64,000 bases of DNA from Desulfovibrio sp. (GTDB lineage Bacteria > Desulfobacterota > Desulfovibrionia > Desulfovibrionales > Desulfovibrionaceae), in the NCBI GenBank assembly GCA_030145055.1, contig JAQYWK010000003.1:1-64000 (forward strand), in the 5' to 3' direction. Positions 1 to 64,000 of the stretch are shown here, piece by piece. Position 1 is the stretch's first letter. Each line of letters begins with the position of its first letter. Below the pieces are notes generated by a model. It was given only the letters and a program-made list of their open reading frames with translations. It made no database searches and was not told where the DNA came from. Made by a program: the position numbers and the translations under genes.

Positions 1-372
1 TGCAGCGCGGAATCGGAAACTATGCAATCCCCGTTTAGAAGTCAACCGTTTTGTGACCGGTCAGTCAAATTAAACTCTCAGAGACGCTGTGCCGTTAAGG
101 CGTTGCTGACCCGAGAAAGAGGTTCTAGATAAAACCAGTCTCCGCGTCAATGGGTTTCTGCGTTATTGTGGATATCTGTTAATAATAAATTCGGGAATGG
201 CTTAACCATGCGAATTCATTTTCACCATCCACATATCCTAGCCCATCTTTGCCAGAACTCATTCTCAATATGCAATAGATTCTCTATGAGTTAAGACTCT
301 TCTATTGCCTTTATTCTTCATGATATACATACTCGAGACAAAACAAACATCTACAACCTTAAGATATCATAT
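1..372. other. Left-edge region without a recognised gene
   Basis: No gene is recognised here. Plus-strand frame 1 is open from the edge to a TAA at about 130-132 and frame 2 is open to a TAA near 71-73, so the tail of a coding region entering from the left cannot be excluded, but neither short translation resembles a family I know. No tRNA, rRNA or clear terminator is visible. The last 100 bases are AT-rich and presumably carry the promoter of the next gene. Confidence 0.3.
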
Positions 373-1437
373 ATGAACATACTCACCACCAGCTCTCAGT
401 ACACTCATATTATACACGGATTAAAAACAGGAATCGCGGCAGTCCTTGCGTATGTTCTTACTGTTAATGTCTTAAACCTCTCTTATGGATACTGGTCGGC
501 CCTGTCTGCGGTCATTGTCATGCAAATCAACATTGCTGATTCCGTAAGGATGTGCTGGTACAGATTCTCAGGTACAGCCATAGGTGCTATCATGGGCATT
601 CTTTCCATTGTTATATTCCCTCAGACACCATCCATGATTCTTTTATCTCTTTTCCTTTCTGTAGCCTTCTGCGCTTATATGACCAAATACAACGAATTCT
701 ATAGAATGGCTGCCATCACTGTGACAATCATAACTCTTGCAAGTCTTGGTCAGGCTGACCGAATTGAGTTTGGGCTTTATAGAGTTCTTGAAATCAGCAT
801 AGGTGTAGCGTGTGCATTCGTTACTAGTATAATGATATTCCCCATGCGAGCGTCTGAGTCATTAAAAGAACGAGTCAGTATACAATTTAAAGAGTGCGCA
901 GTACATTTTGAAACTATAATGGAAAGCTTCCTAAAGAAACAAACCGGACTTGCCCCGGATATGCTTGATTCTTTCACCAACCAAGTTGCACTAAATCGAG
1001 AACTGTATGCGAAAGTCCTAAGACACGAGCGTCTCATATATATAGAGAACACGGACCTATTAGGTTTGAAGGTAAGAACTCTTGAGAAAAACTCTTCCCA
1101 CTTAAATGCTATGCTGCAAGCTCTTAACGATGTTCAGGGAGAAGGTTATGAAATCATAATGAAAAAAGAACTCAGGGCTCTTTCAATAGTAATGGCACAA
1201 TCAATGTGCGACATAAGTTCAGAAAAATCTCCAAACGAAAAAGAATTGCAGGCTGTATTCAAATCTGTTCAGGAAAAACTTGAAGTACTTCGAAACGAGG
1301 GAGCTACAAAAAGATTTTATCTCCAGAAGATATTACAATTCTTCGTTTTTTACCACAACACACAATTCATATGTAAAGATCTTCTCCAATATACAAAGGA
1401 AGAGAACAAAACAACAAAGGAAGATCAGGAGAGTTAA
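373..1437 (+). CDS. FUSC family (aromatic acid exporter-like) membrane protein
   Basis: A 354-residue protein with about six hydrophobic segments in its first 160 residues followed by a soluble, helix-rich C-terminal half. The membrane half has the FUSC/ArAE pattern: an early segment with GYWSALSAVIVMQ, a basic loop with RFSGTAIGAIMG, and a final segment ending in IFPMRAS. FUSC proteins are fusaric acid or aromatic acid exporters in the inner membrane; this is a half-size form, roughly half the length of AaeB. The start is the first ATG of the frame, and no strong ribosome-binding site precedes it. Two further half-size FUSC genes lie at about 37.5-39.6 kb. Substrate unknown. Confidence 0.8.
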   Translation: MNILTTSSQYTHIIHGLKTGIAAVLAYVLTVNVLNLSYGYWSALSAVIVMQINIADSVRMCWYRFSGTAIGAIMGILSIVIFPQTPSMILLSLFLSVAFCAYMTKYNEFYRMAAITVTIITLASLGQADRIEFGLYRVLEISIGVACAFVTSIMIFPMRASESLKERVSIQFKECAVHFETIMESFLKKQTGLAPDMLDSFTNQVALNRELYAKVLRHERLIYIENTDLLGLKVRTLEKNSSHLNAMLQALNDVQGEGYEIIMKKELRALSIVMAQSMCDISSEKSPNEKELQAVFKSVQEKLEVLRNEGATKRFYLQKILQFFVFYHNTQFICKDLLQYTKEENKTTKEDQES

Positions 1438-1441
1438 AAAA

Positions 1442-2152
1442 TCAAATCCCGATCAAAGCGTTAAGCAAGATGTCCGCGTCCAGCTTATCATGTTCGTGAG
1501 TCATAAGCAGTTTTCTAACTTCTATGCCCTTACCATAGTAAGCCTTATTACTATCCTTGCTAACCATGAGTGCACCCACATGAAATGCCATTCCACCAAA
1601 CGCACCCGCCTGATAAACTACCGTGTACATGTTCCCTTCCATATCAAATAGACCCCGATGACTTTGGTCGCTCAGCCTGCCAATAGCCAGATCAGCTCCA
1701 AGCGACATATCCAACTTTCCCGTTAAAGCTGATTCAAGAGCTTCATCGTCCAGAAGAAATATCATAACAGTCTTACTTGCAACGCCGCCCTGCAATCCAA
1801 TATCAAGTCCCGTCATACTATAGAACACCGGACCATTCCAAAAGCCTGTATTGTCCTTTGCGCACAACACGCCTGTTCCGCCCTCTGCGCCAATCATGAA
1901 GGCCATCTTGTACACATCTGGAAAGATAAACACCGCTCTGGATATTTCCAGTAAGTAGTCGATAGTCGGGCCGTACTGATTCGTGCGCATCTGCTTAACT
2001 GCACACGCAGCAGAATCTACAAGCATCTGAGTGCTAGTGGTGGAATTGCTTACGCATGGGCTGCCTGTAATCTTCTTCACCGAGTTACATGATGAAAAAA
2101 GCATGGTCAATGCGAGACAAAGCATTAATCCTTTCCATTTATTCATGCACAC
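1442..2152 (-). CDS. SYLF (Ysc84-like) lipid-binding lipoprotein
   Basis: A 236-residue predicted lipoprotein: a hydrophobic signal segment ends at FSSC, with Cys22 as the likely lipidated residue. The mature part has the SYLF/Ysc84 pattern: RAVFIFPDVYKMAFMIGAEGG, then GVLCAKDNTGFWNGPVFYSM, a Gly-rich QGGVASKTVMIFLL and a C-terminal GKGIEVRKLL. SYLF domains bind phosphoinositides in eukaryotes; the bacterial role is unknown but probably lies in the envelope. The GTG start at 2152 is preferred because an AAGGGG ribosome-binding site lies 7 bases upstream; an ATG two codons later is possible. It ends 4 bases from the convergent FUSC gene. Confidence 0.82.
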   Translation of the reverse strand: MCMNKWKGLMLCLALTMLFSSCNSVKKITGSPCVSNSTTSTQMLVDSAACAVKQMRTNQYGPTIDYLLEISRAVFIFPDVYKMAFMIGAEGGTGVLCAKDNTGFWNGPVFYSMTGLDIGLQGGVASKTVMIFLLDDEALESALTGKLDMSLGADLAIGRLSDQSHRGLFDMEGNMYTVVYQAGAFGGMAFHVGALMVSKDSNKAYYGKGIEVRKLLMTHEHDKLDADILLNALIGI

Positions 2153-2289
2153 AGTTTAACCCCTTATCTTAATGATCATCAACCCAAAATTGCTTTTTTA
2201 ACTTCTCATTCAATGTGGGTTAATTTAGAATATTTAAAATGATAAAAAATGTCATGCACCATTTCTCGCAATTACTATAAGGGTAGCCC

Positions 2290-3183
2290 ATGTCGAACTT
2301 AATGAAACCATACAATGAACAAATGATGGACGTGCTGCTTTATATTCAAAAAAATTTGGATCAACCTCTATCCCCTGAGGAGTTAGCTACAGCAGCCTGT
2401 TTTTCCGTTGTCCATTTTCATCGCATATTTAAAGGTATGATCGGCGAAAGTTTGAAAGAACACATTCGTCGCCTACGCCTCGAAAAAGCTGCGTATATGC
2501 TCTGCTACACTGATGAATCCGTCATAAACATAGCTCTAACCTCGCAATATGAATCTCCTGAAACATTCAGCCGCGCATTCAAAAAGATGTTTACGGTTCC
2601 GCCTAGTGACTACAGACGTATGGTCCGAAAACGGACAAGCCCAGCGAATCCAAACACTATATCCTACTCGCCTGAACCGACAAGTATGGATATAAATTTT
2701 GATCAATCATCTCCAACGATTCAATTGGACGTACGTGAGCGAGATGAGATATATGTTGCATTCGTCAGGCATGTTGGTTCTTATTTTAATGTGGGAAAAG
2801 CTTGGGATAAACTTTGCGCTTGGGCATGTCCAAAGGGACTTCTAGGTGCTCAGACAGAATTTATTGGACTCTGCTATGATGATCCATCTGTAACTCCGCA
2901 AGGCAAGATCAGATACGATGCCTGCATAAGCACTTTAACCGAACTTGTTGCCGAAGGTGACATAGGAACACAGAAAATCCCGGGCGGAAAGTACGCTGTT
3001 GCAACGCATTATGGTTCATACGAAGGACTCGAAGAAGCGTACAAAGAGTTGTATGGTAAATGGCTACCCGCTAACGGACATCAGCTCAGAGATTCTATCC
3101 CTTCATTTGAGAAATACCTTAACACCCCTGCGGATACTGCGCCTGAAGACTTAATCACAGAAATTCACTTGGCAATTAATTAA
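2290..3183 (+). CDS. AraC-family regulator with C-terminal GyrI-like effector domain
   Basis: A 297-residue regulator. Residues about 8-110 form an AraC DNA-binding domain with two helix-turn-helix units: the first contains LSPEELATAACFSVVHFHR, the second ends in the signature SRAFKKMFTVPPSDYRR. Residues about 140-295 form a GyrI-like (SHV2/Rob C-terminal) small-molecule-binding domain, with VAFVRHVGSYFNVGKAWDKL and a conserved CYDDP. The order, N-terminal HTH and C-terminal ligand domain, is that of Rob and BmrR-type multidrug sensors. A stand-alone GyrI-like gene follows within 30 bases and is probably co-transcribed. The effector is unknown. Confidence 0.9.
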   Translation: MSNLMKPYNEQMMDVLLYIQKNLDQPLSPEELATAACFSVVHFHRIFKGMIGESLKEHIRRLRLEKAAYMLCYTDESVINIALTSQYESPETFSRAFKKMFTVPPSDYRRMVRKRTSPANPNTISYSPEPTSMDINFDQSSPTIQLDVRERDEIYVAFVRHVGSYFNVGKAWDKLCAWACPKGLLGAQTEFIGLCYDDPSVTPQGKIRYDACISTLTELVAEGDIGTQKIPGGKYAVATHYGSYEGLEEAYKELYGKWLPANGHQLRDSIPSFEKYLNTPADTAPEDLITEIHLAIN

Positions 3184-3208
3184 CATAACCCTGAAAATGG
3201 AGCTTAAA

Positions 3209-3670
3209 ATGGACGTTAAAATTTGGAATCTCGACCCAATGAAAATGGCTTATGTAGAACATATTGGCCCATATGAGGAAGTCGGAAAAGCATGGGAAAA
3301 ACTCTGCGGTTGGGCTGGACCTAAAGGTCTTTTCAACGAAAGTACCAGATCATTCGGCGTATATCACGACAATCCCATGGAAGTTCCTGCTGAGAAGCTC
3401 CGCTCTGAAGCATGTATTACAGTCGCTAATGAAATTGCGAATTCTGACGGAATTAAATTCAAAGATGTTAACGGCGGCAAATACGCTGTAGCAGTTCTCC
3501 TCGGACCTTACGATCAACTTGCTGACAAGTGGATGGAATTCTACATGAAATGGCTGCCGGAAAGCGGCGAAGAATATAGAGATGAACCATGCTACGAACA
3601 ATATTTGAATTCCCCTAATGTAACAAAACCTGAACAACTGGTTACCTTGCTACTTTTGCCGTTGAAGTAA
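3209..3670 (+). CDS. Stand-alone GyrI-like small-molecule-binding protein
   Basis: A 153-residue single-domain protein of the GyrI-like/AraC effector-binding family. It parallels the C-terminal half of the upstream regulator: MAYVEHIGPYEEVGKAWEKL here against VAFVRHVGSYFNVGKAWDKL there, and GGKYAVAVLLGPYDQL against GGKYAVATHYGSYEGL. The two look like a duplication. I place the start at ATG 3209 because GGAG at 3199-3202 lies 6 bases before it; the in-frame ATG at 3197 would put that ribosome-binding site inside the gene. Such proteins can sequester or hydrolyse compounds or inhibit gyrase; the actual role is not shown by the sequence. Confidence 0.85.
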   Translation: MDVKIWNLDPMKMAYVEHIGPYEEVGKAWEKLCGWAGPKGLFNESTRSFGVYHDNPMEVPAEKLRSEACITVANEIANSDGIKFKDVNGGKYAVAVLLGPYDQLADKWMEFYMKWLPESGEEYRDEPCYEQYLNSPNVTKPEQLVTLLLLPLK

Positions 3671-3676
3671 AACTTA

Positions 3677-3720
3677 AAAAAGATCCCCCTTCTATATATA
3701 GAAGAGGGATCTTTTCGTTT
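3677..3720. terminator. Rho-independent terminator, probably bidirectional
   Basis: A 15-bp stem with one mismatch (AAAAGATCCC... against ...GGGATCTTTT) around an AT-rich loop, with T-runs in both readings. It sits between the convergent GyrI-like gene and the lipoprotein gene. Confidence 0.85.
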
Positions 3721-3740
3721 CAGTTAATAGTGGCCGTCAT

Positions 3741-4619
3741 CTAATATGGCGCTATCAACAATGACTTCTCCATCATCATTGGAATCCAAAGTCTCTTAGT
3801 CTTCTTATCCAGATAAAAATCCGCTGGGCCTGCAATCTTATCCGGCAATGAGACCTCTTCGACATTTCCGGTTTTCGTATCTAGCTTAAGAACAACACCC
3901 TTCTTCTCAAAAGCAACCCAATCTGAAAAGTACGCGCTGTCCCCATCGACTGCCATACCGTCATACATACCACCTGTAGTATAAATCTTCTCAAAACTAA
4001 GTTTGCCGTCTTCCAGTCGCCCCTTCCCAATGAACCCATTCGGTTTGTGATCCGTACCGAAGGTTGCAACGTATAATGTTTTATCTTCAGGAACATAGTA
4101 CAATCCATTTGCACCGGTGATATCAGCATCAACTTCTACTTGTTTATAAGAAGGAGTACCAACTATCGCGACCTCGTAAATTTTTCCAATATCCATAGCT
4201 GAAACCAAAATTATCTTTTCATTTAGCACCGTGATCCCGTTAAGAAAGGACGTGCCCTCACTTGAGAAGTCGAGACTAAAGACTTGTTCACCAGTCTCCA
4301 CGGCAAACCCTTTAAGCACATCAATGTCTGCTACAAACAGAACTCCATTCAATGCCACCATTCCTTTCGGAGCATTCAGATCATTAATGAAACGGCGTTC
4401 AAGCACTTCGCCATCTGCTGAAAGCTTTGTAATATATCCATCGCCATCCTTATCCATAGGCTTAAGCTTCTCGCCCACATTTGAAACATAAAAGTATGTT
4501 CCATCAGACGTAACACTTTCAGGTGCGGAAAATCCGTCGACCTTTAAACTCTTTGACGAGCACGCGCCAAGTGACATCGCAAAAACAAGACAAATAAACA
4601 TAACTAAGTATCTCTTCAT
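3741..4619 (-). CDS. SMP-30/NHL-like beta-propeller lipoprotein
   Basis: A 292-residue predicted lipoprotein with signal segment and lipobox SLGAC (Cys20). The mature part has repeated blade-like segments such as SVTSDGTYFYVSN, LNAPKGMVALNGVLFVADI and GPADFYLDKKTKRLWIPMM, resembling SMP-30/gluconolactonase or NHL propellers, so a periplasmic or outer-membrane binding role or a lactonase-like activity is possible. The start is ATG 4619: GGAGGG lies immediately upstream, and an in-frame ATG at 4631 would include it. It lies 59 bases downstream of the AraC gene on the same strand and may be its target. Confidence 0.72.
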   Translation of the reverse strand: MKRYLVMFICLVFAMSLGACSSKSLKVDGFSAPESVTSDGTYFYVSNVGEKLKPMDKDGDGYITKLSADGEVLERRFINDLNAPKGMVALNGVLFVADIDVLKGFAVETGEQVFSLDFSSEGTSFLNGITVLNEKIILVSAMDIGKIYEVAIVGTPSYKQVEVDADITGANGLYYVPEDKTLYVATFGTDHKPNGFIGKGRLEDGKLSFEKIYTTGGMYDGMAVDGDSAYFSDWVAFEKKGVVLKLDTKTGNVEEVSLPDKIAGPADFYLDKKTKRLWIPMMMEKSLLIAPY

Positions 4620-4678
4620 AATTCCCTCCATGTTTCTTTCAAATGAAACTAGAGAAAAAAGAAGAAACTAACTCTCGT

Positions 4679-5560
4679 TTAAAGTTCAAGCTTTGACGAT
4701 TTTAGTCCAGAACGATATTCACGGGGTGTGTGACCGAATTGCTTACGGAAAATACTGCTGAAATGGGAAAGGCTGTCATATCCGGCTTCGTAGGATATTT
4801 CGGATATGTTTTTTGATGAATTTTGGATCAATTGCGCAGCCCAAGAAAGCCGGCGCGCACGAATCCACTTGGCAGGGGAGGTTCCAAAAATTTTGCTGAA
4901 CTCTCGTTTGAAAGTTGAAAGACTACGCCCGGAAAGGGATGCCATATCTTCAAGACTTATATTTTTATTAAAATACTGTTCAACGGTGGCGACCAGATCC
5001 GTTTTATTTTCGCTACGACAGAATAGTAAAAAATTGACAAAATTTTCGTTCCCATCTGCATCACACAAATAATGAAGTAGCTCACGAACCTTAAGTCTTA
5101 AGAATTCACCATCATGAGCTAATGGCGAGCCGAAAAGAGGAATAAGAGATGACAGGTAAATCTGAATGGGTTCACTAGTCTCAACACGAAATAGCGAAGG
5201 GATATCAACTAATGAGTCATCACTATTCGAGGAAAGAGAATCGACAAACTCAGTAAACATTGAATCATTTAGAAAAAATAAAATGGTATCAAATGTCCCT
5301 CCCTCCTCGGGAACTAATTCGGACATGAGGTGGCACCCTTTACGAATGAAAAAAGAATCCCCTGCGCCAAGCTCAACATCGCCGTCGACCGAGTGGATGA
5401 TCTTTGTGCCCGACAAAATGAATACAAGTGAATGCTGCGCAACACACGCCTCATGCCTGACCATTGATTTGCGAGATTGATATTGCACAAAGGTCAAACC
5501 ATCCAGAGTGATGCTCGGGATTTCAACGGAAGATTTTATGTGGCGCGGTATTGTCAGCAT
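4679..5560 (-). CDS. AraC-family transcriptional regulator (N-terminal cupin-like domain)
   Basis: A 293-residue regulator with a C-terminal AraC DNA-binding domain at about 195-290: first HTH in ISLEDMASLSGRSLSTFKRE, second in ISEISYEAGYDSLSHFSSIF, closing with RKQFGHTPREYRSG. The N-terminal part has a beta-rich cupin-like pattern (HSLVFILSGTKIIH, then ELGAGDSFFIRKGCHL). It resembles regulators of the type that sense a ligand or partner protein through the N-terminus. No Shine-Dalgarno sequence precedes ATG 5560; the asnS terminator ends only about 3 bases before it, so the start codon or the transcript start is uncertain. Confidence 0.85.
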   Translation of the reverse strand: MLTIPRHIKSSVEIPSITLDGLTFVQYQSRKSMVRHEACVAQHSLVFILSGTKIIHSVDGDVELGAGDSFFIRKGCHLMSELVPEEGGTFDTILFFLNDSMFTEFVDSLSSNSDDSLVDIPSLFRVETSEPIQIYLSSLIPLFGSPLAHDGEFLRLKVRELLHYLCDADGNENFVNFLLFCRSENKTDLVATVEQYFNKNISLEDMASLSGRSLSTFKREFSKIFGTSPAKWIRARRLSWAAQLIQNSSKNISEISYEAGYDSLSHFSSIFRKQFGHTPREYRSGLKSSKLEL

Positions 5561-5562
5561 AT

Positions 5563-5591
5563 TAAAAAAAAGGGCCGCACAAGGCAGCCCT
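5563..5591 (-). terminator. Terminator of asnS
   Basis: Read on the minus strand: AGGGCTGC, short loop, GCGGCCCT, then eight T. One G-U pair in the stem. It lies directly after the asnS stop codon and abuts the start of the downstream araC gene. Confidence 0.85.
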
Positions 5592-5598
5592 AATATAA

Positions 5599-6990
5599 TT
5601 AGAATTCTAGACTCTTAGGTGTTCTTGGGAAAGGTATTACGTCGCGGATGTTAGTAACTCCGGTCAGTAGCATGAGCATACGCTCAAAGCCCATTCCGAA
5701 TCCTGCATGCGGCGCGGTTCCGAAACGGCGACTATCTAAGTACCACCAGTAATCTTCGGTATCCATTCCCATGTCAGTTATTCTGCGCTCAAGCACATCG
5801 AGTCTTTCTTCACGCTGCGAGCCACCGACAAGTTCGCCGATTCTAGGGACAAGCAGATCCATTGCGGCAACGGTTTTACCGTCATCGTTAAGACGCATGT
5901 AGAAAGGTTTAATTTCCACAGGGTAATCATAAACAATTACAGGCTTCTTGAAATGCTTCTCAGTGAGATATCTCTCATGCTCTGTTTGCAGATCAAGGCC
6001 ATATTCCGGCTTGTATTCGAACTTGCTAGCTTTCTTGCAACGCTGCAAAAGTTCAATTGCATCAGTGTAAGTGATGCGCTCAAATGAATTTTCAGAGATA
6101 TTCTTGAGTGTATCCATCAAAGTTTTATCTACGAACTTCGCGAACAGCTCCATATCATCAGGGCAATGCTCAAGGATGTGTGCGATGAGATATTTTACCA
6201 TCTCTTCACTGAGATCCATATTGTCATCAAGATCGGCAAACGCCATCTCAGGTTCAATCATCCAAAATTCCGCAGCATGGCGCGGTGTATTGGATTTTTC
6301 AGCGCGGAAAGTCGGCCCGAAGGTGTAAACATTACCAAGAGACAATGCGTACATTTCAGCAGAAAGCTGACCCGATACTGTCAGGTGAGATTCCTGACCG
6401 AAAAAGTCGCGTGCGCCCTGCTCTTCCTTTTTAGTTTTAGAAAGAGTTTCGTGATCAAGAGATGTAACCCTGAACATTTCTCCGGCACCTTCACAGTCTG
6501 AACCTGTGATGATTGGAGTATGAACGTAGAAGAATCCTTTATCCCGATAAAATTTATGAATCGCATATGAAAGTTCCGCGCGAATACGGAACATTGCTCC
6601 GAATTTATTCGTACGGGGACGAAGATGCGCTATCGTCCGCAAGAACTCATCAGAATGACGTTTCTTCTGGAGCGGAAATGTTTCAGCATCCGCAGCGCCA
6701 AGCAGTTCGACAGTTTTACCGCGAACTTCCCACTTCTGCCCTTTACCAGGAGACTCGATAAGCTCACCAGTGATGCTGACTGATGCGCCAGTATTTATTT
6801 TTTCAAGTACAGCTACAATTTCAGGGGTGTGATCAATGATTGCCTGAATGTTTTTGATACAGGAACCATCGTTTATTTCTAAAAATGAAAATCCCTTGCT
6901 ATCTCTCTTCGTACGGACCCAACCTTTGATGAGAATCTCAGTAACTGAGCTTTCCGCATTCAAAGCATCTTTTATGCACGTTCTTTTCAT
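5599..6990 (-). CDS. asnS: Asparaginyl-tRNA synthetase
   Basis: A 463-residue class IIb aminoacyl-tRNA synthetase that charges tRNA-Asn. An OB-fold anticodon-binding domain occupies about residues 15-105 ([20 protein letters not shown]), followed by the catalytic domain with class II motif 2 ([20 protein letters not shown]) and motif 3 ([15 protein letters not shown]). The C-terminal [11 protein letters not shown] is typical of AsnRS rather than AspRS. The start is ATG 6990, with GGAGA upstream; a longer in-frame start at 7128 would add 46 residues rich in Tyr, Ile and Phe with no family match. Divergent from ftsY. Confidence 0.97.
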
Positions 6991-7193
6991 AAAAAGTCTC
7001 CATTTATTGCGTTTTGCAAAGATATATATGTAAGGCGAGCAAATTTCAACCAACTTGTTCATCATTATATATATGTAGCTGCGAAAAGGGTAAACCACAA
7101 AGGTGCGGTAGAATTGATTCGGCCCCATGGTTGCGTATCGCGCTAGTCTGCGCTATCTTCCGCTGTTCAAAATAGAATTAAAAGGGGATTTCA

Positions 7194-8762
7194 ATGGGAT
7201 TCTTTTCTAAAGTAAAAAAATTATTTGTCAGTCCAGAAGACAGAGCGAACCAAGCTCTTGAAGAATATTTAGGTGATGAGAAACCAGTCAGCCCGGATGC
7301 TGAGCAAGAAGTTCCTACGCAAGTAGTTGCCGAGCCAGCACCTGAGCCAATTGCTAAACAGGAACCGATTGCTGCACCTGTTGCTGCTCCAGTCGTTGAA
7401 AATACTACTGAGCCAGTTCCTACTGTTCAAGAAACAGTCACACCGGCTCCAACTCCAGAAGCAAAAGCGAAAACCATTGATCCTGTAAAGGATGGAGGTA
7501 AGGCAAGAGTAATCGAGCCTTCCATGGTCACTGAGTCCAAAGCGGATGCAGACAAACCACAGTGGCAGATTGATCTGACTAAAGCTCTTCAGCAAGCAGA
7601 CCCACGCCTTTCAGTATGGCTTGAGCTGATTCTTGATGGAATAGAAACTGCCGGAGACGATCTCTGGGCACGTTTACAATTTTTGCTCGAAGCTCTCGAA
7701 GCACCTGCGGATGAAGCGGCAGACTTTGTTACCAGTTTCAAAGAATGGCTTGAAGACATGGACTACGAACATGTTGACGAATTCCGCTCTGAATTGCAGT
7801 ACCGCTTAGCATTGGCACTAGAACTTGAAGATGAAGAAGATGAGAAAAGTCGTCTGTTCATCAAACTTTCCGAAGGCCTTGCTAAAACAAGAGAACAGAT
7901 CACCAAGCGTATTGATTCTCTACTTTCCAGCCACACCGCATTTGATGACGATTTCTGGGAAGAATTCGAAGAGATTCTGATCATGGCGGATGTTGGTTAT
8001 GAAGCCACCACAGAACTTGTGGACCGCTTGAAAGAAAGAATCCGCAAAAGCGGCGAGACAAATCCCGAGAACTTCAAGACTCTTCTTCGTGAAGAGCTAG
8101 ACGATATATTTAAAGTTCCTAAGCGTATTAAAGCTTTCACTCCGCCAGAAGTCGTAATGATGATCGGAGTTAACGGCGTTGGTAAAACAACCACTATTGC
8201 TAAGATTGCTCATCGCGAACAGATGCAGGGCCGTAAAGTTCTCATCGTCGCGGGTGATACATTCAGAGCGGCCGCTATTGGACAGCTCGAAATATGGGCA
8301 AAACGCGTAGGCGCAGGATTCTTCGCCAAGGCAGAAGGTTCCGACCCAGCCGCAGTAGCTTACGAAGGCATAGATTACGCTGTTAAAAACGGCTACGACC
8401 TTATGCTTCTTGATACCGCAGGAAGACTGCACACCAAGAGCAACTTGATGGAAGAGCTACATAAGATCAAAAGAGTTCTCAGCAAAAAGCATGACGAAGC
8501 TCCGCACCGTAGTATTCTGGTTATTGACGCAACGACAGGACAGAATGCGCTATCGCAGACCAAGCTTTTCCATGAGGCTATCGGCGTGGATGAATTAATC
8601 CTCACTAAACTTGATGGAACAGCAAAGGGCGGCGTAATGATTGCCGTGACCATGCAGAACAAAATCCCGATCACCTTCATAGGACTCGGGGAAAAAATGG
8701 AAGATCTCAGACCATTCAACGGTGAAGATTTTGCTAAGGCTTTGTTAATATCAGATAAGTAA
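7194..8762 (+). CDS. ftsY: Signal recognition particle receptor FtsY
   Basis: A 522-residue SRP receptor GTPase that docks ribosome-SRP complexes at the inner membrane. The first 100 or so residues are an acidic, Pro/Ala/Val-rich A domain; a further acidic region precedes the NG domain. G motifs are visible: G1 GVNGVGKTTT (residues 325-334), DTFRAAA, G3 DTAGR, G4 TKLDGTAKGG, and the closing GLGEKMEDLRPF. The length is above that of many FtsY because of the long A domain. A GGGG ribosome-binding site precedes ATG 7194. A strong terminator follows. Confidence 0.97.
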   Translation: MGFFSKVKKLFVSPEDRANQALEEYLGDEKPVSPDAEQEVPTQVVAEPAPEPIAKQEPIAAPVAAPVVENTTEPVPTVQETVTPAPTPEAKAKTIDPVKDGGKARVIEPSMVTESKADADKPQWQIDLTKALQQADPRLSVWLELILDGIETAGDDLWARLQFLLEALEAPADEAADFVTSFKEWLEDMDYEHVDEFRSELQYRLALALELEDEEDEKSRLFIKLSEGLAKTREQITKRIDSLLSSHTAFDDDFWEEFEEILIMADVGYEATTELVDRLKERIRKSGETNPENFKTLLREELDDIFKVPKRIKAFTPPEVVMMIGVNGVGKTTTIAKIAHREQMQGRKVLIVAGDTFRAAAIGQLEIWAKRVGAGFFAKAEGSDPAAVAYEGIDYAVKNGYDLMLLDTAGRLHTKSNLMEELHKIKRVLSKKHDEAPHRSILVIDATTGQNALSQTKLFHEAIGVDELILTKLDGTAKGGVMIAVTMQNKIPITFIGLGEKMEDLRPFNGEDFAKALLISDK

Positions 8763-8786
8763 GATCTTACTACACGCACCAAAATT

Positions 8787-8826
8787 AAAATCCCCTTGAA
8801 GCTCACGCTCCAAGGGGATTTTCTTT
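8787..8826. terminator. Bidirectional terminator between ftsY and the rluA-type gene
   Basis: A perfect 12-bp stem, AAAATCCCCTTG (8787-8798) with CAAGGGGATTTT (8811-8822), flanked by A/T runs. Confidence 0.9.
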
Positions 8827-8879
8827 ATTCATATAAAAACAAAGCCAGCCAGTTTAGGCTAACCAGTAATAACTAAAAC

Positions 8880-9725
8880 TTAATCCCATTCAGGGTCGCA
8901 CTCAGCTTCAAAACCTTCGAATGAAATTCTCTGGTTGTGCAGATACATTTTACCATCAGCAGTAGCTTCACCGTATACAGCATCCCCTACAATCGGGAAT
9001 CCAGCATGAGCCAGATGCGCTCTGATCTGATGGCGTGCACCTTTTGTGATGCGTACTTTCACAACAACTACGCCATCACTTAAGTCTTTGACTCTGTCTG
9101 CATAACTCCAGCGAAGTCTGTCAGCGTCATCATCAAGCACTTTAGTTACAGCTCTTGAATCTGTATCAAGCTCATTCTTCATAACGAACTCTGAACGAGG
9201 ACTTCCAATAATTCTAGCGAGATATTCTTTCTCTACCTGGCCAGCTTCTTCAAACCCTTTAAAACGACGACTTGCATCATGCCCGAAAGCAACAAGCAAG
9301 ATACCGGAGGTTGAATTATCTAGTCTATTAATTAGAATCGGCTGTCTTTCCGGAAAAAGTTCTGCAAGACAATCCTGCGCGGAAACTTCCAAACTGGACG
9401 CAATGGATGCGGAGTGGATTCCAGCAGGTTTGTAAACTGCGGCGAATTCGCCAGTCTCTTTAATTATTTTAAGACTTGGTAAAATATCCGCAGTCGTAGG
9501 AACGTTCTTTTTTTCAAACAAAACAACTTCCGCACCGACGAACATTTTGAGGCTAGCTTTTGCGCTACGCCTGTTTACAGAAACAAGTCCGTTATCAATG
9601 ATTCTTCTACGTTCACGAAGACTAGTGTCCGGAAGTAGCATAATCAAAAATTTATCGAGACGTAGGCCTTCATCATCTCCAGTCACAACCACTCGTGAAC
9701 ATTCACTTAAATTTGTAATATCCAA
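8880..9725 (-). CDS. RluA-family pseudouridine synthase
   Basis: A 281-residue RNA pseudouridine synthase. An S4-like RNA-binding segment lies at about residues 17-70 (LRLDKFLIMLLPDTSLRERR), followed by the RluA catalytic fold with the signature ILINRLDNSTSGILLVA, whose Asp is the expected catalytic residue, and the late motif GARHQIRAHLAHAGFPIVGD. Which uridine in rRNA or tRNA is modified cannot be told from sequence alone. The start is TTG 9725, with AGGAG 7 bases upstream; no ATG fits the domain boundary as well. It shares a 150-base divergent promoter region with the EamA gene. Confidence 0.9.
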   Translation of the reverse strand: MDITNLSECSRVVVTGDDEGLRLDKFLIMLLPDTSLRERRRIIDNGLVSVNRRSAKASLKMFVGAEVVLFEKKNVPTTADILPSLKIIKETGEFAAVYKPAGIHSASIASSLEVSAQDCLAELFPERQPILINRLDNSTSGILLVAFGHDASRRFKGFEEAGQVEKEYLARIIGSPRSEFVMKNELDTDSRAVTKVLDDDADRLRWSYADRVKDLSDGVVVVKVRITKGARHQIRAHLAHAGFPIVGDAVYGEATADGKMYLHNQRISFEGFEAECDPEWD

Positions 9726-9875
9726 AATTTATCTCCTGATATTTTATAGTTCTATCTTGCGATAGTTCTTTGACGATTTGAGGGAAACAGCATACAACTT
9801 TGCTACTGATTTCAACTGTAAAATTTAAAATAAAAATAGTACTTTTTTACTTATTATATACCATAAGGACCCGAT

Positions 9876-10778
9876 ATGAACATCAAAGGATGTATACTAG
9901 TACTGATAGCCGCAATTATGTGGGGCCTGATCGGACCTATTTCAAAGTTTCCCATTGAAGAAGGAATTCCTCCGCTAGAAAACGCGTTCTGGAGAGCACT
10001 CTTCGCATGGATACTATTCGCTGTCCATGCATACCGTATGCGTGCATTCAGAATAGAACGCAAGGATATGCCCTCTGTCGCCCTATTCGGGGTAGTAGGC
10101 GTCACGGTTTTTTACGGATCATATCAGTTAGCAGTGCACGGAGTCGGCGCTGCTCTAGCCTCTGTTCTACTGTACACCGCTCCGGCATGGGTTGCTGTTA
10201 TGTCATGGATATTCCTAGGAGAAAAGATGGGGCCAATTAAAATTGGTGCTATTTGCATGACTCTCACAGGCGTTGCATGCGTATCACTCGGACCTCAATT
10301 TTTCGGCACGGGCCAAGCCGTAACTCTCACATGGTTCGGAATTATGTGCGGTTTGACCTCTGGTTTTACATACGCCCTTTATTATATTTTCGGCAAAACT
10401 TTTTTTACACGCTACTCAACACCGACAATATTTCTCTATGCTCTTCCCATAGGGGCACTCGGCCTGCTACCGTTTTTTGAATTTCACCATAAAACTCCAG
10501 CTTCATGGGGATCACTAATCGCCCTTGCTGTCATCTGCACCTACGGAGCATATTCTGTTTACTATGCTGGTCTTAAATATCTCGAAGCAACATCCGCATC
10601 CGTTATAGCCACAGTTGAACCTGTTGTTGCCGCCCTACTGGCGTGGTTATGGTGGAATGAAAGTTTCGATTGGACAGGCTACCTCGGAAGCGCACTCATC
10701 ATTTCAGCCGTGCTCATGATAGTTATGGAAAACAAAATTCGGTCCTGCTTTAAAAAATTAAAACCTGCAACAGTATAG
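9876..10778 (+). CDS. DMT-superfamily (EamA) transporter
   Basis: A 300-residue inner-membrane protein with ten hydrophobic segments arranged as two EamA repeats. The repeats show the usual signatures: AIMWGLIGPISKFP and NAFWRALFAWILF at the start of repeat 1, and LKYLEATSASVIATVEPVVA with GYLGSALIISAVLM near the end of repeat 2. EamA proteins export or exchange amino acids, nucleosides or other small metabolites; the substrate here is unknown. AAGGA precedes the start. It lies 25 bases upstream of addA and may be co-transcribed with it. Confidence 0.9.
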   Translation: MNIKGCILVLIAAIMWGLIGPISKFPIEEGIPPLENAFWRALFAWILFAVHAYRMRAFRIERKDMPSVALFGVVGVTVFYGSYQLAVHGVGAALASVLLYTAPAWVAVMSWIFLGEKMGPIKIGAICMTLTGVACVSLGPQFFGTGQAVTLTWFGIMCGLTSGFTYALYYIFGKTFFTRYSTPTIFLYALPIGALGLLPFFEFHHKTPASWGSLIALAVICTYGAYSVYYAGLKYLEATSASVIATVEPVVAALLAWLWWNESFDWTGYLGSALIISAVLMIVMENKIRSCFKKLKPATV

Positions 10779-10803
10779 CTTGCCAGCACAAAGGTCTTGA
10801 AAA

Positions 10804-13800
10804 ATGCTCAAACAGGTTAAAGCCTCCGCCGGATCAGGCAAAACATATGAATTAACCGCGCGCTTCCTGTCGCTCTTAGCTGGGTCACAGGAAGAAGACT
10901 CAATCCCTGTATGTAAATCATCTCAGGCGAAAGGGTATTGCTGGCCCGAAATAATGGCTGTAACCTTCACCAACAAGGCCGCCGCTGAAATGAAAGAGCG
11001 CGTTGTGCGTTCACTTAAGAACCGCGCCCTCGATCTTGAAGGAGACGGACTCGGCAGCGATTGGACTCCTGCGGAGGCGAAAAAACAACTCACTCCGATT
11101 TTGCAACGGTACAGTCGGCTGAACATTAGAACCATCGATAGCCTGTTAAACCTGCTGGTGCGCATCTTCGCCCTTGAGCTTGGCCTAAGCCCCGATTTCC
11201 AGCTTCTTTTTGACCCGACTACCCTCTTTGAACCGAACTTCAATAAATTTCTGACCCACTGCGAGGGAAACGATGAATTCCGCAAAAAGCTCATGGATGA
11301 TGCAGTGGAAAGCCTCGTCCTCAAAGAGAATAAAAAAGGATTCTGGTTGGCAGAGCAAATGCGTTTCAGACTGATACAAATCCTTGGCCATGTGATGGAG
11401 TTTCCGGGCGAAAGGTTGACGGATCAAGAAGAAATCGCAGGAATGCTTCAAGCCGATTACGATAAATATATGAAGGCCGTATCAGCCATGTCTTCATTAA
11501 TAGATAGCGATAGCCTTGCCGCGTCTGCGCATCTCAAAAAATATCTGGCCCACGCGGCAGCTCTCGATTTTATGGGCGAACCAAAAGACTCCGTCATGGT
11601 TCAAAAAGATAACTTCGAAGATTGCGTAAATAAAAAATCCAAAGGCGACATCAATTCTCTGCACGAAAAGATCTATGCTGACCTAAAACAAGCCCACGAA
11701 ACCTACCGCGATCGGGCTATCATTTTGCGCGGGGCTTACGCTCTTGCTCCATTTGTAAAAATCGTGGAAGAAATCCGCGACGATATCATTGAATATCAAT
11801 CGCTGAACGGTATGCTCCTTAGTTCGAATCTGCCGCGAGTCGCATCCTACGTTTTACAAAACGGCGAAGCTCTTCCAGATGCATTCTGCCGTATGGGATC
11901 ACGCCTTCACCACCTGCTAATTGATGAATTTCAGGATACAAGCCTTGCCCAATGGCAAGCAATGGTGCCGCTTGCCGTGGAATGTTTGTCCAAGCGCGGA
12001 AGTCTTTTCTACGTCGGCGACGTTAAGCAGGCTATTTATAGTTGGCGCGGCGGAAGGTCAGAGCTATTCGATGAAATTGCGCAAGATCCAGAACTCACAT
12101 CTATTTCCGAATTTACACCCGGCCATCTAGACTATAACTGGCGCAGTCTTGAAAATGTAATCAAGTTCAACAACTCATTTTTTGATGCACTGGCTGACTT
12201 CGATGTGGCGACTGATCTTGCAGAAATTCTTTACCCGAACGGGCCCGAAGAACAGCAAGGAATACTCGCAGAAAAAATTGCATCCACCTTTGAACACGCA
12301 ACGCAGAGCTTACCACCGAATCAGCCGCGCGAAGGCGGATATGTAAAATTACAAAAACTTTTCGCGGAAACATCATCAGAAATTGAAATTGAAACTAAAC
12401 GTAATTTCGACATTTTAATGGACGACCTGCGCCAGCGCAGAGAATACAAAGATATTTGCGTGCTCGTTAGATCAAACGACCATGCCCAGCTCTTATGTGA
12501 CTGGCTGGTAGAAAAATCCATCCCCGTCATAACCGAGAACAGTTTGCAGCTCGACCGCCATCCGGTTGTAAGGCAACTGGTCTCATTACTTAAGTTTTTA
12601 GATTATCCGCAGGATGACCTTGCGTTCTTAGAATTTATATACGGCAAGGAAGTATTCCAAACAGTATCAGGTATTTCCAACAGCGAAATTACCGAATGGC
12701 TGGCAAATAGAGAAAAAGGGCCGCTCTACCGCCGTTTCGCGGAAAAGTTCCCGACCTTCTGGGACAACCACATTTCACCATTCCTGCGCAAGTCAGGGCT
12801 AATGACTCCTTACGACCTCGCTAGTGAAATGGTCTCCCGCTTCAAAATCATCGAATCATGCCCGGGCGATGAATTATATATCCGCAGATTTCTCGAAGTC
12901 GTACACTTGGCAGAAGAAAACCGCGGCACATCCTTAGCCGCCTTCCTAGATTTCTGGGATTCATCATCCGCTGACGAAAAAGTACCCCTCCCGCAATCAG
13001 TAAATGCGGTACGCATCATGACCATTCACAAATCTAAAGGACTAGAATTTCCGGTTATTATCGTGCCGTTCCATAACTGGTCCGTTTCCGGCTCGGACAC
13101 AACTTTCACCGACATCGAAGTTGACGGCAAAATATTGCTAACTCCAATGTCCAGCTCACTTGGTGATCAATATTACGAAAACCGGACACGCATGTTCACC
13201 GAACAGCTCAACCTTTTATATGTAGCATGGACTAGAGCTGGCGATGAGCTATACGGCTTCATGCCCTCAGAAAAAGTTAAGAGCGTAACGCCTGCATTTT
13301 CCGCCATTGAAACTATTTTAAACGGCAAATTTTCAGACCTAGGTTTACTAGAATACGGCAAACCTCCTGTGGAAGTTGAAATTTCAAACGCTATTCAAAG
13401 CGAATCTAATCAAGAGCCAAGTTTAGATTCTATGGTCGAAACTCACGACGAAAAAAAAACCACCGAGGAATCCCAACCGAAAGAACTTATGGCGTGGCTA
13501 CCCAGACTTCGCGTCTACCGCCATAATTTAGAAGATTACTCATACAACGCCCTTATGCGCGGCGAACTTGCACACAAGGCTATGGAGAATTTAATCCTCA
13601 CAGGTGACGATGCGGCGGATTGTTTGCGCAGTGCGGAAGCGGCATTTGCCCAGTTCCCAGCCATCGCAGATGAGTATGAAACTCTCGTACCAGAAGTAAC
13701 CGCAATGGCACTTTGGGCTTTGTCGGAAAAGGAAGTCCGCACCGCCATAATTAGCGGTAGGCCAGAAGTCGCGATCATGGACAAAAAAGGTGATACCCAT

Positions 13801-13995
13801 CGCGCAGATTTACTCCTGCTCGAAGAGAATCGCGCGCTGGTTGTAGAGTACAAAACAGGGACCCCGTCAGCCGACAATGAAAAGCAGGTTAAGCGATACA
13901 TGCGACTACTCAAAGAAATGTACGGAAATACAAAGGAACTGCGAGGGCTACTCGTCTACCTCGATGAACAGTTCACACAGGAGGTGATCATATGA
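10804..13995 (+). CDS. addA: UvrD-like helicase-nuclease, AddA/RecB type
   Basis: A 1063-residue superfamily 1 helicase with a C-terminal nuclease. Walker A is at residues 7-14 (ASAGSGKT), followed by AVTFTNKAAAEMKERV, the Walker B region HLLIDEFQDTSLAQW, GDVKQAIYSWRGG, and late helicase motifs including MTIHKSKGLEFPVIIVP and NLLYVAWTRA. The C-terminal PD-(D/E)XK core is HRADLLLLEE followed by LVVEYKTG. Together with AddB it should form the complex that unwinds and resects double-strand ends for RecA loading. The stop overlaps the addB start by ATGA, so the two are translationally coupled. Confidence 0.9.
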   Translation: MLKQVKASAGSGKTYELTARFLSLLAGSQEEDSIPVCKSSQAKGYCWPEIMAVTFTNKAAAEMKERVVRSLKNRALDLEGDGLGSDWTPAEAKKQLTPILQRYSRLNIRTIDSLLNLLVRIFALELGLSPDFQLLFDPTTLFEPNFNKFLTHCEGNDEFRKKLMDDAVESLVLKENKKGFWLAEQMRFRLIQILGHVMEFPGERLTDQEEIAGMLQADYDKYMKAVSAMSSLIDSDSLAASAHLKKYLAHAAALDFMGEPKDSVMVQKDNFEDCVNKKSKGDINSLHEKIYADLKQAHETYRDRAIILRGAYALAPFVKIVEEIRDDIIEYQSLNGMLLSSNLPRVASYVLQNGEALPDAFCRMGSRLHHLLIDEFQDTSLAQWQAMVPLAVECLSKRGSLFYVGDVKQAIYSWRGGRSELFDEIAQDPELTSISEFTPGHLDYNWRSLENVIKFNNSFFDALADFDVATDLAEILYPNGPEEQQGILAEKIASTFEHATQSLPPNQPREGGYVKLQKLFAETSSEIEIETKRNFDILMDDLRQRREYKDICVLVRSNDHAQLLCDWLVEKSIPVITENSLQLDRHPVVRQLVSLLKFLDYPQDDLAFLEFIYGKEVFQTVSGISNSEITEWLANREKGPLYRRFAEKFPTFWDNHISPFLRKSGLMTPYDLASEMVSRFKIIESCPGDELYIRRFLEVVHLAEENRGTSLAAFLDFWDSSSADEKVPLPQSVNAVRIMTIHKSKGLEFPVIIVPFHNWSVSGSDTTFTDIEVDGKILLTPMSSSLGDQYYENRTRMFTEQLNLLYVAWTRAGDELYGFMPSEKVKSVTPAFSAIETILNGKFSDLGLLEYGKPPVEVEISNAIQSESNQEPSLDSMVETHDEKKTTEESQPKELMAWLPRLRVYRHNLEDYSYNALMRGELAHKAMENLILTGDDAADCLRSAEAAFAQFPAIADEYETLVPEVTAMALWALSEKEVRTAIISGRPEVAIMDKKGDTHRADLLLLEENRALVVEYKTGTPSADNEKQVKRYMRLLKEMYGNTKELRGLLVYLDEQFTQEVII

Positions 13996-16910
13996 CCACC
14001 CGCCAGCCCATTTCTATTATTTCATGGAAACAAGATTTCATCGAAAATTTCAGTTCTATCTTAATAGATGAATCTGATGGTGACCTGAGCAATACCATTG
14101 TGATTGTTCCGCACCATCGCCCCGCTAGATATTTAAAAAAAGCCCTTGCGGCATCGAATGACTTAGAAAAACCCTGCATACTTCCTGAAATTTATTCATT
14201 TTCAGACTTTGTAGGCTCGCTCATGCCTAAACTCACAGGCAACTTTCCGCGCAGAATCGGCAAGCTTGATCAAGTCGGACTGCTCTTTAATATTATTGAA
14301 GGACTCCGCGCAGAATCCAAGGGGCTACTTTCAAAGCTCCCTTGCGATCTACAAAAGTTTTTCCCGTGGGGAACCCGCCTCGCGTCTCTTCTAGAGGAAA
14401 TGCTCAGGCAGGATATCACGCCGCGCAATATAGCTATGCTCCAAGGCGAAGTTCTCGAATGGGCGGCGGCACTACTTGAAGAAATTGAAATCATTTTCGT
14501 TAAATATGTCGAAGCACTCGAAAGACGTGGCTGGTCAACAACAGGTTTAGAAAGTCGCAACCTGTCTACCAACCTTGAGAAGCTCGATACCATTTTAGAT
14601 GGTAAAAAATTATACTTAGCCGGATTTTACGGACTAGCCGGAGTTGAAGATAAATTTTTCCACCACCTATGGGACAACCTAGACCTGCGAGTAATCTGGC
14701 ACAGTGACCCAGCCTTGGCACTACGCGAACACGGACATTTCGCAGTAAAGGAACATCGCAACTGGCTACGTAACTGGAAAGCCGAAGCAATATCAGACGA
14801 CAGTGCAGAAGACAGCTCCACCCTACCGAAGTTAAAATTCTTTGAAGGATTCGACCGCCACTCGCAGCTATGCGCAATGCGCGAAGAACTTCTAGCTAGC
14901 TCAATTGGTGATAACTACGACGATTGCGCAGTTGTTCTGCCGGACACATCCTTACTGCTTCCGGTAATGCATCACCTACCTGAGCGCGACATTAATATCA
15001 GTATGGGTTACCCACTTGGACGCTCGGCCCTGAATGGACTCATTGAAGCAATATTAAAACTTCAGGAAACCAAAAGCGGCGATGCTTATCACTGGAAAGA
15101 TATTTTAGCTGTGATCAGGCATCCGTACCTTAAGATGCTTGAAATAGATGATGAACAACCTTTACGCACAATTTTTCATCAGTGGGAAACTGTCCTTCGA
15201 TGCGGCTCTCCGTATGTAGATCATAACGATTTTACCCCCGTGTACAGCAACGAAAACGGCAACCTTGTCGATAATCCAGACAGCACAGAAGAATTACGTG
15301 CGGAAGTCATAGGGCTGTGCATAGATGGTTTCGCAAATATCAATACCCTTGCCCAGCTTGCAGACAGCTTGCAGAGCATGGCTGAAATGCTAAGGCTACG
15401 CGGTGGTACTTTATGGCAAAGATATTTGCTTGATTCGGAATGTTTATTCCGTCTAATGAATGAAGTCATCCCCGAGCTGCGTGAAAGCTCCATTAGTAAT
15501 GATGATTTCGGACAGCCGTTATCATTTTCCATATTCAGACAACTCCTCGCTTCGCAACGGGTATCCTTTGAGCCGGACCCCATTTCAAGCATGCAAGTTC
15601 TTGGTATGCTCGAAAGCAGGCTACTGAATTTCAAGCGCACATACATATTAGATACGGTAGATGACAAAATTCCGGGGACCGATCCATACGACCCGCTTCT
15701 GCCGGATCAGCTCAGACATTTACTTGATCTACCGGATTCGCATGAAAGAGAAAGCGTTGCCACGTACAACTTTTATCGGCTGATTATGGGCAGCGAAGAA
15801 TCATGCATATTTTATCAAAGCGGAGATCAACCCGGATTGCTGGATTCCAAAAGCGTACGTAGTAGATTCGTCGAGCAGCTTCTCTGGGAATTAGAGCAAA
15901 AAGAAAAGCGGATTATCACCCCAAGTGATGATTTCCCGCTCAAGGCAATCAATTTTCCAGTCGGGGCCATATTAAATTCTCCAGCAGCCATAGAAAAAGA
16001 ACCTGTCGCTGAGAAACTAGGAAATATCCTGAAAACTAAAGGATTATCTCCATCTGGACTGGACTGCTACGTAACATGTCCCAAGCTGTTTTTCTTTCGC
16101 TATCTATCAAATGTACGAGAAACCGAAACAGTCAATTTAGATGGAGACCGCGCGGGTTTCGGAGAATTAATCCATACGGTGCTAAAAGATTTCCTTGAAC
16201 CGCATTTGGGGAAAATGATCTGCGGAAATGATTTGAACAGTACAAACTTAAACGACCTATTTATGGAAAGACTGGAACGCGATTCGCTGTATGCAAACTT
16301 ACCATATGACATTAAAAAGTCCCTTGAACACGCAGGTAAAAATAGGCTTTCGCTTTTCCTGAAAAACATAGGAACAACAACAGTTATATCTCTTGAGGCT
16401 GAGGCATCCGCACTTCTTGAGATTAGTGATTATCCCGTTAAGATTCATGGCAGAATTGATAGAGTTGATAACAGGGACAATTCTCGCTATATTATTGACT
16501 ATAAAACCGGGCAATTACACATGCCTCGCAAATCATTCTGGGAAGATTCATCAATCTGGGATCAGGTTCTCAAAGATCCAGAAAGCTTGTATAATGATGG
16601 TTCTACTTTTTTACAAAAAGTAAAATCAGGCGCCGACAGCCTTCAATTACCCCTATATCTATTGATGGACCACCACACATCAAAAGAAATGCCACACCAA
16701 GCCGCCCTTGTAGAGTTAGTAAAAGATGGCAAAGAAAAATTTCTTTTCGATTCAAAAACGGATGAAGAAGATAGAATTGAAATTATCGGCACTAAAATTC
16801 CGGCCCTTTCGGCGTGCATAATTAATAATTTGATCGCAGAGCCTGAATTTAAAGCCATTCGTTCCGCGCAATGCAACTGGTGCTCATACCGCGAAGCATG
16901 CGGAGCGTAA
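13992..16910 (+). CDS. addB: AddB-like nuclease with Fe-S cluster motif
   Basis: A 972-residue partner of AddA. The N-terminal region has a helicase-like fold without a good Walker A (IVIVPHHRPARYLKKAL), as in AddB proteins that have lost ATPase activity or vary it. The C-terminal 270 residues carry a PD-(D/E)XK nuclease (KIHGRIDRVDN, then YIIDYKTGQ) framed by cysteines: CYVTCPKLFFFRYL upstream and CNWCSYREAC at the C-terminus, matching the 4Fe-4S staple of AddB-type nucleases. It begins on the ATGA overlap with addA. With both subunits carrying a nuclease, this is the two-nuclease AddAB form rather than RecBCD. Confidence 0.88.
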   Translation: MTTRQPISIISWKQDFIENFSSILIDESDGDLSNTIVIVPHHRPARYLKKALAASNDLEKPCILPEIYSFSDFVGSLMPKLTGNFPRRIGKLDQVGLLFNIIEGLRAESKGLLSKLPCDLQKFFPWGTRLASLLEEMLRQDITPRNIAMLQGEVLEWAAALLEEIEIIFVKYVEALERRGWSTTGLESRNLSTNLEKLDTILDGKKLYLAGFYGLAGVEDKFFHHLWDNLDLRVIWHSDPALALREHGHFAVKEHRNWLRNWKAEAISDDSAEDSSTLPKLKFFEGFDRHSQLCAMREELLASSIGDNYDDCAVVLPDTSLLLPVMHHLPERDINISMGYPLGRSALNGLIEAILKLQETKSGDAYHWKDILAVIRHPYLKMLEIDDEQPLRTIFHQWETVLRCGSPYVDHNDFTPVYSNENGNLVDNPDSTEELRAEVIGLCIDGFANINTLAQLADSLQSMAEMLRLRGGTLWQRYLLDSECLFRLMNEVIPELRESSISNDDFGQPLSFSIFRQLLASQRVSFEPDPISSMQVLGMLESRLLNFKRTYILDTVDDKIPGTDPYDPLLPDQLRHLLDLPDSHERESVATYNFYRLIMGSEESCIFYQSGDQPGLLDSKSVRSRFVEQLLWELEQKEKRIITPSDDFPLKAINFPVGAILNSPAAIEKEPVAEKLGNILKTKGLSPSGLDCYVTCPKLFFFRYLSNVRETETVNLDGDRAGFGELIHTVLKDFLEPHLGKMICGNDLNSTNLNDLFMERLERDSLYANLPYDIKKSLEHAGKNRLSLFLKNIGTTTVISLEAEASALLEISDYPVKIHGRIDRVDNRDNSRYIIDYKTGQLHMPRKSFWEDSSIWDQVLKDPESLYNDGSTFLQKVKSGADSLQLPLYLLMDHHTSKEMPHQAALVELVKDGKEKFLFDSKTDEEDRIEIIGTKIPALSACIINNLIAEPEFKAIRSAQCNWCSYREACGA

Positions 16911-16999
16911 GCACTCCAAAGAATATAAAAGAACGGTTTTAATAAAGAACCGCTGAGAATTTAAATAAAAATAAAATTGAACTATGAAGGATTCGTTTC

Positions 17000-18190
17000 A
17001 TGAAAACTGCTGACATACTGATATGCGGAGCTGGAATTGTAGGCCTAACCGTTGCACGCGAGCTGATTGCAAAAGGGCACACTAATATAATCATCATCGA
17101 TAAAGAACACGAAGTTGCTCTTCACGCTTCAGGGCGAAACAGCGGAGTTTTACACGCAGGAATTTACTACGCCCCCGGAAGCTTGCGCGCGGTGTCCTGC
17201 CTTTCTGGCAATTTCATGATGAAAGAATATTGCAAAGAAAAAGGGCTGCCTCTGCTCGAAACAGGAAAAGTCATCGTTGCAAGAAACGAATCAGAGATTC
17301 CGACCCTGCACGAACTTTATGCCCGCGCAACTGCAAATGGTGCCAAGGTTGAAATTATTGACGAAGAACGCCTTTCCCAAATCGAGCCTAACGCCAAAAC
17401 ATGCAAGCAGGCCTTATTCTCCCATTACACAGCAGTCGTTGATCCGCGCAGTGTCATGAAATCACTATATGCAGATCTAGTGCAAAGCGGAAAAGTAACC
17501 TTTATGCTTGGCACTAAATTTATCGACGCTAAAAAGAATAACATGATCATCACTGACAAAGGTGAAATAAGCTGCGGAATGTTTATAAACGCCGCAGGAG
17601 CTTACAGCGACCAGGTTGCCAGACCTTTCGGTTTCGGTGAAGGGTATCAGCTTATTCCATTTAAAGGCATTTACAAAAAGCTTAAAAAAGAAAAAGCAGA
17701 TATCATTAAGGGTAGCATTTACCCTGTGCCGAACATAAAAAATCCATTCCTCGGAATCCACTTCACGCGTGGGGCTACAGGTGATGTTTATTTAGGGCCA
17801 ACCGCCATCCCAGCCTTCGGTAGAGAGAACTATGGTTTACTCTCAGGACTGGACAGCGAAGCATTCAGCATTATGATAAGGGATGCGATACTCTTTATGA
17901 AAAACCCAAAATTTCGTTCAATCGCGTTTGAAGAACCACGTAAATACTTTTTCAAATGCTTTTTCAATGATGCGAAAAAACTAGTCAAGAAACTTAACCC
18001 TGAAGATATCGAGAGCACGCCCAAAGTCGGGATTCGTCCACAGCTTGTAGATGTAAAACGTAATGAACTTGTAATGGACTTCCTCGTCGAAAGTGACGAA
18101 AAAAGTGTTCACGTTCTAAATGCAATATCTCCCGCGTTTACAAGCTCAATGTACTTTGCAGAAATGATTGTAGACAAATACATACACTAG
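17000..18190 (+). CDS. lhgO: L-2-hydroxyglutarate oxidase
   Basis: A 396-residue FAD-dependent oxidoreductase of the DAO family. The dinucleotide-binding motif ILICGAGIVGLTVAREL is at residues 6-22. The LhgO signatures follow: HASGRNSGVLHAGIYYAPGS and, near the end, GIRPQLVD. The enzyme oxidises L-2-hydroxyglutarate to 2-oxoglutarate and passes electrons to the quinone pool, repairing a metabolic side product. GAAGGA precedes ATG 17000. It is 90 bases after addB, with only a weak inverted repeat between them, so it could be read from the same transcript or its own promoter. Confidence 0.9.
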   Translation: MKTADILICGAGIVGLTVARELIAKGHTNIIIIDKEHEVALHASGRNSGVLHAGIYYAPGSLRAVSCLSGNFMMKEYCKEKGLPLLETGKVIVARNESEIPTLHELYARATANGAKVEIIDEERLSQIEPNAKTCKQALFSHYTAVVDPRSVMKSLYADLVQSGKVTFMLGTKFIDAKKNNMIITDKGEISCGMFINAAGAYSDQVARPFGFGEGYQLIPFKGIYKKLKKEKADIIKGSIYPVPNIKNPFLGIHFTRGATGDVYLGPTAIPAFGRENYGLLSGLDSEAFSIMIRDAILFMKNPKFRSIAFEEPRKYFFKCFFNDAKKLVKKLNPEDIESTPKVGIRPQLVDVKRNELVMDFLVESDEKSVHVLNAISPAFTSSMYFAEMIVDKYIH

Positions 18191-18433
18191 CAAATGTTAT
18201 TAGATATAAGGACTTTAAGAGACATAATGAATGGAAATGTCACCCTTTCAGGACAAAAAAACACTTGACTTAAAGGGCTATAAAGGAAAAAACTTTGGTC
18301 GAACTATAAACTAATCATGCTCGGTAAATTCAGCCTTACAAAAGCTAAAAAGAACTGGGCCTGATAAATTGCAGTAGCATTTAAAATCTGAATTGATTAG
18401 TTTATTAAAATACATAGACAGGAGAACTTACAA

Positions 18434-19510
18434 ATGAAGCTTCCCCAATTAAAAATAGGTGACCTAGTTGCCAAAGTTCCAGTTGTTCAAGGTGGAATGG
18501 GCGTAGGAATATCACTTTCCGGCCTCGCTTCTGCTGTTGCAGAAGAAGGTGGAATAGGCGTTATTGCTGCGGCTATGATCGGCCTTACCAGCTCAAAACC
18601 AAACCGAGCGACACCTGAAGCGCAGTCCGAAGCTCTTGCTGACGAAATCAGAAAAGCTAAAGCCAAAACATCCGGCATTGTCGGTGTTAACATCATGGTT
18701 GCTTTAACTGACTTCGCAGAACAGGTAACAGCTTCCATAAAAGAAGGCGTGGACATTATCTTTTCAGGAGCAGGTCTTCCTTTAGACCTCCCTAAATACC
18801 TCGCTGATGGCGCTAAAACCAAACTGGTTCCTATCGTTTCATCAGGCCGAGCAGCTTCGATTATCTGCAAAAAGTGGATATCAAGATTCGACTACGTTCC
18901 TGACGCATTTGTCGTAGAAGGCCCTAAAGCCGGTGGACATTTGGGTTTTCAGCGTGAACAGCTGGATGATCCTGCATTTGCACTAGAATCAATTCTTCCT
19001 GATGTCCTTAAAGCTGTTAAAGAGTTTGAAGACAAAACAGGTAAGAAGATCCCTGTCATCGCCGCTGGCGGTATATACACAGGTGAAGATATCTGCAAAT
19101 ACATCAAAATGGGCGCTTCTGGCGTTCAGCTCGGTACCAGATTTGTAGCAACTCACGAATGTGATGCTGATGACAAATTCAAGCAGGCTTACGTAGATTC
19201 AACAAAAGAGGACATGACTGTGATCCAAAGCCCTGTAGGACTTCCAGGCAGAGCAATTAAAAATGCTTACCTGACAGAAGTATACTCTGGAAATAAATCA
19301 CCGTTTAAATGCGCATTCAAATGCCTTAAGACCTGTAACGTCGAAACCACACCTTACTGCATCGCTTCTGCGCTTATAAGCGCACAACGCGGTAAGCTTA
19401 AACACGGCTTCGCATTCGCAGGGGCAAACGCCTATAGAACTAAGAAAATTGTCTCCGTTAAAGAATTGATGAATGAACTGACATCTGAGTTTGAAGTGGC
19501 TTGCGCTTAA
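18434..19510 (+). CDS. NAD(P)H-dependent flavin oxidoreductase / nitronate monooxygenase-like
   Basis: A 358-residue FMN-binding TIM-barrel protein of the 2-nitropropane dioxygenase family. The N-terminal VVQGGMGVGISLSGLASAVA, the FVVEGPKAGGHLGF segment, and the phosphate-binding VIAAGGIYTGEDI followed by GASGVQLGTRFVATHEC are characteristic of the family. Members include nitronate monooxygenases and FabK-type enoyl-ACP reductases. The C-terminal 70 residues contain four closely spaced Cys (CAFKCLKTCNVETTPYC), which suggests a metal or Fe-S site seen in some anaerobe homologues. Reaction therefore uncertain. AGGAGA precedes the start. Confidence 0.85.
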   Translation: MKLPQLKIGDLVAKVPVVQGGMGVGISLSGLASAVAEEGGIGVIAAAMIGLTSSKPNRATPEAQSEALADEIRKAKAKTSGIVGVNIMVALTDFAEQVTASIKEGVDIIFSGAGLPLDLPKYLADGAKTKLVPIVSSGRAASIICKKWISRFDYVPDAFVVEGPKAGGHLGFQREQLDDPAFALESILPDVLKAVKEFEDKTGKKIPVIAAGGIYTGEDICKYIKMGASGVQLGTRFVATHECDADDKFKQAYVDSTKEDMTVIQSPVGLPGRAIKNAYLTEVYSGNKSPFKCAFKCLKTCNVETTPYCIASALISAQRGKLKHGFAFAGANAYRTKKIVSVKELMNELTSEFEVACA

Positions 19511-19532
19511 ACACATCCCTAATGCATAAAAC

Positions 19533-19567
19533 AAAAAAAGGCGTCCCATCAGGGACGCCTTTTTTTT
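19533..19567. terminator. Rho-independent terminator, bidirectional
   Basis: Stem GGCGTCCC / GGGACGCC extended by A and T runs on both sides, tetraloop-sized loop. It separates the flavin oxidoreductase from the convergent hypothetical gene. Confidence 0.92.
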
Positions 19568-19599
19568 GCTCTTAATCCAATGCTAAACCCTATGTCAGT

Positions 19600-20133
19600 T
19601 TATTTCCCTTTACCCTTCTTAGGTTCTTTCACGGCCTCAACTTTAGCAGGCTCTTCTACTGGATCAACCTTCACGGGAGCTTTCTTGGCAACGGCTTTTT
19701 TAGCTACAGGCTTACTGCGTTTAGAAACAATCGACTCAAGTTTTTTTGCCGCACCTTGTGCATCTGATCCAGGCCCGAGGTAATGCATTTCACCTGCGGG
19801 TGAAATCCAATGCCACCCTTCGGGTTTTTTAAGGATTCTAGCTCCCTTTGAGTCTAGAAAATCTTTGAAAGACGATTTTTCAAGCGACTCATCAATTTCC
19901 TCAGTCAGCTTCTTATTCTCTGACATCACCTGAGTGTGACGAAATATCTCAAATGCACTGTGAACTAGATCAAAAGCGGGATCTTCAACCACACATTTTT
20001 TGGATGAAAGTTCTTTTTCAAGCTTAGCTAAATCTTTTTTCAAACTGCGTATTTCAAAAAGAGCCTCATTCCGCGCAGTTTCACTTTTAGATTCAATTGC
20101 TTTTGTCACAACGGCTGCTGTCTGTTTTTTCAT
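19600..20133 (-). CDS. Hypothetical coiled-coil protein with Lys/Ala/Pro-rich tail
   Basis: A 177-residue soluble protein that I do not recognise. Residues about 15-45 are a charged heptad-like coiled coil (EIRSLKKDLAKLEKELSSKK); a second helical region follows. A small conserved-looking module, GWHWISPAGEMHYLGPGS at about 107-124, may be a fold of its own. The last 45 residues are alternating basic and acidic low-complexity (VAKKAVAKKAPVKV), resembling nucleic-acid-binding tails of histone H1-like proteins. It has no signal peptide. It lies 47 bases downstream of xerC on the same strand. A nucleoid role is conceivable but not shown. Confidence 0.7.
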   Translation of the reverse strand: MKKQTAAVVTKAIESKSETARNEALFEIRSLKKDLAKLEKELSSKKCVVEDPAFDLVHSAFEIFRHTQVMSENKKLTEEIDESLEKSSFKDFLDSKGARILKKPEGWHWISPAGEMHYLGPGSDAQGAAKKLESIVSKRSKPVAKKAVAKKAPVKVDPVEEPAKVEAVKEPKKGKGK

Positions 20134-20180
20134 AGAACTTCCTCCGAATTTGATTAGTTAAACATTCCGAATCAGCGATA

Positions 20181-21176
20181 TTAAAACTTTAAAAATTTAC
20201 CTTCATCATTATCAGACAACTTACCATCATCTGTATCTTTTTTCAGACCGCCGCTATCAGACAAAGGGTGAGCTTTATCGTAGACATTCATTATGTGCTG
20301 GAAATTTAAGTGCGTATATCTTTGAGTAGTAGAAAGATTTTCATGTCCGAGCAGCTCTTGTACAGACCGCATGTCAGCACCAGACTGAAGCATATGTGAA
20401 GCAAAGCTATGCCTGAGCATATGAGGATGCACTCCACTATGTAGCCCCGCCTCTTCGCCCATACGCGCAAGAATTCGGTTAACCTGCCTGCGATTAATGC
20501 GTCTGCCCCTGTTACCGACAAAAAGAGCATCATCATCAAGATCCGGACCAAGTTCCCCCCTTACGGCAATATATGCGTCAAGAACCTCACGGGCGGAATC
20601 ACTTAAAGGAGAAATTCGTTCTTTATTACCTTTACCCACAACGCGAACAATGCCCGCAGAAGTATCCACATCATAGATACCTAAAGAAATAACTTCACTG
20701 ACGCGTAAACCAGATCCATACATAATTTCGGCAAGAGCCTGATCTCTCATGTCTTCCGGTTCCACACCGCATTTAGAATCAAGCAAGCTAACAGCCTGAT
20801 CAACATTTAATGATCGCGGTTGCCTAACTTCCTGCTTAGGATTCCGTATACCCACCATAGGATCACTCGAAATAACTCGATGCCTGGTCAGGTACTTAAA
20901 AAAAGAGCGTAAGGATGATAATTTCCGTGAAAGGGTGCTTTTAGCCAATCTGCGCGCATGTAGTTTTGCCAGAAACCCACGAACATGATCGGTATTAATT
21001 TTATCAATACTTGCAAGTGAAAATGTGCGGGTATTTAGAAATTCTTCAAACTGAGCTAAATCCTTTTCATAAGAGCGTAATGTCGCCTTGGAACACCCTT
21101 TCTCAACATCCATGTGAATGAGAAAAGTCTGAACTGATTCTGGTAAATCCTTATGGGGTCCGGCGGTCGAGAACAT
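20181..21176 (-). CDS. xerC: Tyrosine recombinase XerC/XerD type
   Basis: A 331-residue site-specific tyrosine recombinase, likely acting in chromosome-dimer resolution. The SAM-like N-terminal domain (about 10-95) is followed by the catalytic domain with Arg in MYGSGLRVSEVISLG, Lys in VVGKGNKERISPL, the HxxR box HMLRHSFASHML, and the nucleophilic Tyr in LLGHENLSTTQRYTHLN. The C-terminus is about 35 residues longer than usual and acidic. I start at ATG 21176; a longer in-frame start at 21242 adds 22 residues before the family N-terminus. The start lies 26 bases inside the end of the GGDEF gene, suggesting coupling. Confidence 0.9.
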   Translation of the reverse strand: MFSTAGPHKDLPESVQTFLIHMDVEKGCSKATLRSYEKDLAQFEEFLNTRTFSLASIDKINTDHVRGFLAKLHARRLAKSTLSRKLSSLRSFFKYLTRHRVISSDPMVGIRNPKQEVRQPRSLNVDQAVSLLDSKCGVEPEDMRDQALAEIMYGSGLRVSEVISLGIYDVDTSAGIVRVVGKGNKERISPLSDSAREVLDAYIAVRGELGPDLDDDALFVGNRGRRINRRQVNRILARMGEEAGLHSGVHPHMLRHSFASHMLQSGADMRSVQELLGHENLSTTQRYTHLNFQHIMNVYDKAHPLSDSGGLKKDTDDGKLSDNDEGKFLKF

Positions 21177-22116
21177 AATTACTCTTTGGATTTTCCTTAG
21201 CTTTTTTCTTAAGACCCATGGCAATGGCAGAAACTTCACCAAAATGCTTTATTTTGCCCCCGATATTGAAAACAACTGCAATAGAAATTGCCATAAGCGG
21301 AAAAGTCTGAGTCACGCCCTGCCTATCTACAGAAACGATAGACTTTCTTTTGCGATCTTCAATATCGTAAAAATTAGGGACTATGCCATCGAATGAAAAA
21401 ATAATTCCTTTGCAAGCCTCTTCAACTATGTCGGGAGAAGTAATTACAACAAAATCATCACCACCTACATGACCAACAAAAGTTTGCTCACCTGCAAAAC
21501 TTTTAACAGTATTAACGATAATGCGCGCCGTCATATTCAAAACTTCATCGCCGCGTGAAAATCCATATTTATCGTTGAATGATTTGAAATAGTCCAAATC
21601 ACAATAGGCTAAGGCAAAATCTTGTTTGCGATCAATAAGAGACTGAATACGCTGAATAATAGAAGTATTACCAGGGAGTTTAGATAGCGGATTTGCGTCA
21701 AGAGCGCGCAGAGCACGGCACAAGGTCAAATTAATCCTGTCACGAACAACAGGCATAAAGAAAGGACGAATAAGAAAATCGTCAACTTCGATTTCGTTCC
21801 AATCCCACGGCTTAACTAGATCGTCTTCATCAAAGCATATTACAACGGGAAGCTGGCGGTAAACATTTTCGCTTTTAACAAGGCGGGCCATCTCTGCGGC
21901 TGTAATATCAGTCACCCTGTTGTCAATTATAAGCAAATCAGGAGGGTTATTGAAAATGTCTTCAATGGCCCCTTTCGCCTTAGCATACAACTCAAAACGA
22001 ATGACATCTTCAGGCCAGATATTCGTTAGAAGTTCTTTAAGACTCTCGTCCGGCGAAACCAGAATAGCTCTTTGTTTTGTCAGCCCCAACAGGCCGTGAT
22101 CATTATTCTTGTCCAT
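21151..22116 (-). CDS. Response-regulator-like protein with degenerate GGDEF domain (GGDDF)
   Basis: A 321-residue two-domain protein. Residues about 12-130 resemble a receiver domain: DLLIIDNRVTD supplies a candidate phospho-acceptor Asp, but the usual Lys before the last strand is Arg (DFLIRPF). Residues about 145-310 form a GGDEF domain: ALAYCDLDYFKSFNDKYG and RGDEVL are normal, while the signature is HVGGDDFVVI. The expected inhibitory RxxD site just before it is absent. GGDDF domains may be active or serve as sensors, so cyclic-di-GMP synthesis is uncertain. It lies upstream of, and overlaps, xerC. Confidence 0.82.
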   Translation of the reverse strand: MDKNNDHGLLGLTKQRAILVSPDESLKELLTNIWPEDVIRFELYAKAKGAIEDIFNNPPDLLIIDNRVTDITAAEMARLVKSENVYRQLPVVICFDEDDLVKPWDWNEIEVDDFLIRPFFMPVVRDRINLTLCRALRALDANPLSKLPGNTSIIQRIQSLIDRKQDFALAYCDLDYFKSFNDKYGFSRGDEVLNMTARIIVNTVKSFAGEQTFVGHVGGDDFVVITSPDIVEEACKGIIFSFDGIVPNFYDIEDRKRKSIVSVDRQGVTQTFPLMAISIAVVFNIGGKIKHFGEVSAIAMGLKKKAKENPKSNYVLDRRTP

Positions 22117-22272
22117 GAACTAAGAGTTAGCATCACTGGTGAGCTTCGTCAAAGAACAAACAGCATAATCACGGACAAAAGAACGGAACGCATGACAAAG
22201 CATTTCAACAGATAAAGACTGCCGAATAATTACACGTGGAATTACTAAATAAAAATTTAAAACTGAGTTTTA

Positions 22273-23112
22273 CTAGAAGGTAAGCCCTGAAATTTCCACA
22301 AACTGATCAGACAATTCATCCATAACAGGCTCGAGATCTTTCATCTTTAGTTTTAGGATTTTCATGGCAGCCGGTTTAAAATAAGAAATTTGGTCATCGC
22401 CGCCATTACCATATTCAAACAAGCGAACAATAAAATCTCCAACATGAACAACAGCTGCAGTCTGCTGATAAAATTGTGCTCTATCCGGATGATGGTGAAA
22501 TGTCATTGCTTCTCTGACATTAGGAGGTAGATTCCAGTGGCGCGCAAGCCACGCATTGATGCGATCGTGCCCAAAACCCAAAACTACTTTTTCAGCATCA
22601 TAGTAGCAAAGATTCTTCTCTTTGACGGTCATAATTATAGCTTCATTAAGTTCAGGCAACTGAACTGCTGTCACTACTTTCCCAAGATCATGGAGAAGTC
22701 CTGCAACAGTAAATTCCTCAGGATCATCGAACCCGGCAGCCTTTGCAATTGCCCCACTGGCGAGCGCACAACCAAGACTGTGCTCCCAAAGCCCGGACAT
22801 AGCTTTCTGAATCATGTCAAAGACTGAGGTAGAAATAATAATGCCCTTAATGACATTAAGCCCTAGCAAAACCAAGGCATGCTGAATAGTAGTAATGCGT
22901 CCGGGAAAACCATAGATAGGAGAGTTAACCATTTTCAAAACTTTTGCCGACAAAACCTGATCTTTCGAAATAACTTTAGCAACCTGCTCGGTAGAAGAAT
23001 TGGGATCATCGACAAGCTTTGTTACTTCGTCAAGTACAGATGGCAGAGTAGGCAGATCTGAAATAGAAAGAATTTGACCTTTTACACTGGTTTTTAGATC
23101 CTGATCAGACAT
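22273..23112 (-). CDS. HDOD domain signalling protein
   Basis: A 279-residue protein with an HDOD domain across about residues 10-215. The opening ILSISDLPTLPSVLDEVTKL and VISKDQVLSAKVLKMVNSPIYGFPGRITTIQHALVLLG are typical, and an HD-like HDLGKV occurs mid-domain together with LARHWNLPPNVREAMTFHH. HDOD proteins are regulatory modules in two-component and cyclic-di-GMP networks and usually lack hydrolase activity. It starts 2 bases after the stop of the small acidic protein upstream, so both are expressed together. Confidence 0.9.
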   Translation of the reverse strand: MSDQDLKTSVKGQILSISDLPTLPSVLDEVTKLVDDPNSSTEQVAKVISKDQVLSAKVLKMVNSPIYGFPGRITTIQHALVLLGLNVIKGIIISTSVFDMIQKAMSGLWEHSLGCALASGAIAKAAGFDDPEEFTVAGLLHDLGKVVTAVQLPELNEAIIMTVKEKNLCYYDAEKVVLGFGHDRINAWLARHWNLPPNVREAMTFHHHPDRAQFYQQTAAVVHVGDFIVRLFEYGNGGDDQISYFKPAAMKILKLKMKDLEPVMDELSDQFVEISGLTF

Positions 23113-23114
23113 CT

Positions 23115-23516
23115 TTAAGCTTCCTCGTTACTTTCTTCAGCTTCAAGAGCGGCAGCTGCGGCCTCTTCCTCGGCTAATTTTTCAGCGTCCTCGACAGCCT
23201 TCTGAGCAGCAGCTTTGAGGTTGAAATATTCTCTAAAAAATCCCTTTACGCGGAACATCCACTTGTCTTCATTATATCTGCGAAAAAGGTGATCAAGACG
23301 TTCAGATTTTTTTCCCCAAGAAGAATCCCCGCCAGATCCAAGATCAAGAGGGTTACCCTGTACAACAATGCGCTCAACATCCATACCCTCAAGGCGTGAA
23401 ATGAGACTCTCAGTAAGTTCAAGCCCCTCAGCAAGAACAACCATACCGTTGTCACGAGTCACGGGCTTTGCCAGCTTCATCCCTGATTCTGCGAGCTTAA
23501 CTGGAATTTTTTGCAT
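23115..23516 (-). CDS. Small protein resembling the N-terminal module of HD-GYP proteins
   Basis: A 133-residue soluble protein. The first 55 residues, KLAESGMKLAKPVTRDNGMVVLAEGLELTESLISRL written here in part, match the pattern often found at the N-terminus of HD-GYP phosphodiesterases (xxxGMxLAxPVxxxxGxxLxxxGxxLT). No HD-GYP domain follows; instead a basic amphipathic stretch leads to an Ala/Glu-rich acidic tail. It is tightly linked to the HDOD gene. I infer a role with that protein; function unknown. Confidence 0.72.
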   Translation of the reverse strand: MQKIPVKLAESGMKLAKPVTRDNGMVVLAEGLELTESLISRLEGMDVERIVVQGNPLDLGSGGDSSWGKKSERLDHLFRRYNEDKWMFRVKGFFREYFNLKAAAQKAVEDAEKLAEEEAAAAALEAEESNEEA

Positions 23517-23597
23517 CTGTCGAACATCTCCTGATCAAATTAAATCGTATGTAATTATCGGAACTATCCTTATTGGCAAGCCATCAGGGACTGTACC

Positions 23598-24827
23598 TCA
23601 GTTCCGCTTAAGATCATAGTACATGCCGGGGAAGTGCACAACGATTCCCTTCACTTCCATCCCGAGAAGAACCGCCCCGGTAATCGCCACTTCAACTCCT
23701 GATTTACGTGCGACTTCATCGAGATGAAGCTTACCTTCAGCTTCAAGAACACGCGCAATATCAACTTCGGAGGGATCGAGATTCTCTATATCCAGCACAA
23801 AAGTAACACTTTCCGCTGCAACAGCAGTATTATTTTTTACCACCGATTTCTTTACACTGCCTAAATCTTTTCGCGGCAAAATCCTCTCAGATAACGGTTC
23901 AATCTTATTTTCTAGATCGGCACTCAGCGCATAACTGATATTTAATAAAACATCATCTACAGTTTCGACAAGAGCGGCGCCCTCTTTAATCAACTTAAGG
24001 CAACCGGCAAAATTGCTGCTCCCTAAAGGTCCAGGAAGAGCCATAACTTCTCGCCCCTGCTCCGCCGCAAGTCTGGCAGTTATCAAGCTTCCGCTTTTGA
24101 TATTTGCCTCGGCAACCAGCACTCCGGCACTAAGTCCACTGATTATGCGGTTCCGAAATGGAAAATTTGAGGAATAGGGCCTTGTTCCGGGTGACAGTTC
24201 AGAAATAATCAACCCGTTCTCTATCATATTATCTCTGAGTTCACGGCTGTTGGATGGATAATCGTCCACATCAAGCCCTGTCCCTAGAACCGCAATTGAT
24301 GAACCTATTTCTTTCAAAGCCTCTTTATGCACGCAAGCGTCAATCCCTCTGGCAAAACCTGAAATAACAGTAATACCAGTAGCGGATAGTTCCCGGGAAA
24401 ATCTTCTAGCATACTCCAATCCCAGGTTGCTGCTCTTACGTGATCCGACAATCGCAATACCAGCATTTCTAAGCAGTGACGGATCTCCATAATAATAGAG
24501 GAAAGTGGGGGGATCAGGGATTTCTTTCAAAGTTGAAGGGAAATTAGGATGCGTCCAAGGCAGCACACCAAAACGTAGTCGCATGACCTCTTTAAATTCT
24601 TTTTCAGCGGCTTGCCGCCAGATCTCATCTTTAGCAGATTTAGCGATTTTTTCATGGCAAAACTTTAATTCAGCCCAATTGGAACCGTCTTTTAAGGCGT
24701 CATATGCGCTTCGGTAATGATTTAATATGCGTGCCCATGATTTCGGACCAAGACCAGGTGTGAACCTCAAAGCAAGGCAGGCAAAGTACTCTTCTTTGAG
24801 ATTAAACTGCGATCCTAAATTATCCAA
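23598..24827 (-). CDS. dprA: DNA-processing protein DprA
   Basis: A 409-residue DprA/Smf protein, which protects incoming single-stranded DNA and loads RecA in transformation. A helix-hairpin-helix-like N-terminus (LRFTPGLGPKSWARIL) precedes the Rossmann domain: AIVGSRKSSNLGLEYARRF, VISGFARGIDACVHKEAL, FPFRNRIISGLSAGVLVAEA and GREVMALPGPLGS. The C-terminal 65 residues form the winged-helix DML1 domain. The start is TTG 24827, immediately after the TAA of the cpoB-like gene, with GAGGA overlapping that stop; the two are probably coupled. Confidence 0.93.
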   Translation of the reverse strand: MDNLGSQFNLKEEYFACLALRFTPGLGPKSWARILNHYRSAYDALKDGSNWAELKFCHEKIAKSAKDEIWRQAAEKEFKEVMRLRFGVLPWTHPNFPSTLKEIPDPPTFLYYYGDPSLLRNAGIAIVGSRKSSNLGLEYARRFSRELSATGITVISGFARGIDACVHKEALKEIGSSIAVLGTGLDVDDYPSNSRELRDNMIENGLIISELSPGTRPYSSNFPFRNRIISGLSAGVLVAEANIKSGSLITARLAAEQGREVMALPGPLGSSNFAGCLKLIKEGAALVETVDDVLLNISYALSADLENKIEPLSERILPRKDLGSVKKSVVKNNTAVAAESVTFVLDIENLDPSEVDIARVLEAEGKLHLDEVARKSGVEVAITGAVLLGMEVKGIVVHFPGMYYDLKRN

Positions 24828-25652
24828 TTAATCCTCAAGCTCGCGAAGCCTAGAGGTGGCAATTTTAGCAGAAGAGGACTTTGGATACTCATCAAGCAAG
24901 GTTCGAAGATAGAAAATAGCATTGTCCTTATCACCAAGCTTGTCATAAGCAAGACCGATTTTAAGCATTGAGTCCGGGACTTTACTTGCTTTAGGAAAGC
25001 GTCTGCTAACTTCTTTAAATTTCAAAATAGATTGAGCAAAATTTTTCTCTGAATAGTAAGTTTCACCTATCCAGTACAGAGCGTTAGGAGCAAGCTTGTT
25101 CGCGGGACTTTTCTTCAAAAATTTAAGTAATAACTTCCGCCCCTTAAGAGGAGCATCGTTCATAACAAAGTTGACACCTTCTTTATATAGGTTATCAACG
25201 TTTCCGTAAGATTTAGGAGGAACAGTCGCTGTAACAACCTCAACTTCTTCAACTTTTTCGCCCGGAACATTCATCCATGGCTTCTCTTCACTGCTGGAAC
25301 TGACGACTTCCTCAACAACAGGAACTGGTACGGGTACTGCGGCAACAATAACTTCCGATTGTGTTGCTATCATTTTCTGTTGAGCGACTTTTAATTCAGC
25401 AATAGAATCATCAAGTTTATTCAGTCGATCTTGAATCTGGTCAACATCAGCTCTTGTCTGCTGATAATTACTATCGATCAGATCTTTCTGACTATGCATG
25501 CCTTCTTTAAAATTCAAAAAATTCTCTTCGAGACTTTTTAACCGCCACTCTTCACTTCCACCAAACGCAGGCTCCTCAGGCTGCTTACCTGAAAAACATC
25601 CGCTGACGGATAGTATTAGTATAAGTACCGGAAGAATATGAAAATATCTCAT
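24828..25652 (-). CDS. CpoB/YbgF-like TPR lipoprotein
   Basis: A 274-residue predicted lipoprotein with signal segment ending VSGC (Cys19). A helical, coiled-coil region follows (about 30-95), then a low-complexity Val/Pro stretch, and a C-terminal TPR array of about 125 residues: NLYKEGVNFVMNDAPLKGRK, PNALYWIGETYYSEKNF, and DNAIFYLRTLLDEYPKSSSA. This is the architecture of CpoB (YbgF), which coordinates Tol-Pal and peptidoglycan synthesis, although no tol or pal gene is nearby. ATG 25652 is used with GGAG 9 bases upstream; a TTG one codon earlier is also possible. Confidence 0.8.
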   Translation of the reverse strand: MRYFHILPVLILILSVSGCFSGKQPEEPAFGGSEEWRLKSLEENFLNFKEGMHSQKDLIDSNYQQTRADVDQIQDRLNKLDDSIAELKVAQQKMIATQSEVIVAAVPVPVPVVEEVVSSSSEEKPWMNVPGEKVEEVEVVTATVPPKSYGNVDNLYKEGVNFVMNDAPLKGRKLLLKFLKKSPANKLAPNALYWIGETYYSEKNFAQSILKFKEVSRRFPKASKVPDSMLKIGLAYDKLGDKDNAIFYLRTLLDEYPKSSSAKIATSRLRELED

Positions 25653-25655
25653 CAA

Positions 25656-26037
25656 GCGTGTCTCCAGACGGATTATAAAAGCATAAAAAAATATTAGTGA
25701 CCTGTAAGTCGAAAAGATAAGATCTTATTCAAATTTAACTGATTTAAAATAGGCGACTTAAGGCAATTTGGCAAGTAGATCGCCAAATTTACTGAAAGAC
25801 CGCCCTCTTACCCTTGATTCAAAGCCATTTTTAAGGCAAAACTTCATTCTGAATACAGGAAACTAGCCATATCGGCTATTCCTTAGAGTTCACATTGGAT
25901 ATTTGAAAATGAAATCAAGCTCTTCTTATTAATAAATTAGCTCGCAAATAGCCATATTCATATGTGCCCTCTTGCTTTTTTCTAATTAGAATTTATCTGT
26001 TAGACGACATCAATATTTTTTGAAGGATACAGTAAAT
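25656..26037. other. Intergenic region, 382 bases
   Basis: AT-rich divergent region between the cpoB-like gene and a membrane-protein gene. It contains a perfect 8-bp inverted repeat, AATTTGGC (25765-25772) and GCCAAATT (25782-25789), with a 9-base spacer, which has operator-like geometry. No gene or recognised RNA was seen. Confidence 0.4.
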
Positions 26038-27000
26038 ATGAACACTCTCATGGAACCGTTAATACTCACAACACAAATGCTTCCGAAAGCCATCGGTGAT
26101 TTTATTGCTCTTTCGGCTATCGGTGCACCTATTCTGACTGTCATTTTAGAAATAGTAGCCAAAGCCCGTAAAAAAATCTTTTACGACAAACTTGCTCAGC
26201 AAATCTCATCACTATCATTAATACTGTATTTTCTCTTTTTAGTCTTAGCCGGAGGAGCCGGAGCTTATTTTACTCAAAAATTTGATTGGCTCTTAGACTG
26301 GATGATTAATCCTGCATCACCATTCATGATGGTTTACATCACAATGGCCTTTACGCTTTTAACACTTCTCTCATATAAACTCTCATGGAAATCCATGAAA
26401 AAGAAAAAGCCACAACATATATTACTTGGAGTATTCGCTTCTCTCGGAGGACTTGCAACCATACATGTTGTGACGGTTACTATGAACATTTTCTTCATGC
26501 AGCAGGCTGCAGCTCCAATTCCACTTGTACCTGAATCCCTCTTCATTGCCCATTTCACGAACATTCCCGGAATGGCAGAGCTATCTTTAGCAGGCCTTTA
26601 TTTGGTCATGTCTATGTCTTTCGCCGCAACAATCGGTGGACTTTACCTTGTTTTACGCCGTAATAAAGATGACTTCGGCCGAGACTATTATAAATTCTCT
26701 CTTCCCGTTCTCGCCAAGTGGGCTTTATTTCCAACCATATTGCAATTAGCTTTGGTAACAGGAATTGTATATTACTTATGCGGCCTTGATACGGGCCTCA
26801 TCGTTTCAAACAATACCACCCTCATAAGCTTTGGAACATCTGCAGTTCTCATCTTTCTATGCTGTGCCATATGGGTTGTAACATTGAAAAGCGCAACACC
26901 AATGCGACACAAAATAGGATTGGCAATTGCGCCATTACTTATTGTTCTCTCCCATGCTACTGTAATGGCTGGAGCCATGAACCTATACATAACCATGTAG
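26038..27000 (+). CDS. Polytopic membrane protein of unknown function
   Basis: A 320-residue protein with about eight hydrophobic segments. I do not recognise the family. The segments contain isolated His residues (GLATIHVVTVTMN, ESLFIAHFTNIPG, IVLSHATVMAG) that could ligate haem or metal, which suggests a quinol- or cytochrome-associated subunit, but the usual cytochrome bd signatures are not evident. The start is ATG 26038 with AAGGA at 26023-26027; an in-frame TTG at 26020 lies upstream of that ribosome-binding site and is rejected. A strong terminator follows, so this is a single-gene unit. Confidence 0.75.
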   Translation: MNTLMEPLILTTQMLPKAIGDFIALSAIGAPILTVILEIVAKARKKIFYDKLAQQISSLSLILYFLFLVLAGGAGAYFTQKFDWLLDWMINPASPFMMVYITMAFTLLTLLSYKLSWKSMKKKKPQHILLGVFASLGGLATIHVVTVTMNIFFMQQAAAPIPLVPESLFIAHFTNIPGMAELSLAGLYLVMSMSFAATIGGLYLVLRRNKDDFGRDYYKFSLPVLAKWALFPTILQLALVTGIVYYLCGLDTGLIVSNNTTLISFGTSAVLIFLCCAIWVVTLKSATPMRHKIGLAIAPLLIVLSHATVMAGAMNLYITM

Positions 27001-27022
27001 CCTAGCTAATCATCTCAAATTT

Positions 27023-27058
27023 AAAGGCTCAGTTGAACATATCAACTGAGCCTTTTTT
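27023..27058 (+). terminator. Terminator of the membrane-protein gene
   Basis: Perfect 14-bp stem AAAGGCTCAGTTGA / TCAACTGAGCCTTT with a 5-base loop and a six-T tail. Confidence 0.93.
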
Positions 27059-27063
27059 ATGCA

Positions 27064-27102
27064 CAAAAAAACACCCCTCGAAAATTATTTCGAGGGGTGT
27101 TT
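27064..27102 (-). terminator. Terminator of the chemotaxis operon
   Basis: Perfect 11-bp stem AACACCCCTCG (27070-27080) / CGAGGGGTGTT (27091-27101), followed on the minus strand by a T-run. It lies 22 bases after the cheA stop. Confidence 0.92.
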
Positions 27103-27123
27103 CTAATTAATAATCTTTAAGTC

Positions 27124-30111
27124 TTAAGATTGCAGAGACCCTTTGACAGTGGCCATGCTGTAAACCTCATGAGGATCGAGGATAAGCACTACACTACCAT
27201 CTCCCATAATGGTTGCCCCGGATACACCCCTAAGGTCAAACCTATTAAGAAACTGCCCAAGAGGCTTAATTACGATTTCCTGACGTTCCAAAAGTTTATC
27301 TACCACAAGTCCCAATCTGCGGACGTTGTCATGAATAATAACAACTGGAAGCACATCCCGGTTAGGGTCACTTACAGGCTGTTCCAACAATTCGGCGAGT
27401 TCAGCAATACCGAGAACTTCTCCGCGTAAAGTTACAACCTTGCGGTTATTAACTTCAGTCAGCCTTTCAGCCTCGATCTTCGTAGTCTCAGAAACAGCAT
27501 CAAGAGGAATCGCGTAATTAGCGCCATTAACCTGAACCATCAAAGCATCAATAATAGCAAGAGTCAGTGGCAGTGTGAGGGTAAACTTAGACCCCTTCCC
27601 AACTTCCGAGGTAATGTGCACGCTACCCTTAAGATCCTTAATATTGTTACGAACAACATCCATCCCAACACCACGGCCGGAAATATCAGTAACCTTTTCA
27701 GCAGATGAGAATCCCGGAGCAAAGATAAGCTCAATGGCTTCGCGGTCATCTAGGTTTCTCGCTTCATCAGCAGAGATAACGCCTTTCTTAACAGCTATGT
27801 TGCGCATCTTTTCAGGATCAATACCGCGTCCATCATCCTCAACTTCAATCGCAACAGAGTTACCTTTATGGTAAGCGCGTAACCAAACATGCCCCTCAGG
27901 AGTTTTTCCATTTGCGAGTCGTTCCTCTTCCGGCTCAAGCCCGTGGTCAACTGAATTTCGAATCAAATGAACCAAAGGATCGCCGATTTCCTCGACAACA
28001 CTCTTATCTAGTTCAGTGTCTTCACCTTCAGTAATCAACTCAACGCGCTTATTGCTTTTACGGCTGAGGTCACGGACCAACCTTGGAAATCTTGAAAATA
28101 CAGTCTGAACTGCAACCATTCTGACTTTCATTATCGTATCTTGAAGATCATCTGAAATTCTGGACAGAGCATATGTTGTTTCTGTCAGCTGCTGCGCGAC
28201 CACAGGCACTTCTAGGTGTCCCTCTTCCAGTCCGCGAGCAAGCATAGTGTATCTGCCGCGACTGATAATCAGCTCGCCAATCAGATTCATCAGGTGATCA
28301 AGTTTCTGGTGATCAACTCTAATGGTTGTCATAGCCTTAGGCTTATTAGCCTTAGGAGCTGGCGCGCCTCCCGCAGGTTTTAGCGCAGAAGTGGCTACGG
28401 GCTTAGCAGGCGCAGGTGCGGCTTTAGGCTTAGGAGATGGCTTAGCTTCAACCTTTGGCGCAGATTTATCTTCAACCTTAGGCGCAGGTTTAGCTTCAAC
28501 CTTAGGCGCAGGTTTAGCTTCAACCTTTGGCGCAGGTTTAGCTTCAACCTTTGGCGCAGGTTTAGCTTCAACCTTTGGCGCAGGTTTAGCTACAGGCTTT
28601 GGCGCAGGTGCTTCTTCGACCTTAGGAGCCACCTTGACTTCAGCTTCCTGGTTAGAATCAGAGTCCCCGTCTCCGCCCTTTAGTTCAGCAACAGCGGCAT
28701 CAATCATTTCTTCAATGATGCCACATTCCTGACGTAAAAGATCAAGCATCATTCCAAAATCCATGTCTGTAATACGGGCCTGATCTACAAGGCCGGCAGT
28801 ACGCTCACCATACTCTTTAAGATCGTCAAAACCCATATATCCGGCGGAATTTTGAATTGAAACAAGACTTCTGAATAAACCGTCAATATAATCTTTCTGA
28901 GACGAATCCTCATCAAGAGTGGTAAGAGCCAAACTAATGTTATCAAGCTGCTGTCGAACTGTCTGTTCGAAAATGGCTACATCCTCAGGATCAAGTCCAT
29001 CTTCGGCAACACCACTCTCAGCATCTTCTTCAACTTCTGCTTCTGCTTGCTCTGGTTGCTCCTCATCTTCAGCGGAATTACCGTGGACAGGGAGGACCTC
29101 TCCTCTTTCAACGGCATCCTGAAGCGGATCCACAAGCTGAGCAATATCAAGAGGCTGAACTTCTCCAGTAGAAGGCGTCACGTGTGCAATAAGAGATTCG
29201 ATGCCGTCAACAACAGCAAGAAGCAAATCAATCATGATGTGAGTAGCTTTAGCTTCGCCTTTGCGAACCTTATTCAGCAGAGTTTCAGCTTCATGGGTAA
29301 GCGAATTGAGCTCGCGAAATCCAATAATTCCACTATTACCCTTCAGGTTGTGAAAATATCTAAAAATATCATTAATAAGCTCTTCATCACCTTCAGGGTC
29401 TTGCTCAAGTTCGAGCAAGCCTCTTGTCAAATTCTCAATTATTTCATGAGCTTCCTCAAGAAAATCAGCTAGATGACCTTCGCCTACGGTGGTGAGTTTA
29501 TATGGTTCTTCCTCAGTATTTACAATGGCAACAAACTGATACGATTGCTTGCGGTCAGAAGATTCGGGACTATTAGGTTCCTGCACCATTTCGACCTCCG
29601 ACAATTCATGTTCTTCAAAATATTCAACCGAATCCAAAACAGGCTCGGTCCCTTCGACTTCTGGCTCAGGTTCAACTTCATCAGCGGATTCTACTGCTAT
29701 TTCAGGTTCAGGCGTCTCACCTGCCATGATAGCCTCGATCCGGTCGATAACTATTGAAGTGTCGACTTCTCCTTCAGAACCGCTCTCATGTAAATTATCA
29801 ATAAGCCGACGTAAATCGTCAGTTGCAAGCAGAATAACATCCATGATTTCAGAAGTAACGCCAATTTCGCCTTTTCTGAGTTCATCAAGAACATTCTCTG
29901 CTTTATGAGCAAGTCCATTGATAATATTCAAACCTAAAAAACCCGACGCTCCCTTAAGGGAATGCATAGGTCTGAATATTTCATTAAGAATATCAAGATT
30001 GTCTGGATTATTTTCAAGCTCAAGTAAATTGGGCTCAATGGTTTCCAGATGCTCTTTTGCTTCGATTATGAAATCCGCAAAAATTTCAGGGTCCAAAAAA
30101 TCTTGGCTCAT
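27124..30111 (-). CDS. cheA: Chemotaxis histidine kinase CheA with multiple HPt domains
   Basis: A 995-residue CheA. HPt1 has His50 (MHSLKGASGF) and HPt2 has His254 (FHNLKGNSGI). A third HPt-like domain at about 376-480 aligns well (FRSLVSIQNSAGYMGF) but has Val417 where the phospho-acceptor His should be. A Pro/Ala/Lys linker with six 8-residue repeats (511-558) follows. Then come the dimerisation helices (LDHLMNLIGELIISRGR), the ATPase with N-box LIRNSVDHGLE and G-boxes VEDDGRGID and DISGRGVGMDVV, and a CheW-like domain to the end. It receives signals through CheW and phosphorylates CheY and CheB. It is the last gene of the operon. Confidence 0.96.
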   Translation of the reverse strand: MSQDFLDPEIFADFIIEAKEHLETIEPNLLELENNPDNLDILNEIFRPMHSLKGASGFLGLNIINGLAHKAENVLDELRKGEIGVTSEIMDVILLATDDLRRLIDNLHESGSEGEVDTSIVIDRIEAIMAGETPEPEIAVESADEVEPEPEVEGTEPVLDSVEYFEEHELSEVEMVQEPNSPESSDRKQSYQFVAIVNTEEEPYKLTTVGEGHLADFLEEAHEIIENLTRGLLELEQDPEGDEELINDIFRYFHNLKGNSGIIGFRELNSLTHEAETLLNKVRKGEAKATHIMIDLLLAVVDGIESLIAHVTPSTGEVQPLDIAQLVDPLQDAVERGEVLPVHGNSAEDEEQPEQAEAEVEEDAESGVAEDGLDPEDVAIFEQTVRQQLDNISLALTTLDEDSSQKDYIDGLFRSLVSIQNSAGYMGFDDLKEYGERTAGLVDQARITDMDFGMMLDLLRQECGIIEEMIDAAVAELKGGDGDSDSNQEAEVKVAPKVEEAPAPKPVAKPAPKVEAKPAPKVEAKPAPKVEAKPAPKVEAKPAPKVEDKSAPKVEAKPSPKPKAAPAPAKPVATSALKPAGGAPAPKANKPKAMTTIRVDHQKLDHLMNLIGELIISRGRYTMLARGLEEGHLEVPVVAQQLTETTYALSRISDDLQDTIMKVRMVAVQTVFSRFPRLVRDLSRKSNKRVELITEGEDTELDKSVVEEIGDPLVHLIRNSVDHGLEPEEERLANGKTPEGHVWLRAYHKGNSVAIEVEDDGRGIDPEKMRNIAVKKGVISADEARNLDDREAIELIFAPGFSSAEKVTDISGRGVGMDVVRNNIKDLKGSVHITSEVGKGSKFTLTLPLTLAIIDALMVQVNGANYAIPLDAVSETTKIEAERLTEVNNRKVVTLRGEVLGIAELAELLEQPVSDPNRDVLPVVIIHDNVRRLGLVVDKLLERQEIVIKPLGQFLNRFDLRGVSGATIMGDGSVVLILDPHEVYSMATVKGSLQS
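28438..28581 (-). repeat. Six tandem 24-bp repeats inside cheA
   Basis: Six copies of an 8-residue unit APKVEAKP (one reads APKVEDKS) in the linker before the CheA dimerisation domain. The DNA copies differ at only a few bases, so copy number may vary between strains. Confidence 0.9.
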
Positions 30112-30208
30112 TTAGAGCCCCCTGTATTTAAAGTTCTTTTGCGACAGAATTCGGATGTTATCATTCGTATCACCTGATTGCTTAGACTTGAGTAATAAAT
30201 TTTGACAG

Positions 30209-30577
30209 TTAACCTAGGAGCATTTTGATATTTTTGACCATTTTTTCAGGCTGTGCAGGTTTAACCATATATAGATTAGCACCCAAATTAAGCCCTGTCT
30301 GTATATCTTTTTCCTGCCCCTCAGTAGAGAGGACTATAATAGGAATATCCTTATATGCATCTTGCTCACGAACAGTCTTAATGTACGTAAATCCGTCCAT
30401 TCTAGGCATATTAACATCAGAAATGATTAGATCTACTTTATCAAGGCTATAAAGTTTTTCAAGACCATCCAAACCATCTTCTGCGGTGCTTACTTTGAAT
30501 CCTTCTTTCTTCATAATGAAGGCAACAAGATTCCTTACAGTCTTCGAATCGTCCACAATCAGAATATGTTTAGGCAT
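30209..30577 (-). CDS. cheY: CheY-like single-domain response regulator
   Basis: A 122-residue receiver domain. The acidic pair is in ILIVDDSKTVRNLV, the phospho-acceptor Asp in DLIISDVNMPRMDGFT, the conserved Thr/Ser in IIVLSTEGQ, and the Lys in LYMVKPAQPEKM. No output domain is present, so it should act on the flagellar switch or as a phosphate sink. ATG 30577 is used with AAGG upstream; an in-frame GTG at 30586 is less likely. The start overlaps the end of cheW by 8 bases, and 97 bases separate it from cheA. Confidence 0.95.
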   Translation of the reverse strand: MPKHILIVDDSKTVRNLVAFIMKKEGFKVSTAEDGLDGLEKLYSLDKVDLIISDVNMPRMDGFTYIKTVREQDAYKDIPIIVLSTEGQEKDIQTGLNLGANLYMVKPAQPEKMVKNIKMLLG

Positions 30578-31271
30578 TTCTTTCACCTTCGCTCTTTAAA
30601 ATTTGTTCTACGAGCCGATCTACGGAAAGAATACTGACTAATTTCTCTCCGGATTTATATAAGCCTATCAAAAAGTCGGCGCTAACTCCGATCTCTGATT
30701 CTACGCCCCAAACCAATTCACTTTTGTCAGCACGGTACATTGTCTGTACGGCACTGATAGCTAAACCAACCTGCAATCCTTTGTGACGGCAAACCACTAC
30801 AAACTTATCAGATGCCCCTATACCTTTATGCAAGAGATGTCTCAAATCCAAAACAGGAGTAACTCTACCCCTAAGATTAATGATCCCCTGCATATAATTC
30901 GGGGCTGAAGGCAGCAGCGTCACTGAAACTTTTTTCACAACTTCCTGAATTACAACTATAGGCAGAGCATATTCACGCTCACCCACAACAAAACTCACAA
31001 GCTGAACTTCATCATCTTCCTTAAGTCGTTCTTCGAAATCTTCGGGGCTCCCCTCTCCGCCAAAATCATCCATATCGGGAGCTGGCATAAAACCTGGTAA
31101 GCCAGAGTCTCCGCGCGGGTCGACTCTTTCAATTTCATTGAGAATATCAGAACTCCCAATGCCCATGTACTTATCCATGAATGCGGATTCAGCATCAGTG
31201 TAATTGTCCTTTTGCTGCTCTTCGCCAGGCAAATTCACATTTTCTACGAAATATTCTTCAGGCGTTTTCAT
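30570..31271 (-). CDS. cheW: CheW adaptor with acidic N-terminal extension
   Basis: A 233-residue protein whose residues about 90-230 form a CheW domain (VQLVSFVVGEREYALPIVVIQEVV, then MQGIINLRGRVTPVLDLR). The first 90 residues are an acidic, probably disordered extension that is absent from simple CheW proteins of about 160 residues. CheW links CheA to chemoreceptors. Its start overlaps the end of the parA-like gene by 14 bases. The extension could contact the neighbouring ParA-like or HEAT-repeat protein; this is inference only. Confidence 0.93.
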   Translation of the reverse strand: MKTPEEYFVENVNLPGEEQQKDNYTDAESAFMDKYMGIGSSDILNEIERVDPRGDSGLPGFMPAPDMDDFGGEGSPEDFEERLKEDDEVQLVSFVVGEREYALPIVVIQEVVKKVSVTLLPSAPNYMQGIINLRGRVTPVLDLRHLLHKGIGASDKFVVVCRHKGLQVGLAISAVQTMYRADKSELVWGVESEIGVSADFLIGLYKSGEKLVSILSVDRLVEQILKSEGERNA

Positions 31272-32079
31272 TTCTTATAATCTCTCTCGCCAGTTGCATG
31301 TATTCCAACGCGCCTCGGGACTTTTCATCAATTGAAAATATGACCCTTCCACTAGCGCATGCCTCTCTAAATTTTGTATCCATATGCACGACTGTGCTAA
31401 AAACACGACCTTGAAGCTTTCGCCGAATGAGATTCAAAATTTTGCGACACGCTCCAGCCCTACCATCATACATCGTCGGTAATGCTTTAAACTTAACAGG
31501 ACGAGGTAAAACCTTATTTAAAACTTTTATCGTATCAAACAGCAATCTAATGCCATAAAGGGCCAGAAAGTCTGTCTGAATGGGAATAAGAACCAAATCA
31601 GAGGCCACAATGGCGTTAACCAGGAGCACACCGACATGAGGTGGACAGTCAATCAATACATAATCGTATTGATCAGTTATCCAAGCAAGCGCCCCGGATA
31701 AAACCATCCCCTTATTCTTACGATCTTTAAGATCATTCTCTAATTCAGAAAGTCGTATGCTGGCAGGAACAAAATCGAACCCTACAGTGGCCCTTTTCTG
31801 TACTATCTGTAGCCAGACGGTTTCAAAATCAGCGTCGTCAAAGAACAGGTCGTGAGCTGTCATGCTCACAGTTTCAGGAAAAAAAGACAAATGAACCGAA
31901 GCATTTGCATGAGGATCAAGATCAATAACCAACACCTTTTTACCAAGACGGGTAAGAGCTTCCCCTAAAGTCAAAGCCGTGGTTGTCTTGCCTACTCCTC
32001 CCTTCTGGTTTGCAATGGCTATAACCTTTGCATAATTGACAGTTTCATCTAACAGGTTCTCTGATGTATCATTTTCCAT
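31258..32079 (-). CDS. ParA/MinD-like ATPase of the chemotaxis operon
   Basis: A 273-residue ParA-family ATPase. The deviant Walker A is IANQKGGVGKTTTALTLGEA at residues 20-39, switch II-like DLDPHANASVHLSFF and Walker B YVLIDCPPHVGVL are present. No parB or origin lies beside it. Its place inside a che operon matches ParC-type ATPases that position chemotaxis arrays in other bacteria, so it probably sets the polar or cell-cycle location of the array. The stop codon overlaps the cheW start. Confidence 0.9.
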   Translation of the reverse strand: MENDTSENLLDETVNYAKVIAIANQKGGVGKTTTALTLGEALTRLGKKVLVIDLDPHANASVHLSFFPETVSMTAHDLFFDDADFETVWLQIVQKRATVGFDFVPASIRLSELENDLKDRKNKGMVLSGALAWITDQYDYVLIDCPPHVGVLLVNAIVASDLVLIPIQTDFLALYGIRLLFDTIKVLNKVLPRPVKFKALPTMYDGRAGACRKILNLIRRKLQGRVFSTVVHMDTKFREACASGRVIFSIDEKSRGALEYMQLAREIIRNENA

Positions 32080-32120
32080 AACAGCCCACCGATTAAACAG
32101 TATTTAACGAACAGACTGTC

Positions 32121-32999
32121 TTATTCCAACTTTTGATAAATAATAGCACCAGGATGATGCACAGGCTTGAAAGCCCTTGTAATGTTATGTAAAGATTCTG
32201 AATGCCCGATAATCAAGAATCCACCAGGAACTAAATTATCATAATATGCATTTATAACCTTTTTCTTCATAGCTTCATCAAAGTAAATTATAACATTACG
32301 ACAAAAAACTATCTCAGATCTCTCTACACGCTTAACCTGAACCCTATCGCTTAGGTTAATTTGTCCAAAAGAGACCAACTGCTTCATCGAAGCTTTTATT
32401 TTATAGAGCTTTTCATCCTGATCAAAATACTTACGGACAACCTCTTTTGGAGTGGTCCTCAGAGAGTACTCGTTATAGACACCTTTGCGCGCTGACTTCA
32501 AAACTCGCTCAGACAAGTCATTCGCTGTAATTTTAATATCCCAGCTTTTGAGTTCAGTACCCAGCACTTCACTGATGATCATAGCAAGAGTGTAAGGTTC
32601 TTCTCCTGTCGAGCAACCAGCCGACCAGATGCGAAGGCGCTTCTTTTTCTTCTTGCGAAGGGTATCTAGAACTTCAGGCAAAACCTTAGTCTGAAAGACC
32701 TTCAGCTGCGGAGGATTTCTGTAAAAACTAGTCTCGTTAGTTGTGATAACTTCGAAAAGTTTGTTCAGTTCCACCTTCTTACCTGAATCATATTGCAGAT
32801 AATAATAGTACTCACCAAAATTCTTTAAATTCAATTCCTTCAAACGGTTAGCAAGGCGGTTTTCAAGAAGATATTTACGGTTACCTGCTATGAATATACC
32901 TGCTTGATCATATATAAAATCTCTTAACTGAGTAAATTCCAGTTCAGAAATTTTCAGCTCTTTGCGGAGCGAAATGGTCTTTGAAAACAGAGAAGACAT
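32121..32999 (-). CDS. cheR: Chemoreceptor glutamate methyltransferase CheR
   Basis: A 292-residue SAM-dependent methyltransferase that methylates glutamates on chemoreceptors. The N-terminal helical domain (about 15-85) has LRDFIYDQAGIFIAGNRKYLLENRL; the catalytic domain has TNETSFYRNPPQLKVF, the SAM-binding AGCSTGEEPYTLAMI, and SEIVFCRNVIIYFDE. It starts immediately after the stop of the HEAT-repeat gene with no gap. It works against CheB in receptor adaptation. Confidence 0.96.
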   Translation of the reverse strand: MSSLFSKTISLRKELKISELEFTQLRDFIYDQAGIFIAGNRKYLLENRLANRLKELNLKNFGEYYYYLQYDSGKKVELNKLFEVITTNETSFYRNPPQLKVFQTKVLPEVLDTLRKKKKKRLRIWSAGCSTGEEPYTLAMIISEVLGTELKSWDIKITANDLSERVLKSARKGVYNEYSLRTTPKEVVRKYFDQDEKLYKIKASMKQLVSFGQINLSDRVQVKRVERSEIVFCRNVIIYFDEAMKKKVINAYYDNLVPGGFLIIGHSESLHNITRAFKPVHHPGAIIYQKLE

Positions 33000-34928
33000 C
33001 TAGTTCCCTTCCCCCTGATTTTCTTGAATTTTAAAAATTGCTTCTTCGGCAGCCTGCATAATTTCGGGATCTCCACCAGCATTAGAAGCTTCAAGTAAAG
33101 CCTGGAATGCCAAAGTTCCGCCAATAACCCCTAATGCCTCAACAACCTTCAATGCGACAAGCTTATTAGGCGAGTCAAGCATCGGTATCAAATGTGGCAA
33201 AGCAGCCTCTTCGCGGTGATTGCCAAGAGCCTCAATAGCACGAATCTGAACCCAATCATCATCGTCCTGAAGAGCCTGCACTATATAAGGAATGACTTCA
33301 GGCTTATAGCATTTCCCCATAAGCTCTATAACAGTCAGTCTTACATCCCTATTTTCGTCATTTAAACGAGAAACAACCAGCTCGATACTTTCCATTTCAA
33401 CGGCACAGTCAGTCAAAGCTTCAAGTGCAATTTTTCGAACATCAGGCACTTCGTCTTCAAGAGCCTGATGGATCAACACCAAATTACCAGCTGCATCTAA
33501 CTTACCCATGGCGAAAACTGCCATAAGCCTATCTATCGGTTCCTCACTTTTATAAAGCTCGATGAATTTTTGATTAATTTCATCTCCGCCGATAGAGACA
33601 CATGCATCAAGAGCTGCTTCCTTAACGTCATCATAAGAATGATTAAGCAAGGAGAAAATTTTATCAGCTTCCTCGCTACGTCCCAGCTTCTGTCCTAGAA
33701 AATAAATCGCAGACTTAAGCATAGAACCGTCTTGTTCATTATCTAAAACATCTACGAAGAAATCCTTAGCTTCAGGGCCGGCATTCTTGGCAAGAGCCTC
33801 AAGAATAGAACGCTTAAGATCTCTTTCCTTGCCTTCAAAAGCACCCATAAGTGCCTGAGAAACGTCCAGTCCTTCAAGCCTTGAAAGAACCTCGATAGCA
33901 AGAGCAGATTTCTTATAAACATCACTATTTAAAGCTTCGATCAGGGACTTATTAAGAGTCAAGTTCGAAAGATTATCAACAATTATTGAAAGGCGATCTG
34001 TATCACGTTCTGGATCTAGTTCACTAGCAAGTTGCAAAACTTCCGCAGTGGCCTTTTCGCCACCAACGTAGCTAAGACCTGTTATCGCAGCATCTTGAAT
34101 TTCTTCGTCTTCATCTTTAAGTGCTACGAGCATGTATTCTCTGAGTTTTTCACGCTCAGTTGCAGACAAAAGTTTAAGAGATTGTCCACCAAGAATGCCA
34201 ATAATGGCCTTAACTATTTTATTTCGAAGCGCAGTGGCAGAAGTATCAAGGTGACGCAGAAGCATTGTCACGGCCTTAATATTACCAACCTCGCCGAGAG
34301 CATCAATAATCATGGATGCCACAAGATCAGAACTAGTATTGAGGGCCTTAACCAAAGCATCTACAGAGCTGGAATGCTTAATTTTAGCAAGAGCTTCAAT
34401 TACAGCATACTGAACCCATTCATCGTCCTGCATAGCTTTGTTCAAACACTTCGCAGCTGCTGGGTTTTCAAGGTCTCCAAGGCTGACAGCGGCTTGATAA
34501 CGAACATTGACCTCAGGATCTTTAAGCAGCGCATCACAAAGAGGTTCAACAGCCATGAAACTATCTGAAGACCCCAAAATATCTGTAGCAAAAATTCGTA
34601 TATCCGGGTCATCATCATGAACCAAAGCAACAAGAGAAGGGAAATCCTGCGCTCCTACTTCACGTAATATATCCATAGAAAGATTTCGAGCTGGAGCATC
34701 GTCTGAGCGCAATAGCGGAATTACGGCCAAAACAGTACTACGGCCTCCGATGTTGCGAAGGGCATGATCAGCCGCTTCCTGCAGGCCAAGGTGATTAGCT
34801 TTCAGAAGTTCCGCCAGCAAGGGAACGGCCTCCTCGCAAGCATATTCACCAGCTTGAAAAGCGGCTTCACGGACAATTTCATTGTCGTCATTTTTCAGAT
34901 CTTCTAAAACTTTCGCACAATCCGTCAT
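33000..34928 (-). CDS. HEAT-repeat scaffold protein of the chemotaxis operon
   Basis: A 642-residue protein made almost entirely of HEAT/PBS-lyase-like repeats of about 31 residues; clear examples are NEIVREAAFQAGEYACEEAV, DPEVNVRYQAAVSLGDLENP and DDDWVQIRAIEALGNHREEA. There is no signal peptide or enzyme motif. Such solenoids are protein-binding scaffolds. Its location between cheB and cheR, contiguous with cheR, implies a partner in the chemosensory array or its adaptation enzymes. Homologues in this operon position are, from memory, common in Desulfovibrio, but no function is established to my knowledge. Confidence 0.9.
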   Translation of the reverse strand: MTDCAKVLEDLKNDDNEIVREAAFQAGEYACEEAVPLLAELLKANHLGLQEAADHALRNIGGRSTVLAVIPLLRSDDAPARNLSMDILREVGAQDFPSLVALVHDDDPDIRIFATDILGSSDSFMAVEPLCDALLKDPEVNVRYQAAVSLGDLENPAAAKCLNKAMQDDEWVQYAVIEALAKIKHSSSVDALVKALNTSSDLVASMIIDALGEVGNIKAVTMLLRHLDTSATALRNKIVKAIIGILGGQSLKLLSATEREKLREYMLVALKDEDEEIQDAAITGLSYVGGEKATAEVLQLASELDPERDTDRLSIIVDNLSNLTLNKSLIEALNSDVYKKSALAIEVLSRLEGLDVSQALMGAFEGKERDLKRSILEALAKNAGPEAKDFFVDVLDNEQDGSMLKSAIYFLGQKLGRSEEADKIFSLLNHSYDDVKEAALDACVSIGGDEINQKFIELYKSEEPIDRLMAVFAMGKLDAAGNLVLIHQALEDEVPDVRKIALEALTDCAVEMESIELVVSRLNDENRDVRLTVIELMGKCYKPEVIPYIVQALQDDDDWVQIRAIEALGNHREEAALPHLIPMLDSPNKLVALKVVEALGVIGGTLAFQALLEASNAGGDPEIMQAAEEAIFKIQENQGEGN

Positions 34929-34996
34929 TGCCTATCCCTCATGTTTTCGAAAGCCGTTAAGCAGACTTGCCGATACGAGCCTTTCTACTCTTTTGA

Positions 34997-36043
34997 TTAC
35001 AAATAAAGGTTATTGATAATTGCTTCGGCCATATCATCAATATCAACAATTTCGTCGGCCAGCCCACCATCAACGATAGCTTTGGGCATACCATAAACTA
35101 CACAAGAGGAGTCACTCTGGGCGATCGCCCGCCCCCCCATGCTTTTCAAATCGCGAATGCCGTCTCGCCCGTCATTTCCCATTCCGGTAAGAATTACTCC
35201 TAAAGCTCTACGTCCGACAGCATTGGCAACAGATGTAGCCAAAACGTTTGCGGAAGGCTTATACAGAGCTTCTTTCGGTTCGGGTGTAACTATTAATTCA
35301 ATTCTGCTTATTTTCTGATCAATCATTAAATGCGATCCACCAGGAGCAACAAAAGCGTGCCCAGGCAAAAGCCTGTCACCCGTTTCTGCTTCCTTAACTG
35401 TAATCTGACTAACGCTATTAAGACGGTTAGCAAACGGACCGGTAAATGCTTTAGGCATATGCTGAGCAATTACAATCCCCGCAGGAAAATCTTTTGGCAA
35501 TGATGATAAAATCTTCTGTACGGCCGGTGGGCCACCAGTAGAAACACCAATCATGACAACATCCCTCTTAGGTCTTCCAATGCGTGTCTTAGGCGCAGCT
35601 ACAGGAGCTCGCCTTGCCACTGGCCGCATTCTAGGAACAGGACGCATTTTACGACGCGCAACTATTTTAACCTTTGAAATTAGGTCAGTCTCAATCTTAA
35701 CGATATCAAGAGAAACCTTAGCAAGTTGCTTGGGGATAAAGTCTACAGCACCGAGATCCATTGCCTTCAATGTAGATTCAGCACCTTCAGTAGTTAATGA
35801 ACTAACCATTATAACAGGGCGGGGCATCTCCATCATAATATGACGTAGAGCCGTCAGCCCATCCATCTTAGGCATCTCAATGTCCAAAGTGACAACATCA
35901 GGATTATGAAGCCTGATCTTCTTGAGACCTTCCTCACCATCACGAGCAGTAGCCACCACTTTTATGCCGGGATCTTTCTCCAGCATAGTACTGATGGCTT
36001 TGCGCATAAAGGCCGAATCGTCAATAACTACAACGTTTATCAC
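34997..36043 (-). CDS. cheB: Chemoreceptor methylesterase CheB
   Basis: A 348-residue response-regulator methylesterase. The receiver domain spans about 1-120 (VVVIDDSAFMRKAI, VVTLDIEMPKMDGL). A basic, Arg/Pro-rich linker (about 128-160) leads to the esterase domain with catalytic Ser in MIGVSTGGPPAVQKIL, His in AQHMPKAFTGPFANRL and Asp in GMGNDGRDG. It removes methyl groups from chemoreceptors when phosphorylated by CheA. The start is GTG 36043 with AAGGAG 9 bases upstream. It is the first gene of the seven-gene che operon. Confidence 0.96.
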   Translation of the reverse strand: MINVVVIDDSAFMRKAISTMLEKDPGIKVVATARDGEEGLKKIRLHNPDVVTLDIEMPKMDGLTALRHIMMEMPRPVIMVSSLTTEGAESTLKAMDLGAVDFIPKQLAKVSLDIVKIETDLISKVKIVARRKMRPVPRMRPVARRAPVAAPKTRIGRPKRDVVMIGVSTGGPPAVQKILSSLPKDFPAGIVIAQHMPKAFTGPFANRLNSVSQITVKEAETGDRLLPGHAFVAPGGSHLMIDQKISRIELIVTPEPKEALYKPSANVLATSVANAVGRRALGVILTGMGNDGRDGIRDLKSMGGRAIAQSDSSCVVYGMPKAIVDGGLADEIVDIDDMAEAIINNLYL

Positions 36044-36335
36044 TAAAACAATCTCCTTTACCGCAACATCAACCCTCTAAAAAAGGGTCAAGATCCTGTA
36101 TATAAATAAAATTCATTTTAAACTTATAAAAGCAAAGTCTTCAAAAAGGCTTCTATCCAGAGCCTAACTATGCCCAAAACTTCGCACATATGAATTATTT
36201 TGTCCAACAAACTCCCAAGGTTTAATGCAAATAATCATACGATATCGGTTTATTAAATCAATAAACACAAAAGGCTCATTAGTATAAGTCATCGAGTGAT
36301 TATCTGCAACAACATTAAACTTTTTATGCTAAACT
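36044..36335. other. Intergenic region upstream of the chemotaxis operon
   Basis: A 292-base AT-rich region between cheB and the AI-2E gene, both on the minus strand. It should contain the che operon promoter. A 7-bp AT-only inverted repeat, GTTTATT / AATAAAC, lies at 36247-36266; it lacks a T-run and is not a convincing terminator. Confidence 0.4.
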
Positions 36336-37454
36336 TTACAACTCAACCCGCACAGCCACATACTGCCGATAAACGGCAAGAGCCATACAACTCAGCGGCA
36401 ATGCCATTACGAGACCTAAAAATCCAAGCAACTGCCCCCATATGGATAGAGACAGTAAAATCATCCATGGAGAAAGCCCTAGACTTTCTCCTTGAAGCTT
36501 CGGCACCAATACTGCATCCTGAAAAACTTGCACTATCGCGAAAACTGCCGCCACTCCGCCAAGTCCCATCCAGATATTGCCGCCCGTTGCCAGCGCATTC
36601 ACTCCGGCAAGCAGGAAGGCCGGAATTACTCCTGCCATCTGCAGATACGGAACCATGTTAAGTGCTCCGATCATAAGCCCCAAGAATATGGCTAGGGGAA
36701 GCCCTATAATCATAAATCCGGCAGCGAACAAACATCCTACGATGCAAGCAATCAGTGCTTGAGTGCGAAAGTAACGATTAGTAATATTCGTAAATTCATC
36801 TATGAATGAACAGACACGCTCTTGATATTTCTGTGGAATCTGCGTCCGCCAAAATCCTAATTTTTCAAAATCAGCCAATAGAAATACCAAGTATAGAATA
36901 ATCACAAAAACACCAGCGAGTGCAACTAATGACTGCGCCGAGCCGCTCACCAAATTCCAGATACCAGGCAATAGTTTTTGAGCAGATCCTTTTAGCAGAT
37001 CAACAACACCAGCCTCACTTAAAAACTGGCGAACTCCGTCCTGCTTGGCAAGATCCATAATCTGCTGCCAAATGTCTGTGGGGAAAAATTCCGCCGCACG
37101 CGCAGCTGTTGCAGAATCATTAACGATTGTTGCAAGCATTCTACCGGTGCGACCAAGCTCGGAACCGATCACGCCCAGCCCCATCCATAGTAATTTTATA
37201 GCAGGGACAAACAACACAACTAAAGTAAAAACTACTGCGGAAGTTCTGTTTTTTATAAATCTACCAACGATATTAACCAGCGGATTAAGCAGATAAGCCA
37301 AGGTCAACGCAACGGCAAAAGGAACCAGTGCGTCACTTAGAACCGTCAGCAAACGTACGACAATCCAAACTGTCAGCGCAAAAAGTACTAACCGGACCAC
37401 ACGGTCGAAAGTGTACGGATTATCGTTCATATTTACCTCTTGTGAAGTTTTCAT
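36336..37454 (-). CDS. AI-2E family transporter (PerM-like)
   Basis: A 372-residue inner-membrane protein with about eight hydrophobic segments in the AI-2E/PerM arrangement: ALVPFAVALTLAYLLNPLV near the N-terminus, a soluble helical region, then YFRTQALIACIVGCLFAAGF, MIGALNMVPYLQMAGVIPAF and GQLLGFLGLVMALPLSC. Family members export autoinducer-2 or act as Na+/H+ antiporters. It begins directly after the TAA of the FUSC gene; an ATG at 37430 with AGAGG upstream is an equally good start. The three genes from 39640 to 36336 form an operon. Confidence 0.88.
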   Translation of the reverse strand: MKTSQEVNMNDNPYTFDRVVRLVLFALTVWIVVRLLTVLSDALVPFAVALTLAYLLNPLVNIVGRFIKNRTSAVVFTLVVLFVPAIKLLWMGLGVIGSELGRTGRMLATIVNDSATAARAAEFFPTDIWQQIMDLAKQDGVRQFLSEAGVVDLLKGSAQKLLPGIWNLVSGSAQSLVALAGVFVIILYLVFLLADFEKLGFWRTQIPQKYQERVCSFIDEFTNITNRYFRTQALIACIVGCLFAAGFMIIGLPLAIFLGLMIGALNMVPYLQMAGVIPAFLLAGVNALATGGNIWMGLGGVAAVFAIVQVFQDAVLVPKLQGESLGLSPWMILLSLSIWGQLLGFLGLVMALPLSCMALAVYRQYVAVRVEL

Positions 37455-38546
37455 TTATTCATTCCTACCATAACGAAGCTCACATAGTCTTCTACCAGCA
37501 CGATTAATTTCTCCACCCAGAGAGCGAATGTTCCAGATAAAAGCTGAAATATTGTTACGCCTTTCAATTGGCACATCTTCAAAATCACCTCGAATTCGAG
37601 CATCGCCCACCGCTCGCATGAAATCGTTTACTCCGACTTCGAAATCAGGATGAATCATACAATTATCAGAGTTTAGCGAATATTCCTCAAGCCAGTCGTA
37701 ATGCTGCTGCGTCATCTGCAAAACATTTTTCATACCATCAGCAATAGGGGAAAGCGGCCCTCCGTATCCTCTGCGAATGATGGTCGACATAGTCATTAGC
37801 AAACTGTGCATGCGGGTAAAAACTCGTATGAGCCGGGTGAGGTTATCTCGCTGCCATGCTCTTAGCCCAGGCTCAGCACATGCTTCGCGGAAAGCTTCAG
37901 CACATGTATCAAGTTCCTGCGCAGCCTCAATCCTAGTTGCGACAAGCTCACTTTCACTAACTCCACCTTCTAGATATGACTTAGTTAACATTTCAAAATG
38001 GACAGCCTGCGCGTGAATGAGGACTGACATTTTAGTCCGCAAATTTTTTCTAGCCATATTGGGCCAAACACCAAAAGAAGCCGCAACTCCAATACCGATC
38101 CCAAGAACAGTATCAAGAATTCTCTCCAATCCAAACTGCCATCCATCCACGAAAACAACCCCTAAAAGCAAAATAACTGAGGCAGTAAGAAAGCACGAGA
38201 AAGCGGTATAACTATAGACCCTAATCAAAATCATTAAAAAGAATGAAAGAACGATAAGCCCAATCAACACATGATTGCTATTGACGAAAAACAAAATTAA
38301 AATACCTAACAACGCGCCGAGAACTGTTCCCCATAGCCTGCGCCAACCTAACCGCAAAGTTCCACCAACAGAGGGGCGCATTATGACTATAACACTTATG
38401 GGAAGCCATACGGCATGCCTGAGATCGAGAAAATTTGATGCTACAACTGCCACAGTAATAGCAATAGCCGCACGGACAGCGTGCCTAAAGGGCGCAGAAT
38501 CAAGACGAAATTCTTTCCTGAACCTATGGAGGATACCTTTCGTCAT
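37455..38546 (-). CDS. FUSC family membrane protein (second of pair)
   Basis: A 363-residue half-size FUSC protein. Hydrophobic segments fill residues about 18-165, with RHAVWLPISVIVIMRPSVGG, RLWGTVLGALLGILILFF and RILDTVLGIGIGVAASFGVWP, the standard FUSC pattern; the rest is soluble and helical. Its ATG overlaps the TGA of the upstream FUSC gene by 4 bases. The two partners may assemble as a heteromer that equals one full-size exporter. Substrate unknown. Confidence 0.85.
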   Translation of the reverse strand: MTKGILHRFRKEFRLDSAPFRHAVRAAIAITVAVVASNFLDLRHAVWLPISVIVIMRPSVGGTLRLGWRRLWGTVLGALLGILILFFVNSNHVLIGLIVLSFFLMILIRVYSYTAFSCFLTASVILLLGVVFVDGWQFGLERILDTVLGIGIGVAASFGVWPNMARKNLRTKMSVLIHAQAVHFEMLTKSYLEGGVSESELVATRIEAAQELDTCAEAFREACAEPGLRAWQRDNLTRLIRVFTRMHSLLMTMSTIIRRGYGGPLSPIADGMKNVLQMTQQHYDWLEEYSLNSDNCMIHPDFEVGVNDFMRAVGDARIRGDFEDVPIERRNNISAFIWNIRSLGGEINRAGRRLCELRYGRNE

Positions 38547-39640
38547 TTCGGACCGCCGCCAACATTAACCCGACTCATTTCGTCAAATTCTAAACATAAA
38601 TTGCGAAGACCATACAGCGCGCCCCAAGCTTCGAGAAATTCATCCCGCAGCCCTTCATCCTTTTTATATGCCCCCAGATCCAACAATTCCCGCTCAAGAG
38701 CAGAAATTCCATTATTAAGTTCACTAAGATCAACCTGACCTTTGCCTGTAGAAACATTAACTGCGAGTAAGTCAAATATAATCGAACTCTGTAAGGCAAG
38801 CTGTGAAAATTTAAGTCTCAGTCCTGAAAAAATCGTACTGTGTTTTGCAAAATGAGTACTGTTTGAAAGTCCAACAACGGCCTCAAGCATCCGTATAAGC
38901 AGGGCATAAAGAGCCGACGGCCCCTCATATTTACCCAGTTCTTTAACGGGATCAATATTCATAGTTTCCATGAAACGCCTGTACCGCCTGAGCGATTCCA
39001 CAGACCTTTCATGTATAACAGAGAGTTCTTCTTGATCCTTCTTACTTCCGCCAGCCCCCGCGACTGCGCGGAAATAATCTCCGATATCAGACAAAGCCAC
39101 CCCACCCGCCTTCGAAAGGACTTTTTCAGGATGCATAGGCCACAAATAAAAAATTACAAGATATGAAATAGTCGCGCCGAAAAGGATACATCCTGAACGA
39201 TAAAGCCCCACGCTGAAAAGATCAGGTGAATTATACGCGATCAGATTTACAATTAGCACCGCAACACCTGTTGTCGCAGCGGCTCCTCCAATAGCTGGTG
39301 CAAAAAACACCACGAAAGATAGAATAAACAGATAAACAACTGAAATTATCGAATAATTGGCTATGTAGGTAGATATTGGAACAAGAAAAGCCAAAGAAAG
39401 GCAAAGCGTTGCGGCAACAATTTTGCGCTTTTTTAAAGTGCTACCAGCCCTGAAAAGAACTACTACCACCGAACCGTAAACACTCCACGCAATATCCTTA
39501 CTGGCTATACCCGCGAAATGGGCTAAAACTAGAGCTATCACGCACGCGACAATACATTTAGCCGCATACTTAGTCATAAACAAACCGGGATCAACGGGAT
39601 GGATAAAAACCCTATAAAAGTCTGATATTATTTTATTCAT
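38543..39640 (-). CDS. FUSC-like membrane protein (first of pair)
   Basis: A 365-residue protein with about six hydrophobic segments up to residue 170 (AAKCIVACVIALVLAHFAG, VYGSVVVVLFRAGSTLKKRK, GAAATTGVAVLIVNLIAYNS, LFGATISYLVIFYLWPMHPE) and a soluble helical C-terminus. It has the topology and size of the following FUSC protein but diverges more from the family core. It heads the three-gene operon FUSC-FUSC-AI-2E and is coupled to the second FUSC by an ATGA overlap. Confidence 0.78.
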   Translation of the reverse strand: MNKIISDFYRVFIHPVDPGLFMTKYAAKCIVACVIALVLAHFAGIASKDIAWSVYGSVVVVLFRAGSTLKKRKIVAATLCLSLAFLVPISTYIANYSIISVVYLFILSFVVFFAPAIGGAAATTGVAVLIVNLIAYNSPDLFSVGLYRSGCILFGATISYLVIFYLWPMHPEKVLSKAGGVALSDIGDYFRAVAGAGGSKKDQEELSVIHERSVESLRRYRRFMETMNIDPVKELGKYEGPSALYALLIRMLEAVVGLSNSTHFAKHSTIFSGLRLKFSQLALQSSIIFDLLAVNVSTGKGQVDLSELNNGISALERELLDLGAYKKDEGLRDEFLEAWGALYGLRNLCLEFDEMSRVNVGGGPK

Positions 39641-39702
39641 TAGTTATGATTAATAAATCAGCGTGACCATAACTGCAAGTATAAGAAAAGTAATTGGCCA
39701 AA

Positions 39703-39734
39703 ATAAAACGGTTGCGAATAAATCCACAACCGTT
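39703..39734 (-). terminator. Terminator of the amino-acid ABC operon
   Basis: Minus strand: AACGGTTG, 12-base loop, CAACCGTT followed by TTATTTT. It lies about 50 bases after the ATPase gene stop. Confidence 0.75.
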
Positions 39735-39782
39735 CCTAATATCAATACTACCCCTTTTACAGGGTAAGTCGACAAATCTTGT

Positions 39783-40547
39783 TTATAAAAGCTTATCTAA
39801 AAATTCGCTAATTCTAGGGTGAATTTCATCAGCCGAGAAGAACTCATGAGGTGTACCCTGCGCAATAAAATCACCCTGTTCCATGAAAATAACGGTATCA
39901 GCAACTTCGCGGGCAAATCCCATATTATGAGTAACTATGACCATAGTCATTCCCTCATCAGCTAGCGAGCGAATAGTATCGAAAACCTCGCCCACAAGTT
40001 CAGGATCCAGCGCGGAAGTCGGTTCATCAAAAAGCATCATCTTAGGCTTCATTGCAAGAGCGCGCGCAATAGCAACACGCTGCATCTGTCCACCTGAAAG
40101 AGTTATAGGATAAACGCTAGATCTGTCTGGAAGCCCGACTTTTTCGAGCATTTTATACGCAGTCTCTTTCGCTTCCGCCTTGCTTTTGTTCAGAACAGTA
40201 ATCTGCCCTTCCATAACATTTTCAAGAACTGTCATGTGCGGGAAAAGATTAAACTGCTGAAAAACCATCCCGATTTCAGAACGAAGCGCGCAAAGTTTCT
40301 TTTGTGAATCAAGTACAAGATTGCCACCACGGGTAATATATCCGCACGGCTGTTTCTCAAACAAAATCTCACCGGAATCAATTGTTTCCAGAAAATTCAT
40401 AGTACGCAGAAGAGTTGATTTACCGGAACCGCTAGGGCCGACAATAACTACTTTTTCACCACGCTTAATTTTCAGGTCAATATGATTCACAGCCGTGAGC
40501 GAACCGAAACGCTTAACAACCTGTTTTAATTCTAAAATGGTTTCCAT
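39783..40547 (-). CDS. Polar amino-acid ABC transporter, ATP-binding protein
   Basis: A 254-residue ABC ATPase of the GlnQ/HisP group. Walker A is [16 protein letters not shown] (about 34-49), Q-loop [18 protein letters not shown], signature [17 protein letters not shown], Walker [17 protein letters not shown], and the H-loop [15 protein letters not shown]. It powers import through the adjacent permease. It follows the permease stop directly with no gap. Confidence 0.95.
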
Positions 40548-41585
40548 TTAGCGCCTTTCGTATACTCCCACCTTGTATTCGATCTTTTCGAAAAGCAAGG
40601 TGAATGCGGTTGTGAAAATAAGGTAAATAAATGCAGCAAGGACAAGCACAGTAATATTAAAATATGCGTTGAACATCTGATCTGCCGCGCGCATAAGCTC
40701 AACCATAGCAATGGTAGAGACAAGAGCGGTGTCCTTGATGAGAGCGATAAATTCATTGGCAAAGGGAGGTATAATTCTTTTATATGTCTGCGGAATTATG
40801 ACCCGTCGCATTGTCTGAGAATAAGTCATGCCGATAGCTTTAGCGGCCTCGGTCTGACCATGGTCAATAGACAGAATACCAGCACGGATAATTTCAGCAA
40901 GGTAAGCTGAGTAATTAATCCCAAGCCCTATTAAAGCAGAAGCCAGCGGCGACAAAGTAATCCCAATGGCCGGCAAGCCATAATAGATAAAGAAAAGTTG
41001 CAGCAGAAGCGGAGTCCCGCGGAAAAACCAAATTATGAACCAGCTTATTCCCGAAAAAGGCTGAGTCTTGCTTAGTTTTCCGAGTGCAATAAGAAGCCCA
41101 CCGATAGGAGAAACTATCATCGTAAAAAATACGAGAATAAGCGTCATACTCGCACCTTTTAGGAGCGAAGGCAGAAAGCGAATGCAGTCATCAACGACTT
41201 GGCGCCATTCAGGCCTTACAGATCTATCAACGGATGCGATGAAATTTTTGGCTTCGGCATTATCAGGATAAACTGCCGTAATTTCTTCGGCAGAAGCTCT
41301 AGCTTTGCTCATATTTTTCGTAGAAAAAAAGAGTCTCGCAAGCTGCATGCGCGAGTAAACAAATTCACCTTCATCACCGTCAGGGCCGGGAGCGGGAACC
41401 TGTGCAAAAAGGACTTGAGCCTGATCAATATGACCAAGTGCAAGCGCATCACGAGCCTCTTTGAGGATCGCGTCAGACTCTCCTCCGGCAGATGATACTG
41501 CGGGAGAAGCCAAAAGGGCAAAGAGAAGAAAGAGCGAGGCCAATAAAGCCCCGCCCTTTCCGAATCTATTAACTAAAATAGTCAT
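40548..41585 (-). CDS. Polar amino-acid ABC permease with secreted TPR-like N-terminal domain
   Basis: A 345-residue permease, about 120 residues longer than the usual HisM/GlnP size. Residues 14-34 are a signal-like hydrophobic segment; residues about 37-115 are a TPR-like helical domain (ILKEARDALALGHIDQAQVL, LFFSTKNMSKARASAEEITA) placed in the periplasm. The permease proper starts near 130: LLKGASMTLILVFFTMIVSP, WFFRGTPLLLQLFFIYYG, and the EAA-like loop SIDHGQTEAAKAIGMTYSQT. It lies between the binding protein (3-base gap) and ATPase genes. The extra domain may help capture or sense the binding protein. Confidence 0.9.
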   Translation of the reverse strand: MTILVNRFGKGGALLASLFLLFALLASPAVSSAGGESDAILKEARDALALGHIDQAQVLFAQVPAPGPDGDEGEFVYSRMQLARLFFSTKNMSKARASAEEITAVYPDNAEAKNFIASVDRSVRPEWRQVVDDCIRFLPSLLKGASMTLILVFFTMIVSPIGGLLIALGKLSKTQPFSGISWFIIWFFRGTPLLLQLFFIYYGLPAIGITLSPLASALIGLGINYSAYLAEIIRAGILSIDHGQTEAAKAIGMTYSQTMRRVIIPQTYKRIIPPFANEFIALIKDTALVSTIAMVELMRAADQMFNAYFNITVLVLAAFIYLIFTTAFTLLFEKIEYKVGVYERR

Positions 41586-41588
41586 ATC

Positions 41589-42380
41589 CTACCATTTAGA
41601 AGGATTGGTGACATCTTCACCGAACCATTTGCGGGAAATTTTACCCATTGTTCCATCAGCGATCATAGCATCAATTGCTGTCTGAACTTTTTCTTCAAGA
41701 GAAACGTCACCCTTGCGGAAAGCAACACCGAAAGCTTCTTTAGTAATGTACCCAGGAAGCCCCATGTACTTACCTGGACGAGCAGCCATGTAGTAACGGC
41801 CAGCAATATTATCAACAACAACAGCTGTTAAACGACCTGACTCTAGGTCAAGGAAAGCTTTAGGGTTGGTATCGTATTCACGAATATCAGAAGGAGCTGG
41901 CTTCAAAGATTTTGCAGCTTCAAGAGCAGGAGAACCTTTCTGAACGCCTACAACTTTGCCAGCAAGTTCTTTAGCAGACTTGATATCTTTATTACCCATA
42001 GCGATAACTGCAATCTGTCCGTCCATGATGTAAGGTTTTGTGAAAAGAACCTTAGCCTGACGTTCAGCTGTAATAGTCATACCATTCCAGATACAGTCGA
42101 ATTTTTTAGAATTGAGAGAGTGAATAACTCCGTCCCATGCTGTAGGCTGCCATACAATTTTGACTCCAAGGCGTTTACCGACTTCTTCAGCCGCATCAAT
42201 GTCAAAACCTACGAGTTTGCCGTCATCCTGACGAAAGCCCATTGGAGGGAAAGCATCATCAAGCCCGATTGTGAGCTTGCCACTATTTTTAACTGTGTTC
42301 CATGAATCATCTGAAGCCTGAGCCATGACTGCGAAGGCCAACATCATAACAACCATAAGAATCACTAATAATCTTTTCAT
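41589..42380 (-). CDS. Polar amino-acid ABC transporter, periplasmic binding protein
   Basis: A 263-residue family 3 solute-binding protein with a clear signal peptide (hydrophobic to about residue 20, cleavage after MAQAS likely). Family features: LTIGLDDAFPPMGFRQDDGK at the start, GFDIDAAEEVGKRLGVKI, CIWNGMTITAERQAKVLFT, and the hinge-side VVDNIAGRYYM. Ligand is probably a polar amino acid; which one is not decidable by eye. It heads the operon of binding protein, permease and ATPase. Confidence 0.93.
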   Translation of the reverse strand: MKRLLVILMVVMMLAFAVMAQASDDSWNTVKNSGKLTIGLDDAFPPMGFRQDDGKLVGFDIDAAEEVGKRLGVKIVWQPTAWDGVIHSLNSKKFDCIWNGMTITAERQAKVLFTKPYIMDGQIAVIAMGNKDIKSAKELAGKVVGVQKGSPALEAAKSLKPAPSDIREYDTNPKAFLDLESGRLTAVVVDNIAGRYYMAARPGKYMGLPGYITKEAFGVAFRKGDVSLEEKVQTAIDAMIADGTMGKISRKWFGEDVTNPSKW

Positions 42381-42681
42381 GTGTTACTCCTCAATTTTTT
42401 GGTTCATATACTCTCTTTTCAACCCCAAAGAGATGATCCAAATATCTTATGATTAGTTAACTTGCAAGATGGAAAAAATATTAAAACACAACTTCGTTCT
42501 GCATATTAACTAAAATCTGAACTAATGATGCGCACAACACTCAATATATCATGAAATATCAACATATTGATAGAAACAGGATAAAACAACATTTCTTCTT
42601 AAAGCAGTTGCTAATGTTTTCTGCCATATGTTAGTTTATCTATAACTAATACTCCCACTTGCTATACTAAGGAGATTGTAA
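42381..42681. other. Divergent promoter region between ABC operon and hsp20
   Basis: A 301-base AT-rich divergent region. No convincing heat-shock inverted repeat (CIRCE) or sigma-54 site was found. A TATACT hexamer at 42663-42668 is too close to the hsp20 ribosome-binding site to be its promoter. Confidence 0.4.
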
Positions 42682-43104
42682 ATGCCAAATCTGACTTCGT
42701 GGGGAAGCCAAGAGCTAGAAAAACTCAAAAACGATATGGATAGGCTTTTTAACAGCCTATGCGTGGACTACGGCATCCCTTCTGTATGTGGAATAATTGA
42801 CTGTACCCCAAGAACTGAAATGGAAGAAGTTGAAGGAGCTTTTGTAGTAAAAACTACCATGCCCGGTTTTCACGCTGAAGACCTCGGAGTCACCGTAACA
42901 GAGACCTCCATGACAATTTCAGGTGAAAAAAAAGTTACTTTCCAAGGCGGAAAAAAAAATAACCATTTCCGAAAAAAAATCCCCCTCCCCTGCCGAGTTG
43001 ATCCTGACAATGTAAAAGCAACATTTAAAGACGGCGTGCTTAAAATTGTACTTCTTAAGTGCATCATCAAACCCCAAAAAATCATATCGATAACATCTGA
43101 ATAG
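42682..43104 (+). CDS. Hsp20/alpha-crystallin family small heat-shock protein
   Basis: A 140-residue protein with an alpha-crystallin domain at about residues 35-130: ALPHA-crystallin strands in AFVVKTTMPGFHAEDLGVTV, TSMTISGEKKV, FRKKIPLPCRVDPDNVKATF, and the closing KDGVLKIVLLK. Small heat-shock proteins bind unfolding proteins without ATP. The C-terminal extension is short and has the usual I-x-I type motif in a weak form (IISITSE). AAGGAG precedes the start. It lies 21 bases upstream of a Lon-like protease gene, so the two form an operon for handling damaged proteins. Confidence 0.92.
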   Translation: MPNLTSWGSQELEKLKNDMDRLFNSLCVDYGIPSVCGIIDCTPRTEMEEVEGAFVVKTTMPGFHAEDLGVTVTETSMTISGEKKVTFQGGKKNNHFRKKIPLPCRVDPDNVKATFKDGVLKIVLLKCIIKPQKIISITSE

Positions 43105-43125
43105 ACCTCAATATGGAGAGTAGTA

Positions 43126-45615
43126 ATGACTTCTACAATTGACAGCAGAGAGCTCAAACTGGACCAATTAAGATGGACCCTTGCACCAGATGAGCTAAAA
43201 TTCGAATCAACTCAGGATCTTGTCAGAGGCGATGACATTATAGGCCAGAGTAGAGGGGTAGAGGCTTTTAAATTCGGCATGGGAATGCCCATGAAAGGAT
43301 ACAATATTTTCGTAACCGGCCCAGCAGGAACCGGAAAACAAGCAACAGTCAAAAAACTACTCAAAGACTTGTCTAAATCAGACACAATTCCTGATGATAT
43401 CCTTTACGTAAATAATTTTAAGTCAGAAGAATCTCCAATACTTATTCGTATGGCAGCAGGAGAAGGATCGGTTTTCAAAAAAGATGTCCATGATTTCCTA
43501 GAGAATATAAAACGTGAAGTTCCGCAGCTCTTTGAAAGTCAGGAATATATCGCCCGTAAAAATGAAATAATTGAGCTGCATGAAAAACAGACACGTGATT
43601 TCTTTCAAGGGATAGAAGAAAAAGTAAAAGACTCAGGATTAGTCATCGTAAACATGCAAATGGGCCAATTTCAAAGACCTGATGTAGTTCCATTAGTCGA
43701 TGGCGAACCAATGCGTATGATTCAACTTGAAGAAAAAGTTGAGAAAGGACGTTTTCCGCGTGAAGAGTACAATCGACTTAAGGAAAAGCAGAAAGAACTA
43801 AAAGAGGAAGTCGACAGCATTCTTCGGCAAGTCCGCAAATTGCAAAAAGAAGTAAAAAAGAAAAGCGAAGATGTGGATAAATTGATGTTCATGACTCTCG
43901 CTGAAGACTTAATCAGCCCGCTAAAAGAAAAATATACCGTCCCCAAAATAGCAAAGCATTTTGACGAAATGCTCGAAAAAATGAGTGACGACCTCGATTC
44001 ACTGCGGATGATCGGTGCGAAGCCTCAACAGGGCCAAGGCGGGATGATGTACATGCCGCCGCAAGCAGAAGCAATACTCCATCCTTATCAAGTCAACTTA
44101 CTGGTGGACAACACCAAGCAAACCAGTCCTCCTGTAATTTTTGAATCATACCCAACCTACCGCAATTTGTTCGGGTCCATCGAAAGAGTAATGGACAGAC
44201 ACGGAGGATGGCGGACAGATTTCACTAAAATTCAAGCTGGATCATTCATTAAAGCAAATGGCGGTTATCTGGTTATTAATCTAATGGACGCCATTGTAGA
44301 GCCGGGAGTCTGGCCGACTCTTAAAAGATCGCTAAAGACAGAAAAGATCGAGATCCAAACCTTCGACCCTTACTACTTCATATCACCGTCAGGCCTAAAA
44401 CCTGAACCGATTGATATGGACGTGAAGGTTGTCGTTTTAGGGGAACCTCACCTCTATCAACTTTTGCGCCACTACGACGCAGACGTCCCAAAAATATTCA
44501 AAGTACGCGCAGACTTCGAAACCTCAATGGACCGCGATGATGATGCCATTAAAGCCGTCGCAAGTTTCATCGGAAACATGGTTAAAAAAGACGATTTAAT
44601 GGATTTCGATCAGTCCGGTGTTGCTGCAATTATTGAACAGGCTGTTAGAATGGCTGGCAGACAGGAAAAGATAACCACAGCGTTCCCGCTACTTGCAGAC
44701 CTATTAGGCGAAGCAAACTATTTCGCAGGAAGAAACGGTTCAAAATTCGTAACATCAGAACACGTAGACAAAGCTATCCATGCCCACAGAAAGCGCTCCA
44801 ACCAAATGGAAGAGCGCCTTCAGGAAATGATTGATCGCGGCAGCATCTATGTTGACACTGACGGCTCTGAAGTCGGACAGGTTAACGGTCTTGCCGTGTA
44901 TTCACTCGGTGATTATTCATTCGGTAAACCGTCAAGAATTACCGCGGTAACCGCCATGGGTAAGGGCGGCATCATTAATATTGAACGCGAAGCCGAGATG
45001 TCAGGCCCGACTCACAACAAAGGAATATTCATCCTCTCAGGATTCCTAAGACAAAAATTTGCGCAAGATAAACCATTATCCTTGACCGCAAGTATCGCCT
45101 TCGAACAATCGTACGGCGGAATCGACGGAGACTCAGCATCCTCGACCGAACTGTACGCCCTGCTCTCAAGTTTAGCGGATGTCCCGATTCGTCAGGATAT
45201 TGCGGTAACGGGTTCAGTTAACCAAAAAGGCGAAGTCCAACCAATTGGCGGCGTGAACCAAAAGGTCGAAGGGTTCTATCTATGCTGTAAACATGCCGGA
45301 CTGACAGGCAAGCAAGGGGTAATGATTCCCGAAGCTAACGTGAAAGACCTTATGCTACGCAAAGATGTTGTCGAGGCCGTGAAGGAAGGTAAATTCCACA
45401 TCTGGTCAGTCGAAAATATCGGGCAGGGAATTGAAATTCTAACAGGAATCCCAGCAGGAAAGCCTACCCCTAAAAAAGGTTACCCGAAGGATTCCATGTA
45501 CGGCAAAGTCAACGAACGACTTATAGCCTTGGCTGAAGGACTCAAAAAATTCGCCGCAGATGACGAGAAAAAAGACGACAAAAAGAAATCTTCTGGATCT
45601 TGCTGTTCGGGGTAA
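43126..45615 (+). CDS. Lon-like ATP-dependent protease (LonB/LonC type, COG1067)
   Basis: An 829-residue AAA+ protease. Walker A is GPAGTGKQ (residues 65-72), followed by a long coiled-coil insertion (about 190-260), and a conserved FGSIERVMDRHGGWRTDFT segment. The Lon protease domain has the catalytic dyad Ser670 (GIDGDSASSTELYALLSSL) and Lys713 (GGVNQKVEGFYLC). It lacks the N-terminal substrate-binding domain of LonA. No membrane segments are evident, unlike archaeal LonB. The C-terminus is an odd Lys-rich tail ending GSCCSG. GGAGA precedes the ATG. Confidence 0.92.
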   Translation: MTSTIDSRELKLDQLRWTLAPDELKFESTQDLVRGDDIIGQSRGVEAFKFGMGMPMKGYNIFVTGPAGTGKQATVKKLLKDLSKSDTIPDDILYVNNFKSEESPILIRMAAGEGSVFKKDVHDFLENIKREVPQLFESQEYIARKNEIIELHEKQTRDFFQGIEEKVKDSGLVIVNMQMGQFQRPDVVPLVDGEPMRMIQLEEKVEKGRFPREEYNRLKEKQKELKEEVDSILRQVRKLQKEVKKKSEDVDKLMFMTLAEDLISPLKEKYTVPKIAKHFDEMLEKMSDDLDSLRMIGAKPQQGQGGMMYMPPQAEAILHPYQVNLLVDNTKQTSPPVIFESYPTYRNLFGSIERVMDRHGGWRTDFTKIQAGSFIKANGGYLVINLMDAIVEPGVWPTLKRSLKTEKIEIQTFDPYYFISPSGLKPEPIDMDVKVVVLGEPHLYQLLRHYDADVPKIFKVRADFETSMDRDDDAIKAVASFIGNMVKKDDLMDFDQSGVAAIIEQAVRMAGRQEKITTAFPLLADLLGEANYFAGRNGSKFVTSEHVDKAIHAHRKRSNQMEERLQEMIDRGSIYVDTDGSEVGQVNGLAVYSLGDYSFGKPSRITAVTAMGKGGIINIEREAEMSGPTHNKGIFILSGFLRQKFAQDKPLSLTASIAFEQSYGGIDGDSASSTELYALLSSLADVPIRQDIAVTGSVNQKGEVQPIGGVNQKVEGFYLCCKHAGLTGKQGVMIPEANVKDLMLRKDVVEAVKEGKFHIWSVENIGQGIEILTGIPAGKPTPKKGYPKDSMYGKVNERLIALAEGLKKFAADDEKKDDKKKSSGSCCSG

Positions 45616-45643
45616 ACTCGCCAGAGGCATAACGAGGTATAAC

Positions 45644-45680
45644 AAGAGGCGCAAGATATAATTATCCTGCGCCTCTTTAC
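45644..45680 (+). terminator. Terminator of the hsp20-lon operon
   Basis: Perfect 10-bp stem AAGAGGCGCA / TGCGCCTCTT with a 14-base loop and a short T tail. Confidence 0.8.
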
Positions 45681-45732
45681 CATATGCTAATTCTAATCTA
45701 TCCTACTGTTACATCAGTAAAAAGGATCAACT

Positions 45733-46452
45733 ATGTCAAATAAATTAATTGGAATTGTTGCTGCGATGGAACAGGAAGCAAGTGCTATATGCCCTGTTTC
45801 CGAAAAGAGTAAACTTGGTAAATTCGAACTGCTGTCTGGAATTTTACCGGGCGGCAATAAATTCATGTGCGTGATTTCAGGCATAGGCGCCGAGCGTGCT
45901 TTAGAAGCCGCAACTTTGCTTGCTCAAAAAAATCCAAATATAATACTCAGCGCGGGTGTTTCAGGAGGACTGGCACACGGTCCTGCCGCAGGTGATCTTC
46001 TGGCGGCATCCAGCATTCACTCCGAACTAGCCGATCATAATCCGTGGCAAAAGTCAGAAAACGACGTAGATTTATCCACAGCACTACTGCCAGCCTACGC
46101 TAAAATACCATCCGGCCCAATGGTGACAGTTTCAAAGCCTGTACTTACCCCGAAAGACAAAACATCACTGCACGACAAAACAGGCGCATTGGCCGCAGAT
46201 ATGGAAAGCATCGCGGTAGCAGAAGCCGCCACAAAAGCAGGAATCCCATTTGCATGCATTCGCGCCATAAGTGACGCATCCACCAGAGCAATACCAGCAG
46301 AATCATTAGAAGGAGTTGACCCAAGCGGGAAAACAAAACTCAAACCAATTTTAAAAGCAATAGCCAGTCGCCCGTCTTTGGTACTCGAATTAATCCCAAT
46401 GGGCGTGGACTACTCAAAAGCCTTAAAAAGCTTAGGTAGAATATTTATTTAG
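45733..46452 (+). CDS. hpnG: Hopanoid-associated phosphorylase HpnG (adenosylhopane nucleosidase)
   Basis: A 239-residue nucleoside-phosphorylase-fold protein related to MTA/SAH nucleosidase. The N-terminus GIVAAMEQEASAI, the central LSAGVSGGLAHGPAAGDLL and the C-terminal DMESIAVAEAATKAGIPFACIRAISD with a late RAIPAESLEGVDPSGK match the HpnG group. HpnG releases adenine from adenosylhopane to give ribosylhopane or its phosphate. The assignment over a plain MTA nucleosidase is supported by the convergent hpnH gene 80 bases away and the other hpn genes. AAGGAT precedes ATG 45733. Confidence 0.8.
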   Translation: MSNKLIGIVAAMEQEASAICPVSEKSKLGKFELLSGILPGGNKFMCVISGIGAERALEAATLLAQKNPNIILSAGVSGGLAHGPAAGDLLAASSIHSELADHNPWQKSENDVDLSTALLPAYAKIPSGPMVTVSKPVLTPKDKTSLHDKTGALAADMESIAVAEAATKAGIPFACIRAISDASTRAIPAESLEGVDPSGKTKLKPILKAIASRPSLVLELIPMGVDYSKALKSLGRIFI

Positions 46453-46473
46453 TCCAGCCCCAAAGACTTAAAC

Positions 46474-46514
46474 AAAAAAAATCCCGCAGGAGCGATGCTC
46501 CAGCGAGATTTTTA
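46474..46514. terminator. Bidirectional terminator between hpnG and hpnH
   Basis: A 16-bp imperfect stem (AAAATCCCGCAGGAGC against GCTCCAGCGAGATTTT, two mismatches) with a tight loop and A/T runs on both sides. Confidence 0.88.
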
Positions 46515-46531
46515 ATTTAAAAACTTAAAGC

Positions 46532-47545
46532 CTAATCTAAATTAACACCCTTAAGCGCCAACATAGCACCCTTAATAGGACGTTTCACAGAATCTGCAAC
46601 TGCGGTAGGTTCGAATCCGCAATGGACCATGCAATTGGCACAACGCGGGTCATTTCCGACTCCGTAATTATCCCAGTCAGTTTGTTCCATAAGTTCTTTA
46701 TATGTTGGAACAAATCCGTCTTCAAGTAAGTAGCATGGACGCTGCCAGCCGTGTACTGAGCGACATGGGTTGCCCCAAGGAGAACAAGAGTAGTTCTGGT
46801 TTCCAGCGAGGAAATCGAGGTAGAAACTACTGTGGCTGAAGTCCCATTTTTTCCCTTTACCAAGTCTGAATATTTCGCGGAAAAGCTTCTTACTCTGATC
46901 GCGAGTGAGGAAACTGTCCTGATCTGCTGCAGCTTCATAGCTGAATGCTGACGAAAGAGTCATTCCATCTACACCAAGCTCGGTGAGGAAATCGAAAAAC
47001 TCAGCGGCATTTTCGGGAGTCTGTCCACCAAAAAGAGTTGTATTTGTATTTACTCTGAATCCTTTGGATTTGAGTAACTTAATTGAATTTACAGCGGACT
47101 TGAATACACCTTGCTTGCACACAATATTATCATGAACTGCTTCCAAGCCATCAAGATGAAGGTTAAAAGTAAGGTATGGGCTAGGCTTAAACTGATTGAT
47201 GCGTTCAGGAATTAGAAGTCCATTTGTACAAAGATATACGAACTTTTTGCGCTTAACGAGTTCTTTGACAATTGCAGGCATATCAGGATGTAAAAGAGGT
47301 TCGCCACCAGGAATGGAAACGATTGGTGCTCCGCATTCTTCCACAGCAGCGATGCATTCATCAAACGATAAACGCTGATTTAAAACTTTAGCCGACTGAT
47401 TAATTTTACCACACCCTTTACAGCGCAAATTGCACTGAAAGAGAGGCTCAAGCATTAATACCAAAGGGTAATGTTTGTTGCCTTTAAGTGTTTGAGAAAG
47501 AATATATTTACCGAGTCTTGCTATCTGAATTGCAGGAATTGCCAA
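46532..47545 (-). CDS. hpnH: Adenosyl-hopene transferase HpnH (radical SAM)
   Basis: A 337-residue radical SAM enzyme that joins the 5'-deoxyadenosyl group to diploptene, the first step of C35 hopanoid side-chain synthesis. The cluster motif is FQCNLRCKGCGKI (CxxxCxxC), followed by SIPGGEPLLHPDMP. The N-terminal QIARLGKYILSQTLKGNKHY and the C-terminal Cys-rich DPRCANCMVHCGFEPTAV are typical of HpnH. The start is TTG 47545 with GAGG 8 bases upstream. It is the last gene of the hpnO operon, 38 bases after the TPR-like lipoprotein gene. Confidence 0.93.
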   Translation of the reverse strand: MAIPAIQIARLGKYILSQTLKGNKHYPLVLMLEPLFQCNLRCKGCGKINQSAKVLNQRLSFDECIAAVEECGAPIVSIPGGEPLLHPDMPAIVKELVKRKKFVYLCTNGLLIPERINQFKPSPYLTFNLHLDGLEAVHDNIVCKQGVFKSAVNSIKLLKSKGFRVNTNTTLFGGQTPENAAEFFDFLTELGVDGMTLSSAFSYEAAADQDSFLTRDQSKKLFREIFRLGKGKKWDFSHSSFYLDFLAGNQNYSCSPWGNPCRSVHGWQRPCYLLEDGFVPTYKELMEQTDWDNYGVGNDPRCANCMVHCGFEPTAVADSVKRPIKGAMLALKGVNLD

Positions 47546-47583
47546 AGTCCTAACCTCATTGCCGCTTAGAAACAGCGGGTTTA

Positions 47584-48312
47584 TTATTTTTTAGGAGCAG
47601 GTGCTTTCTGACATGCACCTATCAACTTCTTATATGTATCATTTTCCAATGATTTTTTATTAAAACTTTTACTCTTTAAAGCAGTATTATACTGCACGCA
47701 CGCATTCTTTTTATCATCATCTTCAAGCAGAGCTGCTCCGTAACCAAGATGATTCAAGTAAAAATCAGGAGCTACTTTCACAGATGTTTCAAAATGCTTT
47801 AAAGACTTACTGAGGCTGCCAACGCTAAGAGGAGCGCCAGGAGCTTCCAAGTAAAGTTCGCCGAGCATCCTATCAGGTCCGGCAAAATCAACTTCGGGAG
47901 ACAGCTTAACAGCCAGCAATGCTTCTTGCTCCAAGATAGGCACAAGGTCAAGTCCGCTTAAGGGCGAAAGTTGCGCATGTTTACCAACTAAATAAGCATA
48001 AAGATAGTGTCCCACACCGCTTTTGGGGTTTTTCTTAAGATATGCTTTGGCTACTTTTTGTCCAGCTTCAGCATACTTAGTTTTATCTACAGTTCCGCTT
48101 TCAAACAAAGAAGCATAACAGGCCACGGACTCAAGTAAATCCGCATCCTTAGTGCTAGCACCAAGAGATTCTGCATCTTTAATGGAGCATGACTTCCAAA
48201 GGCTAACTTCCTTATCCTTGTATACTGGCATTGGAGCATTTGTTTGAGCTGCACAGCTAGAGAAAAACAGTCCAAAAAACAATATTAGCATAAAACGAAA
48301 AGATAATTTCAT
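47584..48312 (-). CDS. TPR-like lipoprotein in the hopanoid operon
   Basis: A 242-residue predicted lipoprotein with lipobox FFSSC (Cys20). The mature part is helical with TPR-like segments (YAEAGQKVAKAYLKKNPKSG, SLKHFETSVKVAPDFYLNHL) and GHYLYAYLVGKHAQLSPLSG, reminiscent of TatT-type partners of TRAP transporters. Its ATG overlaps the stop of the binding-protein gene by 4 bases (ATGA). That coupling and the neighbouring RND exporter suggest it serves in a periplasmic hopanoid-handling assembly. Function unproven. Confidence 0.78.
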   Translation of the reverse strand: MKLSFRFMLILFFGLFFSSCAAQTNAPMPVYKDKEVSLWKSCSIKDAESLGASTKDADLLESVACYASLFESGTVDKTKYAEAGQKVAKAYLKKNPKSGVGHYLYAYLVGKHAQLSPLSGLDLVPILEQEALLAVKLSPEVDFAGPDRMLGELYLEAPGAPLSVGSLSKSLKHFETSVKVAPDFYLNHLGYGAALLEDDDKKNACVQYNTALKSKSFNKKSLENDTYKKLIGACQKAPAPKK

Positions 48313-49103
48313 TGAAGCTCCTGATCAGCAGGACCGAATCCTGATGTTAGCAAAAGTTTGAGCAAATTTGCAGCGGCTGGATCGTCCTTCATATCGAGCA
48401 AAACACCTTGCAGCTTAAATGAATCATCATTTATCTTACCAAACCAAACAACAGGACTGTTCGGAAGCTTATCTGATTCAAAGACAACTTTCATACCTGA
48501 AAACTGCTCACCACTACTGACAACTGAATATTGCACAGCATTCAGGCACACACCAGCGGCTTTACCTCTGTTAACCTTTCGAATCATGCGCAAAGGGCGT
48601 GAAGTTCCTTCAATAACTAGCGGAGCATCAACATGGTTTTTACCAAAAAGTATTTTGCGAGCTTCGGGAGTATATAGCATGGAACCGAATACCGTTCCTT
48701 TAATATCCTTCACGGAATCAGGGCCGTCCGCTGAGACTAGAACGCGCCAGATATCCTTATCAAGTCCCTGCGGCAACGTTGATGCAACGGGATTCATCAT
48801 ATATTTGTCAGCGTAACTCTTAAAAAAAGTTAATCCGCTAATTCCCCATGCGGGCTTATTTTCATCAAGATATTTGACCGCAGGTTCAAGTTCATTAAAA
48901 TATTTGCCGCTAACGGGTTTGCCTATTTTAGCTGAAATATATTCCGCAAGTGAATCCATCACAGGCTGTGCTTCAATGGAAGTTCCGGGCTGACCGGGTT
49001 CAATAATCACAAAATGAAGCGAATTTAGCGGACCAGCCGCGGCCATGACACTTCCGGCTGAAAATATCAGGAAAAGTGTGAATAAGATATTTTTGTTAAG
49101 CAT
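48309..49103 (-). CDS. PhnD-like periplasmic binding protein in the hopanoid operon
   Basis: A 264-residue protein with a signal peptide (hydrophobic to about residue 21, likely cleavage after VMAAA) and the fold signature of the phosphate/phosphonate-binding family: FVIIEPGQPGTSIEAQPVMD, GISGLTFFKSYADKY, FGSMLYTPEARKILFG and RGKAAGVCLNAVQYSVV. No ABC permease or ATPase is nearby. It overlaps the hpnN-like stop (TAATG) and the lipoprotein start (ATGA), so three genes are coupled. A lipid or head-group binding role with the exporter is a reasonable guess, not established. Confidence 0.82.
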   Translation of the reverse strand: MLNKNILFTLFLIFSAGSVMAAAGPLNSLHFVIIEPGQPGTSIEAQPVMDSLAEYISAKIGKPVSGKYFNELEPAVKYLDENKPAWGISGLTFFKSYADKYMMNPVASTLPQGLDKDIWRVLVSADGPDSVKDIKGTVFGSMLYTPEARKILFGKNHVDAPLVIEGTSRPLRMIRKVNRGKAAGVCLNAVQYSVVSSGEQFSGMKVVFESDKLPNSPVVWFGKINDDSFKLQGVLLDMKDDPAAANLLKLLLTSGFGPADQELQ

Positions 49104-51802
49104 TATGAGTTTCGTCCCTTCTTGAACGTTTCAATCAATCTGAAAACTGCGGGAAGCACAACCATGCACCCAACCATACACGTTGCCGAACCGACAACCA
49201 TTATCCCGCCGAGCGAGGCAAGCCCGCGATGATGAGCAAGTAGTAACCCGCCAAAACCGATCATAGTGGTACAAAAACTGAGTCCTACGGCAACCGGTGT
49301 ACTAGTATCGTAGAGCTTCTCTCCTTCGGAAAGCTCCTTCCAACGGGCGAGAAAATGTACTCCACCATCTACTCCGATAGCTATAAGCACCGGAATTGCG
49401 AAGAAATTAGCCAGATTAAAGCTCAGGCCAGTAAAGCCCATAACTTCAAGCAGCCAGAAAATACCAACAAGTAGTGGAACTAAAGTGAGTAAAACATAGC
49501 TGATACTAAATGATGTAAAGAACAAAACAAGCGCAACCAACACTAATGTAAGTCCCGCGGCCTCAACAAAAGTGTCTCGCATAAGGAGTGAGGATTCAAA
49601 GACAACAACCGGAACGCCTGTCACTTCGGGATCAACAGCTCTCAGGTCCGCGACAAAGGATTTTAATAAGTCAAAGTCCCAGATGTTGCCGACAGGAGCA
49701 ATTTTGATCATAAATGACCCGTCTCTACCTATATATAATGAACGTAAATGTTCAGGCAAATCCTGCGGCGCAACAGACTCAACAGCTAAAACATCCTTTA
49801 GCCATGAAAATGCCTCTGAAAGTTCACCGACTAACTGAGTTTGAATGGGGATAAGATTCTGCGCCAATGCAGGACTCTTTTCAATCAAATCGCTACAAGC
49901 AAAAGCATTATCAAGAAGCGCAGAAATAATTTTAAGCTCGTCTTTTGCTCCGGCTGAAAACAGCTTTTCCTCAAGATCTTCTAGAGAGTCCGTCAGATTT
50001 TCCAAAGAATCCAAAACTTGACCGGACTCTATTAAAATAGGCTTTGCAGAAAAATTAAGACCATCTAAGGAATTCGACTCTTGTTTTAAAATAGCCGCTT
50101 TGGAAGCTTGATCTTTAGGAATATAATTTAAAATAGAATCAACTCTTCCCACAGCCGGAATGTTTTTGAGTTCTGCTGTAAGAGTTTTCACTCCATCAAG
50201 ATCAGGTCTGGTCATTACCGCAAACCATGTTGATTCGTCAGATTCCTTAATTAACTTGTGTTCATATTCAACAGATTCAAGGCCTTTTGCCTGTAGATCC
50301 AATAGATTGTAATTAAAGCCAGCTTTTTGGAGACCGGGATATGCAAGAGCTGATAGCGCAACTATAACAAGCAGCACCATTACAGGGCGCGAAATAATTT
50401 TTTCCATAAAAGGCATTGTTGCCAGGCGCGGCTGCGAAGAAGGGAATAGATTACGCTTACCAGCCAAAAGCAAAAGTGAAGGAAGAATAGTCAACATGGA
50501 AATAAGGCAAAAAATAATCCCAGTTCCGCCAATAAGTCCAAGTTCAGCAAGTCCAACAAACTCCTGACCGAGAACAGCATAGAAAGCACAGACCGAAGTT
50601 ATTCCTCCAAGGAGCACTCCGGGGCCAGTATGAAGCAGTGATTCTTCAACAGCCTTCTCGGGAGATAAACCAGAGGCTGTACCTTCAACATAGCGCAAAA
50701 CGACATGAATACCAAAATCCACACCGATGCCAACAAGGACCAGCGCAAAAACAATAGAGAGAAGATTGAGACTTCCAAGGGTGACCAAAGCAAAGCCAAA
50801 GGTCCAAGCCATAGCGCAGAAAAGTGATAACATAACCAGCGCGGGCCTAAGCCAGCCATGAAGAATAATAGTAAATAGCAATCCCACCACTAAAATTGAT
50901 ATGATAGCGGCTATGGTCATATCTTTATCTGTAGTGCTCATTTCGTCAGCAGACAAAACAGGGCGACCTGTAAGCCCTGCGCTAATCTCTGGAAATTCTT
51001 CGCGCGTCTGGTCTAAAGCAACACGAACCACCTTAAGAGCCTGACCGATAACGCCCATTTCTGCGTAATCTTTCTTAGGCAGGATTCGCATGATAAGAAG
51101 GCGGCCATTCTGGGTATAAAAATATTGCTTCCCAACTTCGTTCAGCCCTAAAATTTGCACATCTTTTCCGCTCGCCCCTGCCCCTTCCGTGAGGGAAGAT
51201 TTCATATCTCCGAGCAGTGAATCTAGAGCGCTCATAGTAGGGACAAACATGTCTGCCCCCGCAGATCCGCCCATATCACTTTTACCGCTGAGCAAGCCAG
51301 CAGTCATATCAAGAAATGTTGCTAGCCCGGGACCGCTGAACCATTCACGGCCTAGAGGAGCTATATTTTTCGAAAGTTTCACAAACTCGCGAATTTCATC
51401 TTCTGAAGCGAACATAAGTACGCCCGGCCCCATATCTTTTGCAGACATGGCGTAATAAACTTCGTGAATTACGTCTGTTTTATCTTTAAGCTTTCCCGCA
51501 AGAGAGGACGCAAAAAGCGCGGCCTCTTCTTTGCCCGATTCAGTACCACCAGTTTCAATAACCACGAACATATATTCTTGATCACCGAAATTTTTAATCT
51601 GTGCGAGATTGCGCTTCTGAAAAGGAAGATCATGAGAAAGAAGATTATCCTGATCATTATCAAGAGTCAGGTACATTGCAGATGAGACGGTACAAATAAT
51701 GGCTAAAATAAGCCCGCAAATGACTATTGTTCCCGAGTATGAACGAACCATACGCCATAGAACAAGAATCAAAAAATTCTGAATTTTTTTGAATATATCC
51801 AC
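49103..51802 (-). CDS. hpnN: RND-superfamily exporter, HpnN-like (MMPL type)
   Basis: An 899-residue inner-membrane protein of the HpnN/MMPL type: one N-terminal segment, a large periplasmic domain, five segments (AAIISILVVGLLFTIILHGW, VLVGIGVDFGIHVVLRYVEG, GPGVLLGGITSVCAFYAVLG), a second periplasmic domain, and a final five-segment block (VLIAIGVDGGVHFLARWKEL, AVGLSFCTTMIGFGGLLLAH). The paired GVDFGIH and GVDGGVH motifs are the expected proton-path Asp positions. HpnN moves hopanoids from the inner to the outer membrane. The hpn context supports this over other RND lipid exporters. Confidence 0.82.
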   Translation of the reverse strand: MDIFKKIQNFLILVLWRMVRSYSGTIVICGLILAIICTVSSAMYLTLDNDQDNLLSHDLPFQKRNLAQIKNFGDQEYMFVVIETGGTESGKEEAALFASSLAGKLKDKTDVIHEVYYAMSAKDMGPGVLMFASEDEIREFVKLSKNIAPLGREWFSGPGLATFLDMTAGLLSGKSDMGGSAGADMFVPTMSALDSLLGDMKSSLTEGAGASGKDVQILGLNEVGKQYFYTQNGRLLIMRILPKKDYAEMGVIGQALKVVRVALDQTREEFPEISAGLTGRPVLSADEMSTTDKDMTIAAIISILVVGLLFTIILHGWLRPALVMLSLFCAMAWTFGFALVTLGSLNLLSIVFALVLVGIGVDFGIHVVLRYVEGTASGLSPEKAVEESLLHTGPGVLLGGITSVCAFYAVLGQEFVGLAELGLIGGTGIIFCLISMLTILPSLLLLAGKRNLFPSSQPRLATMPFMEKIISRPVMVLLVIVALSALAYPGLQKAGFNYNLLDLQAKGLESVEYEHKLIKESDESTWFAVMTRPDLDGVKTLTAELKNIPAVGRVDSILNYIPKDQASKAAILKQESNSLDGLNFSAKPILIESGQVLDSLENLTDSLEDLEEKLFSAGAKDELKIISALLDNAFACSDLIEKSPALAQNLIPIQTQLVGELSEAFSWLKDVLAVESVAPQDLPEHLRSLYIGRDGSFMIKIAPVGNIWDFDLLKSFVADLRAVDPEVTGVPVVVFESSLLMRDTFVEAAGLTLVLVALVLFFTSFSISYVLLTLVPLLVGIFWLLEVMGFTGLSFNLANFFAIPVLIAIGVDGGVHFLARWKELSEGEKLYDTSTPVAVGLSFCTTMIGFGGLLLAHHRGLASLGGIMVVGSATCMVGCMVVLPAVFRLIETFKKGRNS

Positions 51803-51858
51803 AAAAATTACGCCCGAAACAGCAAACTTTAATCGGGACTTTTCAATATGTTGAGAGA

Positions 51859-53241
51859 CTAGGAAGTACGAGCAGTACGAATGCCTAAATCTTTAACTGT
51901 TTTCCAACCGGAACCTGTGATTTTATGAGCTTCTTTCAATACTGAATCCATTGCAGTAAGGAATTTATCAACATCACCGTCATTTATCATCAAAGGCGGA
52001 AGGATTTTAACAGTATCAAGACCATGGCCAGCGACCTGACTTAAAATATTATGTTTCTCTAGCAGAGGCATAGTTATCATCTGACAGAACAATTCATCGT
52101 TCATTTTATGCAACAATTTCCAGCTAGCCTTAAGTCCCAATGACTTGGGCTCACCAAACTGCATTCCGATCATAAGTCCAATACCTCGAACTTCGGTCAG
52201 CATTTCATATTTATCTGCCAGCTTCTGCATTCCTTCAATAATTCTATCACCGGTTTTAGCCGCATTTTCCAATAAATTTTCTTTTTCAAGAATTTCTAGC
52301 GTGGCAAGACCGGCAGCCATAGCCAGATCGTTCTGACCGAAAGTATTGGAGTGTGCAAAACATCTTTCCATTGAATCGAAAATTTTAGAATGGATAGCGC
52401 GAGTGGTAATGATTGCCCCGACAGGAATAAACCCTCCGGAAAGAGCCTTGGAAATAACCAAAATATCAGGTTTAACACCCCAGTGTTCCACAGCGAACAT
52501 CTTTCCTGTTCTACCTAGTCCGCACTGAACTTCGTCCGCAATCATCAGAGTTCCATAGCGGTCACAAAGTTCACGCGCCCCCTGAAGGTATCCATCTTCC
52601 GGCACAAAAACGCCCTTACCCTGAACTGTTTCAAAGATGAATGCTCCGACATCTCCGCCAGAAAGGGCTCTTTCAAGTGCGTTCAAGTCGTTAAATGGAA
52701 CAGGCGTGCAATCCGGCAGTAAAGGCTCATTTCTTCCCCTGAACTCCTTATTGCCATTAACAGAAAGGGCCCCGAGAGTCAGACCGTGAAACCCATGATC
52801 GCAATGAACCACCTTATGCCTGCCAGTAGCCTGACGCGCAAATTTCAGAGCGCCCTCGACACTTTCGGTCCCTGAATTGGTAAAAAATACAGCTTCAAGA
52901 TCGCCCGGCGCAAGTTCCGCCAATTTCTCAGCGAGCATTCCGGACAGAACGCCGAGATCCATCTGTACGAGGCTGGCTGTCTTAGCATCAATAATCTCGT
53001 GCAGAACTTCCGCAACATAGGGATGGTTTCGACCTACATTATAAACACCGAATCCTGCCAGAAAATCGAGAACCTTAATCCCTTTAGCATCGGTTAAGTA
53101 CGCCCCCTCAGCACCGCAATAATTGCGATTATAGCCAATTACTTCCAAGACTCTAACAAACTGAGGATTTACAAACTTGCGATGCAGATCATAAGCCTCT
53201 GTAATTTTTGATTTATATTTATCTACAATATCAGAACGCAT
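51859..53241 (-). CDS. hpnO: Hopanoid-associated class III aminotransferase HpnO
   Basis: A 460-residue PLP-dependent class III aminotransferase. Landmarks: YLTDAKGIKVLDFLAGFGVY, NSGTESVEGALKFARQATGR, CDHGFHGLTLGALSVNG, the PLP-phosphate and ring contacts in LMIADEVQCGLGRTG, and the Schiff-base Lys in VISKALSGGFIPVGAI. Ornithine and acetylornithine aminotransferases share these, but the hpn operon points to HpnO, which forms aminobacteriohopanetriol. I start at ATG 53241 with GGAG 11 bases upstream; a TTG at 53250 leaves only 2 bases to the ribosome-binding site. It heads the operon, 56 bases before hpnN. Confidence 0.85.
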   Translation of the reverse strand: MRSDIVDKYKSKITEAYDLHRKFVNPQFVRVLEVIGYNRNYCGAEGAYLTDAKGIKVLDFLAGFGVYNVGRNHPYVAEVLHEIIDAKTASLVQMDLGVLSGMLAEKLAELAPGDLEAVFFTNSGTESVEGALKFARQATGRHKVVHCDHGFHGLTLGALSVNGNKEFRGRNEPLLPDCTPVPFNDLNALERALSGGDVGAFIFETVQGKGVFVPEDGYLQGARELCDRYGTLMIADEVQCGLGRTGKMFAVEHWGVKPDILVISKALSGGFIPVGAIITTRAIHSKIFDSMERCFAHSNTFGQNDLAMAAGLATLEILEKENLLENAAKTGDRIIEGMQKLADKYEMLTEVRGIGLMIGMQFGEPKSLGLKASWKLLHKMNDELFCQMITMPLLEKHNILSQVAGHGLDTVKILPPLMINDGDVDKFLTAMDSVLKEAHKITGSGWKTVKDLGIRTARTS

Positions 53242-53467
53242 CTTTAACAAAGCTCCACTATAAATTTACAAACGTTTATTCTTATTAACTTAACTAAGGG
53301 AAAATACTCTGCTTGCCTTCTGCGGTCAATGGGTTGCGGACTATTTTGAAGGATTAGAACAAAGTTGCAAATTCCATCATTGCCCTGTAGATTTACGCAC
53401 ATCATTTTCGAAAATGAAACAGAACAGAAGTGAATAAAAATCCTGATTGAAAAGGAGAGTTTAAATA

Positions 53468-54316
53468 ATGGATAAAGTTGTAAGAGCCGAAACCGCTGGT
53501 TTTTGTATGGGAGTTGATCTGGCCCTCAACAAGCTGGATTCTCTAATTGAAAGTAGGAATCGCGGTTCAATATACATTTTGGGACCAATCATTCACAACC
53601 CGCAAGTACTCGAAGAGTATGAAAAACAGGGTGTGATAACAGCCGATTTAGCCAGCGAAATACCGACCGGAGCCTATGCCGTCATTCGTGCCCACGGTGT
53701 TCCACAAAGCGTTGAAGAAGAGCTTCGCGAACGTGGTATAAATGTAATAGACGCAACCTGCCCGAAAGTAAAAAAAGCTCAGTTACTTATTAAACGTAAC
53801 ACCACAGATGGACGAGTTTTACTACTCTACGGCGAAGACAGCCATCCTGAAGTTAAAGGTCTTTTAAGCTACGCTCCATCAGGTACACATCTTTTTGATA
53901 GCATTGAAGAACTTGAAGCTATCGAACTGGATACGAACCGCAAGTACTGTCTTGCAGCGCAGACCACTCAAGACCGGATTATTTACGAAGATATTATTAA
54001 GATACTCGAGAAAAAAGGTTTGGACGTAATAGTACTGAACTCCATATGCGATGCAACCCGTCAGCGTCAGGAAGAAGCCATCACGCTCTCAAGCGAAGTG
54101 GACCACATGATCGTTGTCGGCGGTCGCATCAGCGGCAACACTCGCAGACTTGTCCAAGTTGTTGAAGCTGCCGGAACAAAATGTACACATGTTGAAGTTG
54201 CAAGTGAACTTCCTCTTGATGATCTGAAAGGATCGAATAAAATTGGCCTGACAGCAGGAGCATCAACTCCAAAACATCTGGTTGATGCAATTCAGCAAAT
54301 TCTTGAAAAGATATAG
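53468..54316 (+). CDS. ispH: 4-hydroxy-3-methylbut-2-enyl diphosphate reductase IspH
   Basis: A 282-residue Fe-S enzyme that makes IPP and DMAPP in the last step of the MEP pathway. Cluster-binding cysteines are Cys13 (GFCMGVDLAL), Cys98 (DATCPKVKK) and Cys194 (SICDATRQRQEE). Other family motifs: RAHGVPQSVEEELRERG, LLYGEDSHPEVKGLLSY, MIVVGGRISGNTRRLVQV and GLTAGASTPKHLV. AAGGAG precedes ATG 53468. It is divergent from hpnO across 217 bases, so isoprenoid precursor supply and hopanoid tailoring could share regulation. Confidence 0.97.
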   Translation: MDKVVRAETAGFCMGVDLALNKLDSLIESRNRGSIYILGPIIHNPQVLEEYEKQGVITADLASEIPTGAYAVIRAHGVPQSVEEELRERGINVIDATCPKVKKAQLLIKRNTTDGRVLLLYGEDSHPEVKGLLSYAPSGTHLFDSIEELEAIELDTNRKYCLAAQTTQDRIIYEDIIKILEKKGLDVIVLNSICDATRQRQEEAITLSSEVDHMIVVGGRISGNTRRLVQVVEAAGTKCTHVEVASELPLDDLKGSNKIGLTAGASTPKHLVDAIQQILEKI

Positions 54317-54350
54317 TACAAGACTCTAGTTCGTATTTTGTTTACCAAAT

Positions 54351-54391
54351 AAAAAAGCGCAGCATTAATATAATGCTGCGCTTTTATTTTA
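54351..54391. terminator. Bidirectional terminator between ispH and the RND operon
   Basis: Perfect 15-bp stem AAAAGCGCAGCATTA / TAATGCTGCGCTTTT with a 3-base loop and A/T runs on both sides. Confidence 0.93.
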
Positions 54392-54437
54392 TTTGCAATT
54401 AAGCTTAATCAGATAGCCCTTCAGACTACATCACCAA

Positions 54438-57400
54438 TTAAACATCACTTCCCTTTGCAATTACATCAGAATCCCATGCGTAGTTCTTAAAACTCTGCCT
54501 GAAGAATACCGAATACAGTACAGGGCATAGTATGAGCGTAATCACTGTGGCAAACATCAGTCCCGACATAATGCAGTTTGCCATCGGCCGCCACATTTCA
54601 CCGCCCTGTAGTGACAAAGGAATCATCCCGATAACGGTCGTGGTCGCAGTCATAATGATAGGCCGTGCCCTTTCGAGGGAAGCAAGCACTATGGAATCTG
54701 CCAAATCAATACCTTTACCGCGCTGTATTTCAATACGGTCAATGAGCATAATCGCGTTATTTACGATAATTCCCAGCAGACTAATCATTCCCAGCATAGG
54801 CATAAATCCGAAAGGAGAATGCGTCAGCAACATACCCGGCGTAATCCCGCACATCATAGGCGGCAACGTCAGCAGGATAATCAGCGGTCTCCTGAACGAG
54901 TTAAACTGGAATATCAGCACCATAATCAAGAGCCCCATGGCAAGGGGCATATTGGCATTGATAGAAGCCTGACTCTCCTGACTTTCCTGAAACTCACCGC
55001 CATATGCAATGGAGTAACCTATGGGCCAGTCATCTGACTTCATCATCTCATCAACTTGAGGCCGCAATGCGTCAATAGTCGGTAGCGCGAAGTAACCATC
55101 AGCCAAATCTGCTTTAACCGTCATTGTGCGTGTCTGGTCTCTCCGGCGAATATCCGACGGCTGCCAAACAAGTTCCGACGAGGCTATCTGGCTAAGGGGA
55201 ACACTGCTACCATCCTGATAAGAATAAACATTTATACTTTCTAGCTTATCAAGGCGATTGCGGAACGACTCATCACTTCTAAGCACAATGGGGATTACCT
55301 CATCCCCTTCGCGGTAAGTAGATGCCTGATAACCGCTCATACCTGATTGCAAACTGAGCGCTACATCAAAGCTCGAAAGCCCTGCCTCGCGCGCTTTATT
55401 CTGATCAACATCAACAACAAGCTTTTTCGCCCACTGCCCCCAGTCATCCCAGACTCTCGAGACTCCAGGAACTTCTTCGAGCAAAGCTTCGATTTTATCC
55501 CGAAGCATATAGAGCTTTTTCTGATCTGGACCGGAAATACGAATCTGGACAGGCGCACCAACCGGAGGTCCGTTCATTAATTTTTTCAAACTGAAATCAG
55601 CATCAGGGAAATTCGCCGTAAGCTCCTTGCGCGCTCTGGCAATAACCTTATCCGTATCTTCGACTGATTTAGTATTGACTACGAATGTAGCTAAATTGTC
55701 GTTTTTCTGTTCAAGGTTAAGCGGCAAATACCAACGCGGTCCGCCATGCCCGATAAATGTCCCGATGCTTACAACACCGTCATCAGTCAGTAAATATTTC
55801 TCGAGTTTTGCAACTTCCTCAGATGTTGTTGTGATGTCCGACCCAAAAGGTTGCCAGAAATCAATGGTAAACTGCGCTCTTTCATTTGGCGGAAAAAACA
55901 TTTTTGGAACAAATTGAAATCCCCAGAACGAAACGATGCACAAAACAACAATAACCCCGATAAATGCTGTGCGCTGCTTCAGGCAAAACAAAAGCATACG
56001 CCTATAGCCTCTGTACATCTTACTCGAAAATGTCTGCACAACGATTTTCGGTTTTAATACATAGTAGCAAAGCATAGGAATGAGAGTCATGGACAAAGCC
56101 CACGAACAAATCAAGGTGAGGGCAACAACCACAAATAATGAGAAACAAAACTCCCCGACCTTACTTTCCGCGAGCGGGATAGGTAAAAAGGCAAACACTG
56201 TTGTCAGGGACGCTGCAAGTAAAGGCATCCAAAGTTCCGAAACAGCATTAACAACAGCCTTAAGGCGTTCTTCACCGGCAGCAAGCCTCACAAGTATAGC
56301 CTCAGAAACAACTACCCCGTTATCAACTAGAATCCCGAGAGAAATGATTAGCGAAGCAATTGAAATCTTATGTATTCCAACTCCGAATGTAGGCAATAGT
56401 CCGATGCAAGCGAGCATAGCCATGGGCACCAAAGCTCCAGCAACAAGACCTGTCCTAAACCCTGCGAAAGCAAGAATTACGATGACAACAAATAAAAATG
56501 ATTCAAGAAGATTAATCATAAAATCAGTAACAGCGGTATCAACATACTCAGGCTGGTAAACAACAATATTGTATTCCATACCATGATATAAATCGGCTGA
56601 AAGCTCATCAAGTTTCGCGGTAACTTTATCACCAAGTTCCATGATATTATTGCCGTCGGCCATGGAAATCGCAAGCATAATTGCCGGAGTCCCGTTATAT
56701 CTTGTCATGACAGATGGTGGATCAGAAAAGCCCCGTGAAACCTTGGTTACATCGGAAAGCTTTATACTGGTCTTCATCCCTTCAAATCTTAGGGAAAGCG
56801 ATGCAATATCATCAACGGACTTAAACTCTCCAGTCGGCTCAATAGCGATACGTTCCGGCCCCACTTTGGCAGAGCCACTCGGGCGAATTGTATTTTGATG
56901 ATCAATCAGTTGACCTAGAGCGAAAGGGCTTACTCCTGCGGCAGCCATACGTGAGTTGGAGAAATCAATATAAACGCGCTCATCCTGAAGTCCCCAGCGA
57001 TCAACCTTTCCTACGCCTTTCACGGACAAAAGCTCGTCACGAGTATAATCCGCAACATCCTTCAGTTCGCGATATGAAAACCCCTCGCCCGTCAAGGCTA
57101 CCAAAATACCAAATACGTCCCCGAACTCATCATTAATCAGAGGCGTATGTGCCTCGGGCGGCAAGGTAGTCTCAGCGTCCGAAACCTTGTTACGAAGCTT
57201 CTGCCAAACAGGTTTCATGTTTTTCAGGTGATCTAAGAACTCAACTTCAATGATAGATATTCCAGTCATAGACTGAGACTTCACCGATTTCAGATCACTG
57301 AGTTCTCTAATGCGCTCTTCAAGTTTATCTGTGACAAGCTCTTCCACCCTCTGCGGAGAAGCACCGGGAAAAGCAGTAATAACCACAGCCGTGCGGATCG

Positions 57401-57521
57401 TAAAATCAGGGTCTTCAGCTTTCGGAATGCTAAAGAAAGTCATAATCCCGCCAAGGGCTATGAGAAGAAATAAAGCTATAGAAGTACGATTATTTTCAAT
57501 ACACCATTGTGCGACGTTCAT
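54438..57521 (-). CDS. RND efflux pump inner-membrane permease (AcrB family)
   Basis: A 1027-residue HAE-type permease with the usual twelve segments and two large periplasmic loops. N-terminal CIENNRTSIALFLLIALGGI and AVVITAFPGASPQRVEELVT are typical. The proton-relay segment reads SLGILVDNGVVVSEAIL, with Asp-Asn where AcrB has Asp-Asp. The second half has FQFNSFRRPLIILLTLPPMM and LLGIIVNNAIMLIDRIEI. The start overlaps the adaptor gene stop by ATGA. No outer-membrane channel gene is present, so a distant TolC-like partner must serve. Substrates unknown. Confidence 0.93.
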   Translation of the reverse strand: MNVAQWCIENNRTSIALFLLIALGGIMTFFSIPKAEDPDFTIRTAVVITAFPGASPQRVEELVTDKLEERIRELSDLKSVKSQSMTGISIIEVEFLDHLKNMKPVWQKLRNKVSDAETTLPPEAHTPLINDEFGDVFGILVALTGEGFSYRELKDVADYTRDELLSVKGVGKVDRWGLQDERVYIDFSNSRMAAAGVSPFALGQLIDHQNTIRPSGSAKVGPERIAIEPTGEFKSVDDIASLSLRFEGMKTSIKLSDVTKVSRGFSDPPSVMTRYNGTPAIMLAISMADGNNIMELGDKVTAKLDELSADLYHGMEYNIVVYQPEYVDTAVTDFMINLLESFLFVVIVILAFAGFRTGLVAGALVPMAMLACIGLLPTFGVGIHKISIASLIISLGILVDNGVVVSEAILVRLAAGEERLKAVVNAVSELWMPLLAASLTTVFAFLPIPLAESKVGEFCFSLFVVVALTLICSWALSMTLIPMLCYYVLKPKIVVQTFSSKMYRGYRRMLLFCLKQRTAFIGVIVVLCIVSFWGFQFVPKMFFPPNERAQFTIDFWQPFGSDITTTSEEVAKLEKYLLTDDGVVSIGTFIGHGGPRWYLPLNLEQKNDNLATFVVNTKSVEDTDKVIARARKELTANFPDADFSLKKLMNGPPVGAPVQIRISGPDQKKLYMLRDKIEALLEEVPGVSRVWDDWGQWAKKLVVDVDQNKAREAGLSSFDVALSLQSGMSGYQASTYREGDEVIPIVLRSDESFRNRLDKLESINVYSYQDGSSVPLSQIASSELVWQPSDIRRRDQTRTMTVKADLADGYFALPTIDALRPQVDEMMKSDDWPIGYSIAYGGEFQESQESQASINANMPLAMGLLIMVLIFQFNSFRRPLIILLTLPPMMCGITPGMLLTHSPFGFMPMLGMISLLGIIVNNAIMLIDRIEIQRGKGIDLADSIVLASLERARPIIMTATTTVIGMIPLSLQGGEMWRPMANCIMSGLMFATVITLILCPVLYSVFFRQSFKNYAWDSDVIAKGSDV

Positions 57522-58597
57522 GATTCCGCCCCGACGGTCTTAACTTTCATACCGTCTCTAAGAGAATGAACACCCCGGATAACCACTACTGCACCAGTCT
57601 TAATTCCTTCGGTGATTTGTACACCTAGGGGGGACAATGATCCGATTTTAACTTGATGTATTTTAACGGTTGAGTTGTTTTCTACAACCCAGACATGATT
57701 ACTTCCGTCAGGATTTCCTACAATAGCAGAGGGTGGAACAAAAACATGATTTCCGCCATTTCTACCCGAGAAAAAAACTTTTCCGGACATACCACTACGC
57801 ATTCTATGATGTGAATTATCGAGATAAACTTTTACAGGATACGATGAACTTTCATTAGCACCAATGCCGACTTCCATAACAATTCCCTTCGCAGGCTGCC
57901 CCGGCAATGCGTCTAGAACAACATCAACCTTTTCTCCCTCAGTCACCTGAGCAATTAAGGTATCCGGCAATGAGATACTCATCTTCATCTGACGCCCGGC
58001 ATTAAAAACAATTACGCCCTCACCGGATTGCACATTCTGATGAACGTTAATATTCACAGCACTGACCCAGCCGTCAAAGGGAGCTTTAAGTACAGTGTAC
58101 TTAAGTTTTTTGCGAGCTATGTCGAGCATTTTAGCCCAAGCATTAAGCTGAGCTTCCTGTGATTTATAGTCGGCATCAGCCTGATCAAGTTCACTTTTTG
58201 AGATAACTTCCCGTTCGTAAAGCTGTCTAATTCTGGAAACATCAGCCTTAGCTCGGGTAAAATTTGCCCGTACTTGTTCAAGCTGAGCTTCAGCCTGATG
58301 CACCTCGAGTTCGTAATCAGCAGGATCGAGTTTAGCTATGACTTGCCCGGCCCTGAATTTTCTGCCGATCTGATCACCGGGAAACGAAATAACCTTGCCG
58401 TGAACCCGAAACGAAAGTTCAGATTCGAGCGCATCTTCAACCGTACCAGAAAAAACCCATTGCCTGTCAAAGCCAGATTCACCGACAATGGCAGTTTTGA
58501 CAGGTCTTATGACTTCTTTAACGGGAGTTGCAACATCGTTACAGCCAGCAATCAGCAAGCTGAACAGGGACAACAATATCATTAATATTTTTTTCAT
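57518..58597 (-). CDS. RND efflux periplasmic adaptor (membrane fusion) lipoprotein
   Basis: A 359-residue adaptor with a lipoprotein signal ending LIAGC (Cys19). It has the palindromic MFP layout: a barrel-sandwich half (GKVISFPGDQIGRKFRAGQV), a coiled-coil hairpin (about 95-155, EAQLEQVRANFTRAKADVSR), the second lipoyl half (KAPFDGWVSAVNINVHQNVQ) and a beta-barrel and membrane-proximal domain. The start is ATG 58597: the strong GAGGAGG at 58607-58613 lies 9 bases upstream and inside the end of tetR; a GTG at 58615 is rejected. It bridges the permease to the outer-membrane channel. Confidence 0.93.
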   Translation of the reverse strand: MKKILMILLSLFSLLIAGCNDVATPVKEVIRPVKTAIVGESGFDRQWVFSGTVEDALESELSFRVHGKVISFPGDQIGRKFRAGQVIAKLDPADYELEVHQAEAQLEQVRANFTRAKADVSRIRQLYEREVISKSELDQADADYKSQEAQLNAWAKMLDIARKKLKYTVLKAPFDGWVSAVNINVHQNVQSGEGVIVFNAGRQMKMSISLPDTLIAQVTEGEKVDVVLDALPGQPAKGIVMEVGIGANESSSYPVKVYLDNSHHRMRSGMSGKVFFSGRNGGNHVFVPPSAIVGNPDGSNHVWVVENNSTVKIHQVKIGSLSPLGVQITEGIKTGAVVVIRGVHSLRDGMKVKTVGAES

Positions 58598-58601
58598 ATC
58601 T

Positions 58602-59279
58602 TTAAGCCTCCTCACAACCGATAAAGCCGATAATTCTTTTACACAAAACGTCTGTTACTTTAGTAATATTTTCAGGAGTATATTCTTCCCACCCGATTCT
58701 GGACAAGACCACCCTAGGATGTGCAAATTTAAAAACCATTCCCATTAAAGCAATAATAATAATACTTCGCTCTTCAACAGAAACTCCTACGCCCATAACA
58801 GCTCCTAAAAGAACCGTTAAGTCATCAAACGTAGGCAGAAGTAAATCTCTTTCAAGCAACGGGTAAAGCTCGCTCGGCTCCGCAAATTCCCGGCTAAGAA
58901 TCAAAGAGGCCCATTCTACTTGAGGATCCGCTATAATGGCATTAATTATGAAACTGAAATACCACCGAACCAAGCCGCTTTTTGATATTTCACCAGATTC
59001 TAGCATCGAGATCTGTGCAGCAAGATCTTCTCTTGAAAAGAAAAATTCATGCTTGTGGTCAATGACATCCTGAATAATCGCTTCGTACAATCCAAGCTTT
59101 CCACCAAAGTGATAACCGACTGTGGCAATATTGATATCTGCTTCCTTAGCAAGGTTACGCATACTCACGCCTTTAAAACCGTTTACCGCAAACAACCTCG
59201 TAGCAACTAATAATAGCTTCTCTCTGGTCTCTTCACCACGTGATTTATTAGCCAGACCTCTTGTTTTAACTTCAGACAT
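58602..59279 (-). CDS. TetR-family repressor of the RND operon
   Basis: A 225-residue TetR-type regulator. The HTH is at about residues 18-64: TREKLLLVATRLFAVNGFKG, then VSMRNLAKEADINIATVGYH FGGK split here by the motif break before FGG. The C-terminal part (CerR/DUF1956-like in length) has WASLILSREFAEPSELYPLL. It is the first gene of tetR-adaptor-permease, and its stop overlaps the adaptor ribosome-binding site. Ligands of its pump are likely inducers. A perfect palindrome about 100 bases upstream is the probable operator. Confidence 0.92.
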   Translation of the reverse strand: MSEVKTRGLANKSRGEETREKLLLVATRLFAVNGFKGVSMRNLAKEADINIATVGYHFGGKLGLYEAIIQDVIDHKHEFFFSREDLAAQISMLESGEISKSGLVRWYFSFIINAIIADPQVEWASLILSREFAEPSELYPLLERDLLLPTFDDLTVLLGAVMGVGVSVEERSIIIIALMGMVFKFAHPRVVLSRIGWEEYTPENITKVTDVLCKRIIGFIGCEEA

Positions 59280-59613
59280 TTTAACCTCAGATGTATAATT
59301 AAACGTATATTTTTAAATAATTGATGCAGCCAATATTTTCACTGCTTTTCAGAGGTCTAACTATGCGCGGAACAAAAGTCAAACACTTGTTTAAAACAAG
59401 TGTTTAAACAAATCACAAAGGTAATATATCTAATTAATATAATGAATAATCCTAAATGAGCGGTAAATATATTCAAGACAAAAAAAGGATATAGTCGCCA
59501 AACAAGTTCTGATAAGAAGAGAAAATCACAAATTACGCTTCCATTGTCGGGCACAATAAATTATCTAATGTGGTAAAAAAGTGGATATTAAAGAAACAAC
59601 AGGAGGCAATGTG
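59280..59613. other. Divergent region between tetR and the isochorismatase-like gene
   Basis: About 330 bases, AT-rich. Apart from the palindrome at 59381-59405 it shows no gene. The isochorismatase-like gene may share the operator. Confidence 0.5.
59381..59405. promoter_or_regulatory. 25-bp perfect palindrome, probable TetR operator
   Basis: AAACACTTGTTT (59381-59392), a central A, then AAACAAGTGTTT (59394-59405): 12-bp arms, fully complementary. A minus-strand TTGACT (59382-59377) overlaps one end, with a weak -10 candidate 17 bases on (59359-59354), so a bound repressor would block the tetR promoter. The geometry fits TetR-family dimers. Confidence 0.7.
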
Positions 59614-60141
59614 GTGCGGGCACTATTGGTAATAGATATGCAAAAAGCCCTTTTCGAGGGAGCAAAGAAACGATTTGATGCTGAAAAGGTTATAAAGCGC
59701 ATTAACGGTTTGATAGATAAAGCCAGAAAAAAGGAAATTCCGATTATTTTCATCCGTCATAACGGACCACCGGAAGATGGCTTAGAACTCAACTCCGACG
59801 GATGGCAGATATTACCTCAGTTACACAAAGAGCCGTCTGACCTGACTATTGAAAAAACATGCTGTGATTCTTTTTGCGGAACTAATCTTAAAGAAGAATT
59901 GGATAAACTTAGCGTAGACAAGATCATCATAACAGGCTGCTGCACCGACTTCTGCGTTGATTCCACTGCGCGCCAAGCTGCAAGCTTAGACTACGAAGTA
60001 ACGGTTGCATCCGATGCTCACACAACTGCTGACAAACCTCACCTAGAAGCAAAGATTATCATAGAGCACCATAATTTCGTATGGTCCGAAATATACAGTA
60101 CCAAGCCGATTAAGGTTATTCCTGCAGCAGATATTTTCTAG
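59614..60141 (+). CDS. Isochorismatase-family cysteine hydrolase
   Basis: A 175-residue hydrolase of the isochorismatase/nicotinamidase superfamily. The catalytic Asp is in LLVIDMQKALFEG, the Lys in TIEKTCCDSFCG, and the catalytic Cys in ITGCCTDFCVDSTARQAASL, followed by DYEVTVASDAHTT. Substrates in the family include isochorismate, nicotinamide and ureido compounds; none is indicated here. The start is GTG 59614, 7 bases after AGGAGG at 59601-59606; GTG 59611 is the alternative, while the in-frame GTG at 59581 precedes the ribosome-binding site. An RHS core remnant begins 7 bases after its stop, on the opposite strand. Confidence 0.88.
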   Translation: MRALLVIDMQKALFEGAKKRFDAEKVIKRINGLIDKARKKEIPIIFIRHNGPPEDGLELNSDGWQILPQLHKEPSDLTIEKTCCDSFCGTNLKEELDKLSVDKIIITGCCTDFCVDSTARQAASLDYEVTVASDAHTTADKPHLEAKIIIEHHNFVWSEIYSTKPIKVIPAADIF

Positions 60142-60148
60142 AAGTGTA

Positions 60149-60304
60149 AGCCCCGTCCAATCCACAAAATTAATAGGATCATCGAGGCAATAACCATAAA
60201 CATCCACATCCCCGCCAGCGAAACCGATTGGGTCGGGAGTTATGAATCTGCCGATGCGGGGATCGTATTCACGATATCCGAAATGGATTAAGGCTGTATC
60301 TTTT
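60149..60304 (-). pseudogene. Orphan RHS core fragment
   Basis: A 156-bp remnant that translates on the minus strand to HFGYREYDPRIGRFITPDPI and on to DDPINFVDWTGL, the conserved end of an RHS core. It aligns without gaps to 61285-61440 of the intact RHS gene, with only one mismatch in the 92 bases at 60194-60285. An in-frame TAA lies just before it, and it runs into the opposite strand of the isochorismatase-like gene, so it has no start and no tip of its own. Confidence 0.92.
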
Positions 60305-60321
60305 GAGGATACTTAGTACAA

Positions 60322-60825
60322 TTATTTGAAGCTAGCATTTGGTTTCACGACACAGTAGGTGTCACCAGAGAAGGGGATAAAAAAATTAAAAGGTTCTACA
60401 ACTGTTAATTCTAAAACTAAGTTTTTACTTGCACCAGATAAAGGCAAATCGAAATCGAGTATATCCAAATAAGAGCCTCCTTCTTTCCAAAGTCTTACCC
60501 ATTGATCAGAAGAAACGGTTTCCCCACTTTTTAGTACAAGTCCATCAGATATAAATTTATATTTGATAAAACCTTTTGTACGCTCAACATAGGAAAGGCG
60601 ATTATACTCAGGAATCTTTATATAAAGTCCATAACGTGTTTTATATTTGAATTTAAGAGGCACACGGATGGCTGCCCCCTTCTCTGTAACATCAAAAGAT
60701 GCAGAGAAAATTTCAGAATAAAAGTCATCACCAAATATAGCCTGATAATAATTAGATCTGTATATAAAAAAACTGCATATACAGAAAAGAGCAAGACACA
60801 CAACGACTGCTTTATTCCAAGTCAT
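60322..60825 (-). CDS. Membrane-anchored protein, candidate RHS immunity protein
   Basis: A 167-residue protein with an N-terminal membrane segment (about residues 5-22, VVVCLALFCICSFFIYR) and a beta-rich remainder (AIRVPLKFKYKTRYGLYIKI, LVLELTVVEPFNFFIPF). No known family was recognised. A single N-terminal anchor with few basic residues before it suggests the bulk faces the periplasm. It starts 48 bases after the RHS toxin gene stop with GGAG upstream and is followed directly by an RHS core remnant. Position immediately downstream of a polymorphic toxin tip is the hallmark of an immunity gene; this is inference from context. Confidence 0.7.
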   Translation of the reverse strand: MTWNKAVVVCLALFCICSFFIYRSNYYQAIFGDDFYSEIFSASFDVTEKGAAIRVPLKFKYKTRYGLYIKIPEYNRLSYVERTKGFIKYKFISDGLVLKSGETVSSDQWVRLWKEGGSYLDILDFDLPLSGASKNLVLELTVVEPFNFFIPFSGDTYCVVKPNASFK

Positions 60826-60838
60826 TTGGGCTCCATGT

Positions 60839-60860
60839 GGGGGGGAAGTCGCCCCCCCCC
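60839..60860. other. G7/C9 homopolymer hairpin between toxin and candidate immunity genes
   Basis: Seven G (60839-60845), AAGTCG, then nine C (60852-60860). It can fold as a GC-only hairpin just upstream of the immunity ribosome-binding site and downstream of the RHS stop. It lacks a T-run on either strand. Long G and C runs are also prone to slippage. Confidence 0.75.
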
Positions 60861-60872
60861 AGTTTTGATTTA

Positions 60873-62699
60873 TTAATGTAAACTATCGCTGCGATATGTT
60901 TTATGATACTCTTTTAGCAACTTATCTTTAAAATCCTGACAATTATTAGAAGTGGCATCGTACTTACCTTCTTCAAGGCTATCTAGAGCACGTCTCATGC
61001 GCTTATCATCATAATGTTGTTTTTCGAATTTATAGCCTTTGCTCGTTTCATCGGTAATTCGACCATCTTTAGACTTTCCAATATTTCCACCTTCCTCATC
61101 TTCAAAAAAACCATGTTCATGTTTTAATTCAAGATTATTGCGGCTAAGTTCTTTTTCTATCTTATCTGAAACTGGAACTCGAGCAACGGTGTCTAACACT
61201 TTTTTGCCTGCGCCTTTCAAGGCTTTACCGACGGGACTATCTAGCACCTCAAGACCTTTAAGCCTTCTTTTGCCAAACACAAACAGCCCCGTCCGATCAA
61301 TAAAGTTAATCGGATCATCTAAGCAATACCCATAAACATCCACATCCCCGCCAGCGAAACCGATTGGGTCGGGAGTTATGGATCTGCCGATGCGGGGATC
61401 GTATTCACGATATCCGAAATGAACCAACCCCGTATCTTTATCTGCTAGACCAGCTGCAAATCCCACACAAGTGTCAAACTTCTTATTTGTATCGACAAGC
61501 AGATTGCCAAACGAATCATATATAACTCGTTTTAGCTCACGACCCTGATCATCCGCAACCATAAAGATTGTTCCGACTTGATCCGTGGCGAAAAGGTAGG
61601 TTTTATCGCCATAAGTCATGGAAACAGGATCACCTTCTTCATCATAACTAAAGATCTTCGCATTATTGCCTTTCTCGTCAGCGACCACCAGCAATGTAGT
61701 TAAATCTTGCCATAGATACGTTTCGACAACCTTACCGTTCACCGCCTTAGAAGCCCTCTGTCCTACAGGATTGTAAGTATACTCAATTAGCATACCGTCC
61801 GGCAGAATAACCTCACATAGCGGTCCTGATTCTAGATATGAATATTGAGTAATTTCACCGAATTCATTTCTAGAAATCAGACGCCCTTTGTCATCATAAA
61901 CATATTTAATTTTACCCGTTTGCATGAGCTGTAAATTGTCATTGTAAGTATACCAATGCGGCCTCACACGACTGGTTTCAATCGCCATTCTTTCGCCATA
62001 CTCACCGTAACGATAATCCTCGGTGGTATTGCGATCACAATAAACATTCTTAAGCCTGCCTTCACTATCATACTCGTATCTATATTCGATTTTTATGGGA
62101 TAAACATCAAATGACCGCTTAATAATTCGCCCGTTATCATCTCTCTCGATATCAAGCTTAGCGAAAGCTTTATCCGTCCCCGGAATCATAAAAGACTTCG
62201 ACTGAAACTGCGGCACAGCTTCCATATCCACAGAATCCCGTTCAAGTTCATCATGGATGGATTCGCCCGTCCCTGATTCAGGACGTCTGCGCTGATTCCT
62301 CGCTACTTCGGACATCAATTCTTTACCGTATGGCGTATTGTGTAGCTCCTTAACCAACTCCAATTCGGGATTGCTCAGCATAAAGTTGGTGTGGACCTGA
62401 GATTTAGCTCTATTGCGAGTTTCAATGAGATTTTCCATCTCGCTATATCGACGATCCCAAAGAGCCTTGCGTTGCCCCTTTAACATCTTAGGATACATCT
62501 TTTCGGAGTTGTTGAATTCAGAGAAGAAACGTTGCTGATAATTAGCTTTGGGATCAACGCCGAATTCCATCGGCTCTACGATCTCATACAACCTTTCAAG
62601 TTTCTCCTCTGGTTTCATGGACTTATGATATAATATCTCGCCCATATTCAGTTCGCTTTGCTTTTTTTTTCTAAGATAGTAGCCATCTAAATTATCCAT
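60873..62699 (-). CDS. RHS-repeat protein with polymorphic toxin C-terminus
   Basis: A 608-residue RHS protein, short for the family. Residues 1-170 are helical and charged, without a signal peptide or PAAR domain. YD-type repeats run from about 180 to 400 (YRYEYDSEGRLKNVYCD, KYVYDDKGRLISRNE, YTYNPVGQRASKAV). The core ends with HFGYREYDPRIGRSITPDPI and YGYCLDDPINFIDRTGL. The 136-residue tip (473-608, encoded by 60873-61283) has HEHG (His527, His529) and NNCQDFKDKLLKEY (Cys587), resembling the His and NC motifs of LRAT/NlpC-P60-like enzymes. The start is ATG 62699 with GGAG upstream; longer in-frame starts lack a ribosome-binding site. Confidence 0.88.
   Translation of the reverse strand: MDNLDGYYLRKKKQSELNMGEILYHKSMKPEEKLERLYEIVEPMEFGVDPKANYQQRFFSEFNNSEKMYPKMLKGQRKALWDRRYSEMENLIETRNRAKSQVHTNFMLSNPELELVKELHNTPYGKELMSEVARNQRRRPESGTGESIHDELERDSVDMEAVPQFQSKSFMIPGTDKAFAKLDIERDDNGRIIKRSFDVYPIKIEYRYEYDSEGRLKNVYCDRNTTEDYRYGEYGERMAIETSRVRPHWYTYNDNLQLMQTGKIKYVYDDKGRLISRNEFGEITQYSYLESGPLCEVILPDGMLIEYTYNPVGQRASKAVNGKVVETYLWQDLTTLLVVADEKGNNAKIFSYDEEGDPVSMTYGDKTYLFATDQVGTIFMVADDQGRELKRVIYDSFGNLLVDTNKKFDTCVGFAAGLADKDTGLVHFGYREYDPRIGRSITPDPIGFAGGDVDVYGYCLDDPINFIDRTGLFVFGKRRLKGLEVLDSPVGKALKGAGKKVLDTVARVPVSDKIEKELSRNNLELKHEHGFFEDEEGGNIGKSKDGRITDETSKGYKFEKQHYDDKRMRRALDSLEEGKYDATSNNCQDFKDKLLKEYHKTYRSDSLH
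61285..61440 (-). repeat. RHS core segment duplicated at 60149-60304
   Basis: Same-strand copy of the orphan core fragment, 156 bases long in both places. The two copies are direct repeats that flank the toxin tip and the candidate immunity gene. Confidence 0.92.
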
Positions 62700-62801
62700 A
62701 CTAATTCTCCATAATTTTTTATTCGCCATGCAAAACATCCAAAACCATTCCAGATTTTACTTGGCAAATTGTTTGAATTAATATGGAGAGAATATCGTTT
62801 A

Positions 62802-62835
62802 GACCGGACCCGAATCAGCCGACTCAGGTCCGGCC
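62802..62835 (-). other. Strong GC-rich hairpin upstream of the RHS gene
   Basis: Minus strand: GGCCGGACC, T, GAGTC, loop GGCT, GATTC, G, GGTCCGGTC. About 15 pairs with a few G-U pairs. It has no T-run, and it lies about 100 bases upstream of the RHS start, so it could be an RNA element or an operator. Confidence 0.6.
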
Positions 62836-62847
62836 TAGAAAAAGTAC

Positions 62848-62889
62848 AAAAAAAATCGGCACCACCTGATTTTATCAGATAGTGCCGAC
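62848..62889 (-). terminator. Terminator downstream of relA/spoT
   Basis: Minus strand: TCGGCAC, TAT, CTGAT, AAA, ATCAG, GTG, GTGCCGA, then eight T. It lies about 130 bases after the relA/spoT stop codon. Confidence 0.88.
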
Positions 62890-63015
62890 ATAATATCTCT
62901 TCAATTTCAACAGTATAGGAACACTTCGTATATTCTGCATATCGCCAGAACATCAATTTATTCTCAACCAAAACTCACTTAATCAGCTTAAACATTGCTG
63001 ATTAGGACCTGATAA

Positions 63016-64000
63016 CTAACTCAAACGAGTAGTCTCAAGCACGGCATCGAGTGTCTTAAGCTTGTTCAGAGCGCGATGAAGATGCCCAAGGTCTCTAACC
63101 TCAACAGTGAATTCCAAGAGCGAAATTCCATCCACATCTGATCTAAATGTACCGGAATCAATATTCACATCCTGATCGGACAGAATTGAACATATCTTGG
63201 CAAGTAAACCTTTGATATTCTTACACCTGATACTGATTTGCGCCGGATGCGAAGCCTCTTCCTGTCCACCGGACCACGAAACATTTAAAAGCCGCTCTTC
63301 TTCAAGGTTTTTAACATTCGGGCATGTTGCAGAATGAACAGCAACCCCGCGCCCACGACTGATGTAACCGATGATAGGCTCGCCCGGTAGCGGCGTACAG
63401 CAACCCGCAAACCGAATAAGGACATTATCAACGCCTTCGATTTCGATGGCATTCCCTATGTCTTTAGCTTTATCTTTGTCTTTCTCTTCGGGAGTCTGCG
63501 CTGGATGAACGTCCGGAACTTCCTCCTCACCTTCTATGTTGTTAATCACAGCATAGAGACGACGCAGAATCTTGCGCGGAGTAATTCGCGAATAGCCCAC
63601 GTTTGAAAGCAGATCATCAACAGTACCACATGAAAATTCATCGGCAAGCATGACAAAATAGCCATCTTTGATGGCCTTCGGCACATTCAAATTCATGCGG
63701 CGGCCTTCTTTCTCAAGCATCTCTTTAGCAAGCCTGATTGAACGCTCGCGCTCTTCCGTTCTAATGTAATGCTTAATGCGCGTACGAGCCTTAGCGGTCT
63801 TAACAAACTTAAGCCAGTCACGACTCGGCTTGCGTTTCTTATCGGTAAAGATCTCAACCGTGTCACCATTTTTAAGCGCAGTTGTCAGCGGAACGAGCCT
63901 GCCGTTAACTTTAGCTCCAGTACAATGGTTACCAACATCGGTATGAATAGAATACGCGAAATCAACAGGAGTAGCGCCATCAGGAAGCTCCTGAATGTCA
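63016..64000 (-). CDS. RelA/SpoT family (p)ppGpp synthetase/hydrolase, C-terminal part (5' end outside window)
   Basis: The visible 327 residues are the C-terminal region of a long RelA/SpoT protein; the HD and synthetase domains lie beyond the right edge. In order: a TGS domain (ELPDGATPVDFAYSIHTDVG, then GDTVEIFTDKKRKPSRDWL), a helical domain, the conserved-cysteine/zinc-finger-like region (VLIRFAGCCTPLPGEPIIGY with TCPN), and a C-terminal ACT/RRM domain (GLLAKICSILSDQDVNIDS). An ATG at 63720 is internal and is not the start, because the frame stays open to the edge with TGS sequence. It controls the stringent response. Confidence 0.94.
   Translation of the reverse strand, partial: DIQELPDGATPVDFAYSIHTDVGNHCTGAKVNGRLVPLTTALKNGDTVEIFTDKKRKPSRDWLKFVKTAKARTRIKHYIRTEERERSIRLAKEMLEKEGRRMNLNVPKAIKDGYFVMLADEFSCGTVDDLLSNVGYSRITPRKILRRLYAVINNIEGEEEVPDVHPAQTPEEKDKDKAKDIGNAIEIEGVDNVLIRFAGCCTPLPGEPIIGYISRGRGVAVHSATCPNVKNLEEERLLNVSWSGGQEEASHPAQISIRCKNIKGLLAKICSILSDQDVNIDSGTFRSDVDGISLLEFTVEVRDLGHLHRALNKLKTLDAVLETTRLS

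Follow-up and report, generated by a model that had tools for sequence, protein, structure and literature searches.

The window, the whole 64,000-nucleotide stretch of Desulfovibrio sp. DNA that was analysed, probably contains a hopanoid-export operon in which a BstBC-type pair of periplasmic carriers sits in the slot of HpnM. The genes of its central trio (an HpnN-like RND exporter, a BstB-like binding protein and a BstC-like lipoprotein), their order, homology, predicted folds and genomic linkage are directly observed. As judged from sequence comparison, the two proteins beside the exporter are good candidates for periplasmic carriers of hopanoids to the outer membrane. The genes and their junctions are:

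45733..46452 (+): HpnG-like phosphorylase, convergent neighbour (TIGR03468, 153.7 bits, below the cut-off of 187.1)
46532..47545 (-): HpnH, adenosyl-hopene transferase, directly downstream of the BstC-like gene (TIGR03470, 528.9 bits, cut-off 225.05)
47584..48312 (-): BstC-like TPR-fold lipoprotein, 242 aa, with lipobox cysteine C20
48309..48312 (-): ATGA overlap of the BstB-like stop and the BstC-like start
48309..49103 (-): BstB-like (PhnD-like) periplasmic binding protein, 264 aa (PF12974)
49101..49105 (-): TAATG overlap of the RND stop and the BstB-like start
49103..51802 (-): HpnN-like (MMPL/HAE3) RND exporter, 899 aa, GTG start
51859..53250 (-): class-III aminotransferase, directly upstream of the RND gene (PF00202)
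53468..54316 (+): IspH, isoprenoid precursor enzyme, divergent neighbour (TIGR00216, 260.7 bits, cut-off 187.85)

The trio is flanked by gaps of 56 bases on the aminotransferase side and 38 bases on the hpnH side, and the aminotransferase (51859..53250) would have an HpnO-like role. Both overlaps described in the earlier note were read in the sequence, TAATG at 49105-49101 and ATGA at 48312-48309. Its description of a binding protein lacking an ABC permease is borne out as well: the window ORFs and family search place no permease gene between the aminotransferase and HpnH genes, and no ABC permease or ATPase, TRAP permease or histidine kinase gene in the operon. Elsewhere in the window (40548-41585 (-)) there is an amino-acid-type ABC permease, identified by reading the translation, with an apparent N-terminal signal and a helical, TPR-like stretch of ~130 residues before the membrane part; its homologue in L043 has a start that looks alike.

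The window RND scores 547.9 bits against the HpnN model TIGR03480 (curated cut-off 751.85), 346.4 bits against NF052374 and 287.7 bits against the BstA model NF045600 (cut-off 1400). Because the first of these falls below the curated cut-off the exporter is termed HpnN-like, with HpnN itself not established, and the same label in the earlier note was well chosen; in none of the 29 BstB-bearing genomes is there an RND above the TIGR03480 cut-off. In a quickly built tree, drawn with a midpoint root and without bootstrap, 25 BstBC-linked RNDs (that of the window and 24 others) all lie to the same side of a branch with 100% SH-aLRT support and group with the HpnN-type RNDs, and Methylococcus BstA and the RND of genome G181 form a separate pair. 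The BstBC-linked rows of this tree were picked through BstB and second related RND copies were not placed in it, so that the single clade is no proof that this RND never occurs without the pair. Two Desulfuromonadales genomes have a second RND, 44-46% identical to that of the window, with no BstB or BstC adjoining:

L136 2517-5180 (-): second RND without the pair
L137 2300-4975 (-): second RND without the pair

The BstB-like protein matches PF12974 (38.7 bits, cut-off 27) and scores 60.3 bits against the curated BstB model NF045601 (cut-off 350). Its predicted structure has a mean pLDDT of 90.1, and its best PDB match both by sequence and by predicted fold is BstB (7T1M). In a tree of these proteins, 10 PhnD-like controls stand apart from the BstB-like set and also from the proteins of G181 (true-BstB-like) and G269. 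These last two have long branches and fall outside the hopanoid-linked set, and their joining with each other is unsure because the tree contains several long branches (L126, L041, L040, L131). With its RND on the HpnN side and its BstB-like protein apart from the PhnD-like controls, the window therefore combines an HpnN-side pump with a BstBC-side pair.

The pocket residues of the BstB-like protein neither support nor refute a lipid ligand. The BstB head-group residues Glu118, Tyr120 and Asn192 align to Asp117, Trp119 and Asn188 in the window protein, and across 28 sequences (window included) these positions are occupied by Asp in 27, Trp in 27, and Asp in 26 or Asn in 2, respectively; the PhnD-like controls have Tyr-Ala-Asp in eight of 10. 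At 19 positions lining the sterol tail the window protein has 11 hydrophobic residues, Methylococcus BstB 15 and the 10 PhnD-like controls 11–14, such that the window value lies within the control range and the test does not discriminate. Pocket hydrophobicity was accordingly dropped as a sign of a lipid ligand, the controls scoring as high. The serine/threonine motif S[TS][ST]G, taken as a PhnD marker, was also uninformative, as it is absent from all 40 proteins, controls included. The earlier note had named a pocket fitting a small anion alone as evidence against its proposal; the best fold match is the sterol-binding BstB, although mapped hydrophobicity does not separate the protein from the PhnD-like controls, and such a pocket may still be present.

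AioX and ArrX are permease-free PF12974 proteins with a sensor role, and both are also high fold matches of the BstB-like model. Taken with pocket residues that do not separate carriers from small-anion binders, these matches would fit a BstB-like protein that senses or regulates envelope state and carries no lipid. We regard this as very unlikely, as there is no histidine kinase gene in the operon, the gene overlaps those of an exporter and of a lipoprotein whose best match is BstC, and BstB tops both the sequence and the fold search.

The BstC-like protein has a sub-threshold TPR match (13.5 bits, cut-off 24.4), but its model is mostly helical, has a mean pLDDT of 90.0 and matches TPR-type folds, and the lipobox cysteine C20 is invariant in all 21 aligned sequences (window included), in agreement with the TPR-like lipoprotein proposed earlier. 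Its best PDB match is BstC (7T1S), again by both sequence and predicted fold; it scores 72.9 bits against the curated BstC model NF045602 (cut-off 350), and some of the BstC cavity residues are kept and some replaced. BstC-family matches occur in 49 of the 297 genomes of a phylum sample and were dropped as a proxy for the pair, those inspected often being TPR lipoproteins away from hopanoid genes; BstBC pairs were counted if linked to an RND or to BstB.

Matches of at least 57.9 bits to the BstC family are present in 17 of the 297 phylum-sample genomes, 12 of them with SHC, a link that shared ancestry may explain. These 17 comprise five triplet genomes, G274 and others, and at eight other such places (L087-L092, L094, L095) no hopanoid gene was recognised nearby. 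In G274 (L093 5738-10359) hpnH is immediately preceded by a BstC-like gene, HpnG-like and SHC genes are also there, and neither BstB nor an HpnN-type RND was detected in that genome.

A collection of 84,980 species genomes was scanned with the BstB-like alignment using two short peptide patterns. This identified 25 loci, which are not a full census since divergent BstB proteins would be missed, and all are in records named deltaproteobacteria or groups within them. Together with the window, G096, G100 and G364 they constitute 29 distinct loci, with the duplicates L038=L103 and L039=L115 counted once. The RND gene adjoins BstB in 25 of the 29, a BstC match follows BstB in 28 (short or broken in three: L109, L110 and L113), 24 also contain HpnH, an aminotransferase gene is upstream of the RND in 17, and SHC is within the locus in four. 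The four-base BstB/BstC overlap seen in the window (ATGA) recurs in at least nine of 27 other loci, and the RND-BstB-BstC neighbourhood exceeds chance. An HpnN-type RND is present somewhere in 28 of the 29 BstB-bearing genomes, and the earlier note's own ground for rejection, that the pair should occur mostly without hpnN, is thus contradicted by both the loci and the genomes.

Loci lacking parts of this arrangement are of several kinds. Upstream sequence is present and no RND is adjacent in L105, L119 and L121; the L105 genome has a related RND on another contig, the L119 genome has an HpnN-type RND of another type beside an HpnA-like gene, and the L121 sequence ends inside BstB. The L108 contig starts at BstB and HpnH is absent from the 2.5 kb downstream of its BstC, and in the same genome an RND gene and an aminotransferase gene are at the start of another contig, facing outwards. 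The sequences of L110, L118 and L120 end soon after BstC.

The cargo in the window is very probably a hopanoid, as suggested by gene content. A squalene cyclase family member scores above cut-off on contig C5 of the window genome, and squalene/oxidosqualene cyclase is found in 27 of the 29 BstB-bearing genomes (not detected in G394 and G411) as compared with 50 of 297 in the phylum sample. Squalene epoxidase, which is needed for sterols, was found in none of the 29 (PF08491; window genome included), and a sterol cargo is therefore not expected. Among 101 genomes of an order sample, three have full-length BstB and four have SHC, all three BstB genomes being among the four (Fisher p 2.4e-5, ignoring shared ancestry); G038 has SHC without the pair, and a weak BstB match in G087 (E 3.3e-4, 72 residues, stops inside) was left out of the count. 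All four hopanoid-type triplet genomes of the phylum sample have SHC (hypergeometric p 7e-4, which likewise ignores shared ancestry). With hpnH and an aminotransferase gene in the operon, C35 aminopolyols would be the likeliest cargo; Desulfovibrio strains hold aminotriol, according to a passage in PMC8102298 citing Blumenberg 2006.

Two genomes have related modules in other settings. In G269 (L041) a BstB-BstC pair (9608-11210 (+)), overlapping head to tail, converges on an HAE3-type MMPL gene (11207-13564 (-)) that is not HpnN-like; neither squalene cyclase nor squalene epoxidase was detected in this genome, and a third cargo for the module is possible. G181 (L040 7280-11651 (+)) has a near-true BstABC, with 1261 (cut-off 1400), 378 (350) and 279 (350) bits, and a search for squalene cyclase and squalene epoxidase found neither; with 8% contamination listed for the genome, the contig may be foreign. 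The module is consequently not tied to hopanoids everywhere.

These two genomes, with the two BstB-bearing genomes in which no cyclase was detected, are what favours a pair handling another envelope lipid (e.g. a phospholipid or a squalene/carotenoid-type isoprenoid) and sharing the operon for co-regulation. Such a role for the window pair is unlikely given the cyclase in 27 of 29 BstB-bearing genomes and HpnH in 24 of 29 loci, and because the G269 and G181 proteins fall outside the hopanoid-linked set on their long branches.

Hopanoid carriage by the pair is also consistent with how MlaC-like genes are distributed. There are 50 HpnN-type places in the phylum sample, of which five have Bst-type pairs and 42 are taken as other loci, leaving out three places (G175 twice, G176). 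In 20 of the 42, an MlaC/HpnM-like gene is no more than 400 bases from the RND, and BstB and BstC are in none of them. Conversely, no MlaC-like match was found in 30 BstB-type loci (28 distinct, the window being outside this count), and neither the BstB-like nor the BstC-like protein matches PF05494 (MlaC) at E≤0.1. Five of the MlaC-like proteins were confirmed by Pfam, and the best match of one scanned with NCBIfam is HpnM (TIGR03481, 79 bits, cut-off 160.1). MlaC lies directly beside the RND in 19 genomes, 16 of them with SHC. The single PF05494 match of the window genome lies in an mla-like operon, together with MlaF-, MlaD- and MlaA-like genes (neighbours named from their translations).

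From the comparison of loci, BstBC-like and MlaC-like genes seem to be alternative companions of HpnN-type exporters, with a BstBC-like pair apparently serving in these bacteria in the role that HpnM has elsewhere. A single genome may nevertheless have both arms: in G408 one contig holds the L118 triplet, and a second contig carries an HpnN-type RND together with MlaC (L138 2288-5604 (+)). The periplasmic arm of hopanoid export proposed in the earlier note, in HpnM's place, is thus well backed by context and homology, but not as undescribed, since BstB and BstC of Methylococcus capsulatus are characterised relatives.

A plausible pathway begins with SHC, encoded on another contig, which would make diploptene. 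HpnH, the HpnG-like protein and the aminotransferase, whose families are established, would extend it to C35 bacteriohopanepolyols. By analogy with HpnN, the proton-driven HpnN-like RND would then lift the hopanoid from the inner membrane; the BstB-like clamshell protein, if it acts as BstB does, would take it into its cleft and carry it through the periplasm; and the BstC-like lipoprotein, which is probably destined for the outer membrane, would accept and deliver it there in the manner of BstC. The BstBC-like pair would in this way fill the slot of the MlaC-like HpnM beside other HpnN-type exporters. We infer hopanoid binding, transport direction, hand-over order and outer-membrane sorting of the pair from the related systems.

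Transport could also run in the opposite direction, or serve recycling, with BstC and BstB taking lipids (hopanoids or others) back from the outer membrane. Mla retrieves phospholipids from the outer membrane, and HpnM, whose slot the pair fills, is MlaC-like; moreover, sections of PMC10942540 implicate TRAP T-components in import and PhnD in uptake. The operon has no ABC or TRAP permease importer, its only membrane partner being an RND of the exporter class, and retrieval is highly unlikely.

Hopanoids are bacterial counterparts of sterols, and the machinery delivering them to the outer membrane is poorly known. How they cross the periplasm becomes directly testable because the operon provides two soluble, expressible candidates with solved homologues. 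More tentatively, RND-BstB-BstC could be a general system for triterpenoid-lipid export, acting on hopanoids in anaerobic deltaproteobacteria and on sterols in methanotrophs; in some Desulfobacterota it would then stand in for HpnM and carry mainly hpnH-dependent C35 bacteriohopanepolyols. The version for sterols may be derived from, or share an ancestor with, one for hopanoids. A sharing of machinery between bacterial sterol and hopanoid trafficking is suggested, which bears on the origin of bacterial sterol handling.

Among known systems, no report of a hopanoid-linked BstBC was found in the literature searched, and PMC10942540 was the one paper found whose searched text names both Bst proteins and hopanoids. 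The pair is nonetheless not undescribed as a kind, as its relatives BstB and BstC of M. capsulatus are characterised. The PF12974 small-anion binders PhnD, PtxB, AioX and ArrX differ in context, the window operon having no ABC permease or sensor kinase, and the BstB-like set is apart from the 10 PhnD-like controls in the tree. TatT/Tp0956 (TRAP T-component, TPAT) is among the closest known systems. The HpnN and HpnM system likewise joins an HpnN-type RND to a neighbouring gene for a periplasmic partner, for the most part in SHC genomes, although the partner in the window is a BstB/BstC-like pair and not MlaC. Hopanoid movement towards the outer membrane is attributed to HpnN (Doughty 2011, cited in passages of PMC10942540 and PMC12583986), and HpnM is described in part of PMC12583986 as ‘possibly involved in transport’, with an exact function that ‘remains elusive’.

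The closest parallel in composition is BstABC of M. capsulatus, in which BstB and BstC are sterol-binding partners of one operon, as stated in sections of Zhai 2024 (PMC10942540), where HpnN is also given as a structural relative of BstA. In the window, too, an RND, a PF12974 clamshell protein and a TPR-fold lipoprotein are encoded together. When given an extract with hopanoids as well as sterols, the Methylococcus proteins BstB and BstC and the BstA periplasmic domain favoured the sterols, according to the same sections, and the family is therefore no default hopanoid binder. The window trio differs in that its RND groups with HpnN-type RNDs rather than BstA, it is placed with hpnH, and it scores 60–288 bits where the curated cut-offs are 350–1400; moreover, the BstB-bearing genomes have a cyclase in 27 of 29 and squalene epoxidase in none of 29. 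Being well below all of the curated cut-offs, the three proteins are a variant rather than members of HpnN or of BstA, BstB and BstC.
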